From positions 1 to 40,684 of the IMG/VR virus record IMGVR_UViG_3300035663_000032: a stretch of 40,684 nucleotides of DNA, one strand, 5' to 3'. The position numbers and the translations under genes are program-made. Below, piece after piece: positions 1 to 40,684 of this stretch. A model generated the notes under the pieces. It worked only from the letters and a program-made list of their open reading frames with translations. It made no database searches and was not told where the DNA came from. Numbering within the stretch: the stretch's first letter is position 1; the number at the start of each line of letters is the position of its first letter. This DNA is from a virus.

Positions 1-2
1 AG

Positions 3-938
3 ATTCAATCGAGCGCGTACGTCACCCAAGACATGACCGTGCTTTCGGAGCATGTGACGCGGATCTCTGGAATCACTCAGCTTGCCTGGCACAAGGAGCC
101 GTATTCGGTGGTGTGGTGCGTGCGCGAGGATGGCCGGTTGCTGGGGTTCACCTACAACACCGAGCAGGATGTCACCGGGTGGCACGTTCACAGCATCGCG
201 GGCGGCTTGTTCGCGGTGGAGAGCGTCACGGTGATTCCGACGCCCGGCAAGGAGGCTGACCAGCTGTGGATGATTATTCGCGATGACACCTCTTCAAAGC
301 GCTGGGTGGTCTACCTCGAGACCGAAGAGCTTGCGGCTGCGTTTAACTTCTACGTGGATGTGGGCCTTTCGTACAACGGAGCGTCCACGGCGGCAGTATC
401 TGGTCTGGGCCACCTTGATCTGACCTACTTCGCAGGCGCTGGGCTGACGCTGGATTACGACTGGCTGGGGGTGGTCGCTGATGCGGCCGTTCCATCCTAC
501 ACGATTACCGGCGCGGGCACATTGACCCTTGGCCGGGCTGCTGAGGTGATTTCTGTCGGCATGAATTACCCGAGCGTGATGGTTCCCACTGCCTTTGAGG
601 CGGGCGGCGGCGATGGCACTTCCCAAGGAAAACAGCGACGCACCACCAAGGTGGCGTTCCGTTTCCATGAGACGCAGGGAGGGCAATGGAAGGGGGCTGG
701 CAGTCAGCAGGACGCCGAGGCTTCCGACTGGAACCGGTTCTCGTTCCCTCGCAGCTCAATCAACGGCACGCCGACCGGATTGCGGATGGACACGGCCCCA
801 ACGCTGTTCACCGGGATCGTGGTGCAGGACTGGGAGGGCGACTACGTGCTCGAAGATCCGATGACCATCCGCCAGGCGGAACCGTTTCCGATGACCATCG
901 TGGCCATCATGCCGCAATTCACAGTTTTCGACCGATGA
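3..938 (+). CDS. Tail tubular protein B (gp12-like), C-terminal part, phage A
   Basis: The 5' end lies outside the window; the reading frame is open from base 3. The visible ~311 residues match the C-terminal third of the complete 924-residue protein at 35776-38550, with seven substitutions over the 301 residues after the first in-frame Met (for example Phe/Leu near the AALNF segment and Gln-Asp-Ala versus Asn-Asp-Gly). T7 gp12-type proteins form the nozzle of the short tail. The stop overlaps the next gene start as ATGA, so the two are probably translationally coupled. The ATG at base 33 is internal and not a true start. Confidence 0.88.
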   Translation: MQSSAYVTQDMTVLSEHVTRISGITQLAWHKEPYSVVWCVREDGRLLGFTYNTEQDVTGWHVHSIAGGLFAVESVTVIPTPGKEADQLWMIIRDDTSSKRWVVYLETEELAAAFNFYVDVGLSYNGASTAAVSGLGHLDLTYFAGAGLTLDYDWLGVVADAAVPSYTITGAGTLTLGRAAEVISVGMNYPSVMVPTAFEAGGGDGTSQGKQRRTTKVAFRFHETQGGQWKGAGSQQDAEASDWNRFSFPRSSINGTPTGLRMDTAPTLFTGIVVQDWEGDYVLEDPMTIRQAEPFPMTIVAIMPQFTVFDR

Positions 939-1366
939 CCATTGAACCCCTCATTGCTGACCACGTGATGAAGGTTTTGCTCCAGCCTTCACAGGCGTGT
1001 TTCGCTTCGTCCATAGACGCCGAGTACGCGAACAGGCTGGTGGTGTCTGGCCCCGCGTTTTCAGCGATTCACAACGGGGAGGTGCTGGCGTGCGCCGGAC
1101 TCATTCCGCAGTGGGAAGGGCGCGCGATAGCCTGGGCGCTGGTGGCCGCTGAGGCTGGCCCGCATTTCCTGCGCATTCACAAGGCGGCGAAACGGTTTCT
1201 CGACCTACAGAAGATCCGTCGGATTGAAACATGGGTTTACCCGACGTTTGAGCCTGCTCACCGATGGATGCGGCTGCTCGGGTTTAAGCTCGAAGGACGC
1301 ATGACGGCTTACGGGCCGGATGGATCAGGCGGAGACCTTTACGCAAGATTATGGGACAAGCAATAA
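935..1366 (+). CDS. gp13-like internal virion protein with GNAT fold, phage A
   Basis: A 143-residue protein. The order tail tubular B, then a short GNAT-like protein, then gp14/15/16-like genes matches T7-group phages, where the gp13 family (formerly DUF2833) belongs to the acetyltransferase clan. Visible GNAT-like features are the central segment around ALVAAEAGPHFLRIHK and the C-terminal RWMRLLGFKLEGRM, which resembles the last GNAT strand-helix. It starts at the ATGA overlap with tail tubular B. Its homologue at 38547-38987 has three extra C-terminal residues because the following gp14 cassettes differ. Whether it acetylates anything is unknown; in T7 gp13 the role is in virion assembly. 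Confidence 0.75.
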   Translation: MTIEPLIADHVMKVLLQPSQACFASSIDAEYANRLVVSGPAFSAIHNGEVLACAGLIPQWEGRAIAWALVAAEAGPHFLRIHKAAKRFLDLQKIRRIETWVYPTFEPAHRWMRLLGFKLEGRMTAYGPDGSGGDLYARLWDKQ

Positions 1367-1992
1367 AACCTATTGCAGGGGCGGTGCTTGGAGCTGCCGT
1401 TGGAGCCGCCGCAATTTATTTCAGCGGAGGCGCAGCCACGCCGATGGTAATGGCTGCTCTTACGGGCGCATCAGCTGGCGCTGGCGCTGGAATGCAAATG
1501 AACGCGGCCGACCAAAAGGCGCACGCGGACAGGAATCAAGCCATCGCTGAAAAGCAGGCCAACGAGTACAACGCCACGGTTCTTCGTAACAATGCCGCCG
1601 CTGAAAACGACGCAGCCACGCAAAGGGAGGCCGCCCAACGGTTCCGCATCCAGCAAGCAGAAGGGCGAGCTCGCACCGTTGCGGCTGAGTCTGGATCCGG
1701 GATGGATGGCTCCAACTGGGATCTGATGCGACAGAACGCGGTTCAGGGCGAGCTGGACGTGTTGAATGTGCGTCATGCCGGCCGGGGTGCGGCTGACGGA
1801 CTGTTGTCTCAAGCGAACCTTCAGGACTACCAAGGGCAGGTGGCGCGTATGCGGCAGGCTCAGGCGGTGCAGGCTGGGCGAACAGCACAGGTGACTGCCG
1901 CGATCAACGGCGTCAGTAGCATTTATGGGGCTGGAGTGAAGTCGGGCGCATGGGGCGGCGGCGTGAAGCCAACAACTGTGAGCGGAGGTTAA
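1351..1992 (+). CDS. gp14-like internal virion/ejection protein, phage A allele
   Basis: A 213-residue Ala/Gly-rich protein. Residues ~1-50 hold two hydrophobic Gly/Ala-rich segments (AGAVLGAAVGAAAIYFSGGA and a second around MVMAALTGASAGAGAG). A charged, Gln/Ala-rich, probably helical body follows from ~52 to 170. In T7, gp14 is ejected first and forms the outer-membrane part of the DNA conduit, which suits membrane-active N-terminal segments. It overlaps the previous gene by 16 bp. The C-terminal end (AWGGGVKPTT then SGG) is shared with the phage B allele at 38963-39520, while the N-terminal half is strongly diverged, as after cassette exchange. Confidence 0.7.
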   Translation: MGQAIKPIAGAVLGAAVGAAAIYFSGGAATPMVMAALTGASAGAGAGMQMNAADQKAHADRNQAIAEKQANEYNATVLRNNAAAENDAATQREAAQRFRIQQAEGRARTVAAESGSGMDGSNWDLMRQNAVQGELDVLNVRHAGRGAADGLLSQANLQDYQGQVARMRQAQAVQAGRTAQVTAAINGVSSIYGAGVKSGAWGGGVKPTTVSGG

Positions 1993-1995
1993 TTT

Positions 1996-4122
1996 ATGGC
2001 CGGACTATCAGCATACCTCGGACAGACACAGGCGGTCGCGGCACAGATGCCGACCATGCAGGCGGCTCGGATGCCGGACGCCTCGGGCGCGGACGCGACA
2101 GCGCGGCTTGGCACGGCGTTGTACGGAGTCGCGGATCAGATCGCCACGTACGAGCACAACAAGCAGGTGCAGTGGGCCGGGAAGACCTACGCGGACGCGG
2201 CAAGCAAATGGTACACGCGCCTGGAACAGCTTAAACAATCTGCGGGCGACGGGGCTCCGAACTTCGTAGAGAACCTCCAGGGTGAGTTTCAGAAGTTCCG
2301 CGCCGAGACACTCGCGAGCACCAAGAACCATGTTGCCAAGCAGTTCTTGGACGAGAAGTTCACGGGCTTGAATGCGGACTTGAGCCGACAGGCGCTCCAC
2401 TTTCAGGCACACGCTCAGGTGCAGCAGTCCGAGAACAACATCGAGCAGACGGTGAACACGCTTGGAACAAGCGCCATGCCGTACGAGTCCAAGGTGGACG
2501 CCCTGAACGGGGTAGTGGACACCTCCACGCTTCAGGCTGGGTATAAGACGGCCTACAAGATGAAGGCGCGCATTGCCCTCGCGAAAACGCAGGGGATGCA
2601 GGAGATCGAGCGAGACCCGCAAGCCGTGTACGACATGCTCAAGGGGCGCATTGTCGGGGAGCTGGGCGAACCTTCGCTTGATCCCACGAACATTCAGCGC
2701 CCGTCATGGGTGGATGACCTGCCAATGCAGGAGCGGCTTTCGTTGGAGTCTCATGCGCTCTCGCGCTCGCACCAACGGACCGGCCAGCTGCGAGCGGGCG
2801 TTGAGAACAAGGCGAACGATCACGAAGCGCGGTTCCTTCAAGGGCTCCCGGTGGCGGAGCCTATGACGAAGGTGGACTTTCAAGCGGCATACCGGCCCGA
2901 AGAGGTGGAGCCGAAGTGGGCGCAGTATGTGACACGGCAACAGCTCGGGGCAGACATCCAATCGATGGGGGCGATGTCGGCCGGGGATATTGCGGGCGTG
3001 CTACAGAAGACCCGCACTGAAATGGAGGCGGCCACGGAAGGTCAGTCGGTCGCGTTTGTGGATCGGTACAACCGGACACTGGAGGCGGCTAAACGTATTC
3101 AGCAGGCTCGGGAGAAAGACCCGATGGCAGCGGCGCTGCAAGGCCAGCTGTTTGGGGTAGAGTCTTTGGACTACTCGGACCCCGTGAAGTTTAAGGACCA
3201 GATGGCAGCCAGGCAGGCTGCGGCTATCCGCATTGGGGCCGAGTGGGGAGTTGATTCCGGCCCTCTATCCAAGGATGAGGCTTCCAAAGCGTCCGCGTTT
3301 CTGGCGTCGGCTGGGGTTGCTGACCAGATGCAGTATCTGCATCGCGTAAAGGGGGCACTCACAGACCCGAAGGTGTACGGCGCAGCAGTGAAGCAGATTG
3401 CCGAGGGGAACCCTGTGGTGGCTGCTGCTGGACACATTTTAGGGCAAGACCGTGCGGCAACAGTGGCCCCGGCTGGGTGGTTGAGTTCGTCTCAGCAACT
3501 CGCTCCGCAGATTGTCGCCTCCAGGATGCTTTCCGGGCTCGCGACTATGCGGGAGAGCAAAGATGTGTTCAGTCCCGTGGCTGACCGAGTTTTTCAGGGG
3601 CAGTTCTGGGCAGAGGTTGGCGATGCACTGCCAAGCAACCCGGTCGCAGCGCAAGCCATGTACCAAAGCGCGAAGGCCTACGTGGTCGGGAAGCTGTCAC
3701 AGGAGGGGAATCTGAATGCGCTTTCGGAAGGATTTATTGGAAAGGCCGGCACTGTGAGTGGCGAGTTGGCGAGCGAGGCTGTGCGCGCTGTCACGGGCGG
3801 GATTGCCACGGTGAACGGGCACAAGGTTATCCCTCCTTATGGGGCGGACCCGTTGCAGTTCGAGCCGTTGGTCCGAGCTGAAACCAAGCGCATCCTCACG
3901 GAGGCTGGGGTGCCCGCAAAGTCCCGCCTGCTCCCTTTTGAGCAATACCGGGTGATCCCTGGAGGAGGCCAAAACCGGTACATGCTCACGGCCGGCGGAC
4001 AGACGCTGATCAACCCGAAGACGCAGGAGCCTGTGATTCTCGATTTCAACAACCCGAAGGCGTGGGAGCTACCCAAGCCAGCAGAGTGGCCAAGAGACCA
4101 GATCAACACCATCGGCTACTAA
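1996..4122 (+). CDS. gp15-like internal virion/ejection protein, phage A
   Basis: A 708-residue, mostly helical protein, close to T7 gp15 (~750 residues) in length and position between gp14-like and gp16-like genes. It is rich in Ala, Gln and Lys with no signal peptide or clear TM segment. Gp15-type proteins are ejected into the periplasm and join the DNA-translocating channel. Its start has an AATTTATG context without a Shine-Dalgarno sequence, four bases after the preceding stop. The phage B version begins at 39524 and is nearly identical. The assignment rests mainly on synteny and size. Confidence 0.68.
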   Translation: MAGLSAYLGQTQAVAAQMPTMQAARMPDASGADATARLGTALYGVADQIATYEHNKQVQWAGKTYADAASKWYTRLEQLKQSAGDGAPNFVENLQGEFQKFRAETLASTKNHVAKQFLDEKFTGLNADLSRQALHFQAHAQVQQSENNIEQTVNTLGTSAMPYESKVDALNGVVDTSTLQAGYKTAYKMKARIALAKTQGMQEIERDPQAVYDMLKGRIVGELGEPSLDPTNIQRPSWVDDLPMQERLSLESHALSRSHQRTGQLRAGVENKANDHEARFLQGLPVAEPMTKVDFQAAYRPEEVEPKWAQYVTRQQLGADIQSMGAMSAGDIAGVLQKTRTEMEAATEGQSVAFVDRYNRTLEAAKRIQQAREKDPMAAALQGQLFGVESLDYSDPVKFKDQMAARQAAAIRIGAEWGVDSGPLSKDEASKASAFLASAGVADQMQYLHRVKGALTDPKVYGAAVKQIAEGNPVVAAAGHILGQDRAATVAPAGWLSSSQQLAPQIVASRMLSGLATMRESKDVFSPVADRVFQGQFWAEVGDALPSNPVAAQAMYQSAKAYVVGKLSQEGNLNALSEGFIGKAGTVSGELASEAVRAVTGGIATVNGHKVIPPYGADPLQFEPLVRAETKRILTEAGVPAKSRLLPFEQYRVIPGGGQNRYMLTAGGQTLINPKTQEPVILDFNNPKAWELPKPAEWPRDQINTIGY

Positions 4123-4133
4123 TTTCCCCGCTC

Positions 4134-7100
4134 ATGAGCTTCTTTTTTGATTTCAGTCCTCAGGACAAACAGACCTCGCTCGATTTGGCGCAGATGAATC
4201 CGCTACCAGATCCGGGGACACGTCCCGATCCCAGCTTCTGGAATGGTATGGGCTGGAATGGGGAGGGCGCGATTCTGCCCACCTTTGTGCGACAGGGGGC
4301 ATTGGGGGCACTGGATAATGTGGAGCAGTTCGGCGCGGATATGTTGAGCCGCGGGCTCGATATGATCCCGGGCAAAATATCCGGCACCTTGCAGGGGTAC
4401 GTTCAGAAAGCGGACGCACGCTGGAGAGATTTCAGCGCGCAGGTGAAGGCGCTGGACATGGCCCCGGAGGATTTTGGGTTGGCGACACAGATCACCTCGG
4501 GCTTCATCAAGGTGGCCTTGGAAATGGGCGCAACGCGCAGCCCTGCGAGCGCATTCACCACGGTGGGCTTACTTGAAGGCAACGCCGCCGAGAACGATGC
4601 AGTAGCGCGTGGGGTGGACAAGCAGACGGCAAGCGAGGTTGGCCTTGTTACTGGGCTTTCTGCTGCCGCTGGGGTTGTTCTCCCATACGCCAAGGCGGGA
4701 CTGACGGCCCTTCAGAACGTTGGGTTTGGGGCTACGGTAAATACCGCGTTCGGCATCGCTGGCAGGGCGGGAACCTCAGAGGTCTTGCGGGCGAACGGGT
4801 ATCCCGAGATGGCGGATCAGATCCGAGCCTTCGACTTGGCATCCGTCCTTGTGGACGCTGGGATGGGCGCGGGATTTGGGGTGCTTGGGCACTACATGCA
4901 CAGCGACAACCCCGGCATGATTGCGCGCGCACTGGAGGCGCGGGACGCCGGGCTAACGCTCACTGAGGCGGCGGCAAGGCACCTACGGGCACCGGGATCC
5001 ACGCCGGATTCTCCTGCATCCATTCCCGCCAATTTTGAGGCGCGGGCCAACGTGCTCGAGAATTCTGCGAGGTTTGAGGAGTTGGCCACCCGGGGCGATG
5101 AAGATCGTTTCCAGCCTATCCCTCCGCCTGAAGGGGCTGAATTTGTGGAGCGGAAACCCAACACCGAAGCCATGGCGGCGCTAGAAGCGGCACTAGAGGA
5201 GATGGGCCCGACCCCGCCAAAAAAGGTGCAGGCGAAAGATTTCAAAGAGTGGTCATTCAACGAGGACCCTCTGGTTCGGTATCTTGTGGATAACCTTGGG
5301 GGCCTGATGTCCAAGTCCGGCTATCGAGCAAAGCACGGGAAGGAGAAGCTGGCTCGGAATAGTGAGCTTTGGGAGGCGGCCTCCAAGCTGGAGAACCCGC
5401 GCCATAATGAGATTTTCAAGAAGAACGGGCTCACTCCCGACGAAGCGGTGACGGCGTTGGCTGAGGCTGGCTTTTTGCCACACGACGCACACGTGGATCA
5501 GCTTTGGGAGGCATTGAGGCAAAAGTCGGCGTCTGACATGGAGCTGTCCAGGCAGGCCACCGGAAGGGCTGCTGACATCAATGAACAGGCGATAGCCGAG
5601 TACGAGAAGGCGCAAGATCCGGCCACATACGCCGAGACGGCTGAAGAATCGGCCGCGAACGCGCGAAAGCTGGGCGAGTCGCTGGGAGTGCCGGAAGAGC
5701 AGTACGACGGACTGTATTCAAAGAAGCCCGAAGAGGACATTGGGGCGGAGCTGATGTGGCGCGTGGATAATGATTACGATGCGCTATCCAAACAGTACGC
5801 TGAGCTTGACGACCCACAGCGTGGAATAAGCACGGACGGAGGGCGGATTTTTAACACTGATTACGGGCGGGAATTGTCCGCAGGGTTTCGCGCGGACCGA
5901 ACTCGAGCCCAAGAGGTACACGACGCCGCAAGTTATCTTGTTGGAAAGCTATACACCAAGCGATTGTCTGAGCCAACGCCGGAAGGGAGGGAACCACGCG
6001 TCCTTTTAACTGCTGGCGGAGCTGGCGCCGGTAAGTCCTCGAGTCTTGCTACGTTAGGAGCTAGCGCGGACCGATTTGAGATTATTTACGACACCACGAT
6101 GAGCACGGCATCGTCGGCAATATCGAAGATAACCCAGGCGTTAGAGAGCGGGCGCGAGGTCTCGATTGTTTACACATACCGCGATCCTGTTGATGCGTTT
6201 GTGAATGGCTCACTTCCAAGGGCTATGGAAAGCGGCCGCACTGTCACTGTCGAGGCTCACGCCAAAACACACAGCGGGTCGAGAGAAGTGATCCCGCAGT
6301 TAATAGAGAGGTTCCGAGGGGACGACCGGGTTGACTTTATTGTCGTTGATAATTCACACGGGCCGGATGGCGCCCAGCTTTCTAGTATTGAAAAGCTGCC
6401 GGAGGCGCATGATACTACGCTCGAGGGTACGCTATATGAACGTGCAAGGTCTGAATACGAAGCCGGCAGAATCTCAGAAGCAGTCTACAACGGAACCACG
6501 GGGAAGAGGAGCTTCCGGGATGACGCTCAAGGAGCACACGCTAGCGGCGGCGCAGGAAATGATTCACAGCCTGAATACGCACGCGAGGGAAAGCCATCGC
6601 AAGCTGGAAGCTCAGCGGAACGCGTTGAAGCGGTAACCAGAGAATTAACCGACACAGAAGACGGCAAGGCCGTGCATGAGTCGGGGCTTGTTTCTGTTGT
6701 TTACGACCCTTCCGAGTTTCCAAAGCGATCCGACGGACAAGAGCACGATCCACGCGCGCAGGCCGTATTCCAAGACGGCAAAGTTTATCTCGCTGCCAAG
6801 AACATCGAGCCCGGCCAAGTCCGAGCGTTGCTCCTGCATGAGGTCGGGGAGCATTTCGGAATGGAGCGAATGCTGGGCAGTGAGGTTTACGAGTCGCTTC
6901 TGGCTGATGTGCTGGCAAAGGCCGAGGCTGGGGAGAAGGCGTTTGCGGACGCGTTGGAGGTAGCACGCCGGGCGGATACACCCGAGCGGCACCTTGCCAA
7001 AGAGACCCTGGCTTACCTGATCCAAAATCACGCAGAGCTTGGGCTGGTCCAGCGGATCATCTCGGCCGTGAAGACGTTTGTTCACGGCGCGTTTGGCGGA

Positions 7101-9959
7101 AGGTTTGTGGAGTTGAATGCGGCCGATCTGCGTTACCTTGCCGAAGCGTCCCTTCGGCGTGTGGCGCGGACAGAGGGAGCGTCCCCGGTATCGAATGCGA
7201 CACACTACGCAGCCCAAGACGCACTGGACGCCAAGCACGACTCCGAAAGCCTCTACGCACTCAAGGCGGCCTCGGATGATGTCCGAAAGGAACTCCGGCG
7301 CGGCGGCTCCATTACTAACGCACTGCGGCTGGTCAGTGATGCGGCCGGGCGAAAGCTCACCGTCAGGGAAGCGTCAGGCTTGCGGGAGCGGCTACTGAAG
7401 GCGGCCACATACGTGGATTCTGCCATTGGCTCTCCTGAGATGCGGCTGGAAGCGGCGGCCAAGATGGTAGCGGAGTCGCTTGAGGCGGACGCTGTGCAGC
7501 GGGTGCAAAACGCCATGAAGAACCAGGCGGCAGCCAAGCGTACGGAGGCGGAGTTGGCCACCGTGTTGCGCCAAGGGATTCCGCTCTTTGGGAAACGGGG
7601 CGCGATCATGCGCTTGCTCGGGAATAACTATGACGGCCGGGCCAACGTGCAATCTTTGGAGGCGCACGTTACCGCGAAGCGGAATGAATCACTCCGGAAG
7701 TTCATCAGCCTCTATCATGACAGCGGGAAGTTTCTGGGCTTTTGGGAGAACGTGGAGTTCACCCATGATCTGATTCGGGAGGTGTTCACGCCGGGCTCCA
7801 CGGGGAACGCCAAGGCAGCCGAGGGAGCGAAGGTGTGGGGTGATGTGAGCGCGGATCTTCTGCAACAGCTTCAACAGGCAGGCCGCCCCATCCACGAGCT
7901 TGCCAACTGGGCAATCCCTACAAGCCATTCTCAGATCAAAATTGCAAAAGCAGGGATAGAGGCATGGGTGTCGCGCGTCTTCCCTTTGCTCAAGCGTGAA
8001 CGCTATCGGAACCCGGACGGAACACCGATGACTGACGAGCAGCTTGTGGGCTCACTTTCGCAGGTGTACGAGTCGCTGTCCACGGACGGCATTCTGGGAC
8101 AGGAGGCCGGAGGGAACAGTGGCGCGGCGAACATCGCAGGCCGACGCACTGAACAATCCCGATTCCTGCACTTCAAGGACGGGGACGCGTGGCTTGCGTA
8201 CAACAAAGAATTCGGGGACGGCTCGGTGTGGGTGACAATGCACGGGCACGTCAATTACACGGCGAAGCAGATCGCGCTGATGGAGAAGTTCGGGCCGGAT
8301 GCCAAGGGCAACTTCGCCCGGCTGGTGGACGGAGCCATGAAAGATGCGGCGCGACGCGACCCTGTTCACACCGACAAGATCAAAGAAGAAGCCGCGCTGG
8401 CGCTTCGGTTCATGGATTACCTCGTGGGGGATTTACCTAATCCATCCGCGAAGAATATGGTGAACAAGGTGTTCTCTCTCATCCGCAACACGCTCGTGAG
8501 TGCGCAGCTTGGGAGTTCGGTGATTCAGGGGCTGGGGGATGAGGTGATGCTTCGGGCGTCCGCCGCACTCCATGGAATTGCACAGGGCGAGATTACAAAA
8601 CTCCAAGCCCTTCTTGCTACAAGCGGCGATGCCAGGCACGACGCCATGGCGCTGGGGGCGGCCCTTCAAGACATCGCCCGGGAAACGGCCCGGTTTGGAC
8701 AGGAGACACTCGGCCCCACTTGGTCCAGCAAGATGGCCAACGCGACACTGAAGGTCTCTGGGTTGCACTTTCTGGACACTGTTCGCCGTGGGGCCATCAC
8801 GATGGGCCTTTATTCAAAGCTCGGGCAGCTGGCGAAGAAGCACGCGGACATTGGGGCGCTGGATGCAGACACGAACCGGCACCTACTCAGTCACGGGCTT
8901 ACGCAGGAGAATTGGCAGGCGCTACACCTTGCGGACAGGCACGACTGGCACGGAGTCGAGATCGTGACGCCGGAGGCTCTCGCGGCCCTACCTGATAGCG
9001 CAATCCAGCATCTTGCGGATGCTCGGGTGCAAACCATCGAAACCGCCGCGCTTGCGAAAATTGAGAACATCAAGAAGGCCGCGATGTTGGATGACGCCAA
9101 GAAGACCGAGCTGATCGGGCGGCTTATGAAGGCCACCGAAGCGGAGAAGCTGGGAGTGCATGACGCCATCCGGAACGAGGCGGTGCAGAAGCTGATTTCC
9201 ATCGGGAACATGGAAGAGGGGGCCGTGGTGCCGACTCCAGGGGCGATCCAGAATTTCAAGATGCAGGACGCCTATCGCGCGGGCACGTGGCGCGGAGAAT
9301 TGGCCCGTACCTTTTTCATGTTCAAGGGATTCGCGATGTCGCACTTCAACACGCAGATGGTGGAGCGTGCTGGGGGAATGCCGACTGTGGGCGGGAAGCT
9401 TTGGTACGGCGCAAAGATAATGGCGCAACTGACCGTTGCGGGAGCGGTGACGCAGATCCTTTCAGACCTGACCAAGGGGAAAGATCCTCGGAACTACCTC
9501 TCTCCAAACTCGCCGCATTTAATTCAAAACTGGATTGCTGCGGCGCTTCGCGGTGGGGCGCTCGGGCTGTACGGGGATCTTCTTTTTGCGGACGAATCCC
9601 GGCACGGACACAGCCCGGTCGCGGCCATGATGGGGCCGGCCGTTGGGCTGATTGAAAACGTGCTGGACCTCACCGTGGGCTCAGCGCACCGAATCGCTTC
9701 GGGGAAAGATCCTCACGTTGGAGCGAAGGCAATCAGCACACTGAAGAACATTGTCCCCGGGCAGAACCTTTGGTTCTCGCGCCTGTTTTTGGATCACCTG
9801 CTTGTTCACAACCTACAGGAGGCGGCGTCGCCCGGCTACATGTCCCGGATGAAGCAGCGCTCCCAGCGCTTTAACGGGCAATCGTTTTGGTGGCAGCCAG
9901 GAGGGCTTACGTCCCCAATGCGACCGCCCGACCTCTCGACGGTGGCCGGAAGCAACTAA
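4134..9959 (+). CDS. Giant gp16-like ejection protein with zeta-toxin-like kinase module (polyvalent protein)
   Basis: A 1941-residue protein in the place of T7 gp16 (~1318 residues). I chose the ATG at 4134 because it lies just after the gp15-like stop; an upstream in-frame ATG at 4062 would overlap by 61 bp. Order: hydrophobic Gly/Ala-rich segments (~115-260); charged helical region; Walker A GGAGAGKS at 628-635 followed by YDTTMSTASSAISKIT and a YTYRDPVDAFV segment, as in zeta-toxin-type P-loop kinases; HEVGEH at 902-907 (HExxxH, like the degenerate zincins of phage polyvalent proteins); long helical C-terminal half; membrane-like segments after ~1740. No lytic transglycosylase motif was recognised at the N-terminus, unlike T7 gp16. 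The gene presumably encodes a protein ejected with the DNA. Kinase activity is inference. Confidence 0.75.
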   Translation: MSFFFDFSPQDKQTSLDLAQMNPLPDPGTRPDPSFWNGMGWNGEGAILPTFVRQGALGALDNVEQFGADMLSRGLDMIPGKISGTLQGYVQKADARWRDFSAQVKALDMAPEDFGLATQITSGFIKVALEMGATRSPASAFTTVGLLEGNAAENDAVARGVDKQTASEVGLVTGLSAAAGVVLPYAKAGLTALQNVGFGATVNTAFGIAGRAGTSEVLRANGYPEMADQIRAFDLASVLVDAGMGAGFGVLGHYMHSDNPGMIARALEARDAGLTLTEAAARHLRAPGSTPDSPASIPANFEARANVLENSARFEELATRGDEDRFQPIPPPEGAEFVERKPNTEAMAALEAALEEMGPTPPKKVQAKDFKEWSFNEDPLVRYLVDNLGGLMSKSGYRAKHGKEKLARNSELWEAASKLENPRHNEIFKKNGLTPDEAVTALAEAGFLPHDAHVDQLWEALRQKSASDMELSRQATGRAADINEQAIAEYEKAQDPATYAETAEESAANARKLGESLGVPEEQYDGLYSKKPEEDIGAELMWRVDNDYDALSKQYAELDDPQRGISTDGGRIFNTDYGRELSAGFRADRTRAQEVHDAASYLVGKLYTKRLSEPTPEGREPRVLLTAGGAGAGKSSSLATLGASADRFEIIYDTTMSTASSAISKITQALESGREVSIVYTYRDPVDAFVNGSLPRAMESGRTVTVEAHAKTHSGSREVIPQLIERFRGDDRVDFIVVDNSHGPDGAQLSSIEKLPEAHDTTLEGTLYERARSEYEAGRISEAVYNGTTGKRSFRDDAQGAHASGGAGNDSQPEYAREGKPSQAGSSAERVEAVTRELTDTEDGKAVHESGLVSVVYDPSEFPKRSDGQEHDPRAQAVFQDGKVYLAAKNIEPGQVRALLLHEVGEHFGMERMLGSEVYESLLADVLAKAEAGEKAFADALEVARRADTPERHLAKETLAYLIQNHAELGLVQRIISAVKTFVHGAFGGRFVELNAADLRYLAEASLRRVARTEGASPVSNATHYAAQDALDAKHDSESLYALKAASDDVRKELRRGGSITNALRLVSDAAGRKLTVREASGLRERLLKAATYVDSAIGSPEMRLEAAAKMVAESLEADAVQRVQNAMKNQAAAKRTEAELATVLRQGIPLFGKRGAIMRLLGNNYDGRANVQSLEAHVTAKRNESLRKFISLYHDSGKFLGFWENVEFTHDLIREVFTPGSTGNAKAAEGAKVWGDVSADLLQQLQQAGRPIHELANWAIPTSHSQIKIAKAGIEAWVSRVFPLLKRERYRNPDGTPMTDEQLVGSLSQVYESLSTDGILGQEAGGNSGAANIAGRRTEQSRFLHFKDGDAWLAYNKEFGDGSVWVTMHGHVNYTAKQIALMEKFGPDAKGNFARLVDGAMKDAARRDPVHTDKIKEEAALALRFMDYLVGDLPNPSAKNMVNKVFSLIRNTLVSAQLGSSVIQGLGDEVMLRASAALHGIAQGEITKLQALLATSGDARHDAMALGAALQDIARETARFGQETLGPTWSSKMANATLKVSGLHFLDTVRRGAITMGLYSKLGQLAKKHADIGALDADTNRHLLSHGLTQENWQALHLADRHDWHGVEIVTPEALAALPDSAIQHLADARVQTIETAALAKIENIKKAAMLDDAKKTELIGRLMKATEAEKLGVHDAIRNEAVQKLISIGNMEEGAVVPTPGAIQNFKMQDAYRAGTWRGELARTFFMFKGFAMSHFNTQMVERAGGMPTVGGKLWYGAKIMAQLTVAGAVTQILSDLTKGKDPRNYLSPNSPHLIQNWIAAALRGGALGLYGDLLFADESRHGHSPVAAMMGPAVGLIENVLDLTVGSAHRIASGKDPHVGAKAISTLKNIVPGQNLWFSRLFLDHLLVHNLQEAASPGYMSRMKQRSQRFNGQSFWWQPGGLTSPMRPPDLSTVAGSN

Positions 9960-9974
9960 TCACGAATCACCGGC

Positions 9975-10011
9975 TCGAATTTCGGACCCTAAAAACGCTA
10001 ATATGCGTCTC
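9975..10011 (+). promoter_or_regulatory. Predicted promoter of the tail fibre/lysis unit (GCGTCTC family)
   Basis: TCGAAT at 9975-9980, an 18-bp spacer and TAATAT at 9999-10004 are followed directly by GCGTCTC at 10005-10011. The same layout recurs upstream of other transcription units (17842, 27680, 32989, and a variant at 16525). It sits in the 83-bp gap between the giant ejection gene and the tail fibre start at 10043. The -35 is weak. Confidence 0.5.
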
Positions 10012-10042
10012 ATCTCGGCCGCCGCGCAAAGGAACTGATCCC

Positions 10043-12184
10043 ATGTCTGTATCATCCGCTCTCGCAACCTATACGAACGCCACGAACGGGGTGTCGCTGT
10101 CCTTTGTGTTCCCGTTCCAGATCCAGCGCGAAACGGACATCGCTGTCACTATAACCATTGGCGGAGTGGAAACGCTCGCGACGTTGGTGCCTGGAGGGGC
10201 GTTCGGCGCGGGGCCTTACACGGCTAGCCAGTACATCGTGCAGGCTGGGTTTGTCGGCGCGAACGCCTTCACGCTCCAGTTTTTTGCGGGGTCTGCTCCT
10301 GCCACGGGAACGATTCGGGCGGACCGGCTGATCCCGCTCGTTCAAACTACCGAGTTTAACTCCTCAGACCTTTTCCCTGCCGAGTCGGTGGAAGCGGTGC
10401 TGGATCGGGTCATGATGGGAATGCAGATGCTTGCGCTCTCGTTCTCCCGGGTGGTCACTGTATCAGGGGTGGCGGCGTCTCTTGTTTTACCTGCTCCGGT
10501 CGCCTCCAAGCTCATTGGCTGGAATGCCACTGCGGATGGGTTCGAGTATTACACGGCGGGGCTCAGTACGCTAACGGGTGACGTCACGACCGTTGGGAGT
10601 GCGGCCACGGTGGTCAGACTGAACGGCACTTCGCTGGCAGGGCTAGGCACTGGACTGCTCAAGAATACCACCGGCACCGGGGTGCCAAGCATTGCGGTTG
10701 CTGGCACCGATTACCTTGCGCCTGGCGGATCTTTGGGAACGCCTTCAGCCTTGGTCCTGACCAATGCGACGGGGCTTCCGCTCACTACTGGCGTGACTGG
10801 AATTCTTCCAGTGGCGAACGGTGGAACTGGTGTCGGGACATCCACGGGCTCCGGAGACGCGGTCCTGTCCACGTCGCCAACACTGGTCACTCCTTTACTT
10901 GGCACCCCGACATCAGGGGTGCTTACAAACTGCACTGGGCTCCCCATAGCATCAGGTGTAAGTGGACTTGGAACAGGTGTAGCGACCTTCCTCGCCACGC
11001 CATCGAGCACCAATTTAAGAGCCGCAGTTACGGACGAGACTGGAACAGGCAGCTTGGTGTTTGCAACATCACCGACACTGGTTACGCCGCTGCTTGGAAC
11101 GCCCACCAGCGGGGTTTTGACAAACTGCACCGGGTTGCCGGTCTCAACTGGGATAAGCGGGCTGGCGGCTGGGATCGCTGCTTTCTTAGCCACCCCATCC
11201 AGTGCAAACCTTGCGGCTGCTGTCACTGGAGAGACCGGCACGGGGGCCTTGGTGTTTTCGGATTCTCCGGCGCTTACCGGCACAGCTACCTTCCAGTATC
11301 TTACCGCTACGGAGCGAATTACCGGCAATGCCAGCAATACTACTCGCGGCAGCTTCGTTGCTCCGCACGGGACAGCTCCAAGCTCTCCAATCAATGGGGA
11401 AATATGGACGACATCGGCGGGCTTCTTTTGCCAAATCAATGCAGCTACCCAGCAGCTCGCCCCGCTAAACTCTCCAAGCTTCACAACTCCGGCTTTGGGA
11501 ACACCTTCAGCGGGGGTCTTAACTAACTGCACTGGTCTCCCGATAGCATCAGGCGTGAGCGGCTTGGGAACCGGGGTTGCTACGTTCTTAGCGACGCCAT
11601 CGAGCACCAATTTGAGGGGAGCAGTCACTGATGAAACGGGCACGGGCTCACTGGTGTTTGCCACTTCCCCAACACTCGTTACTCCGATCCTTGGCACGCC
11701 AACCTCGGGGAACCTCGCCAACTGTACTTTCCCCACCCTGAACCAAAACACCACGGGGTCCGCCGGATCGCTTTTGGTGCTGGGTCGCATAACCAGTGCA
11801 GTGGAGTCAGGGACCTATTCGACTTCCGCTCTTTCCGCCACCCTGACACTCCTCGCCAATACTCAGGCGATTTACTGGTCAAACAACACGTCCCAGACGA
11901 CGAACTTCACAGCCAACCTGACGACGACGGCCGGGATGAATACTACCCTCGCCAACGTGGGGGATTCCACTTCGTTTGAAGTCGTTATGACGAACGGAGC
12001 GACGGCTTACTATTGCTCGGCCGTGCAGGTGGAAGGTACGACCTCCGGAGTTACTACCAACTGGCAAGGCGGCACCGCCCCGGCGGCGGGGAGCATAAAC
12101 TCCAAGGACGTTTATACGTTCCAAGTCTTCAAGACCGCCGCCTCCACGTACACCGTCTTCGCTTCACAAACCAAGTTCGCGTAA
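10043..12184 (+). CDS. Tail fibre protein, T7 gp17-type N-terminus
   Basis: A 713-residue protein. Residues 1-~140 (ATYTNATNGVSLSFVFPFQI... through the FNSSDLFPAESVEAVLDRVMM segment) match the T7-type tail fibre N-terminal domain that anchors the fibre to the tail tubes. The shaft has Gly/Thr/Ser-rich repeats of 65 residues starting with SPT/SPS at about 278, 343, 477 and 542, each containing GTPTSGVLTNCTGLP-like text and ATFLATPSS...TGTGSLVF. The last ~110 residues differ and probably bind the receptor. The ATG at 10043 is preferred over the longer frame from 9887, which overlaps the upstream gene and lies before the promoter. Confidence 0.88.
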   Translation: MSVSSALATYTNATNGVSLSFVFPFQIQRETDIAVTITIGGVETLATLVPGGAFGAGPYTASQYIVQAGFVGANAFTLQFFAGSAPATGTIRADRLIPLVQTTEFNSSDLFPAESVEAVLDRVMMGMQMLALSFSRVVTVSGVAASLVLPAPVASKLIGWNATADGFEYYTAGLSTLTGDVTTVGSAATVVRLNGTSLAGLGTGLLKNTTGTGVPSIAVAGTDYLAPGGSLGTPSALVLTNATGLPLTTGVTGILPVANGGTGVGTSTGSGDAVLSTSPTLVTPLLGTPTSGVLTNCTGLPIASGVSGLGTGVATFLATPSSTNLRAAVTDETGTGSLVFATSPTLVTPLLGTPTSGVLTNCTGLPVSTGISGLAAGIAAFLATPSSANLAAAVTGETGTGALVFSDSPALTGTATFQYLTATERITGNASNTTRGSFVAPHGTAPSSPINGEIWTTSAGFFCQINAATQQLAPLNSPSFTTPALGTPSAGVLTNCTGLPIASGVSGLGTGVATFLATPSSTNLRGAVTDETGTGSLVFATSPTLVTPILGTPTSGNLANCTFPTLNQNTTGSAGSLLVLGRITSAVESGTYSTSALSATLTLLANTQAIYWSNNTSQTTNFTANLTTTAGMNTTLANVGDSTSFEVVMTNGATAYYCSAVQVEGTTSGVTTNWQGGTAPAAGSINSKDVYTFQVFKTAASTYTVFASQTKFA
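10874..11720 (+). repeat. 195-bp repeats in the tail fibre shaft
   Basis: Repeat units begin at 10874, 11069, 11471 and 11666; the within-pair spacing is 195 bp (65 codons) in both pairs. A 207-bp different segment (about 11264-11470) separates the pairs. Such repeats encode fibre shaft and allow length change by recombination. Confidence 0.8.
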
Positions 12185-12912
12185 TGGCCCTGCTCCACAC
12201 TACGTCAGGCATTGCTTCCGCCCGAGCTGGAGGATTTGGGCGGCTATTAGCGGCTGGTGGCGGGGACCCAAGCTTCGCCAGCGTAACCGCCTTGCTGCAT
12301 GTAAACAACGCAGTGACAGATAGTAGTTCGCTTGCAAATACGTGGGCAATAGGCGGTACGGGCTCCTTCAGTACGACCCAAGTCAAGTACGGGTCTCACT
12401 CCGTTTTCATCAACGGAACAGGGGGAGCCGGGAATGGCGGGGCATTTGCCACCACGGCCACGAACGTGATGGATTTCGGAACTGGGGATTTCACCATTGA
12501 ATGGTGGGAGTATTGCAATTCTTTCTCAGATCAGGCTACCCGGTTTGATGGGCGCAACGCCGCTGCAAGCGTTGGCAATATCTACGCATACAAGGCAACC
12601 ACAAGCTCAACGTCAGCCCTTGCGTTCGCCAGCTTGTCATTCAGTGGATACACTTGGACAACAGGGTCATGGGTTCACATGGCCATTGTTCGCGCTAGTT
12701 CAAACACGTCATTCTACGCCAATGGGAACCGCATTGGCTCCGCGCAGGCAGACTCCACGAATTACACGACAGGCGGCTGTACGTTCGGGGCCAATACAGG
12801 AGGCCCAAACTTTGGCCTCGTTGGCTACATGGATGAGATGCGGGTAACGAAAGCGGCCCGGTACACGGGATCAACCTACACAATCCCAACAGCAGAGTTT
12901 CCAAACTCCTAA
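12184..12912 (+). CDS. LamG/concanavalin A-like lectin-domain tail protein
   Basis: A 242-residue protein starting at a TAATG overlap with the fibre stop, so probably coupled to it. From about residue 30 it reads as a LamG-like jelly roll: VTALLHVNNAVTDSS, KYGSHSVFINGTGG, a FTIEWWEYCN strand, GSWVHMAIVRASSNTSFYANG, and GYMDEMRVTKAARYTGSTYT. This strand pattern is typical of laminin G-like domains in phage tail and adhesin proteins that bind sugars. It is probably a receptor-binding accessory at the tail tip. No catalytic residues are evident. Confidence 0.78.
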   Translation: MALLHTTSGIASARAGGFGRLLAAGGGDPSFASVTALLHVNNAVTDSSSLANTWAIGGTGSFSTTQVKYGSHSVFINGTGGAGNGGAFATTATNVMDFGTGDFTIEWWEYCNSFSDQATRFDGRNAAASVGNIYAYKATTSSTSALAFASLSFSGYTWTTGSWVHMAIVRASSNTSFYANGNRIGSAQADSTNYTTGGCTFGANTGGPNFGLVGYMDEMRVTKAARYTGSTYTIPTAEFPNS

Positions 12913-12915
12913 CTT

Positions 12916-13371
12916 ATGCTCCTAGCTCAAATCACAGGCAGCAACGTATCTGAAATTAAGACCGCTCGGGCTTGGGGTTTATTCCCTGACCCCTGCGAGC
13001 CTCGCCATTTTAAGCCGCTTGGGTTCTTGGAGGTTCGGCAATGGCTCGACCATGACAGGGCCACACAAAAGCTTGTGACGGTCCCTGCGTACATAGACGG
13101 GGGGTACGTGTACACCGTCACGGTGGCAGCAAAGTCAGAGGTGGACATTATCGAGGACAGAGCAGCCGCGTTGCGCGTAGTGAAGGCTCGCCGGGACGGG
13201 CTCTTGCGCGAGACAGACTGGGCGGAATTGCCGGGGGCACGGGCTCGGATTGGCGCAGCTCGAGCGGATGCGCTGCTGGCGTACCGACAAGCGGTGTGGG
13301 ATGCGGTTGTTTCACTCGTCTCCACAGGAGGCGACCCTCGCACGTTCAACAACTGGCCGACGGCTCCGTAA
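12916..13371 (+). CDS. Tail fibre assembly chaperone-like protein
   Basis: A 151-residue protein. The C-terminal half has the signature of phage tail assembly chaperones: RRDGLLRETDWAEL, then a YRQAVWDAV helix, then an ending of the type dPRTFNNWPTAP. The N-terminal half resembles the small domain often preceding it (FKPLGFLEVRQWLDHD). Its place just after the fibre and lectin genes fits a helper that folds or attaches fibres. Such proteins are usually not in the virion. Confidence 0.7.
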   Translation: MLLAQITGSNVSEIKTARAWGLFPDPCEPRHFKPLGFLEVRQWLDHDRATQKLVTVPAYIDGGYVYTVTVAAKSEVDIIEDRAAALRVVKARRDGLLRETDWAELPGARARIGAARADALLAYRQAVWDAVVSLVSTGGDPRTFNNWPTAP

Positions 13372-13374
13372 TTT

Positions 13375-14946
13375 ATGGCAACCAAGACACAACAGGTCTC
13401 CGCGCGAGTTATTTCGTGTTCGTTCGCGGACTCAGGCCCCGGCCTGATCTCGGATGACTTCGTGCAATTAAGCCTCGGGGCGGGGATGTCGGTTTCTCAA
13501 GCCTACAGCAGCCTCATTCTCACCATGGGCACAACTCCGAACTCGGAGTTCCTAGCGCGAACCAAGGCGAGCGTGAGCGGGGGATACACAGCCCGGTGGC
13601 GCGAGATGATGTCTCAGCGCATAGCGAATAATGTCATGTCGGTGGAGTTGGCGGACTGGCTTGGGAGCAACCTTGCCTACTCTGTGGACGCCACAGGCCT
13701 GCTGATTACGGTGGAGATGCCGGGGCACACGTTCACCGCCACGAATATCGGGCAATTCGTTTCACTGGGGGCCATCACCGGAGCGGCTGTTGCGATGCCT
13801 GGGCGCTACGCGATCACGGCGGTGTCTGGCGACTTCGTGACGTTCTCGCCAGTGACTCCGTGTACCTGGGCGAGATCCTCGACTACGGCCACGATCACCA
13901 CCCTGTCCACGTCGCTCATGGTGTTTGCGGCGCAGTCCACGGCCACCGTGTCGGCGTCCTCGGACACGTTGGCGATCGTGAATGGAGTGGTGACACTCGC
14001 GACTCAGGCCACTTCGGCCGGGGCTGGCGCCATCCACACCTTTACGTGCCTCAACGCCGGGGCCACCTCGGGCACCCTAACTCTGACCCTGACCTCTGCA
14101 GCATGGACCCCATCGGCCACGGGCACGCTTACCGTGTACGGCTGGAACGCTCACGGGATTGTCTACAATTCGATCACCGCCACTAACGGCTATTACGACA
14201 CGGTTCGGAAGGGTTGGTGTTTGGGCGGAACGATCGCCACGGTTCAATCCACAACCACAGGACAAATCACACAGCTCCAGAGTGACGTGATTTATGCGGA
14301 CATCTCGACAGCGGCCATCGGCAGCGGGACCGCCTACAAATTCACGTCCCGAGGAGATCGGACGGAAAACATGCCTCCGGAGGATGTCCCCCTGTATTTC
14401 TTTGTGCGGGCATTTAACGGGCCAGTAGCTCCAGCATCATCCACAACCTGCACTTGGAGCTTTGTGGTCATCGAGGAGGACACTAACGCCAAAACGTTTA
14501 TCGCGGGGGCCACCCAGAACGGCGCAAACCGTGCCATGTCGGTCACCGTTTCCAATGCCCCTGCCACCACTGCGACCTCCACACAGGCGCTTTCCACCTC
14601 AGCCTCGGGGGCGAGTACGTTCCATCACGCCATTTCCGCAGCCTCCACGAACGCCACCAGCGTGAAGGCGTCAGCCGGAGCGATCTCCCTGATCACCGTT
14701 TCCAATGCGAACGCAGCGGTGCGGTATTTCAAGCTCTACAACAAGGCGTCTGCTCCGACGGTCGGCACGGATACGCCCATAATGACGGTGGCTATCCCGC
14801 CAAATGGCACGTGGACGCTGCCGTACGGTGCGCTGTTTGACCGCCTCGCAACCGGCATTGCTTACGCGCTGACGACTGGCGCAGCAGTGGCTGACACGGG
14901 GGCGGTCGCGGCTAACGAACACGCCGTTCACATTTCATACGCATAA
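13375..14946 (+). CDS. Large beta-rich tail protein, unknown
   Basis: A 523-residue protein rich in Thr, Ser, Ala, Gly and Val, with little Lys. Its alternating hydrophobic/Thr-Ser pattern (SGTLTLTLTSAAWTPSATGTL) suggests stacked beta structure. It starts with the AATTTATG context and ends with a TAATG overlap into the next gene. The position between the tail assembly chaperone and lysis genes suggests a tail spike, host-range or decoration protein. I recognise no family, and there is no hydrolase motif or reverse-transcriptase neighbour that would mark a diversity-generating target. Confidence 0.6.
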   Translation: MATKTQQVSARVISCSFADSGPGLISDDFVQLSLGAGMSVSQAYSSLILTMGTTPNSEFLARTKASVSGGYTARWREMMSQRIANNVMSVELADWLGSNLAYSVDATGLLITVEMPGHTFTATNIGQFVSLGAITGAAVAMPGRYAITAVSGDFVTFSPVTPCTWARSSTTATITTLSTSLMVFAAQSTATVSASSDTLAIVNGVVTLATQATSAGAGAIHTFTCLNAGATSGTLTLTLTSAAWTPSATGTLTVYGWNAHGIVYNSITATNGYYDTVRKGWCLGGTIATVQSTTTGQITQLQSDVIYADISTAAIGSGTAYKFTSRGDRTENMPPEDVPLYFFVRAFNGPVAPASSTTCTWSFVVIEEDTNAKTFIAGATQNGANRAMSVTVSNAPATTATSTQALSTSASGASTFHHAISAASTNATSVKASAGAISLITVSNANAAVRYFKLYNKASAPTVGTDTPIMTVAIPPNGTWTLPYGALFDRLATGIAYALTTGAAVADTGAVAANEHAVHISYA

Positions 14947-15227
14947 TGGACTTTATCAAATTTACCGAACATTCGCGGCACCCGCTGGCGGAAACATTAA
15001 CCGGAAAGACCGGCATGGTAGTTGCCAGGGAAACCCGCGACGGAGTGCCTTGGCTTGTGGCTGAGTTCTTGGATTACGGCACGGTGTGCCTGCCAATTAT
15101 GGCGTTTAAGGAGGTCACACCTGAGGAGGTGGAGGCTGAACTGGTGCAGGAGATCCATGCGGACGGGGTCGTGACGCCGGAGGAGCAATCCATGTGGGCC
15201 AAACTGAAAGCATTCCTCTTCCAATAA
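14946..15227 (+). CDS. Small hypothetical protein before the lysis cassette
   Basis: A 93-residue acidic protein with no TM segment. The N-terminal part (TLTGKTGMVVARETRDGVPWLVAEF) could be a small beta barrel. The C-terminal part is helical and acidic (TPEEVEAELVQEIHADGVVTPEE). It overlaps the previous stop as TAATG and is tightly linked to the lysis genes. Function not recognised. Confidence 0.6.
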   Translation: MDFIKFTEHSRHPLAETLTGKTGMVVARETRDGVPWLVAEFLDYGTVCLPIMAFKEVTPEEVEAELVQEIHADGVVTPEEQSMWAKLKAFLFQ

Positions 15228-15228
15228 A

Positions 15229-15480
15229 ATGGAGCAACTCGCCCCTCTTATCCTTCAGAACCTATCAGGGCAGGGGCTCCCCCTCCTGTTGGTGTTTGCT
15301 GCCTTGATCTATTTTTACCGGGGCAACGCCGCACTCCTCACGTCCTTCGGGCAGGAGCGCAACGCCCGGCTCGACGCTATGGACTCCCACATACAGGCGC
15401 TGGAGGCCAAGTCCAAGGAGTGCGAGGCGGACAGGGAACGCTTGTGGGAAAGATTGCTCGAACACACAACAAAACCCTAA
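15229..15480 (+). CDS. One-TM coiled-coil lysis protein (Rz/spanin- or holin-like)
   Basis: An 83-residue protein. A membrane segment occupies about residues 16-33 (GLPLLLVFAALIYFY). A charged helical coiled coil follows (RNARLDAMDSHIQALEAKSKECEADRERLWERLLEH). A single N-terminal TM plus soluble coiled coil fits an i-spanin or a small holin-associated protein. It sits immediately upstream of the endolysin, with the stop overlapping the endolysin start (TAATG). Confidence 0.6.
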   Translation: MEQLAPLILQNLSGQGLPLLLVFAALIYFYRGNAALLTSFGQERNARLDAMDSHIQALEAKSKECEADRERLWERLLEHTTKP

Positions 15481-15941
15481 TGGACACGCGAACCGAAACA
15501 AACCTCAACACACTGCTGCCCGAGGTGCAGCCGAATTTTCGCGCCTTCATGGCAGCAGCGCAGGCTCTCGCCGCATCCAAGGGGCTAGAGTATCGGGCGA
15601 TAGATGGGACTCGGGACTGGGATAAACAAGCGCGGCTTTACGCGCAGGGCCGGACGGCACCAGGGAAAATCGTGACCAATGCGCCGCCTGGTAACTCATT
15701 CCATAATTTCGGGCTCGCCATCGACTGCGGTGTTTTCCGTGGGGGGAAATACCTGGACGAGATCGAGCCAAAGACGGCGGATAAATTCCACCGGGAGGCT
15801 GGGCGTCTCGCAAAAGATCATAACCTCCGTTGGGGAGGGGATTTTAGAACAATTTACGATGCACCGCATTACGAGTTCAACACTCCGTTGACACTGACGC
15901 AGCTCAGGAACAAACGTGGAAAAGGAGAAAAGTATGTCTGA
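15480..15941 (+). CDS. Endolysin, peptidase M15 (VanY/L-Ala-D-Glu type)
   Basis: A 153-residue protein of the M15 zinc carboxypeptidase/endopeptidase fold. It shows the family motif SxHxxGxAxD as S73-F-H75-N-F-G-L-A-I-D82 and the downstream W118-GGDF and PH130-Y-E132 elements; H75, D82 and H130 are the expected zinc ligands. These enzymes cut the peptide stems of peptidoglycan. There is no signal peptide, so release depends on a holin. The ATG at 15480 lies in a TAATG overlap; the longer frame from 15420 would overlap the previous gene by 61 bp. Confidence 0.88.
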   Translation: MDTRTETNLNTLLPEVQPNFRAFMAAAQALAASKGLEYRAIDGTRDWDKQARLYAQGRTAPGKIVTNAPPGNSFHNFGLAIDCGVFRGGKYLDEIEPKTADKFHREAGRLAKDHNLRWGGDFRTIYDAPHYEFNTPLTLTQLRNKRGKGEKYV

Positions 15942-16323
15942 TCTAACCGGAATCGGAGCGGTGGCGGATCTTGCTGGGACCGTGATTTCTAAAATATGGC
16001 CCGACAAATCCGAGCAGGAGCGGCAACAACTCGCCGCGGCGGTGTCGCTCGTTCAAGGTCAGCTCGCAATCAACCAGGCGGAGGCATCGAACCCAAACAC
16101 GTTCGTCAGTGGCTGGCGTCCGGCTATTGGGTGGGTGTGCGGACTTGCGTGCGCGTGGAACTGGGTCGGGGTCTCGGTGGTCAATGCGCTGGCCGAGCTG
16201 GCTGGCCACACGCTCTCGCTTGCGCCTGCCAACACGACGGAAATGATGCCAGTGCTCCTTGGATTACTTGGTCTCGGCGGGCTCCGAACCTTCGAGAAAG
16301 TGCAGGGGGTAGCGCGAAAGTAG
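15934..16323 (+). CDS. Three-TM holin (GTA_holin_3TM-like)
   Basis: A 129-residue protein. The N-terminus is soluble and helical (KSEQERQQLAAAVSLVQGQLAINQAEA). Then come GWRPAIGWVCGLACAWNWVG (about 60-80), VVNALAEL, and MMPVLLGLLGLGGLRTFEK (about 104-122). The GWRP...GWVCG and final G-RT-EK elements match holins of three TMs known from gene-transfer-agent and phage lysis cassettes. I chose ATG 15934, which has AAAGGAG seven bases upstream and overlaps the endolysin end by 8 bp. It is the last gene of phage A, next to the att site. Confidence 0.8.
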   Translation: MSDLTGIGAVADLAGTVISKIWPDKSEQERQQLAAAVSLVQGQLAINQAEASNPNTFVSGWRPAIGWVCGLACAWNWVGVSVVNALAELAGHTLSLAPANTTEMMPVLLGLLGLGGLRTFEKVQGVARK

Positions 16324-16325
16324 AC

Positions 16326-16365
16326 GTGAGCGAAAGCAGGGCCTTGTGGGCGAGGCGTGAGCGCA
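16326..16365 (+). promoter_or_regulatory. Putative integrase arm-type sites, left arm (GTGAGCG x2)
   Basis: GTGAGCGAA at 16326 and GTGAGCGCA at 16357 lie left of the att core. Two matching sites lie to the right at 16578 and 16589. Repeated short sites flanking a core are the hallmark of tyrosine-recombinase attP arms. Confidence 0.45.
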
Positions 16366-16400
16366 AATCCGTAAATTGCTCATAATCAAACCTCATAGAA

Positions 16401-16447
16401 AGCTTCCCAAGCTGCATACGAGGGTTCGATTCCCTTCACCCGCTCCA
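16401..16447 (+). other. att core: 3' part of tRNA-Gly(CCC)
   Basis: The 47 bp read as the 3' portion of tRNA-Gly: anticodon loop TTCCCAA at 16404-16410 (anticodon CCC), stem GCTGC, T arm GAGGG-TTCGATT-CCCTT at 16420-16436, acceptor strand CACCCGC, discriminator T, CCA at 16445-16447. The bases left of it do not complete the anticodon stem (AAAGC where GCAGC is needed), and no D arm exists, so this is not a working tRNA. It lies between the end of one phage's lysis genes and an integrase reading away, as expected of attP or the middle att of a tandem prophage. Confidence 0.85.
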
Positions 16448-16465
16448 GCTAATAAGTCACTGAAA

Positions 16466-16503
16466 GGCCCGTAATTACTCTGTAGATCAGAGGATTACGG
16501 GCC
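16466..16503. terminator. Long hairpin between att core and int
   Basis: Perfect 10-bp arms GGCCCGTAAT (16466-16475) and ATTACGGGCC (16494-16503), with an inner CTCT/AGAG pairing, are followed by TTCTGCTTT. This probably terminates late transcription of phage A or of the host tRNA. The imperfect U-tract makes efficiency uncertain. Confidence 0.65.
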
Positions 16504-16524
16504 TTCTGCTTTCTGGGCTAGGTG

Positions 16525-16562
16525 TTGCTGGCTGTTGGTTGAGATTGCTAAAAATGGGTCTC
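16525..16562 (+). promoter_or_regulatory. Predicted int promoter (GCGTCTC-family variant)
   Basis: TTGCTG at 16525-16530, an 18-bp spacer, TAAAAA at 16549-16554, then T and GGGTCTC at 16556-16562. The arrangement matches the promoters at 9975 and 17842. The two right arm-type sites lie between it and the integrase start, so integrase binding could repress its own gene. Confidence 0.45.
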
Positions 16563-16577
16563 AATTGGTGAAAATGC

Positions 16578-16597
16578 GTGAGCGGAATGTGAGCGCA
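16578..16597 (+). promoter_or_regulatory. Putative integrase arm-type sites, right arm (GTGAGCG x2)
   Basis: GTGAGCGGA at 16578 and GTGAGCGCA at 16589, 11 bp apart (one helical turn), match the left-arm pair at 16326 and 16357. They lie just upstream of the integrase start codon. Confidence 0.45.
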
Positions 16598-16612
16598 GAT
16601 TAGCCTTAAAAC

Positions 16613-17818
16613 ATGAAGATCCGACTCATCGAGCGGGAGGGGCGACGCCCCTCTTGGCAGGCCGACCTTGGGGCCATTAACGGCAAGCGATACCAGCGGT
16701 CTTTCCCCACAAAAGAGAAGGCGGAGGAATACCTCAGGGTCACTGCGGCTCAACTGAAACGGGAAGGGGAGTCGGGTGTTGGGCTGGCCTCCGCCGACCG
16801 GGTCCTGTTCGAGTCTTGGCGCGACAGGTTGGCCAGTGTGGGGGCCACTATCCAGATGGCGGGGGAGTTTTACCTTCAACATCATCCGGGGACGAAACCC
16901 GCCGTGCCGTTGCCCGAGCTGGGCGAGGCGTACATTGACGAGCTGGTCAGGCTGAAGCGCTCACAGCGATACGTGCGCCATGCCAGGGGAAACATGAGGC
17001 GGATGCTGGAGACCTTGGGTGACATTACTGCTCCCGAGATCACAAGGGACATGATCGACCGCTATGTCAGGGGGAAGCCGTCGGACGCCGCCTACACTCA
17101 AATGAACCGGAAGGTCACCGCCAGCGGCTTTCTTGGGTGGCTTCAAGCTGAGCGGCACATCTCAATCAACCCGCTTGAGGGACGATCCAACCGGCTGCGG
17201 ATGCCACAGCTAAGGCCGGATGACATCCTGAGTTATTCCGCCGAGGACGTTCGCCGTCTGTTGGACGTGGCCGTGAATGGCGGGTATGCCGCCTTTAATC
17301 GCTCCACGAGGGAGTTCTACACGGCACCATACCATGATTGCCTAGGCTACATCACCGCCGCGTTGTTCTGCGGCGTTCGGCCCGAAGAGATCGCTCAAAG
17401 CGAACTTGGCCGACTTAACCTAAAGGAGAAAACCCTTCTGGTGAGCAGCCGAGCCGCCAAGACCAACAAGCCGAGGGTCATCGAATTGGAACCGGTGGCC
17501 GTTGAGTGGTTTGAGCTTTGGAAAGAATTGTGTCCGAATGCCGGAGGTCTGGTGCCTAAAAACTTCGACAGGAAATGGCGGGCGCTAAAAAAGGAGGCCG
17601 GTCTGCCGACGTTGCATGACGGTCTGCGTCATACGTTTGCCACGATGCACTACGCCGCCCACCAAAACGCGGGACAGCTCAAGGCCCTTATGGGACACAG
17701 CCAGACGGAGGATACTCTGTTTCAGCACTATCGGGCAGTTGTCACAGTGTCGGGCGAGACGGTGAATAAGCGGATGTCGATACGGTTCTGGGGGTTGACG
17801 CCCAAAAAAGTGAAATAG
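16613..17818 (+). CDS. int: Tyrosine-recombinase integrase, phage B
   Basis: A 401-residue protein with the usual N-terminal arm-binding domain, core-binding SAM-like domain (~100-200) and catalytic domain (~220-395). Catalytic residues visible: R256 in FCGVRPEE, R339 in HDGLRHTFAT, H362 in LMGHSQ, and nucleophile Y373 in FQHYRAVV. In the second box the residue three before R339 is D336, with H335 one further back; many family members have His at that place. The gene reads away from the adjacent tRNA-Gly att core and should catalyse integration there. No strong Shine-Dalgarno precedes the ATG. Confidence 0.93.
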   Translation: MKIRLIEREGRRPSWQADLGAINGKRYQRSFPTKEKAEEYLRVTAAQLKREGESGVGLASADRVLFESWRDRLASVGATIQMAGEFYLQHHPGTKPAVPLPELGEAYIDELVRLKRSQRYVRHARGNMRRMLETLGDITAPEITRDMIDRYVRGKPSDAAYTQMNRKVTASGFLGWLQAERHISINPLEGRSNRLRMPQLRPDDILSYSAEDVRRLLDVAVNGGYAAFNRSTREFYTAPYHDCLGYITAALFCGVRPEEIAQSELGRLNLKEKTLLVSSRAAKTNKPRVIELEPVAVEWFELWKELCPNAGGLVPKNFDRKWRALKKEAGLPTLHDGLRHTFATMHYAAHQNAGQLKALMGHSQTEDTLFQHYRAVVTVSGETVNKRMSIRFWGLTPKKVK

Positions 17819-17841
17819 TGGAGTTTTTTGCCGATCTCCTA

Positions 17842-17878
17842 TTGACAACTCTTCAGTGGAGACGGTAATTCGCGTCTC
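17842..17878 (+). promoter_or_regulatory. Predicted promoter of the Panacea gene pair (best member of GCGTCTC family)
   Basis: A perfect TTGACA (17842-17847), 18-bp spacer and TAATTC (17866-17871) are followed by GCGTCTC (17872-17878). A second TTGACA follows at 17884. It gives the gene pair its own transcription unit, separate from int. Confidence 0.6.
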
Positions 17879-17919
17879 ATAAGGTTGACAGCTCCTACAT
17901 TTGGGGGGATTGTGTGCCC

Positions 17920-18402
17920 ATGGCCTACAGTTCATTGACCGTGGCTAACACCTTTCTGGAACTCGCAAAAGAGGAGGGTGAAGCCCTTACTAATATGAAG
18001 TTGCAGAAGCTTGTGTATCTCGCGCACGGGTACTGTTTAGCTCTGCTTGATCGTCCGATGCTTTTAGAGCAGGTGCAGGCTTGGAAATTTGGGCCGGTTA
18101 TCCCAGAGCTTTACCAGAAGCTGCGCATTTACGGAGCGGGAGGGGTTACTGATTTTATTAACGGAGGGAGTTTGGATGTCCCTCGCGCCTCAGGGGACTA
18201 CGCCGTGATCAAGGCCGTGTGGAATGCATTCAAGCAATATACAGGATCACAGCTTTCCACCATGACGCACAAAGCCGGGTCGCCTTGGTCGCAGGTTTGG
18301 GCTACTGGCCCCTTTAAGGTAATCCCTGCAGAAATTATTCAGAGCCACTATAAGGCGTCTATTGAGCGTGGGGTTCGTGCAAAATCAGCGCCGATCACGT
18401 AA
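17920..18402 (+). CDS. Panacea (DUF4065/SocA-like) antitoxin-domain protein
   Basis: A 160-residue protein. Residues ~5-75 carry the Panacea/DUF4065 signature: LTVANTFLELA, NMKLQKLVYLAHGYCLAL, then AWKFGPVIPELYQKLRIYG. The C-terminal part is a helical region (WNAFKQYTGSQLSTMTHKAGSPW) also typical of the family. Panacea proteins are promiscuous antitoxins that neutralise diverse partner toxins, often through chaperone-like binding. An alternative GTG start is at 17914. A two-TM protein follows 11 bp downstream and is the natural partner. The pair sits at a lysogenic accessory position next to int. Confidence 0.82.
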   Translation: MAYSSLTVANTFLELAKEEGEALTNMKLQKLVYLAHGYCLALLDRPMLLEQVQAWKFGPVIPELYQKLRIYGAGGVTDFINGGSLDVPRASGDYAVIKAVWNAFKQYTGSQLSTMTHKAGSPWSQVWATGPFKVIPAEIIQSHYKASIERGVRAKSAPIT

Positions 18403-18413
18403 CGCGATCCGCT

Positions 18414-18896
18414 GTGAGTGATATTGATATTGATGCGGTAGTTGTGGGGTCGGCTCTCGATGAGCAAAGGGTGTTAGTGTCTACTGCGGAAGAGTTACCC
18501 CTTACCGCTCAGGCTTTCGCGCTCAGTGCGGCTGATGAGAAGGCGGCACTTGAGAACGAGAAGCTAAAAATTGGAAATCTCATTCATGAAGATGAGCGCG
18601 ATAGGCTAAAGAAGCTTGATGCACTTCGGCATCAGATGCTGGAAAAGCTCTTGCGGCTGGTTACGTGGTGGCTTGTGGCTGTAGGTGTGTTTCTTGGTTT
18701 ATCTGCTGTGTTTGGTGTAGCGAGTGGACATTGTTTCATCTTCCACCTCTCGGACCCCGTGCTCTTGGCGTTCATTTCTTCCACGACCGTTGCTGTCCTC
18801 GGCCTTTTTCTCGTTGCGGCCAAATGGCTGTTCCCAAACGGGAAGTCGTCCGATACTGGCGCGAAGCCTTCGCCAGCTGACGCGCCCAAGTCCTAG
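18414..18896 (+). CDS. Two-TM membrane protein, candidate partner toxin of the Panacea protein
   Basis: A 160-residue protein with a GTG start, 11 bp after the Panacea gene. Residues 1-40 are acidic, ~41-80 a charged coiled-coil-like helix (DEKAALENEKLKIGNLIHEDERDRLKKLDAL), TM1 ~82-103 (RLVTWWLVAVGVFLGLSAVF), TM2 ~115-138 (PVLLAFISSTTVAVLGLFLV), then a Lys/Ser/Pro tail. I recognise no named family. Linkage to a Panacea antitoxin suggests a membrane-acting toxin or exclusion/defence effector. It could instead be an unrelated moron membrane protein. Confidence 0.65.
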   Translation: MSDIDIDAVVVGSALDEQRVLVSTAEELPLTAQAFALSAADEKAALENEKLKIGNLIHEDERDRLKKLDALRHQMLEKLLRLVTWWLVAVGVFLGLSAVFGVASGHCFIFHLSDPVLLAFISSTTVAVLGLFLVAAKWLFPNGKSSDTGAKPSPADAPKS

Positions 18897-18912
18897 CCGC
18901 GATCGCCCAACG

Positions 18913-18943
18913 AAAAACCCCCGCGTCCCGAAGAACGCAGGGG
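18913..18943 (-). terminator. Hairpin with T-run on the minus strand
   Basis: CCCCGCGT (18919-18926) pairs with ACGC-A-GGGG (18935-18943, one bulged A). On the plus strand five A's precede it, giving TTTTT after the hairpin on the minus strand. It ends the Panacea/two-TM unit structurally, but as an intrinsic terminator it favours leftward transcription. Between here and 19063 I see no gene. Confidence 0.45.
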
Positions 18944-19062
18944 CCACCACTACAAGAGCGGATCAGCGTGAGGGGGGCAGTTTATCAACTTAGGCCTCGA
19001 GGGACAAGCTTGGCGACACGGGGAGGTACGTACATGCTACCAGCGGCGGATACACGCCTAAC

Positions 19063-19503
19063 ATGAACACTAAACACTACCTAAAAACGGCAGGCTTGGC
19101 CTCCCTTGCTTTAACTTTGGCAACTGGGTGCGCTGCTCCCCTTAACAGCGCCCAGCGCAGTGAGCTGAAAGGCTATCGCGCCAAGTCACTTGAGGTTCGC
19201 GAAAAGCACCCGGCAGCGGCTGCTGCATTGGGCATTCTGCCCGGCTTCGGATCATTCTACACCCGAGAGTACGCAACCGGAGTTTTGGACCTGCTGTTCT
19301 GGCCTGCGTCTGTGCTGTGGGATCCCGTAAATGGATACCAGAGTGCTGAATCTATCAATTACTACGCCACTAAAATGGCCGTAGAGAAGAGCTTGAAGAA
19401 GGAAACTCGCGAATTGGAGTTCCAGTTTGAATCCAACAAATTGAGCAAGGAGCAGTACATAAAACAGAAGCGAGCCGCAGAAGACAAATACGCAGCGGAG
19501 TAG
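19063..19503 (+). CDS. Phage-encoded lipoprotein with TM2-like segment
   Basis: A 146-residue protein with a lipoprotein signal peptide: MNTKHYLK positive start, hydrophobic stretch, lipobox L-A-T-G-C with lipidated C23. The mature part has AALGILPGFGSFYTREYATGVLDLLFWP (about 53-80), reminiscent of TM2-like domains, and a charged C-terminal helix (KSLKKETRELEFQFESNKLSKEQYIKQKR). It is a monocistronic gene closed by a strong hairpin in the lysogeny region. Small phage lipoproteins often block superinfecting phages at the envelope, so lysogenic conversion is plausible but unproven. Confidence 0.75.
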   Translation: MNTKHYLKTAGLASLALTLATGCAAPLNSAQRSELKGYRAKSLEVREKHPAAAAALGILPGFGSFYTREYATGVLDLLFWPASVLWDPVNGYQSAESINYYATKMAVEKSLKKETRELEFQFESNKLSKEQYIKQKRAAEDKYAAE

Positions 19504-19520
19504 CCCAACTTGCCCCCACG

Positions 19521-19549
19521 CCAGCCTCACTTTTATATAGTGAGGCTGG
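19521..19549 (+). terminator. Hairpin after the lipoprotein gene
   Basis: Perfect 11-bp arms CCAGCCTCACT (19521-19531) and AGTGAGGCTGG (19539-19549) around a 7-base AT-only loop. Only a weak T-rich stretch follows. It lies 18 bp after the stop and separates the lipoprotein from the repressor region. Confidence 0.7.
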
Positions 19550-19618
19550 TTAGCCTCATTCTCTGCACCACCACAACGCCAGCGCCTTGAATGCAAAATG
19601 ATGTGTTTTGCATGTTTT

Positions 19619-19648
19619 TTGTTGAGGTGACATGTCACCTAGTCTTAT
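19619..19648 (+). promoter_or_regulatory. Promoter with a perfect palindromic operator in its spacer
   Basis: TTGTTG at 19619-19624, then an 18-bp spacer containing the perfect 16-bp palindrome AGGTGACATGTCACCT (19625-19640), then TCTTAT at 19643-19648. The predicted start of transcription falls within a few bases of the ATG at 19658, so the first gene may have a nearly leaderless message. A protein bound here would block polymerase. Confidence 0.7.
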
Positions 19649-19657
19649 ACCTAACGC

Positions 19658-19867
19658 ATGCCAAACAAGCGAGGCGATGGGCGGCTAAACTTGCAGTCTT
19701 GGGTTGACGCCCAACTGGGAGAGGCATTTAAGGCCCAAGCAAAATCTGAGGGAGTTCACCAAAATGAGCTCCTTACCCGAATCTTGGAAAGTTACCTAAA
19801 ACAACAAAATGAAGCCAAAAACCCAAATTCAAGCGAGAGTCCACAGCGACCTAGTGATGAGGATTGA
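19658..19867 (+). CDS. Ribbon-helix-helix DNA-binding protein 1 (Arc/Mnt-like)
   Basis: A 69-residue protein. RLNLQSWVDAQLGEAFKAQAKSEGVHQNELLTRILESYL fits the ribbon-helix-helix pattern: short strand, helix A, turn around GVHQN, helix B. The C-terminal tail is polar. It lies directly downstream of the palindrome-containing promoter, so autoregulation is likely. Together with the next gene it forms an Arc/Mnt-like pair that may control lysogeny. Confidence 0.7.
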   Translation: MPNKRGDGRLNLQSWVDAQLGEAFKAQAKSEGVHQNELLTRILESYLKQQNEAKNPNSSESPQRPSDED

Positions 19868-20036
19868 CTCAAGCGCCGACGCAAATCACAGGAGCCGAAC
19901 CGGGGAGATTGAAGCCGCGCTGGAGTGGTATTTCAAAAGCGGAGCAAGCGGGAGCGCTGCTTCATTTGCTGGGGTGGCATGCCACCAGCAATCCGGTTCG
20001 TTTGCCGAGGTGGCATGTCACCCGCAATCCAACTAA
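19809..20036 (+). CDS. Ribbon-helix-helix DNA-binding protein 2, with operators in its 3' end
   Basis: A 75-residue protein. Strand IQARVHS, helix A DLVMRIDSSADANH and helix B RSRTGEIEAALEWYF give a clear RHH fold. The start at 19809 overlaps gene 1 by 59 bp; the later ATG at 19857 would remove the DNA-binding strand. The C-terminal tail has a duplicated FAGVACHQQS / FAEVACHPQS element. That text is encoded by two palindromic GGTGGCATG(C/T)CACC sites, so the tail appears shaped by the operators. Confidence 0.65.
   Translation: MKPKTQIQARVHSDLVMRIDSSADANHRSRTGEIEAALEWYFKSGASGSAASFAGVACHQQSGSFAEVACHPQSN
19973..20022. promoter_or_regulatory. Two further palindromic operator sites inside the RHH2 gene
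   Basis: GGTGGCATGCCACC at 19973-19986 is a perfect palindrome; GGTGGCATGTCACC at 20009-20022 differs by one pair. They are spaced 36 bp apart and match the core of the operator at 19626-19639 (GGTGACATGTCACC). Binding at all three sites could loop or silence the RHH genes. Confidence 0.65.
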
Positions 20037-20067
20037 CACAATGGGAATTCAAGAAACACAGGCAGGG

Positions 20068-20280
20068 TTAGGGCTCGCAGCCGTCCGGGTCTGTTTCTGG
20101 GACAAAGTCCAAGGCCTTTTGGCGGTGCTCCAGAAGCAGCTCGACCAACTCAGGAACCTCGTCTCGATGCAGTATCACAACGCCCTCTTCATCAGCGTCA
20201 AAGCGGACTTGCTTAATGCACACGTGTCCACGTTGTCCGATATAAACCTCCGCTCCATATCTGGGCTCAATGGTACTCAT
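20068..20280 (-). CDS. Small leftward protein, unknown
   Basis: A 70-residue acidic protein starting MSTIEPRYGAEVYIG. Its pattern GHVCIKQVRFDADEEGVVILHRDEVPELVELLLEH looks like a compact strand-helix domain. It reads as a real protein, whereas the opposite-strand frame over the same bases does not. It is transcribed against the surrounding genes and toward the two internal operators. That placement suggests a role in the genetic switch, but no family is recognised. Confidence 0.6.
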   Translation of the reverse strand: MSTIEPRYGAEVYIGQRGHVCIKQVRFDADEEGVVILHRDEVPELVELLLEHRQKALDFVPETDPDGCEP

Positions 20281-20322
20281 AAGCAAAATACTATTAGGGT
20301 TAATTATTACTACAAAAACGGG
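20281..20322. promoter_or_regulatory. AT-rich divergent intergenic region
   Basis: An AT-rich 42-bp gap separates the leftward gene from a possible rightward small gene. On the minus strand, TTTGTA and TAGTAT with about 17 bp between them make a plausible promoter for the leftward gene. Rightward elements are less clear. Confidence 0.4.
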
Positions 20323-20472
20323 ATGGTTCATTTTGCGATGGATCGCAAGACGCCACATCCGCGCGGCAAATCAATAGGCGGGTTCTTGCCAAGTCTGGAA
20401 GCCGTGAAGGGGAGTGTCGCGTCGTACCTTGGCACGCAAGACTTCACCTTGGTCCACGCCAAAGCCAACTAA
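20323..20472 (+). CDS. Possible 49-residue protein
   Basis: This short frame (MVHFAMDRKTPHPRGKS...HAKAN) is the part of a longer open frame (from 20041) that is not antisense to the leftward gene. The stop is followed by TAACACAATGGGAA, the same context that follows the RHH2 stop, which hints that the end is real. The alternative start at 20041 would give 143 residues overlapping the leftward gene completely. No function recognised. Confidence 0.35.
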   Translation: MVHFAMDRKTPHPRGKSIGGFLPSLEAVKGSVASYLGTQDFTLVHAKAN

Positions 20473-20476
20473 CACA

Positions 20477-20803
20477 ATGGGAACAATGGATACGCATACG
20501 GATGAACGGGGGTGGCAACAGCGGTTCGACGAGTGGGAGCACGACAAGGCGCGGCTCCCGAAAGTCTTAAGAGATTCGGCTAACGATTTTGCTAGGATGT
20601 TTGGAAAAGAGAACGAGTGCGGACGATTTTACGCGCTGTTTTGTCCGAACAAGATAGCTGCGGCTATCGCGCAGGAGTCGAGGCGGAGGGTGCGGCAGAA
20701 GAGGCTTGTGGCGCTTCTTTTATTGTTGGCTTTGCTGGCTGCTTGGCTGCTGAATTCAAGTGGCTTGTTAGCGCTATTAACATCCCGGTATAGGCTGGGA
20801 TAG
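20477..20803 (+). CDS. Tail-anchored small membrane protein
   Basis: A 108-residue protein. The soluble charged N-terminus (ERGWQQRFDEWEHDKARLPKVLRDSANDFARMFGKEN) is followed by a basic patch (RRRVRQKR) and one strong C-terminal TM (LVALLLLLALLAAWLL, about residues 76-91). It starts in the AACACAATG context used by several genes here. Its 3' end overlaps a leftward gene by 140 bp. Function not recognised; an exclusion or lysogenic membrane role is possible. Confidence 0.6.
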   Translation: MGTMDTHTDERGWQQRFDEWEHDKARLPKVLRDSANDFARMFGKENECGRFYALFCPNKIAAAIAQESRRRVRQKRLVALLLLLALLAAWLLNSSGLLALLTSRYRLG

Positions 20804-21050
20804 TGGCCCATAGAAACTTAAGGCGCTCGCTTATAGTTTTCTGCTTTTCCTTAATAATACGCAGAAAAATTAACCTCTCCTTTTCGCACTCTTCCTTAAT
20901 CTCGCCTAGAAGCGCCTTTGTTTCCCTAAGCGACTTATTCACAAGGTAAAGTTCTATGGTGCTTTCTTTCCATAGGTGCCGGTGAAGGTCTTCGGGAGCG
21001 GTATCCCTACAGCAAGGGTTTTTTGAAGCGGGTAAGTTTTGATCACACAT
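20664..21050 (-). CDS. Leftward coiled-coil membrane protein, unknown
   Basis: A 128-residue protein that fills the gap 20804-21072, where no rightward gene exists. The middle is a charged coiled coil (SLRETKALLGEIKEECEKERLIFLRIIKEKQKTISERL). A probable TM follows (FLWATIPAYTGMLIALTSHL), then an Ala/Pro/Ser-rich tail. It overlaps the 3' end of the gene at 20477-20803 convergently. The start may be internal. No family recognised. Confidence 0.55.
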   Translation of the reverse strand: MCDQNLPASKNPCCRDTAPEDLHRHLWKESTIELYLVNKSLRETKALLGEIKEECEKERLIFLRIIKEKQKTISERLKFLWATIPAYTGMLIALTSHLNSAAKQPAKPTIKEAPQASSAAPSASTPAR

Positions 21051-21072
21051 TCACCAAAACAATCACAACACA

Positions 21073-21258
21073 ATGACACTCACCACACTACTCATCGGCG
21101 CATCCCTCAGTCTGGCTATCTGCTCGGTGGGATGCTGGATCACGGCCCGATCCGCTCACCGGAAGGGCTTTCACGACGGCGCGCGGGCGGCTGCTGCTGC
21201 GCACTTGTTCACACTTCACCGGCCCCTCGATGACGAGGAGCCAAACGGCCTGAACTGA
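21073..21258 (+). CDS. Small N-terminally anchored membrane protein
   Basis: A 61-residue protein with an N-terminal TM (TLTTLLIGASLSLAICSVGCWI) followed by a basic, then acidic tail (RSAHRKGFHDGARAA...DDEEPNGLN). It starts in the AACACAATG context. It is followed two bases later by the excisionase-like gene, suggesting one early transcript. Function not recognised. Confidence 0.6.
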   Translation: MTLTTLLIGASLSLAICSVGCWITARSAHRKGFHDGARAAAAAHLFTLHRPLDDEEPNGLN

Positions 21259-21260
21259 CC

Positions 21261-21437
21261 ATGAAGCTCTACACCGTTGCCGAAGCTGCACAGATCCTTG
21301 GCGTGTCCAACTTCACGCTCAACCAGTGGCGGCGGAAAGGCCGCATCGGATGCGTAGAGAACGGCCCCGGCTACATCCGATTCACGCAAGCCCACCTCGA
21401 CGCCTTCGTGAAGGCGAACACCCGCGCCGCTCGGTAG
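21261..21437 (+). CDS. Excisionase-like winged helix protein (MerR-type HTH_17)
   Basis: A 58-residue protein: MKLYTVAEAAQILGVSNFTLNQWRRKGRIG, then a wing with YIRFTQAHLDAFV. This is the standard HTH_17/excisionase pattern, with recognition helix VSNFTLNQWRRKG. It is the right size for Xis and the genome carries a tyrosine integrase. It is about 3.6 kb from int, so it could equally be a small early transcription factor. Confidence 0.75.
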   Translation: MKLYTVAEAAQILGVSNFTLNQWRRKGRIGCVENGPGYIRFTQAHLDAFVKANTRAAR

Positions 21438-21480
21438 CGGGCCGCTAATCCAACCGGCGAAAGCCAACAAGGCACGAACT

Positions 21481-21774
21481 ATGCCCAAATCACCCAAGCA
21501 GATCGTTGCGGTCCGCATGTGCTACGACACCCACCAGCTCATGTTGGCGTACCTCCCACGACTCCAGCCGACCCTAACCATGGGCGGGCTGATTGAGCGT
21601 CTCGAACAGCACCTCCTCAAGGCCGACCCGGAAGGCGTCGCAGAGGTGTGCGCCGAGAACGGCTGGCCAGTGCCGGACTTCATGTCCGCCCCTGAGGAAC
21701 CCAAACGCAAGCCGCTCCCATTCGGGCTAACGGCCCCCGTCATTTCGCAGAAACCCAAACACACACACAAATGA
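21481..21774 (+). CDS. Hypothetical early protein
   Basis: A 97-residue protein. The first half may be an RHH-like or small helical fold (KQIVAVRMCYDTHQLMLAYLPRLQPTLTMGGLIERLEQHLL). The C-terminus is Pro/Lys-rich and disordered, ending in KPKHTHK. It overlaps the next start (21771) by 4 bp. No family recognised. Confidence 0.6.
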   Translation: MPKSPKQIVAVRMCYDTHQLMLAYLPRLQPTLTMGGLIERLEQHLLKADPEGVAEVCAENGWPVPDFMSAPEEPKRKPLPFGLTAPVISQKPKHTHK

Positions 21775-21920
21775 ACACCGAACAAATCCCCGAAAAGGGG
21801 CAGGTCTTACAAGCCATCGACAACCTGATTATCGAGACCATCAAGCGTGATGGCCAAACCGTGTACTCGCTAGCGTCGATCCGCTCAGTATTCCCCGGGA
21901 TGCAGGAGGTGGCCAAGTGA
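21771..21920 (+). CDS. Small 49-residue protein
   Basis: It reads MNTEQIPEKGQVLQAIDNLI then an acidic/helical remainder ending in MQEVAK. The start overlaps the previous stop as ATGA and the stop overlaps the next GTG start (GTGA). The tight coupling on both sides supports it as a real gene. Function unknown. Confidence 0.6.
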   Translation: MNTEQIPEKGQVLQAIDNLIIETIKRDGQTVYSLASIRSVFPGMQEVAK

Positions 21921-22120
21921 GCTGCCCAGAACTCGAGCGCCTTGAATCCGAGGCGAAGGTATTGCGCCAGCGAATCCGACAGCTTGAGCGCTCGATCGCC
22001 GTTGAAATAGAGAGCAGCCAAGCCAAGGAGGAGGCGCTCAAGATTGCGGATCACCTAGTCTCCGAGCTGGGAACCAGCCGCAACGACGTGCTCGCGTACA
22101 TCGACAGGAGGCAGCGGTGA
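21917..22120 (+). CDS. Small coiled-coil protein
   Basis: A 67-residue protein with GTG start in a GTGA overlap and an AGGAGG seven bases upstream. Residues 4-45 are a charged coiled coil (ELERLESEAKVLRQRIRQLERSIAVEIESSQAKEEALKIADHL). It is coupled to rusA through a second GTGA overlap. Function unknown. Confidence 0.6.
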   Translation: MSCPELERLESEAKVLRQRIRQLERSIAVEIESSQAKEEALKIADHLVSELGTSRNDVLAYIDRRQR

Positions 22121-22482
22121 CGCTCGAACTCCCTTGGCCGCCATCGGTCAACCACTACTGGCGGCACATCACAAAAGGGCCAATGGCGGGCCGTGTTTTG
22201 ATCTCTAAAAAAGGCCGCGAGTATCGGGCGGCAGTCATTCGGTTAATCGCCGGGCTCCCACACATCCCGACGATGAAGGGGCGGCTCATGGTCGCCATGA
22301 CGGCATACGTGCCAGACCTCCGGGGCCGAGACCTCGACAACATCCCAAAGGCGATCTTTGACGCCCTAACCCACGCCGGAGTTTACGCGGACGACCGGCA
22401 AATAGACCGCCTCTGGATAGAGCGCGGAGCCGTCACCAAGGGCGGAAAAGTAGTCCTAACAATCACGCAGTTAACACAATGA
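22117..22482 (+). CDS. rusA: RusA-type Holliday junction resolvase
   Basis: A 121-residue protein. It has the RusA N-terminus LPWPPSVNHYWRH and the catalytic region PDLRGRDLDNIPKAIFDALTHAGVYADDRQIDRLWIERG, with the conserved aspartates of RDLDN and YADDRQID that bind Mg2+. RusA cuts Holliday junctions and clears branched DNA before packaging. GTG start with AGGAGG five bases upstream. Length is normal for the family. It sits with recT and an SSB-like gene as the recombination module. Confidence 0.92.
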   Translation: MTLELPWPPSVNHYWRHITKGPMAGRVLISKKGREYRAAVIRLIAGLPHIPTMKGRLMVAMTAYVPDLRGRDLDNIPKAIFDALTHAGVYADDRQIDRLWIERGAVTKGGKVVLTITQLTQ

Positions 22483-23321
22483 ACCAATTAGCACTAAACA
22501 CACCAATCATCCCGTTTGACGACATCGAACGCATGGCAAACGTCATTGCCAAGAGTCAGTTGTTCGGGGTCAAAAACAAGGACCACGCTCTGGCCCTAAT
22601 GCTGATCTCCCAGGCGGAAGGCAGGCATCCAGCAATCGCGGCACGGGACTATCACCTGATCGAAGGGCGGGCAACGCTCACCTCGGACGCCATGCTGGCT
22701 CGATTCCAGCAGGCTGGCGGAAAAGTCGAATGGCCTGAGCTTTCAGATACCCGCGTTGCCGGAATCTTCTCCCATGCGAAGGGGGGCAAAGTTGAAATCG
22801 TTTGGACGATGGAAATGGCAGCTCGTGCCGGGTTGAGTACCAAGGCGCAACGAGACGGGAAGCCGAACATGTACCACAAGTTCCCCCGGCAGATGCTGCG
22901 GTCTCGCGTGGTTTCTGAAGGCATCCGGACGGTGTTTCCAGGAGTCATCGTCGGCACCTACACCCCAGAAGAGGCCTATGACATGGAGCCTGTTCGAGTG
23001 GTTGCAATCCCACGGGAGACCGATTCCAAAGCGAACGAGGTCCCCCTTTCGGAGATATTTGATGTCCCCGACCCCCTGTGTCTCCCGGAGTCATCCGACA
23101 TTGACCCACACATAGAGGCTCAGCGTCCGGCGCATCACCTCGACTCAGTTTTTGAGGGGCGAGACATCGCGACCATCAGCGCATTCCTGATTTCAAAAAA
23201 GGAAATCACCGAGGGGCAAACGTACCGCGACCTATCGCCAACATTCTCCCAGTTCATCGCAGACAACCAAGACCGCTTCTTTCAAGCCGTCGCAAAACAC
23301 GCAGCAACCACCGCAGACTAA
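22479..23321 (+). CDS. recT: RecT-family single-strand annealing protein
   Basis: A 280-residue protein. MANVIAKSQLFGVKNKDHALALMLISQAEGRHPAIAARDYHLIEGRATLTSDAMLARFQQAGGKVEW and the later KFPRQMLRSRVVSEGIRTVFPGVIVGTYTPEE are the typical RecT/phage recombinase core. The C-terminal ~100 residues are variable. The start overlaps the rusA end by 4 bp. No exonuclease partner (lambda exo or RecE) is recognised among the neighbours; the DUF1351-like gene downstream often accompanies such systems. Confidence 0.85.
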   Translation: MNQLALNTPIIPFDDIERMANVIAKSQLFGVKNKDHALALMLISQAEGRHPAIAARDYHLIEGRATLTSDAMLARFQQAGGKVEWPELSDTRVAGIFSHAKGGKVEIVWTMEMAARAGLSTKAQRDGKPNMYHKFPRQMLRSRVVSEGIRTVFPGVIVGTYTPEEAYDMEPVRVVAIPRETDSKANEVPLSEIFDVPDPLCLPESSDIDPHIEAQRPAHHLDSVFEGRDIATISAFLISKKEITEGQTYRDLSPTFSQFIADNQDRFFQAVAKHAATTAD

Positions 23322-23816
23322 ATGAAAATCACAATTCAACCCCCATTCGGAAAGGGCAACCTCCCAGAGCCTGGACAATACAAGGCCCGGATAGTTAAGA
23401 CCGAAGACAAGATTGCCAAGTCCGGCAAAGACATGGTGGTGCTTCATCTGGAGGTGTCGCCCGAGAAGAGCCTCACGCAGCACTACCTTGTGACGGTCCT
23501 CGATGATAACGGGGAGCCCAATAAGTCCACGATGGCTAATTACAGCGACATCCTTCGCGCTGTTGGTGCCAAGATTGAAGTCGGGCAAGAGGTCAATGTC
23601 AGCTCAAAGACCTTCCTCGGTCGTGAAGCTGTCGTGACCCTCGGTTATGACGACGACGACACCGAGAAGAAGTTCTTCAAGGTTATCGTCTGGCATGACG
23701 CCGCTTCAATCCCGGCCCCGAAGCCTGCGGCTTTGGTTCCAAAAGCGATTGCGCCAAGCGTCCTCCCTCATGATGTGGGCGGGAATGACATTGATGGCGA
23801 CGACATCCCGTTTTAA
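23322..23816 (+). CDS. Single-stranded DNA-binding-like protein (DUF669-type)
   Basis: A 164-residue protein. The N-terminal ~120 residues have an OB-fold-like strand pattern (GQYKARIVKTEDKIAKSGKDMVVLHLEV...GQEVNVSSKTFLGREAVVTLGYDD). The tail is acidic and ends DIDGDDIPF, the C-terminal tip used by SSB proteins to recruit partners. It follows recT directly, which fits a recombination/replication SSB. The family is close to the DUF669-type proteins found in recT operons. Confidence 0.75.
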   Translation: MKITIQPPFGKGNLPEPGQYKARIVKTEDKIAKSGKDMVVLHLEVSPEKSLTQHYLVTVLDDNGEPNKSTMANYSDILRAVGAKIEVGQEVNVSSKTFLGREAVVTLGYDDDDTEKKFFKVIVWHDAASIPAPKPAALVPKAIAPSVLPHDVGGNDIDGDDIPF

Positions 23817-24556
23817 TGGACGCTCCACTCACATTGACCGGAGACGGGTACGGACTCCAGATTAGCGCCGAAGCGCAGCAGATTAAGGATGCGTTACTTG
23901 ATGCTTCCTCAGCCATAAAGGCAGTTACGTCAGAGGACGAGGCGACCGTTGCGAGAGCGCAAAAGAAGGAACTGGCCAAGTTCCGGACCACCTTGGAGAA
24001 GTCACGGAAGGCCGTGAAGGAGCCATTTGAGACTGGCGGGAAGCGAGTCGATAAGATGGCCAAGGAGTTCGGGCTGGAAGCAGTTCTTGAGGAAGACCGG
24101 CTGGAAGGTTTGATCGTCAAGTTTGCCGAGAAGGAAGCCGCCAGGCATCGCGCCGCTGCTGAACTGGCCCGTAAGGAAGCTGAGGAGATGAGGATCAAAG
24201 CCGAGGCGGCTCAGCGGCAAATTGAAGAGCTTGAGAAGCAGGCGGCGGCGGCAAGGCTGTTTGCTGAGCAGGGGCCAACGGTGGCTGAAGTGCAGGCTCA
24301 AAAGACCATCGAGGCCATCGCTCTCCACAAGGCGGACATAGCCGAGCGGGTCAGTGTGGTCATCGACGCGAAGCCTCCGACTACCGGGACTAAGATGGAA
24401 TGGGATTATGAGGTCGAAGACTTGGCAAAGCTTCACTCGTACTTCCCGGAGTTCGTAGAGCTGACAGCGCGGAGATCGGCCATCCTGCAGTATATCCGAT
24501 CCCAGCCTCAGCAGCTCCCCGGCCTTCGGGTGTTTGAAAAGGTGGTTCTGAAGTGA
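23816..24556 (+). CDS. DUF1351-like coiled-coil protein
   Basis: A 246-residue protein beginning at a TAATG overlap. N-terminal helical part (ALLDASSAIKAVTSEDEATVARAQKKELAKFRTTLEKSRKAVKEPF), long coiled coil (KEAARHRAAAELARKEAEEMRIKAEAAQRQIEELEKQ), and a C-terminal domain with KMEWDYEVEDLAKLHSYFPEFVEL. This order is that of DUF1351 proteins, which occur beside RecT/Erf-like recombinases in phages. Molecular role unknown; probably assists recombination. Confidence 0.65.
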   Translation: MDAPLTLTGDGYGLQISAEAQQIKDALLDASSAIKAVTSEDEATVARAQKKELAKFRTTLEKSRKAVKEPFETGGKRVDKMAKEFGLEAVLEEDRLEGLIVKFAEKEAARHRAAAELARKEAEEMRIKAEAAQRQIEELEKQAAAARLFAEQGPTVAEVQAQKTIEAIALHKADIAERVSVVIDAKPPTTGTKMEWDYEVEDLAKLHSYFPEFVELTARRSAILQYIRSQPQQLPGLRVFEKVVLK

Positions 24557-24702
24557 GCCAACCCGAAACGCCATCCCAGACAAACCGGCGGCTCCTCGAT
24601 GAGATATGCGAGCAGGAGAAGGAGCTGGAAACGCTCCGGATAAAAATAGCTCAGCTCGAAACTGAACTCGAACAAGCGCACCGGCGACTCGCTGGCGCTT
24701 AA
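24553..24702 (+). CDS. Small coiled-coil protein
   Basis: A 49-residue protein with GTG start in a GTGA overlap. From residue 11 it is a charged leucine-containing coiled coil (RRLLDEICEQEKELETLRIK). Function unknown. Confidence 0.55.
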   Translation: MSQPETPSQTNRRLLDEICEQEKELETLRIKIAQLETELEQAHRRLAGA

Positions 24703-24744
24703 CCAACAACGAGGGGCGCGACTCGATCAACGCGCAATCTATTT

Positions 24745-24951
24745 ATGAGCACCTTAAATATACAGGAACTCCAGCAGGATAACGAAACACTGCGGCTCAA
24801 CCTAGTGAAGGCTCTTACTCTACTGGAAGCAGCCAATAAACACAACCGCGCTATGCGGACAACGGACGCAGTAGGCCAGATGATAGCCGCGGAAAACTAC
24901 GCCGTATTTATGGGGATGGTGGAGAAATTCAAGCAGGAGGCGGCAACGTGA
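24745..24951 (+). CDS. Small helical protein
   Basis: A 68-residue protein starting in an ATTTATG context. The N-terminal half is coiled-coil-like (NIQELQQDNETLRLNLVKALTLLEAANK). It ends in a GTGA overlap with the zinc-ribbon gene. Function unknown. Confidence 0.55.
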   Translation: MSTLNIQELQQDNETLRLNLVKALTLLEAANKHNRAMRTTDAVGQMIAAENYAVFMGMVEKFKQEAAT

Positions 24952-25100
24952 GTAAGTGCATTCAGTGCAACGGCACGGCCACTCCTCAGGTCTTCGTTTC
25001 TAAACGTGTTGGCACAAAGATAAACAGCCGCCGGTACCGCTATTTGCAGTGTGATGCTTGCAAAATTGAATGGGTGGAGAAGAAGGAGGTGGCGAAGTGA
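24948..25100 (+). CDS. Small zinc-ribbon protein
   Basis: A 50-residue protein with two CxxC knuckles: C4-I-Q-C7 and C35-D-A-C38 (MSKCIQCNG and LQCDACK). GTG start with AGGAGG upstream, and GTGA overlaps at both ends. Small zinc ribbons of this type are common in phage early regions; the partner is unknown. Confidence 0.65.
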   Translation: MSKCIQCNGTATPQVFVSKRVGTKINSRRYRYLQCDACKIEWVEKKEVAK

Positions 25101-25420
25101 GTAAATGGAAGCCAATCGCAGAGCAGGAAGGTGATAAACACCTTGAGGATTACCAGAGTCACATTGTTAGCTGCCTTCGGCAGCTACACACCGCTGTACT
25201 CAATTCCGAACGCGAGCTATCCAAAGCCACTGCCGAACGTGATAGGGCCGTAGAGGCCCTACAAGGCATGTGTGACCAGTATCTGGAGGATGGCACAACC
25301 AAAGATGGCAGGCCGATGTATTACCACTGCTTTATGTCTGCCGGGGAGCATGCGCTAGATGTATTATTGGAGCTTGGGAAAATTGATAGAGATCAATCAA
25401 GAACCGCACTGGGAGAATAA
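25097..25420 (+). CDS. Hypothetical early protein
   Basis: A 107-residue protein from the GTG at 25097, which overlaps the previous stop and has AAGGAGG upstream. The first 60 residues are helical (HLEDYQSHIVSCLRQLHTAVLNSERELSKATAERDRAVEAL). The rest contains DGRPMYYHCFMSAGEHALDVL. Not recognised. Confidence 0.55.
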   Translation: MSKWKPIAEQEGDKHLEDYQSHIVSCLRQLHTAVLNSERELSKATAERDRAVEALQGMCDQYLEDGTTKDGRPMYYHCFMSAGEHALDVLLELGKIDRDQSRTALGE

Positions 25421-25654
25421 ATGAGCGAGTTCACTCCAGCCGATGCGGATAACTCCGGGTATGGCGCGCGCCACTTCACCGGACTAAAGCGAGCGCTCAT
25501 ACTTTGGGAGATACGCCAAGAGCCCGCGCTCGCTAAGCCGTCGCCCTTCCTGCGTAAGGGGCGTAAGGGGCGTCCACCATTCCGAACGCAGGCCGAAAAG
25601 CAGGAGGCCAAACGCGTGAGACAGAAACGATGGTTGGCTAAAAAGAAACAATGA
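25421..25654 (+). CDS. Small basic protein
   Basis: A 77-residue protein. The second half is strongly basic (RKGRKGRPPFRTQAEKQEAKRVRQKRWLAKKKQ), suggesting nucleic-acid binding. An imperfect 10-bp tandem repeat (CGTAAGGGG) encodes the RKGRKGR part. It ends in an ATGA overlap with the next gene. Confidence 0.5.
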   Translation: MSEFTPADADNSGYGARHFTGLKRALILWEIRQEPALAKPSPFLRKGRKGRPPFRTQAEKQEAKRVRQKRWLAKKKQ

Positions 25655-25863
25655 GCCCGCTACGACAGAAGATGCAGGCGTGGGTGGATGAGCTTATCCA
25701 GATAAGCGATGTCGTTCTACTGCGGGACACTGAAGCGGATTTATTCAGCGGCTATGAGAAGGCCTTAGAGAAAGCTAGGCAGAGGCAACGCGAGATAAAA
25801 GAGGAGGTACGAAAGCACCTTCTTTTCGAGTCTATGAAGTCAACTGTTGGAGGTTCCGAATGA
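25651..25863 (+). CDS. Small helical protein
   Basis: A 70-residue protein, all helical by inspection (MQAWVDELIQISDVVLLRDTEADLF, then YEKALEKARQRQREIKEEVRKHL). ATGA overlap with the replication protein gene. Function unknown. Confidence 0.55.
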   Translation: MSPLRQKMQAWVDELIQISDVVLLRDTEADLFSGYEKALEKARQRQREIKEEVRKHLLFESMKSTVGGSE

Positions 25864-26651
25864 ACTACGTTCCTTGGCATATTGGTGATTACAAGTCAGC
25901 GACAGCTCACCTCTCGAACGAGGAGGATATTGCATACCGGCGATTGCTCGAAATGTACTACGACACCGAGATGCCGATTCCGGCTGATTACATTGGACTG
26001 GCCCGGCGATTGCGCGTGGATCTCGCGGCGCTGGATGTTGTCCTGGGCGACTTCTTCACGCTTGGGCCAGATGGGTTCCGCAACGGAAGGGCGGACGAGG
26101 AGATCGCGCTATACCACGAAAAGAAGGCCATCGCAGAGAGGGCAGGGAAGGCGTCAGGCGTAGCGAGAAGGAACGGACGTTCAACGACCGTTCAACGACC
26201 GTTCAACGGACGCTCAACGGAAACGAACGACCGTTCAACGGACGTTCAACGGAAAGGCGATTCCGTTCAACCAACCAAGAACCAAGAACCAAGAACCAAG
26301 AACCACTCTCCTGAACCAGTTGGTTCAGGGAGTGCAGAGGGATCGCCTTCGGCTCTCGTCGCGGTTCCCGCTCCGTCACAGGCTCCCGCAAAACCGAAGC
26401 AGGCGTGTCGGCTCCCGGAGCAGTGGGGGCCAACCGACCGGCACAGAGCGCTAGCGGCCGAGACCGGCAAAGACCTCGATGCAGCAGCAGGCCGGTTTAG
26501 GAATCACCACAAGGCCAAGGGCAGTAGGTTTTTAGATTGGGATTTGGCGTTTTCAAACTGGCTCTCTGAGCGGTTCGCCAGAGACCCGCAGCGGCCGCTC
26601 ATTCCGGTCAATACGCAGCTCGTGGACTACGGCCAAGGAGGCGCATTATGA
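25860..26651 (+). CDS. Replication initiator-like protein, DUF1376 (lambda O position)
   Basis: A 263-residue protein. Residues 1-~85 are a DUF1376/YdaU domain: YVPWHIGDYKSATAHLSNEEDIAYRRLLEMYYDTEMPIP, then LARRLRVDLAALDVVLGDFF. A low-complexity linker (~100-180) is encoded by iteron-like repeats. The C-terminal domain (PEQWGPTDRHRALAAETGKDLDAAAGRFRNHHKAKG...DWDLAFSNWL) resembles the C-terminal part of phage replication proteins that contact the helicase loader. It is followed by a DnaC-like gene, as in lambda O-P-type cassettes. Probably binds the repeats in its own gene. Confidence 0.8.
   Translation: MNYVPWHIGDYKSATAHLSNEEDIAYRRLLEMYYDTEMPIPADYIGLARRLRVDLAALDVVLGDFFTLGPDGFRNGRADEEIALYHEKKAIAERAGKASGVARRNGRSTTVQRPFNGRSTETNDRSTDVQRKGDSVQPTKNQEPRTKNHSPEPVGSGSAEGSPSALVAVPAPSQAPAKPKQACRLPEQWGPTDRHRALAAETGKDLDAAAGRFRNHHKAKGSRFLDWDLAFSNWLSERFARDPQRPLIPVNTQLVDYGQGGAL
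26178..26329. repeat. Putative phage replication origin: iterons, 7-bp repeats and inverted repeat
   Basis: CGTTCAACG units start at 26178, 26189, 26200, 26211 (one C/T change), 26232, 26243 and, with a last-base change, 26264. The spacing is 11 or 21 bp, one or two helical turns. Four tandem AACCAAG units follow (26273-26300). A perfect inverted repeat CCTGAACCA-GT-TGGTTCAGG occupies 26310-26329. Iterons inside an initiator gene next to a helicase-loader gene parallel the lambda origin within O. Confidence 0.75.
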
Positions 26652-27421
26652 TTCAGCTAAACAGCTTAGGCCAAGAGGCGGCAAGCTGTGAGGATTGCGG
26701 CGCTGAGTTCACTCGGCTGTTCCTTGTTGGATTTGCCGGATTCTGCACCCGTAGATGCGCCGTCTGCTGTGGTCTATGGGAAGCGAGGGAAGAGGCGGCA
26801 AGAACGGGCAGGCAAGTGGCAAGGATCGTGGATTCTGAACCGGAGCTGACCCGCAAATTTGGGTTCCCTCCTCGGTACCTCGAATGTTCGTTTGCGAATT
26901 TCGACCCAGGCACGCCCAACAAAGCCGCGACTCTCGCAGCGGCTCGCAAGTGGGTGGCTGCGATCAAGGCGAGCCCGTCGGGCGCTGGGAATCGCCTGCT
27001 TATCGGCTCGGTTGGCGCTGGGAAAACACACCTAGCGGTTGCTATAGGGAGGGCCGTTGCTGAGGCTGGTATCGCGGTAAAGTTTGGCAAACTGGCGTCG
27101 CTTATGGCCGAGGTTAAAGCGGGCGCTTTGGATGATACTAGCGACGGGGAGGCGCGGGTTATTGCGCAGTTAAGCAAGGTGCCATTACTGATAATAGATG
27201 AGGTATTTCCTCAGGCCGTTTCAGAGAAAATGTGGCCGCGCTTATTTGAGATATTAGACAATCGTTGGGATAACATGAAGCCAACGCTTATGACGACAAA
27301 CTTATCCCGTGAAGGACTTGCGCAGTTTCTAACCGAGAGGCTGGTTTCGAGACTCACCGGTCCGGAGACTGTCTTGGTATGCGATGGGGTGGACTTCAGA
27401 AAACATGCAGACGCAAAATAA
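26648..27421 (+). CDS. DnaC/IstB-like helicase loader ATPase
   Basis: A 257-residue AAA+ protein. An N-terminal zinc-binding region has C14, C17, C33 and C37. Walker A is GSVGAGKT at 120-127, Walker B LLIIDE at 180-185, sensor I TTNLS near 216-220, and an arginine-finger-like SRL near 234-236. DnaC-type proteins load the host replicative helicase at the phage origin. AAGGAGG lies upstream of the ATG, which overlaps the initiator stop. Slightly long for DnaC because of the zinc region. Confidence 0.85.
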   Translation: MIQLNSLGQEAASCEDCGAEFTRLFLVGFAGFCTRRCAVCCGLWEAREEAARTGRQVARIVDSEPELTRKFGFPPRYLECSFANFDPGTPNKAATLAAARKWVAAIKASPSGAGNRLLIGSVGAGKTHLAVAIGRAVAEAGIAVKFGKLASLMAEVKAGALDDTSDGEARVIAQLSKVPLLIIDEVFPQAVSEKMWPRLFEILDNRWDNMKPTLMTTNLSREGLAQFLTERLVSRLTGPETVLVCDGVDFRKHADAK

Positions 27422-27425
27422 CGTC

Positions 27426-27668
27426 ATGACACCGGAACAAATCGCAGAGGCGTTGGCTGAATTTCAACGCACCGGCCACATCACAAACGCGCCAGCTGGA
27501 GATCCGTCGGTCGTGCGCGCTGCTGCTGCATTACGCTACACGCTCAACGTCCCGGCAGACGGGTCCGGCGTGGACATGGGCCGCCATCAGTCGGACCAGG
27601 CACCGGAATGTGTCGTCCCGGAAACGCCAAAGACGAAGCCTTCCAAGGCTCGGACGCGCAAGACGTAA
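27426..27668 (+). CDS. Hypothetical early protein
   Basis: About 80 residues from the ATG at 27426 (87 from ATG 27405, 94 from 27384 within the loader gene). The N-terminal part is helical (TPEQIAEALAEFQRTGHI), the end basic and Thr/Lys-rich (PKTKPSKARTRKT). The last gene of the early operon. Function unknown. Confidence 0.55.
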   Translation: MTPEQIAEALAEFQRTGHITNAPAGDPSVVRAAAALRYTLNVPADGSGVDMGRHQSDQAPECVVPETPKTKPSKARTRKT

Positions 27669-27679
27669 AGGTTCTGGGT

Positions 27680-27720
27680 TCACTCCCGAAGCGTGAGAGC
27701 GGAAAATAGGCGTCTCTCAC
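27680..27720 (+). promoter_or_regulatory. Predicted promoter with inverted repeat before the packaging genes
   Basis: AAATAG at 27704-27709 followed by GCGTCTC at 27710-27716 matches the shared promoter layout, though the -35 region (TCACTC, 27680-27685) is poor. An inverted repeat GTGAGAG (27693-27699) / CTCTCAC (27714-27720) brackets the -10 and could be an operator. This is where late transcription would begin. Confidence 0.5.
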
Positions 27721-27723
27721 ACT

Positions 27724-28116
27724 ATGTTCGCTTCACTCAAGCTAGCTGTCGGCGAGGAGCTCCACGCTCTTCGGGAAAAGTCGGAGTCCATCGAAGTTGC
27801 CGTAGAGCACGCATTTGAGCACGCCACCATCCACGGTATAGTTGCTTCAATCTGGAACGCGCAGGGGACACTCGCACAGAAGCTCCACGCGATCTACCGA
27901 GCGGGCCACGCCCAAGGTGATGCCGATCGGTTGGCCAAAACTGTCGAAGCGCCGGGGGATGAGGATCTCGCCGCAAAAGAAGAGGCCCTGTTTCAGCGGC
28001 TCTTGGCGCGGGCTAAGGACAACGTGAAGCCAGAGCAAGCGCTCTCCATTGTTCCCCCCGAACCCGTAACGGACACACCCGAGGCGGTCCAGCCAACGGC
28101 TCAGGGTGCAGAGTAA
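27724..28116 (+). CDS. Hypothetical protein upstream of terminase
   Basis: A 130-residue acidic helical protein (FASLKLAVGEELHALREKSESIEVAVEHAFEHATIHG...AKEEALFQRLLARAKDNV) with a Pro/Thr/Glu-rich C-terminal tail. It is the first gene after the predicted late promoter and three bases before the small terminase. Function unknown. Confidence 0.6.
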   Translation: MFASLKLAVGEELHALREKSESIEVAVEHAFEHATIHGIVASIWNAQGTLAQKLHAIYRAGHAQGDADRLAKTVEAPGDEDLAAKEEALFQRLLARAKDNVKPEQALSIVPPEPVTDTPEAVQPTAQGAE

Positions 28117-28119
28117 ACC

Positions 28120-28533
28120 ATGGCCAAGGCCAAACCAAAGCGTGCAAAGAAACCCACTGGTCAGTGTAGCAGATATACCCGGGCGCTGGCTCGCGACATT
28201 TGTCTGCAAATTGCCAAGGGTGCTTCATTGCGTGCTGTTTGCGCTCAGGATGGGTTCCCTCCGCACAACACAGTGCTCGAATGGGTGCAACGTGATCAAT
28301 GTGGCTTTGCCGACCAATACGCGCGTGCGTGCGAAACTCGCACTCGTTTGTGGGCGGAGGACATCATGGAGATCGCGGATTCGGGGCACGATCTGGACCG
28401 AGACAAGGAGCGGATCAGTGCGCGCAAATGGATGCTCTCCAAGATGCTTCCCAAACAATACGGCGACAAAGTGGGCGTCGAACACTCGGGGGCGGTTGGG
28501 TTGAGCGTAACGATTGTCCGGAGGCCGCAATGA
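28120..28533 (+). CDS. Small terminase subunit (Sf6-type)
   Basis: A 137-residue protein. A basic N-terminus (AKAKPKRAKKP) precedes the HTH-containing domain RALARDICLQIAKGASLRAVCAQDGFPPHNTVLEWVQRD, then a helical oligomerisation region (FADQYARACETRTRLWAEDIMEIADSGHD...ARKWMLSKMLPKQYGDK). This matches phage Sf6/HK97-type small terminases that recognise pac DNA. ATGA overlap with the large subunit. Confidence 0.85.
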   Translation: MAKAKPKRAKKPTGQCSRYTRALARDICLQIAKGASLRAVCAQDGFPPHNTVLEWVQRDQCGFADQYARACETRTRLWAEDIMEIADSGHDLDRDKERISARKWMLSKMLPKQYGDKVGVEHSGAVGLSVTIVRRPQ

Positions 28534-29912
28534 TTACCGCCGTCGAGTATATGGCACCGGGTCCGGTGTCTGAGGATTTCCTGTTCGATGACTCGTTCTT
28601 CCGCGGGCTCATGGGGCCGTTCGGATCGGGCAAGTCCACCGCGTGCATTTTTGAGATTTTGCGCCGCGCACAGGAGCAGCGGAAAGGCTCCGATGGCAAG
28701 CGTCGGTCTCGTTGGGCCGTGATCAGGAACACGTACCCAGAGCTGCGCACGACCACCATCAAGAGCTGGCACCAGTGGGTGTCTCCTCAGTTGGGCCGGT
28801 GGGTGGATGCTGGTCCGCCGATGCACCACATCCAAACGGATGACATCGATCTGGAGGTGATCTTTCTTGCGCTGGATCGGCCCCAGGACATCGCAAAGCT
28901 GTTGTCCATGGAGTTGACCGGTGCCTGGATCAATGAGGCTCGCGAGATTCCGAAGGCTGTTTTGGACGGATTGACGGGCCGCGTTGGCCGGTATCCGTCT
29001 GTGCTCATGGGGGGGACTGAGTGGAGCGGCATCATTGCCGACACTAACCCACCCGATAACGACCACTGGTGGTACAAGCTGGCCGAGGAACAAAAGCCGA
29101 AGGGGTGGCGTTTCTTCAAGCAGCCTGGGGGATTAGATCCCGCTGCCGAGAACAAGGACCATCTGCCGGCCGACTACTACGAGCGACAGGTGGCTGGCAA
29201 AGATCCCGACTGGGTGAAGGTCTACGTTCACGGCGAGTATGGGTTCGTGCGTGACGGAAAGCCGGTCTATCCGGAGTTCAAGGACAGCCTGCACGTTCGG
29301 GAGTTCGACCTCATCAAGGGCCTGCCGATCTACGTTGGAATCGATTTCGGGCTGACCCCTGCGGCCACGTTCGCGCAGAAGTCTGCTATGGGACAGTGGC
29401 GTGTGTTCAGCGAGCTGGCCACCGAGGATATGGGCGCCGTGAGGTTTGCCGAGATGCTGATGGGCGTGATGTCCGATCGGTACGCTGGCTATTCGTTTGC
29501 CAAGGTCACGGGCGATCCTGCTGGGGATACCAGGGCACAGACCGACGAGGTGACGCCGTTCCAGATCCTGCGCTCACGTGGGATTCCCGCCAATCCAGCG
29601 GCAACCAATGATTTCAACAAACGCCGCGAGTCCGTGGCTGTGGCCTGTTCGAGGCTCATCGACGGCGAGCCGGGGTTGATCGTGCATCCGCAGTGCCAGC
29701 TGCTCCGCAAGGCGATGGCTGGCGGCTACGCATACAAGCGCGTGCAGGTCAGTGGAGAGGAGAAGTTCCGCGATGTGCCCGACAAGAACCACTACTCGCA
29801 CGTAGCTGAGTCGCTCCAGTACCTGCTCGTGGGAGGAGGGGAGGCCAACGCGCTGATTCGCAGAATCAACCGGCAGCACAACAACAGACCGCAATACGCG
29901 GCAATGGACTAA
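28530..29912 (+). CDS. Large terminase subunit
   Basis: A 460-residue packaging motor. Walker A GPFGSGKST at residues 29-37; the coupling/Walker B region is GAWINEAREIP. The RNase H-like nuclease domain has D272 in YVGIDFGLTP, D329 in VTGDPAG and D418 in VPDKNHYSHVAESLQYLL. I chose ATG 28530, coupled to terS by ATGA; the longer frame from 28299 is an artefact of overlap. It cuts concatemers and pumps DNA into the prohead. Confidence 0.9.
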   Translation: MITAVEYMAPGPVSEDFLFDDSFFRGLMGPFGSGKSTACIFEILRRAQEQRKGSDGKRRSRWAVIRNTYPELRTTTIKSWHQWVSPQLGRWVDAGPPMHHIQTDDIDLEVIFLALDRPQDIAKLLSMELTGAWINEAREIPKAVLDGLTGRVGRYPSVLMGGTEWSGIIADTNPPDNDHWWYKLAEEQKPKGWRFFKQPGGLDPAAENKDHLPADYYERQVAGKDPDWVKVYVHGEYGFVRDGKPVYPEFKDSLHVREFDLIKGLPIYVGIDFGLTPAATFAQKSAMGQWRVFSELATEDMGAVRFAEMLMGVMSDRYAGYSFAKVTGDPAGDTRAQTDEVTPFQILRSRGIPANPAATNDFNKRRESVAVACSRLIDGEPGLIVHPQCQLLRKAMAGGYAYKRVQVSGEEKFRDVPDKNHYSHVAESLQYLLVGGGEANALIRRINRQHNNRPQYAAMD

Positions 29913-29916
29913 CATT

Positions 29917-30126
29917 ATGGGATTTGGATCTAAATCGGAACCGCCACCACCACCGCCACCACCACCCGCGCCAGCCGTTGCTCCGACTGTTGACGTGGCC
30001 AAGGCGCGTGTTGCCAATCAGGACGCACAGAATGCGGCCAAGGGCAGGGCCGCAACCATGCTGACTGGAGCGAAGGGCGACATGACCGCACCGTCCACGT
30101 CACTCAAAACCTTACTGGGAGCCTAA
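29917..30126 (+). CDS. Small protein with a nine-proline run
   Basis: A 69-residue protein with residues 9-17 all proline, followed by APAVAPTVDVAKARVANQDAQNAAKGRAATMLTG. Small proteins of this kind between terL and portal are common in T7/BPP-1-like podophages (probably a minor head protein). The proline run should need EF-P for efficient translation. Function not established. Confidence 0.6.
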   Translation: MGFGSKSEPPPPPPPPPAPAVAPTVDVAKARVANQDAQNAAKGRAATMLTGAKGDMTAPSTSLKTLLGA

Positions 30127-30127
30127 C

Positions 30128-31786
30128 ATGGAAGGGAGCGACATCATCCGGCGGTTCGACGTCATGCAGGCTGACCGAGCGATCTGGGAGGCCCACTGGC
30201 GCGAGGTTGCTCAGGTTGTGCTCCCTCGCAGTGACTGGTTCCGAGGGTCGGCGCGTGTGAGTGGAGACAAGCACACCGAGAAGCTATTTGATTCAACCGC
30301 CCCGCTTGCGCTGGAGCGGTTTTCTGCGGCCATCGAGTCAATGGTCACGCCGCGGACTCAGCGTTGGCACGGGTTGCGGCCGCGCAATACCGAGATTGCC
30401 GAGGTGCAGGAGGTCAAAGTGTGGTGTGACCAGGCTGTGGAGATCATGTTCAAGGCCCGGTATTCACCCCGGGCCAATTTCGCGTCCCAAGCAAATGACG
30501 TGTACACCTCGCTCGGAGCCTTCGGGACCGGTGGCGTGTTCGTCGATGAGTTGCCTGGGCAGGGTATCCGGTATCGGTCGGTGCATTTATCCGAGTTGTG
30601 TATCGCTGAAGACCACCAAGGCGTTGTCGACACCGTGATGCGCAAGATGATCATGACGGCCCGGCAAGCGGTGCAGCGCTTTGGGGCGGATGTTCTCAGC
30701 GACAAGATCAACCAGGACGCCGAGAAGACGCCCGAGGCGCAGCATGAGTTCATTCATGCGGTGTTCCCGAATGCTGAGCAAAAGTCGGATCGGCGCGACT
30801 ACAAGGGCATGGCGGTGGCGTCCTGTTACGTCGAGGCCCAGACCAAACAGATCGTGAGCCGCGGTGGGTATCGCCGGTTCCCGTATGCTGTGAGCCGGTA
30901 CATGACCGGACCGAAGGAGATTTACGGACGCTCCCCGGCAATGACGGTGCTGGCCGAGATCAAGATGGCGAATGAGATGTCCAAGACCATCATTCGTGCA
31001 GGGCAAATGACGGTCAACCCGCCCATCTTGCTTCAGGAGGACGGTGCGCTCACCGCATTCAACCACCGTGCTGGTGCGCTGAATTTCGGGGGATTGGATG
31101 ATCAGGGCCGGCCGATGGCTGTCCCGTTCAACACCGGGGCGCGTGTGGATATTGGAGAGGATATGGTCGAGCGCCGGCGCCGGGCGATCAATGACGCGTT
31201 CCTCGTCACGCTGTTCCAGATCCTTGTGGAATCGCCAGCAATGACGGCCACCGAGGCGATGCTTCGCGCACAGGAAAAGGGCGCGCTGTTGGCCCCAACG
31301 ATGGGCCGGATTCAGTCCGAGTTCCTTGGGCCGCTCATCGAGCGCGAACTAGACATCCTGTATCACGCCGGAATGCTGCCGCCGATGCCTGACGTGCTGG
31401 TGGAGAATGGCGGGCTTCTTGATGTGGAATACGTCTCGCCACTGAACCGCGCACAACGGGCAGAGGAAGGCGTCGCGATCATGCGCACGCTCGAATCGAT
31501 GACCCCGCTTGCGCAGGTCGATCCCACGGTGATGGATCTGTTCATCCCGGAGGACATCGGCCGCCAGTTGGCAGAGATCAACGGAATGCCGAGTAAGCTG
31601 CTCCGCACAAAAGAGCAGATGGACGCACTCAAAGGCCAGCGGGCACAGGCCGCACAGGCTCAGCAACTCATGGCGGCGGCTCCTGTCGTATCCGAGAGCA
31701 TGAGAAACATGGCGCAGGCTCAGGCATTGGCCGCGTCGGCACCCAATCAACAGGCCGCAAACATCTTCGCGGGAGGTGGCCAATGA
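30128..31786 (+). CDS. Portal (T7-type head-tail connector) protein
   Basis: A 552-residue protein with the head-tail connector family layout: RRFDVMQADRAIWEAHWREVAQVVLPR N-terminus, LFDSTAPLALERFSAAIESMVTPRTQRW, VYTSLGAFGTGGVFVDE, and the late PAMTATEAMLRAQEKGALLAPTMGRIQSEFLGPLIERELDIL helix. The C-terminus is Gln/Ala-rich (barrel helices). It forms the dodecameric DNA entry gate. Its end overlaps the next gene by ATGA. Confidence 0.92.
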   Translation: MEGSDIIRRFDVMQADRAIWEAHWREVAQVVLPRSDWFRGSARVSGDKHTEKLFDSTAPLALERFSAAIESMVTPRTQRWHGLRPRNTEIAEVQEVKVWCDQAVEIMFKARYSPRANFASQANDVYTSLGAFGTGGVFVDELPGQGIRYRSVHLSELCIAEDHQGVVDTVMRKMIMTARQAVQRFGADVLSDKINQDAEKTPEAQHEFIHAVFPNAEQKSDRRDYKGMAVASCYVEAQTKQIVSRGGYRRFPYAVSRYMTGPKEIYGRSPAMTVLAEIKMANEMSKTIIRAGQMTVNPPILLQEDGALTAFNHRAGALNFGGLDDQGRPMAVPFNTGARVDIGEDMVERRRRAINDAFLVTLFQILVESPAMTATEAMLRAQEKGALLAPTMGRIQSEFLGPLIERELDILYHAGMLPPMPDVLVENGGLLDVEYVSPLNRAQRAEEGVAIMRTLESMTPLAQVDPTVMDLFIPEDIGRQLAEINGMPSKLLRTKEQMDALKGQRAQAAQAQQLMAAAPVVSESMRNMAQAQALAASAPNQQAANIFAGGGQ

Positions 31787-32073
31787 TCGGTAAACTCTGG
31801 TCCAAGATATTCCGGCGTCGCAACGCATACCGGATGCTGTTCCTCGATGGGGACGGCCACCCCAACCCGGTTGCCGAGACTGTCCTGGCTGACCTCAAAC
31901 GCTTCTGCAAGGCGCAGACCAGCACGGTCTACGTGTCGCCGGTCTCCAGAACCATTGACCCTATCGCCATGGCTATGGCCGAGGGTCGCCGTGAGGTCTG
32001 GAACCGCATCCAGTCCTATCTCCAGATTTCAGACAAGGAGATCGCGCAGCTTCAAGAACCCTCGGACGAATAA
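31783..32073 (+). CDS. Bbp19-like head protein
   Basis: A 96-residue protein. NAYRMLFLDGDGHPNPVAETVLADLKRFC and the RTIDPIAMAMAEGRREVWNRIQSYL part match the Bbp19-type family named after Bordetella phage BPP-1, encoded between portal and scaffold. Its role is unknown, presumably head assembly. Confidence 0.75.
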   Translation: MIGKLWSKIFRRRNAYRMLFLDGDGHPNPVAETVLADLKRFCKAQTSTVYVSPVSRTIDPIAMAMAEGRREVWNRIQSYLQISDKEIAQLQEPSDE

Positions 32074-32104
32074 TTTCCCCACTACCACACACCACTAAAA
32101 CCAC

Positions 32105-32986
32105 ATGAGTACAGCAGCAGCATTGTTAACCGAAGCAGCCCCATCAGCAGTAACACCAACCGCACCTGATGGAGGTGCAGCCGATCCCGTAATCGCGGCA
32201 GCCGTCGCGCCAGCAGCCCCAGCATCTACCGGCAAATGGTATGACGGGATGCAGGACGCGGAGTTGAAAGGCTACGTCGAGAACAAGGGGTGGAAGACGC
32301 CCGAGGATGCCATGGCCAGCTACCGCGGGCTTGAGAGGCTTGTGGGCGTGGACAAGATCCCGATGCCCAAAGGTGACGACGACAAGGAAGGGTATGAGCG
32401 CGTGTATGCGGCTCTCGGTCGGCCGGCCAAGGCTGAGGATTACAAGCTGCCGGTTCCGGATGGCATGGACCGCACGTTCGCGTCTCAAGCCGAAGCCAAG
32501 TTCCACGAGCTGGGGCTGTCGGCAAAGCAGGCTTCCGCGTTGGCAGAGTGGAACAATGAGTTCCTCGCCACACAGATGAAAGGACAGCAGGAGAGCGCCG
32601 CACTCCAGACCGAGCAGGACGTCACCGCGCTGAAGCGTGAGTGGGGCCCCGCTGCGTTCGATGAGAACATCGCGCTCGGGCGCAAGGCAGCTCAGGAATT
32701 CGAGATCACGCCACACATCGACAAGCTCGAACAGGCGCTCGGAACCAAGGCCACGTTGGAGCTTCTAAGCCGGATTGGCCGTGGATTGACCGAGCACACA
32801 TTCGAGGGCGGCAAGACTACTGCCGGGTTCGGCATGACTCCGGAAGCCGCGAAGGCCGAGATTGCGCAGCTTCAAGGCTCGCTTTCCAAGCCCGGCGACA
32901 AGGAGTTCATGGCCTTGTACCTCGCGGGCGACTCCAAGGCTCTGGCACGGATGGAGCGGCTCCAAAAGATCGCGTACGGCCAATAA
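32105..32986 (+). CDS. Capsid scaffolding protein
   Basis: A 293-residue protein, Ala/Pro/Thr-rich at the N-terminus, then helical and charged. The body has WYDGMQDAELKGYVENKGWKTPEDAMASYRGLERLVG, typical of podophage scaffolds, and a GRPAKAEDYKLPVPDGMD segment. It lies between Bbp19-like and capsid genes. It should guide prohead assembly and leave before packaging. Confidence 0.82.
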   Translation: MSTAAALLTEAAPSAVTPTAPDGGAADPVIAAAVAPAAPASTGKWYDGMQDAELKGYVENKGWKTPEDAMASYRGLERLVGVDKIPMPKGDDDKEGYERVYAALGRPAKAEDYKLPVPDGMDRTFASQAEAKFHELGLSAKQASALAEWNNEFLATQMKGQQESAALQTEQDVTALKREWGPAAFDENIALGRKAAQEFEITPHIDKLEQALGTKATLELLSRIGRGLTEHTFEGGKTTAGFGMTPEAAKAEIAQLQGSLSKPGDKEFMALYLAGDSKALARMERLQKIAYGQ

Positions 32987-32988
32987 TG

Positions 32989-33036
32989 TTGGCGGGAAAA
33001 GCGGTGAAGGAATAAATTAGCGTCTCAAGCAGACGC
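32989..33036 (+). promoter_or_regulatory. Predicted capsid-gene promoter and leader hairpin
   Basis: TTGGCG at 32989-32994, an 18-bp spacer, TAAATT at 33013-33018, A, then GCGTCTC at 33020-33026. The box also forms a hairpin with AGACGC at 33031-33036. A ~145-base leader then runs to the capsid ATG without a gene, probably giving the capsid its own strong transcript. Confidence 0.5.
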
Positions 33037-33171
33037 CACTCCGCAAGGAGACAGCTTTTGGATAACGCCCAAACGGGTGCCCGAAACGTGCGCAGCTTCC
33101 GGCCCGTTCTTCGAGCGACAAGCCAGCAAACCTAACCCGTTCGGCTTAATTCAATTCTCTCTCCTTAATTT

Positions 33172-34110
33172 ATGTCCTTCTCCGCTCCCGTAGCGTTCGT
33201 GCAGCAGTATAGCACGAACGTCTCGATGCTCCTGCAACAGCAGGGTTCCCGTTTGCGGTCAGCCGTCCAAGTTCAAGCCTTCACCGGCAAGGCGGCGTCC
33301 GTAGTTGAACAGTTCGGTGCCGTCACGCCTTCGCGTAATCTGCCCCGTCACGCTGACACTCCTCTCATCTCCACTCCGCAAGATAAGCGGTGGGCTTACC
33401 CGGCCGATTACGACTGGGCTGACCTCATCGACGATCAAGATCGCTTGCGCGAGTTGATTGATCCCACCAGTCCGTTCGTTAAAGCCGGGGCCAATGGTCT
33501 CGGCCGCGCGATGGATGACGAGATCATCCAGGGGATCTTTAACTCCAACTTCACGGGAGAGAATGGCACCACGGCCACCGGGCTTCTGTCCGCGTTCGGC
33601 TCTGGTTCCCAGGCTGTCGCGTCTACCGTTGGGGCCTCGTCTGCCACTGGCTTGAATGTCTCCAAGCTGATTGCAGCCAAAGAGATTCTGATGAACGCAG
33701 ACATCGACTTGGACAACGACCAGTTGTTCTGTGCGATCACTGCGCGGCAGCACACCCAGCTGCTCAAGGATTCGCAGATCAACTCCACGGACTACAACGA
33801 TCACCCCGTTCTGGTTAATGGGATGATTCGCTCATTCCTTGGGTTCAACTTCATCCACACTCAACGCATTCCCGGGGGGCCAAACTTTAACGTAGCCATC
33901 AATCCGGCTGTGACTGGTTACACGACTGGCTCGCAGTGGATGGTGCCGTTTTGGGCCAAGTCGGGCGTATGCCTTGGTATGTGGAATGACATCAAGACCT
34001 CTGTGGACCGTCGCCCTGACAAGCGCAACTCCATGCAGGTTTATGTCACCGGAACCTTCGGAGCGACTCGCCTGGAGGAGCGTCGCACAGGGTTCATCAC
34101 CTGCGTCTAA
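33172..34110 (+). CDS. Major capsid protein
   Basis: A 312-residue protein. It matches the phage capsid group seen in BPP-1/T7-like podophages: SAPVAFVQQYSTNVSMLLQQQGSRLRSAVQ at the N-terminus, the PQDKRWAYPADYDWADLIDDQDRL segment, and a C-terminal TGTFGATRLEERRTGFITC. HK97 fold expected. It follows the scaffold and a dedicated promoter/leader. AATTTATG start context, no Shine-Dalgarno. Confidence 0.9.
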   Translation: MSFSAPVAFVQQYSTNVSMLLQQQGSRLRSAVQVQAFTGKAASVVEQFGAVTPSRNLPRHADTPLISTPQDKRWAYPADYDWADLIDDQDRLRELIDPTSPFVKAGANGLGRAMDDEIIQGIFNSNFTGENGTTATGLLSAFGSGSQAVASTVGASSATGLNVSKLIAAKEILMNADIDLDNDQLFCAITARQHTQLLKDSQINSTDYNDHPVLVNGMIRSFLGFNFIHTQRIPGGPNFNVAINPAVTGYTTGSQWMVPFWAKSGVCLGMWNDIKTSVDRRPDKRNSMQVYVTGTFGATRLEERRTGFITCV

Positions 34111-34131
34111 TCGGAAACCTGAGGACCATTT

Positions 34132-34587
34132 ATGCCTGACTATCTCTCAAACGAACTCGCCGGAACTACCACCGGCCTCACCCAGGCGGCAGCTGTCGCC
34201 TCTGGTCATCGCCCTGCTGCGAGCGTGTATGGCGCGCGGGTTAAATCCATCCGCGCCACCATCAACCTGGCTGCGCAAACCACGTCGGACAAGCTCGTCC
34301 TGGGCGTCCTTCCAGCGGGGGCAACCCTGCTGTTTGGGGTGCTTGCGTCAACGGTGTCTTTGGGCTCTTCGACGCTCGCTATCGGGATCACCGGGACAAC
34401 CGGAAAGTACCGCACGGCAGCGGTGTTCACTGCCACCGACACGCCGACCTTGTTCGGGAATGCTGCTGCCCTTGGCGCGGCTGCCGCACTGGCGGCTGAT
34501 GAAACCGTGATTGGCACAATCGCCGCGGCCACGCTTCCCGGATCGGGAACGCTGGTTGTGGATCTGGTGTACGTCGCGGCCAACTAA
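34132..34587 (+). CDS. Capsid-associated (decoration-like) protein
   Basis: A 151-residue Ala/Thr/Gly-rich protein with alternating hydrophobic strands (KLVLGVLPAGATLLFGVLASTVSLGSSTLAIGIT). Its position just after the major capsid gene and its beta-rich composition suggest a head decoration or stabilising protein. No family recognised with confidence. Confidence 0.6.
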   Translation: MPDYLSNELAGTTTGLTQAAAVASGHRPAASVYGARVKSIRATINLAAQTTSDKLVLGVLPAGATLLFGVLASTVSLGSSTLAIGITGTTGKYRTAAVFTATDTPTLFGNAAALGAAAALAADETVIGTIAAATLPGSGTLVVDLVYVAAN

Positions 34588-34614
34588 ACCATTGGTGTAG
34601 TGTGTAAAGGGAAG

Positions 34615-34646
34615 GGCGGGGTTTACTCGAAAGGGTGGGCCCCGCC
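34615..34646 (+). terminator. GC-rich hairpin in the 80-bp gap after the decoration gene
   Basis: GGCGGGG (34615-34621) pairs with CCCCGCC (34640-34646). No T-tract follows, so it may be an mRNA end-stabiliser or partial terminator that sets the high capsid to lower tail gene ratio. Confidence 0.4.
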
Positions 34647-34667
34647 TGACTCGCAACTGGAAATCTT

Positions 34668-34853
34668 ATGCCTGACAAGTATTACGGAATTAACACTGGC
34701 TCAGCGAAGGACACCGTTACGGAGGGAGCGACAACCACCTCGAAAGATGTTGAGGTCACGCTAACCGTATCAACGGTGCCCTCGAAGCAGGACCTTGTGA
34801 ACAGCGTCCTGAAGCTCCTCGACCACATCATTCAGTCACCGTCCCCGGTCTAA
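34668..34853 (+). CDS. Small hypothetical head/tail protein
   Basis: A 61-residue protein, MPDKYYGINTGSAKDTV..., with a Thr/Val-rich middle and helical end (KQDLVNSVLKLLDHIIQSPSPV). It shares the MPD start with the decoration gene. Function unknown. Confidence 0.6.
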   Translation: MPDKYYGINTGSAKDTVTEGATTTSKDVEVTLTVSTVPSKQDLVNSVLKLLDHIIQSPSPV

Positions 34854-34857
34854 TCGT

Positions 34858-35175
34858 ATGCCGAACTGTAAAGTTGATGGCGGCACGTATCCGCTGCTTG
34901 TGGCTGGGTCTGCAACAGGGGCATGGGTCCCGATTAACGGGGGCGAATACGCGTTCCTGTTGGATGCCTCAACCAACACCGGCACCTTGTCGCTTCAAAT
35001 GAAGTCGCCGTCTGGCGCCGGAATTGATGTGCAAGTGTTCTCGGGGTCGTTTGTCCGCACCATGGGCGTGGCGTTTGCCCAAGTGCAGATCGATCTCCCG
35101 GCCTGCGACGTGCGAGTGGCACTGACTGGCGGGACATGCACCAACGTTAACGCTTACCTCCAAGGCTGCGGCTAA
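34858..35175 (+). CDS. Small beta-rich structural protein
   Basis: A 105-residue protein. The strands (GEYAFLLDASTNTGTLSLQMKSPSGAGIDVQVFSGSFVRTMGVAFAQVQIDLPACDVRVALTGG) look like a small beta sandwich, common among head-completion or decoration proteins. Four cysteines occur (C4, C82, C92, C104). Not recognised. Confidence 0.6.
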   Translation: MPNCKVDGGTYPLLVAGSATGAWVPINGGEYAFLLDASTNTGTLSLQMKSPSGAGIDVQVFSGSFVRTMGVAFAQVQIDLPACDVRVALTGGTCTNVNAYLQGCG

Positions 35176-35176
35176 T

Positions 35177-35779
35177 ATGGCCACCAGCGTCACGGCTGTT
35201 TGCAATCGTGCGCTCTCTAAGCTCGGGTCGGCTCGTATCGTGGACATCACCCAGGATACGAAGCAGGCCCGAGCTTTAAGCGCGTCGTTCGATCTCACTC
35301 GGGATCTTGTGTTGCGCTCCCACCGATGGACCTTTGCGCTCAAACGCACCACCCTGGCGGCAAGCGCCGAGGTGCCCGCGTTCGGGTTCTCGCTTCAGTA
35401 CGTGCTTCCCTCGGACTTCCTCCAGGTGGATCAGGTTAATGATCGGTTCCCGCTGGTGAACCGGGATGCGTACGTCGGCAAAGAGCTGGTGGATTACGCT
35501 ATCGAGGGAAACTTGCTCCTCACGAATTTCCCTGCGCCCCTCTCGCTGCGGTACATTGCGAGCATCACAGACCCCACGCTTTGGGATGTGTCGTTCGCTG
35601 AGGTGCTGGCGTGCAAGCTCGCGGTGGAGTTGTGCGAGGAACTGACCCAGAGCAACGAAAAGCGGCAGATGGCCCAACAGGAGTACCGCATGGCGCTCTC
35701 TATGGCCCTTCGCTCTAACGCCGTGCAACGGATACCAATGTTGCCTCCGGACGGTGAGTGGATGAATTCGCGTCTATGA
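35177..35779 (+). CDS. Tail tubular protein A (gp11-like)
   Basis: A 200-residue protein with the family N-terminus TAVCNRALSKLGSARI, then DTKQARALSASFDLTRDLVLRSHRWTFALKR, and FSLQYVLPSDFLQVDQV. T7 gp11 is ~196 residues. It forms the adaptor ring between portal and nozzle. ATGA overlap with tail tubular B. Confidence 0.9.
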   Translation: MATSVTAVCNRALSKLGSARIVDITQDTKQARALSASFDLTRDLVLRSHRWTFALKRTTLAASAEVPAFGFSLQYVLPSDFLQVDQVNDRFPLVNRDAYVGKELVDYAIEGNLLLTNFPAPLSLRYIASITDPTLWDVSFAEVLACKLAVELCEELTQSNEKRQMAQQEYRMALSMALRSNAVQRIPMLPPDGEWMNSRL

Positions 35780-38550
35780 AGGTTTCCCCCGTCAAATCGA
35801 GCTTCAACACGGGGGAGGTTTCGCCGCTTCTCTATGGGCGCACCGACATTGCGAAGTACCAAAACGGGTGCTTTGAGCTCACCAATTTTATTCCCACGGT
35901 GCAGGGCCCCGCTCGTCGGCGTCCAGGCACGCGTTACGTGGAGGACGTCAAAGACCCGTCCCAGCGCACGTGGCTTGCCAAGTTCGAGTTTAACACTTCG
36001 CAGGCGTACGTACTGGAGTTTGGGCACCAGTACATTCGATTTTATACGCAGGGCGGGCAGCTGCTGGACACAGGGGTGCCTGTGGAGGTGGCAACGCCCT
36101 ACACGAGCGCATCACTGACGACGGCTGACGGCACGTTTGCCTTGGATATGGTTCAGAGCGGGGACGTGCTTTATGTCGTCCATCCCTCATACCCGCCGTA
36201 CAAGCTCCAGCGGTTCAGCAACACCAGTTGGACGTTCACTCAGATCGCTTTCACCAACGGCCCCTTCGTCACAGAGAACACGGATCGAACTGTCCAATTT
36301 TACGCAACAGGGAGCACCGGGTCAGTCACGATCTATGGAGTCCCGGGGCTAACCTCGGGCGGGGTTTATCCTAAATTTGCCACGGGAACCTACTTGCGGT
36401 TGGCCGTGCAAGACTTGAGCGCAATCAAGCCATGGGGGGCAGGGCAGGAGATTGCCGCGGATGGGAACGTGCCCAACCCGCTGGGTATTTACCGGCGCTC
36501 TGATGGAAAGACGTACATCTGCAAGACCAATGAAACCTGCGGGACTGGGAAAACAATGCAGTGCGGAGGGGATACGCCAACGCACACTTATGGGACGCAG
36601 TCGGATGGCGGAGGGCGCGCTGTCTCGGGAACGATCGTCCAGCGCCAAGGCGTGGATTGGGAATTTTTGGATGAAGGGTGGGGGTATGTGCTTATTACTG
36701 GGAATACGACCGCCACGGCTGGAACTGTTGGCGCGATAACCAATGGAAGCGCGGCGGTTGTCTGTGGTGGCTCGTCGCAGCTGCGCGAGGGGGATAATCT
36801 TTCTGGGACAGACATTCAGCCCGGAACGCAGGTTGCCAGCGTTACGGATGGGGCTGGCTTTATTATGACGCTCCCAGCCACAGCGACGAATGCGACTGCG
36901 GCGATCACCTATTCTCGGACAACGATCACCGGCACAGTCCAGGGATCGACCGCCCTTCCGTTCGCTTTAGTTGAGCAGACTCAGAATGGCTCGGTGACGT
37001 CGGCAAGCGCGGTGGTCACGGGGTTGTCGAGCACCGCGAATCTTTTCATTGGGATGAGCGTCCGCGGCTACGGGGTGCCAGCGGGAATCACTATCAAGAG
37101 CGTTGACTCGCCCACCCAAATCACCCTTTCCGCTGTGGCGTCCAGGACTGGCGCTTTTTCGCTGCGGTTTGTACAACCCACGTTCCGGTGGTCGCGTGGA
37201 GCGTTTAACTTGGCAGACGGGTATCCGAGCGCGGTGACGTTCTTCCGGGAGCGGCTAACGTTTGCGGCCGGCCAGAAGCTGTACTTCAGCGCTGCGGGCG
37301 ACTTTGAGAACTTCAACGCCTACAACGCATCCGGTAACGTCACCGCGGCACAAGCGATTCAGGCCACGATTTCGAGTGATCAGGTCAACCAGGTGCAATG
37401 GTTAGCGCCACAGCAGGCGCTTATCATCGGCACGGCTGGCGGGGAGTTTGCGTGTCTGGAGAATTCCACTCAGGACCCGTTCGGCCCGGGGAATGTGAAG
37501 ATCGAACAGCACTCCGCGGACGGTTCCCGGAATGGTGTCCGGCCCGTGCGTGTGGGCAATGCGACTCTGTTTGTGCAGCGGTCTGGGAAGAAGGTGAAGG
37601 AGTGTACCTTCAAGATTCAATCGAGCGCGTACGTCACCCAAGACATGACCGTGCTTTCGGAGCATGTGACGCGGATCTCTGGAATCACTCAGCTTGCCTG
37701 GCACAAGGAGCCGTATTCGGTGGTGTGGTGCGTGCGCGAAGATGGCCGGTTGCTGGGGTTCACCTACAACACCGAGCAGGATGTCACCGGGTGGCACGTT
37801 CACAGCATCGCGGGCGGCTTGTTCGCGGTGGAGAGCGTCACGGTGATTCCGACGCCCGGCAAAGAGGCTGACCAGCTGTGGATGATCGTGCGGGATGATA
37901 CGTCCTCGAAGCGCTGGGTGGTCTACCTCGAGACCGAAGAGCTTGCGGCCGCGCTCAACTTTTATGTGGATGTGGGCCTTTCGTACAACGGAGCGTCCAC
38001 GGCGGCAGTATCTGGTCTGGGCCACCTTGATCTGACCTACTTTGCAGGCGCTGGGCTGACGCTGGATTACGACTGGCTTGGGGTGGTTGCTGATGCGGCC
38101 GTTCCATCCTACACGATTACCGGCGCGGGCACGTTGACCCTTGGTCGGGCTGCTGAGGTGATTTCTGTCGGGATGAATTACCCGAGTGTGATGGTTCCCA
38201 CTGCCTTTGAAGCGGGCGGCGGCGATGGCACTTCCCAAGGCAAACAGCGACGCACCACCAAGGTTGCGTTCCGTTTCCATGAGACGCAAGGCGGGCAATG
38301 GAAGGGCGCTGGAAGTCAGAACGACGGCGAGGCTTCCGACTGGAATCGGTTCGTGTTTCCTCGCAGCTCGATGAACGGCACGCCGACCGGATTGCGCATG
38401 GACACGGCCCCGACGCTGTTCACCGGGGTCGTGGTGCAGGACTGGGAGGGCGACTACGTGCTCGAAGATCCGATGACCATCCGCCAGGCGGAACCGTTTC
38501 CAATGACCATTGTGGCCATCATGCCGCAATTCACCGTTTTCGACCGATGA
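35776..38550 (+). CDS. Tail tubular protein B (gp12-like nozzle), phage B
   Basis: A 924-residue protein. N-terminus SPVKSSFNTGEVSPLLYGRTDIAKYQNGCFELTNFIPTVQGPARRRPGTRYV is the classic tail tubular B start. The middle has Thr/Gly/Val-rich insertions (~280-470). The PSAVTFFRERLTFAAGQKLYFSAAGDFENF segment and the C-terminal third complete the match. It forms the hexameric tail nozzle. I chose ATG 35776 at the ATGA overlap rather than 35758. The 3' third is duplicated at 3-938 in phage A. Confidence 0.92.
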   Translation: MKVSPVKSSFNTGEVSPLLYGRTDIAKYQNGCFELTNFIPTVQGPARRRPGTRYVEDVKDPSQRTWLAKFEFNTSQAYVLEFGHQYIRFYTQGGQLLDTGVPVEVATPYTSASLTTADGTFALDMVQSGDVLYVVHPSYPPYKLQRFSNTSWTFTQIAFTNGPFVTENTDRTVQFYATGSTGSVTIYGVPGLTSGGVYPKFATGTYLRLAVQDLSAIKPWGAGQEIAADGNVPNPLGIYRRSDGKTYICKTNETCGTGKTMQCGGDTPTHTYGTQSDGGGRAVSGTIVQRQGVDWEFLDEGWGYVLITGNTTATAGTVGAITNGSAAVVCGGSSQLREGDNLSGTDIQPGTQVASVTDGAGFIMTLPATATNATAAITYSRTTITGTVQGSTALPFALVEQTQNGSVTSASAVVTGLSSTANLFIGMSVRGYGVPAGITIKSVDSPTQITLSAVASRTGAFSLRFVQPTFRWSRGAFNLADGYPSAVTFFRERLTFAAGQKLYFSAAGDFENFNAYNASGNVTAAQAIQATISSDQVNQVQWLAPQQALIIGTAGGEFACLENSTQDPFGPGNVKIEQHSADGSRNGVRPVRVGNATLFVQRSGKKVKECTFKIQSSAYVTQDMTVLSEHVTRISGITQLAWHKEPYSVVWCVREDGRLLGFTYNTEQDVTGWHVHSIAGGLFAVESVTVIPTPGKEADQLWMIVRDDTSSKRWVVYLETEELAAALNFYVDVGLSYNGASTAAVSGLGHLDLTYFAGAGLTLDYDWLGVVADAAVPSYTITGAGTLTLGRAAEVISVGMNYPSVMVPTAFEAGGGDGTSQGKQRRTTKVAFRFHETQGGQWKGAGSQNDGEASDWNRFVFPRSSMNGTPTGLRMDTAPTLFTGVVVQDWEGDYVLEDPMTIRQAEPFPMTIVAIMPQFTVFDR

Positions 38551-38987
38551 CCATTGAACCCCTCATTGCTGACCACGTGATGAATGTGCTCCTGCAGCCT
38601 TCACAGGCGTGTTTCGCTTCGTCCATAGACGCCGAGTACGCGAACAGGCTGGTGGTGTCAGGCCCCGCATTTTCAGCGATTCACAACGGGGAGGTGCTGG
38701 CGTGCGCCGGACTCATTCCGCAGTGGGAAGGGCGCGCGATAGCCTGGGCGCTGGTGGCGGCTGAGGCTGGCCCGCATTTCGTACGCATTCACAAGGCGGT
38801 GAAGCGGTTTCTCGAGCTCCAGAAGATCCGGCGGATTGAGACATGGGTTTACCCGACGTTTGAGCCTGCGCACCGATGGATGCGGCTGCTCGGGTTTAAG
38901 CTCGAGGGACGCATGACGGCTTACGGGCCGGATGGATCGGACGGAGACCTTTACGCAAGACTATGGGACAAGCTTGGCCATATTTAA
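38547..38987 (+). CDS. gp13-like internal virion protein with GNAT fold, phage B
   Basis: A 146-residue homologue of 935-1366. Differences include Lys/Asn in the first helix, FVRIHKAVKRFLEL versus FLRIHKAAKRFLDL, and a C-terminus ending LGHI instead of Q. The C-terminal change occurs exactly where the gp14-like cassettes diverge. ATGA overlap with tail tubular B. Confidence 0.75.
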   Translation: MTIEPLIADHVMNVLLQPSQACFASSIDAEYANRLVVSGPAFSAIHNGEVLACAGLIPQWEGRAIAWALVAAEAGPHFVRIHKAVKRFLELQKIRRIETWVYPTFEPAHRWMRLLGFKLEGRMTAYGPDGSDGDLYARLWDKLGHI

Positions 38988-39520
38988 CAATGGGAGTTAT
39001 CTCCGGGGCATCCACGGCCTCGGCGATGGATTCGGCCCAGCAGCAGGCCGATGCTCAAGAGGCGCAGGCTAACGCAGAGCGACAGGCGGCCGAGTACAAC
39101 GCGACAGTTGAGCGAAACAACGCGGCATCCGCCCGTGAAGCGACGACGAGACGCGAGGCCCAGCAGCGCTATCAGTCGGAGTTATTGGCAGGGCGCAACG
39201 CGGCGATAGCGGCGGAGTCTGGCGTCGGGATGGATGGGTCTAACTGGGATTTTATGCGCCAGAACGCAGTCCAGGGAGAGCTTGAGGCGCTCAACATTCG
39301 CTTCACGGGGGAGACGCAGGCGCAAGGGTTGCTCGCAAAGGCGCAACAGTACGACATGCACCGAGTCGCGGCCGCGCGCAGTGCAGCGGAGGCGCGCCGC
39401 GCCGGAAAGACTGCGGTTCGAGCTGCCGCCATCAAGGGGGTATCAAACTTCGTTAGCATGGGGATGACTAGCGGCGCATGGGGCGGCGGCGTGAAGCCAA
39501 CAACTATGAGCGGAGGTTAA
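38963..39520 (+). CDS. gp14-like internal virion/ejection protein, phage B allele
   Basis: A 185-residue protein, 28 residues shorter than the phage A allele. It starts MGQAWPYLTMGVISGASTASAM and lacks the two long Gly/Ala hydrophobic segments of the other allele. It shares the central RNNAA...MDGSNWD(L/F)MRQNAVQGEL element and the C-terminal AWGGGVKPTT-SGG. An alternative start is the ATG at 38990 (MGVISG). The role is inferred from synteny. Confidence 0.68.
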   Translation: MGQAWPYLTMGVISGASTASAMDSAQQQADAQEAQANAERQAAEYNATVERNNAASAREATTRREAQQRYQSELLAGRNAAIAAESGVGMDGSNWDFMRQNAVQGELEALNIRFTGETQAQGLLAKAQQYDMHRVAAARSAAEARRAGKTAVRAAAIKGVSNFVSMGMTSGAWGGGVKPTTMSGG

Positions 39521-39523
39521 TTT

Positions 39524-40684
39524 ATGGCCGGACTATCAGCATACCTCGGACAGACACAGGCGGTCGCGGCACAGATGCCAACCATGCAGGCGGCCCGGAT
39601 GCCGGACGCCTCGGGTGCGGAAGCGACAGCGCGGCTTGGCGGGGCGCTGTACGGCGTCGCGGATCAAATCGCCACGTACGAACACAACAAGCAGGTGCAG
39701 TTGGCCGGGAAGACCTACGCGGACGCGGCAAGCCAATGGTACACGCGCCTAGAGCAGCTTAAGCAATCTGCGGGCGACGGGGCTCCGAACTTCGTAAAGA
39801 ACCTCCAGGGCGAGTTTCAGAAGTTTCGCGCCGAGACACTCGCGCGCACTAGCAACCATGTTGCCAAGCGGTTTTTGGAGGAGAAGTTCACCGGGCTGAA
39901 TGCAGACTTGAGCCGGCAGGCCCTGCACTTTCAGGCACACGCTCAGGTGCAGCAGTCCGAGAATAACATCGAGCAGACGGTGAACACGCTTGGAACAAGC
40001 GCCATGCCGTACGAGTCCAAGGTGGACGCCCTGAACAGTGTAGTGGATACCTCCACGCTTCAGGCTGGGTATAAGACGGCCTACAAGATGAAGGCGCGCA
40101 TTGCCCTCGCGAAAACGCAGGGGATGCAGGAGATCGAGCGGGACCCGCAAGCCGTGTACGACATGCTCAAGGGCCGTATTGTTGGGGAGCTGGGCGAACC
40201 TTCGCTTGATCCCACGAATATTCAGCGCCCGTCATGGGTTGATGACCTGCCAATGCAGGAGCGTCTTTCGTTGGAGTCTCATGCGCTTTCGCGCACGCAC
40301 CAACGGACCGGCCAGCTACGAGCGGGCGTTGAGAACAAGGCGAACGACCATGAGGCGCGGTTCCTTCAAGGGCTCCCGGTGGCGGAGCCTATGACGAAGG
40401 TGGACTTTCAAGCGGCATACCGGCCCGAAGAGGTGGAGCCTAAGTGGGCGCAGTATGTGACCCGGCAACAGCTCGGGGCAGACATCCAGTCAATGGGGGC
40501 GATGTCGGCCGGGGCTATTGCGGGCGTGCTACAGAAGACCCGCACTGAAATGGAGGTGGCCACGGAAGGTCAGTCGGTCGCGTTTGTGGATCGGTACAAC
40601 CGGACACTGGAGGCGGCTAAACGTATTCAGCAGGCTCGGGAGAAAGACCCGATGGCAGCGGCGCTGCAAGGCCAGCTGTTTGGG
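39524..40684 (+). CDS. gp15-like ejection protein, 5' part, phage B
   Basis: 387 codons open to the window edge, nearly identical to the first 387 residues of 1996-4122. It starts in the same TTAATTTATGGCC context. Only the N-terminal half is visible. Confidence 0.8.
   Translation, partial: MAGLSAYLGQTQAVAAQMPTMQAARMPDASGAEATARLGGALYGVADQIATYEHNKQVQLAGKTYADAASQWYTRLEQLKQSAGDGAPNFVKNLQGEFQKFRAETLARTSNHVAKRFLEEKFTGLNADLSRQALHFQAHAQVQQSENNIEQTVNTLGTSAMPYESKVDALNSVVDTSTLQAGYKTAYKMKARIALAKTQGMQEIERDPQAVYDMLKGRIVGELGEPSLDPTNIQRPSWVDDLPMQERLSLESHALSRTHQRTGQLRAGVENKANDHEARFLQGLPVAEPMTKVDFQAAYRPEEVEPKWAQYVTRQQLGADIQSMGAMSAGAIAGVLQKTRTEMEVATEGQSVAFVDRYNRTLEAAKRIQQAREKDPMAAALQGQLFG

Follow-up and report, generated by a model that had tools for sequence, protein, structure and literature searches.

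The window analyzed here is the whole of IMG/VR virus record IMGVR_UViG_3300035663_000032 (40,684 nucleotides), and the genes and domains assigned on it below lie on its + strand. Its genes include those for an integrase, RecT, an exonuclease, a DnaC-like loader, a terminase, a portal-type head-tail adaptor and a major head protein; since integrase, recombination and head genes are present together, the phage of the window is probably a temperate podovirus. Genes for a gp13-like internal virion protein (686–1366; phrog_4177 and phrog_308), a gp14-like internal virion protein (1351–1992; phrog_418) and a gp15-like head or ejection protein (1996–4122; phrog_992, E 4e-57), all assigned with the support of synteny, precede a giant gene at 4134–9959, and the order gp12-gp13-gp14-gp15-gp16/17 in the window is that of epsilon15 and phiV10. 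The next ORF, which matches virion structural and tail families, starts at 9956 or earlier and so overlaps the stop codon of the giant gene. The ends of the window (1–3156 and 37613–40684) are near-duplicates with 95% nucleotide identity, its first and last 80 bases each recur as an exact copy at the opposite end, and gp14 differs between the two duplicated ends (53% protein identity); this probably reflects a genome of about 37.6 kb that is permuted or redundant and was assembled from two strain variants.

The giant gene encodes 1941 residues in which an epsilon15-type gp16 and gp17 are joined in one chain, with ~770 residues separating them. From the N-terminus it comprises a gp16-like domain of the epsilon15/phiV10 type (residues 1–290; 4134–5003; phrog_1145, E 2e-22), a stretch with no domain assignment (residues 291–548; 5004–5777), a zeta-type kinase domain, a putative HEXXXH metallopeptidase domain and a gp17-like virion structural domain of the epsilon15 type (residues 1063–1941; 7320–9956; phrog_684, E 2e-179). 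The gp16 part (about 26–42% identity to gp16) matches gp16 of phiV10, epsilon15 and Shamal, and residues 1063–1941 also match gp17 of the same three phages. In epsilon15 and phiV10 the two proteins are encoded by separate genes (gp16 of about 600–640 aa, gp17 of about 825–925 aa). Homology to both gp16 and gp17, together with the conserved gene order, places the product among the epsilon15-type ejection proteins. On the basis of synteny, a review counts epsilon15 as one of the phages that have ejection proteins of this type, and gp15, gp16 and gp17 of epsilon15 have been ascribed to its injection apparatus (PMC12391199). The closest gp17 relatives in genomes lie on proteobacterial contigs, which are presumably prophages. 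For residues 291–548 Pfam gave no match and phmmer detected no relatives in the ORFs of the loci collected by then, and an NCBIfam search of the 1941-aa protein gave no match. A preliminary description of this DNA had placed the protein in the gp16 slot by reference to phage T7; the slot holds in the sense of an epsilon15-type gp16 fused to gp17, and homology to T7 gp16 is rejected, as the protein matches gp16 and gp17 of epsilon15. The SLT domain that forms the N-terminal transglycosylase of T7 gp16 is absent from the 1941-aa protein and present in the slots of relatives. The other sequence features in that description (the ORF and its length, and the two motifs discussed below) were all recovered, and its proposal that an ejection-type protein is polyvalent in architecture agrees with the gp16 and gp17 matches, the synteny and the presence of both kinase and peptidase.

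The kinase domain (residues about 549–800; 5778–6533) is matched by Pfam Zeta_toxin at 34.2 bits (E 2e-8; cut-off 22.3 bits), and a phmmer search of the PDB with the window protein returned gonococcal zeta1 (E 2e-10). An AlphaFold (AF2) model of the domain (pLDDT 92.5, pTM 0.86) predicts a P-loop kinase, and Foldseek aligns this model with the structure of zeta1 bound to UDP-MurNAc (PDB 6eph) at TM 0.78 and E 9.9e-14, the runners-up, AvrRxo1 and classical zeta, following far below at TM about 0.42. In classical zeta toxins the catalytic Asp comes after the P-loop; in the rewired zeta1 it comes before, Asp56 lying ahead of Lys115 (PMC5923241). The window kinase keeps the zeta1 order: in the alignment D576 (5859–5861) pairs with the catalytic base D56, K634 of the Walker A motif GGAGAGKS (residues 628–635; 6015–6038) with K115, and R696 and R702 (6219–6239) with R175 and R181. 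An inactive kinase was suspected at first, as the spacing from P-loop to core in the Pfam match seemed to leave no classical catalytic Asp region; this reading was rejected because the Asp of zeta1 is relocated ahead of the P-loop (PMC5923241). Assignment to the zeta1 subclass of zeta-toxin-class P-loop kinases is thus supported by sequence, fold and catalytic residues, and the zeta-toxin-like kinase proposed in the preliminary description stands.

With the kinase region as a single-sequence query no viral relatives were recovered; a three-sequence kinase alignment as the query recovered 106. In 32 phage kinases with 35–50% identity to that of the window, D576, K634, R696 and R702 are invariant. 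Third-position GC (GC3) is 0.54 over the kinase versus 0.70 in the gp16 part and 0.73 in the gp17 part; within the ORF it is lowest at the kinase. Likewise, the lower GC content noticed earlier at 5820–6680 is real but modest (0.554, within the lowest 2.6% of 861-bp windows of the structural module). The depressed GC3 and the fusion itself are compatible with a recent accident, in which case the insert would be an inert or structural spacer, the decayed remnant of a recombined toxin; we consider this highly improbable, given that the open frame is intact, that every catalytic residue is kept and is invariant across the 32 divergent relatives, and that the domain order recurs in a bacterial contig (L378, below). 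Comparison with gp16 homologues, in which this region is not generally conserved, and the GC3 dip over the kinase agree with the earlier suggestion that the module is an insertion. Zeta kinases are also found elsewhere: several viral contigs (L075, L078, L127 and similar ones) have stand-alone zeta1-class genes of about 290–315 aa ahead of the terminase and portal genes, and a giant protein at L140:4003-9564 combines a histidine phosphatase, a zeta kinase and LPD38.

The residues by which zeta1 contacts the lactyl group of UDP-MurNAc (K59 and N75) are not retained in the window kinase; the K59 position is occupied by an invariant Arg in the phage kinases, and N75 has no clear partner. The substrate is uncertain because these contacts are not conserved, and we commit only to a kinase that, judged from its sequence, would act on a UDP-sugar or a related nucleotide, not to UDP-MurNAc specifically. 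This leaves room for an active, injected kinase that is no wall poison and that would instead target NAD, a nucleotide or a signalling nucleotide, countering host defence or retuning metabolism. The loss of the contacts specific to UDP-MurNAc points in this direction, as do the identity of the next best folds (AvrRxo1 and canonical zeta) and the nature of other cargos in the slot (below), such as ADP-ribosyltransferases and a Tas1-like domain, which act on or use nucleotides; however, the closest fold by far is that of zeta1 with UDP-MurNAc, and the catalytic Asp and the Arg pair are retained, so that we regard a non-wall target as rather unlikely.

The second enzymatic domain (residues 830–1030; 6621–7223) is assigned as a zincin-like metallopeptidase of the kind seen in polyvalent proteins, with the motif HEVGEH at residues 902–907 (6837–6854) and a putative third zinc ligand, E957, at 7002–7004. 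HE.G.H occurs in 86/86 relatives of the peptidase and HEXXH in none, a count biased upward by search patterns that demanded HEXGXH or a neighbouring motif, and H902, E903, G905, H907 and E957 are invariant in 46 sequences. The preliminary description was wrong in calling the metallopeptidase degenerate: HEVGEH is not a decayed HEXXH but an intact HEXXXH, invariant in its family, of a clade of polyvalent-protein metallopeptidases, among which a set with HEXXXH has been described (Iyer 2017, PMC5512222). The predicted structure (pLDDT 87) consists of a helix, three strands, the HEXXXH helix and a Glu helix, a topology that agrees with the description in Iyer 2017 (PMC5512222); comparison of the model with PDB structures gave no significant fold match (best E 1.0). 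The putative assignment as a metallopeptidase rests on motif, family and predicted topology.

The peptidase precedes gp17 in every fused protein from the peptidase search, a set that was itself selected by the peptidase. In two samples for which selection was based on gp17 or the whole protein, it is present in 3/4 fused proteins (L054, L378 and L386) versus 2/193 unfused loci (Fisher p 3e-5, indicative only because the loci are not independent); the whole-protein scan used six patterns, one of them inside the peptidase, which may favour L054. In L389, the remaining fused protein, the N half contains an HEXXH motif. These counts suggest that the peptidase tracks the gp16-gp17 fusion, which is most simply explained if the peptidase cleaves its own protein and would so re-create the gene boundary. 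Cleavage is not assured, because the virion RNA polymerase of phage N4 is packaged uncut although it bears such a domain (PMC5512222). The order zeta-peptidase-gp17 is shown independently by L378, and the idea that this fusion is unique to the window was dropped when that contig was found. In a Rhodoferax contig (L390:3158-6559) the gp17 match is stretched over about 3.4 kb for 877 residues, which suggests an insertion within or close to gp17.

Variation at the gp16 position was followed with a gp17-alignment scan, which is independent of the insert and yielded viral loci in which the complete upstream genes span 206–1456 aa; those with a gp16-like N-terminal domain, for which an HMM was built (an alignment of these domains being too divergent as a scan query), are 354 aa and longer. 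One clade shows a conserved gp16 N-domain of about 300 aa and a conserved C-terminal tail of about 70 aa, with different contents between them: L042 has a minimal gp16 of 400 aa in which the slot interior is absent, L035 carries a zeta kinase in the slot, and L016 and L047 carry an ADP-ribosyltransferase (ART), which is also found in the slots of L011 and L233. In L034, a close relative of L035, the zeta kinase is replaced by a domain (L034:7226-7990) that matches the T6SS effector Tas1, a (p)ppApp synthetase (PDB 6ox6; E 1.2e-12). The flanks of these two proteins are alike (63% over 309 aa in the N part and 75% over 73 aa in the tail), and their interiors align at about shuffled level (score 83 versus a shuffled maximum of 80). 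Other gp16 slots hold ParB, SLT (transglycosylase), or ParB with ART and a PBECR5 RNase. Upstream of gp17 in L012 (5771-8929) lies a gene with a classical-order zeta (Pfam 8-184, E 2e-31), so that two zeta topologies have arrived at one location. A gp16-slot profile gave no match in the PDB, and the fused protein of the window shows no recognisable counterpart of the conserved gp16 C-terminal tail. On the gp17 tree, a quick tree with long branches (that of the window among them), presence changes number at least 8 for zeta, 8 for ART and 11 for ParB, indicating that cargo has been exchanged often. On the basis of these sequence comparisons, the C-terminal half of gp16 in related phages is a variable slot for putative effectors. 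Whether the point extends further is a closer call: we hold only tentatively, at somewhat below even confidence, that in epsilon15-like podoviruses at large this half is a general cartridge slot, from which exchangeable enzymes of antibacterial type (a zeta kinase, Tas1-like synthetase, ADP-ribosyltransferase, ParB, transglycosylase or BECR RNase) would be delivered at entry, with the junction metallopeptidase freeing the cargo from gp17 where the two are fused.

The explanation that we favour for the window, as reasonably probable, is that a temperate epsilon15-like phage encodes a fusion of the ejection proteins gp16 and gp17 bearing an effector cartridge, whose delivery, substrate and effect are what we infer. 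The fused protein would be synthesised late and packaged into the head; the metallopeptidase would cut it in cis near residues 1030–1063, at assembly or at entry, thereby regenerating a separate gp17; and the gp16 part with the kinase would enter the cytoplasm along with the DNA. There the kinase would phosphorylate UDP-amino-sugar precursors (probably at the 4'-OH, like zeta1) or a related nucleotide, so that wall synthesis might be briefly slowed, or metabolism shifted to the benefit of the phage. In the immediate flanks no gene fits an epsilon antitoxin, the upstream neighbour being gp15-like and the downstream ORF overlapping the stop codon. The lack of an immunity gene directly downstream fits late expression with action at entry, and not a role in competition. 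The kinase could alternatively work late in the producing cell, weakening the wall for lysis, with the fusion to a virion protein being incidental; the gene does lie in a structural module with presumably late expression, expressed zeta1 does cause lysis (PMC5923241), and in many viral contigs a zeta gene stands by itself upstream of the terminase. Delivery is nevertheless favoured by insertions that have occurred repeatedly and independently in gp16 specifically, and by the sharing of the slot with non-lytic cargos (ADP-ribosyltransferase, ParB); action in the producing cell appears improbable.

Compared with gonococcal zeta1 (ng_zeta1, PDB 6eph, PMC5923241), the window kinase has the same rewired topology, Walker A Lys, Arg pair and overall fold (TM 0.78); unlike zeta1, it resides in a virion protein, has no epsilon partner in the adjacent genes, lacks the C-terminal OB domain and differs at the lactyl-contact residues. 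With polyvalent proteins (Iyer 2017, PMC5512222) the product shares a zincin-like metallopeptidase of the HEXXXH variant, effector-type enzymes and structural domains. In 2017, kinases resembling zeta were reported from polyvalent and MuF proteins and proposed to ease entry (Iyer 2017, PMC5512222); there zeta occurs in conjugative elements and MuF fusions, whereas here it lies inside an epsilon15-type gp16-gp17 ejection fusion. Gp16 and gp17 of epsilon15 and phiV10 correspond to the N- and C-terminal parts, with the same gene order and a likely ejection role, but they are separate and lack the kinase and peptidase that the fused protein of the window contains. The MuF toxins of temperate phages (PMC5576092, PMC12226406) likewise join a virion-linked N-domain to interchangeable toxins, ART and (p)ppApp synthetases among them. 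In contrast to the C-terminal cargo of MuF toxins, the cargo of the window is internal, between conserved flanks, and unlike most of them it has no immunity gene directly downstream, nor room for one after the ORF; a MuF domain is absent from the 1941-aa protein by Pfam. A literature search, mostly outside subscription papers, found no description of an epsilon15-like gp16 slot or of zeta cargo in it.

If the favoured explanation is true, short-tailed temperate phages turn their DNA-delivery machine into an effector injector, comparable to MuF toxins and contractile secretion systems, and a single gene would reveal what such phages deliver. It would also become testable what use phages have for a wall-precursor kinase at entry, and whether self-processing is what the common polyvalent metallopeptidase does. 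Entering phages may thus deliver interchangeable enzymes into the cell.

Follow-up and report, generated by a model that had tools for sequence, protein, structure and literature searches.

Does a gene of the DUF1376 family, which is common in phages and prophages and officially without a function, carry the replication origin of its own phage? The question is raised by IMG/VR virus record IMGVR_UViG_3300035663_000032, the 40,684 bp of which are referred to here as the window, where direct repeats and an inverted repeat lie inside the coding sequence of such a gene.

Initiator gene and its neighbourhood

The protein encoded by this gene scored 74.5 bits against PF07120, above the Pfam gathering score of 30.1. 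In an AlphaFold2 model, residues ~110–190 form a low-confidence, disordered linker, and the repeats sit between the modelled domains at residues 1–107 and 193–240, to which functions can be assigned provisionally (Table 1). Both this arrangement and the DnaC-like gene that follows had been described in an earlier, sequence-only reading of the window, and they are borne out by the model and by the phrog_50 match. Structural comparison of the N-domain model returned many winged-helix nucleic-acid-binding chains at Z 5–6.3, a weak level, and a Foldseek search with the initiator model gave no significant match, with weak matches alone (E > 0.2). The modelling is thus a weak but consistent hint that the DUF1376 N-terminal domain has a winged-helix fold. 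A DUF1376 protein 100% identical to that of the window is encoded on a viral contig from a different sample (L006, IMGVR_UViG_3300042338_000479).

Table 1. Features of the candidate origin and its surroundings, in window coordinates
Feature	Position	Strand	Basis or remark
RecT-like annealing protein, DUF669/SSB-like protein and exonuclease; upstream DNA-metabolism context	22479..24556	+	Pfam, PHROG
DUF1376 replication initiator gene, 263 aa, putative origin carrier	25860..26651	+	Pfam PF07120, E = 9e-21; PHROG 'primosomal protein' / 'replication initiation protein'
DUF1376 domain at the N-terminus (residues 1–107), putative winged helix and putative iteron binder	25860..26180	+	pLDDT >90 over most of 1–107
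Iteron array, seven 9-bp units CGTTCAACG (≤1 mismatch)	26172..26272	+	Helical-turn phasing; all three codon phases
A/C-rich 7-mer array AACCAnn, putative unwinding/single-strand element	26269..26307	+	Units at 26273, 26280, 26287, 26294, 26301; overlapping AACCA at 26269
Perfect hairpin CCTGAACCA-GT-TGGTTCAGG, 9-bp arms	26310..26329	.	Downstream of 7-mers; folded-strand stem reaches 26305–26333
C-terminal helical domain (residues 193–240), exchangeable; putative helicase/loader contact	26436..26579	+	Model; C-terminal parts vary among relatives
DnaC-like helicase loader (AAA+)	26648..27421	+	phrog_50, E = 4e-44; IstB/DnaA-type ATPase in Pfam; 4-bp overlap with initiator gene

Repeats in the linker

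The elements follow one another in the order of seven 9-bp units, five AACCA units and a perfect inverted repeat. The CGTTCAACG-type units start at 26178, 26189, 26200, 26211, 26232, 26243 and 26264, that is, at spacings of 11, 11, 11, 21, 11 and 21 bp, and these near-palindromic 9-mers are helically phased, in agreement with the sequence-only reading. The exact 9-mer CGTTCAACG occurs five times in the whole 40.7-kb window, each time within the linker array, and CGTTCAACGnnCGTTCAACG pairs gave 8 matches where 0.11 were expected. The first four of the five AACCA units (26273–26294) read AACCAAG, in agreement with the four 7-bp direct repeats noticed earlier, and the four-unit AACCA pattern was matched twice (0.00 expected). 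With ~43% GC, this zone is below the GC content of the window, but is not strongly A+T-rich. Vienna DNA folding of the G-strand of the 7-mers, which has GG every 7 nt, revealed nothing special, quadruplexes lying outside the folding model.

The inverted repeat is perfect, as had been reported, and as folded DNA the hairpin has z = –4.2; for the identical sequence in locus L255, p = 0.025 under the synonymous null described below. Its own loop is without the C-TNNN-G motif discussed below for relatives. The zone had previously been delimited as 26178–26329, of which the end and the repeats hold, while the start has to be moved, as the repeat zone begins at 26172.

Constraint on the DNA

A protein-preserving null was constructed from 20,000 synonymous redraws of the same peptide with the codon usage of the window. 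The observed count of seven 9-mers exceeded the best redraw, which had five (p < 5e-5), and low probabilities were likewise obtained for the lag-11 period of the linker (p < 5e-5), its lag-7 period (p = 5e-5) and the AACCA run (p = 1.5e-4). Since synonymous recoding almost never recreates the repeats (p ≤ 1.5e-4), the DNA itself is constrained: the direct repeats in the initiator coding sequence are maintained beyond the demands of the protein, as the sequence-only reading had supposed. That the constraint acts on the DNA rather than on the peptide follows also from the periods of 7 and 11, which unlike those of peptide repeats are not multiples of 3, and from the iteron units, which occupy all three codon phases. 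Codons within arrays are skewed towards the 7-mer, with proline encoded by CCA in 90% of cases (33% elsewhere) and arginine by AGA in 78% (14% elsewhere).

Recurrence across the DUF1376 family

Relatives were gathered from bacterial genomes and viral contigs using a profile of 40 N-domain sequences, which ignores the linker; a search of bacterial genome contigs with the single window protein found no relatives, and the 40-sequence profile succeeded. The viral set leans to the window's own repeat type because the best-scoring 80 were taken, and the genome set is broader. Among 122 non-redundant DUF1376 genes, periodicity beyond the synonymous null (p ≤ 0.01) was present at lag 7 in 78 (64%), at lag 14 in 62, at lag 11 in 40 (33%) and at lag 6 in 16, each of the remaining lags from 4 to 13 being significant in at most 12; the corresponding numbers for 101 control genes from the same loci were 1 (1%), 1, 0 (0%) and 2. 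Because the genes share ancestry, these counts are not independent trials. Both periods were significant in 32 genes, and in every one of them the 7-mers come after the 11-bp array. Absence of the repeats from related phages had been named as a result that would speak against an origin; they are present family-wide, under DNA-level constraint.

The family 7-mer consensus is AACCAWN, with positions 1–5 conserved at 81–90% and positions 6–7 free, and the composition of the arrays is A 52%, C 31%, G 6.5% and T 10%. The AACCAnn form is not universal: runs of at least three AACCA units were found in just 25 of 79 genome-set loci, and other DUF1376 linkers have AACCAG 6-mers, CACCAnn, CCAACA, ACCCAWT-like units or purine 5-mers in the same place. 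Long (NQ)n peptides are encoded by AACCAG 6-mer arrays at this position in Massilia, Duganella, Janthinobacterium and related genomes (L203, L208, L248, L249, L253). The DUF1376 gene of Pseudomonas phage UFJF_PfDIW6 (L174:1192-1989) has the same AACGACCGTT iterons, with a GAAGA 5-mer array in place of AACCAnn, and its significant lags are 5, 10 and 11.

When viral contigs were scanned blindly for four AACCAnn units, the matches led back to the same family. Among the 80 loci in the matches listed, at least 73 are DUF1376 by Pfam and up to 76 match the corresponding PHROGs, while at several of the remaining loci the gene runs off the contig end; the arrays lie on the coding strand and mid-gene in all but a few. 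By blastn against phage genomes, the repeat zone alone of the region gave matches, in Moraxella phages, at 82–86% DNA identity, despite only ~40% identity between their proteins and that of the window. Compared with the iteron array of Mcat13 (L002:1123-1950), that of Mcat18 (L003:1501-2295) is shorter by 33 bp in frame and that of Mcat25 (L001:1123-1557) by 11 bp, which splits the reading frame; the Mcat25 initiator is annotated as two genes. DUF1376 genes on plasmids were considered as possible independent replicons, but the six records were phage-like or chromosome-sized and not decisive.

Inverted repeats of unrelated sequence recur 3′ of the 7-mer arrays in relatives. Sites were chosen by a C-T[AG]NV-G loop alone, at most 46 nt from the array, and such a motif was present in 41 of 88 genes. 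At least three further stem pairs flank 27 of these 41 motifs, compared with 0.3% of motifs elsewhere in the same genes; in an independent set the numbers were 30 of 42 near the array and 5 of 305 elsewhere. About half of the genes have the loop motif near the array and about a third a real stem, and, taken overall, the best stem that follows an array is 5.1, compared with 4.0 in synonymous redraws. A test of the whole linker for hairpins gave a weak result relative to the synonymous null (2 of 122 at p ≤ 0.01), and the position- and loop-specific tests are the informative ones. The hairpin is a less certain third element, since some clades have a T-P-E-G-V peptide that determines it in part.

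Iteron similarity follows similarity of the N-domain (partial r 0.243, p = 0.002) more closely than that of the C-domain (partial r 0.053, p = 0.04). The C-terminal parts of relatives are not alike, their matches being to O-like, DnaD-like and other initiation PHROGs, and the gene after DUF1376 encodes a P-like loader in 31 and a DnaC-like loader in 12 of 106 cases, DnaB-like helicases and primase-helicases also being found. As the iterons track the N-domain, the C-terminal parts are exchanged and the next genes belong to the helicase machinery, we infer a division of labour in which the N-domain serves the iterons, and probably the 7-mers too, and the C-domain the helicase machinery.

Comparison with known origins

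The lambda origin lies in the middle of gene O, where iterons adjoin an A+T-rich tract (PMC7466680, PMC3349717); this tract shows strong strand asymmetry (PMC5043065). When the synonymous-null lag test was applied to lambda O, lags of 20, 23 and 24 were recovered, which are the spacings of its four annotated iterons; no 7-bp array was detected. In lambda and the Stx phages P27 and 933W the origin lies mid-initiator gene, where the N-terminal DNA-binding domain is succeeded by iterons, by a strand-asymmetric tract that opens readily and by the C-terminal helicase-side domain, with a helicase-loader gene next; the window resembles them in this order, with a candidate origin and a putative unwinding tract. 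The lambda iterons are 18 bp long at 20–24-bp spacing, whereas those of the window are 9 bp at 11-bp spacing. Lambda O belongs to PF04492 (6e-36) and the window protein to PF07120 only, and BLASTP between the two gave no significant similarity; the earlier statement of a lambda-like anatomy in a different protein family is supported.

The iterons of iteron plasmids are helically phased (PMC5043065), and winged-helix Rep proteins of the RK2 type bind both iterons and one strand of the repeats in the unwinding element (PMC4081077). Plasmids of the RK2/TrfA type likewise have phased iterons beside a repeat-bearing unwinding element; in RK2 this element is A+T-rich, consists of 13-mers and lies outside the rep gene, whereas the window has A/C-rich 7-mers within the coding sequence of another protein family.

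The initiator of bacterial oriC is the AAA+ protein DnaA, and the DnaA-trio repeat has a period of 3 nt. DUF1376 loci, the window included, differ in that they have no DnaA-type initiator and a repeat period of 5–7. The likeness is in the placing of duplex-binding sites, putative in the window, beside a short-period repeat of the single-strand type, as in the basal unwinding system of DnaA boxes and DnaA-trios (PMC6669920, PMC8235120).

The Rac prophage of E. coli K-12 contains a DUF1376 gene, ydaU (L333:7120-7977; 1421119–1421976 in the K-12 genome), followed by ydaV, which is annotated as a putative ATP-binding protein. Repeats of the TGTTCAAA type and a C7G5 palindrome occur in the ydaU linker, which differs from that of the window in having no AACCAnn array and a 23-bp lag as the only significant one. 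Rac has an active origin, oriJ (PMC3945230), for which the ydaU linker is, on sequence grounds, a candidate site; a literature search did not yield the map position of oriJ within Rac. Phage origins located inside genes and accompanied by helicase loaders were also looked for in the literature, with no match, and DUF1376 was seldom mentioned in the open-access literature searched, where no link to a replication origin was found.

Proposed origin and alternative explanations

We propose, with a probability of about 0.83, that the segment 26172–26333 is the theta replication origin of this phage, embedded in its initiator gene. Use as an origin is very probable by close analogy with lambda, and we conclude that the design would be that of a lambda-like in-gene origin in a different initiator family, with duplex iterons and a strand-biased short-repeat unwinding element. 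The putative winged-helix DUF1376 domain would bind the 9-bp iterons, one per helical turn, and wrap or strain the DNA, upon which the neighbouring T-poor AACCAnn array would open. One strand would then be held, most likely by the same initiator, because the array is found with DUF1376 irrespective of which C-terminal domain is present. The exchangeable C-terminal domain may recruit the loader specified by the adjacent gene (DnaC-like in the window, and P-like or DnaB in relatives), which would put DnaB on the opened strand, and the hairpin may mark the downstream edge, possibly as a strand-specific structure for loading or priming. GC skew, which had been suggested as a check, shows no switch here when taken at fourfold sites (0.112 to the left and 0.094 to the right), a measure that is uninformative because the phage genes run one way.

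The linker could instead be a conserved short linear motif (RSTxVQPTKNQEPxTKN) contacting the helicase, loader or SSB, with the DNA repeats as a by-product. Conservation of the peptide NQEPxTKN is visible in relatives, and 7-bp repeats always yield the same 7-residue cycle; however, the synonymous nulls retain the peptide and lose the repeats, synonymous positions in the arrays strongly favour the 7-mer, the 11-bp units occur in each of the three reading frames and the linker is modelled as disordered, which together leave this explanation very unlikely. An in-gene regulatory element, consisting of operators for DUF1376 autoregulation or of an RNA element (an A/C-rich tract and hairpin, such as a Rho-loading or pausing signal), appears similarly improbable. 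Many iteron-binding initiators also autoregulate, and signals of this kind would go well with an unstructured RNA, poor in G but containing C, ahead of a hairpin, but helically phased near-palindromic 9-mers fit the binding of duplex DNA, the site is mid-gene rather than at the operon promoter, and the whole set matches the lambda ori in position and order.

The least probable of the alternatives is neutral tandem-repeat slippage, tolerated in a disordered linker and without function. Differences among the Moraxella phages amount to exactly one or three 11-bp units, and the loss of 11 bp in Mcat25 shifts the frame; iteron units are gained and lost as whole helical turns, so slippage does occur. 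It leaves the conserved core unexplained, since the same core sequences are found in distant phages and hosts, with their order and coding-strand placement retained, and are not found in control genes; the core positions of the arrays are kept while positions 6–7 vary, unlike in fresh slippage.

If the in-gene origin is real, DUF1376 would gain a function as an origin-binding initiator, and the position of the origin would become predictable in many phage and prophage genomes, with AACCAnn tandem 7-mers after phased iterons as a simple DNA signature. The lambda solution of an origin inside the initiator gene would then exist in a different protein family, and would offer a natural system in which to study the reading of duplex iterons and of a neighbouring short-period array by a single domain.

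A second protein family

The matches listed from a scan with the tandem iteron CGTTCAACGnnCGTTCAAC comprise 80 loci. DUF1376 lies immediately upstream at 55 of these listed loci, and a few more are DUF1376 by Pfam or lie at contig ends. Ten of the listed loci are of an aligned Lin1244_N type, four of them confirmed as PF14297 in Pfam, and five are an unrelated Cys-rich protein with two units each. The Lin1244_N phage genes have the same CAACGACCGTT iterons, then a purine-rich AAAGT/AAAGG 5-mer array, in mid-gene linkers (L339, L349, L356, L358, L372, L376, L383, L389, L393, L399), and these linkers are candidates, judged from their repeats, for an in-gene origin in a second protein family. Comparison of the N-domain profiles of DUF1376 and Lin1244_N gave a colinear, weak match (probability 17%, E 0.0015).

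We tentatively suggest, at slightly less than even odds, that DUF1376 and Lin1244_N form one large class of phage initiators with a modular in-gene origin made up of iterons, a short-period array specific to one strand (AACCAnn, AACCAG or AAAGK) and a hairpin with a tetraloop; a single winged-helix domain would read the iterons as duplex and the array as single strand, with free exchange of the C-domain. Such a class would be a phage analogue of the bacterial oriC system that leads from duplex boxes to a single-strand repeat.

Elsewhere in the window, a single ORF of 1965 aa with a GTG start (4062–9959) takes up ~15% of the length, and a 36-bp unit that includes GGTGGCATGCCACC, an internal palindrome, is tandemly duplicated at 19961–20030.
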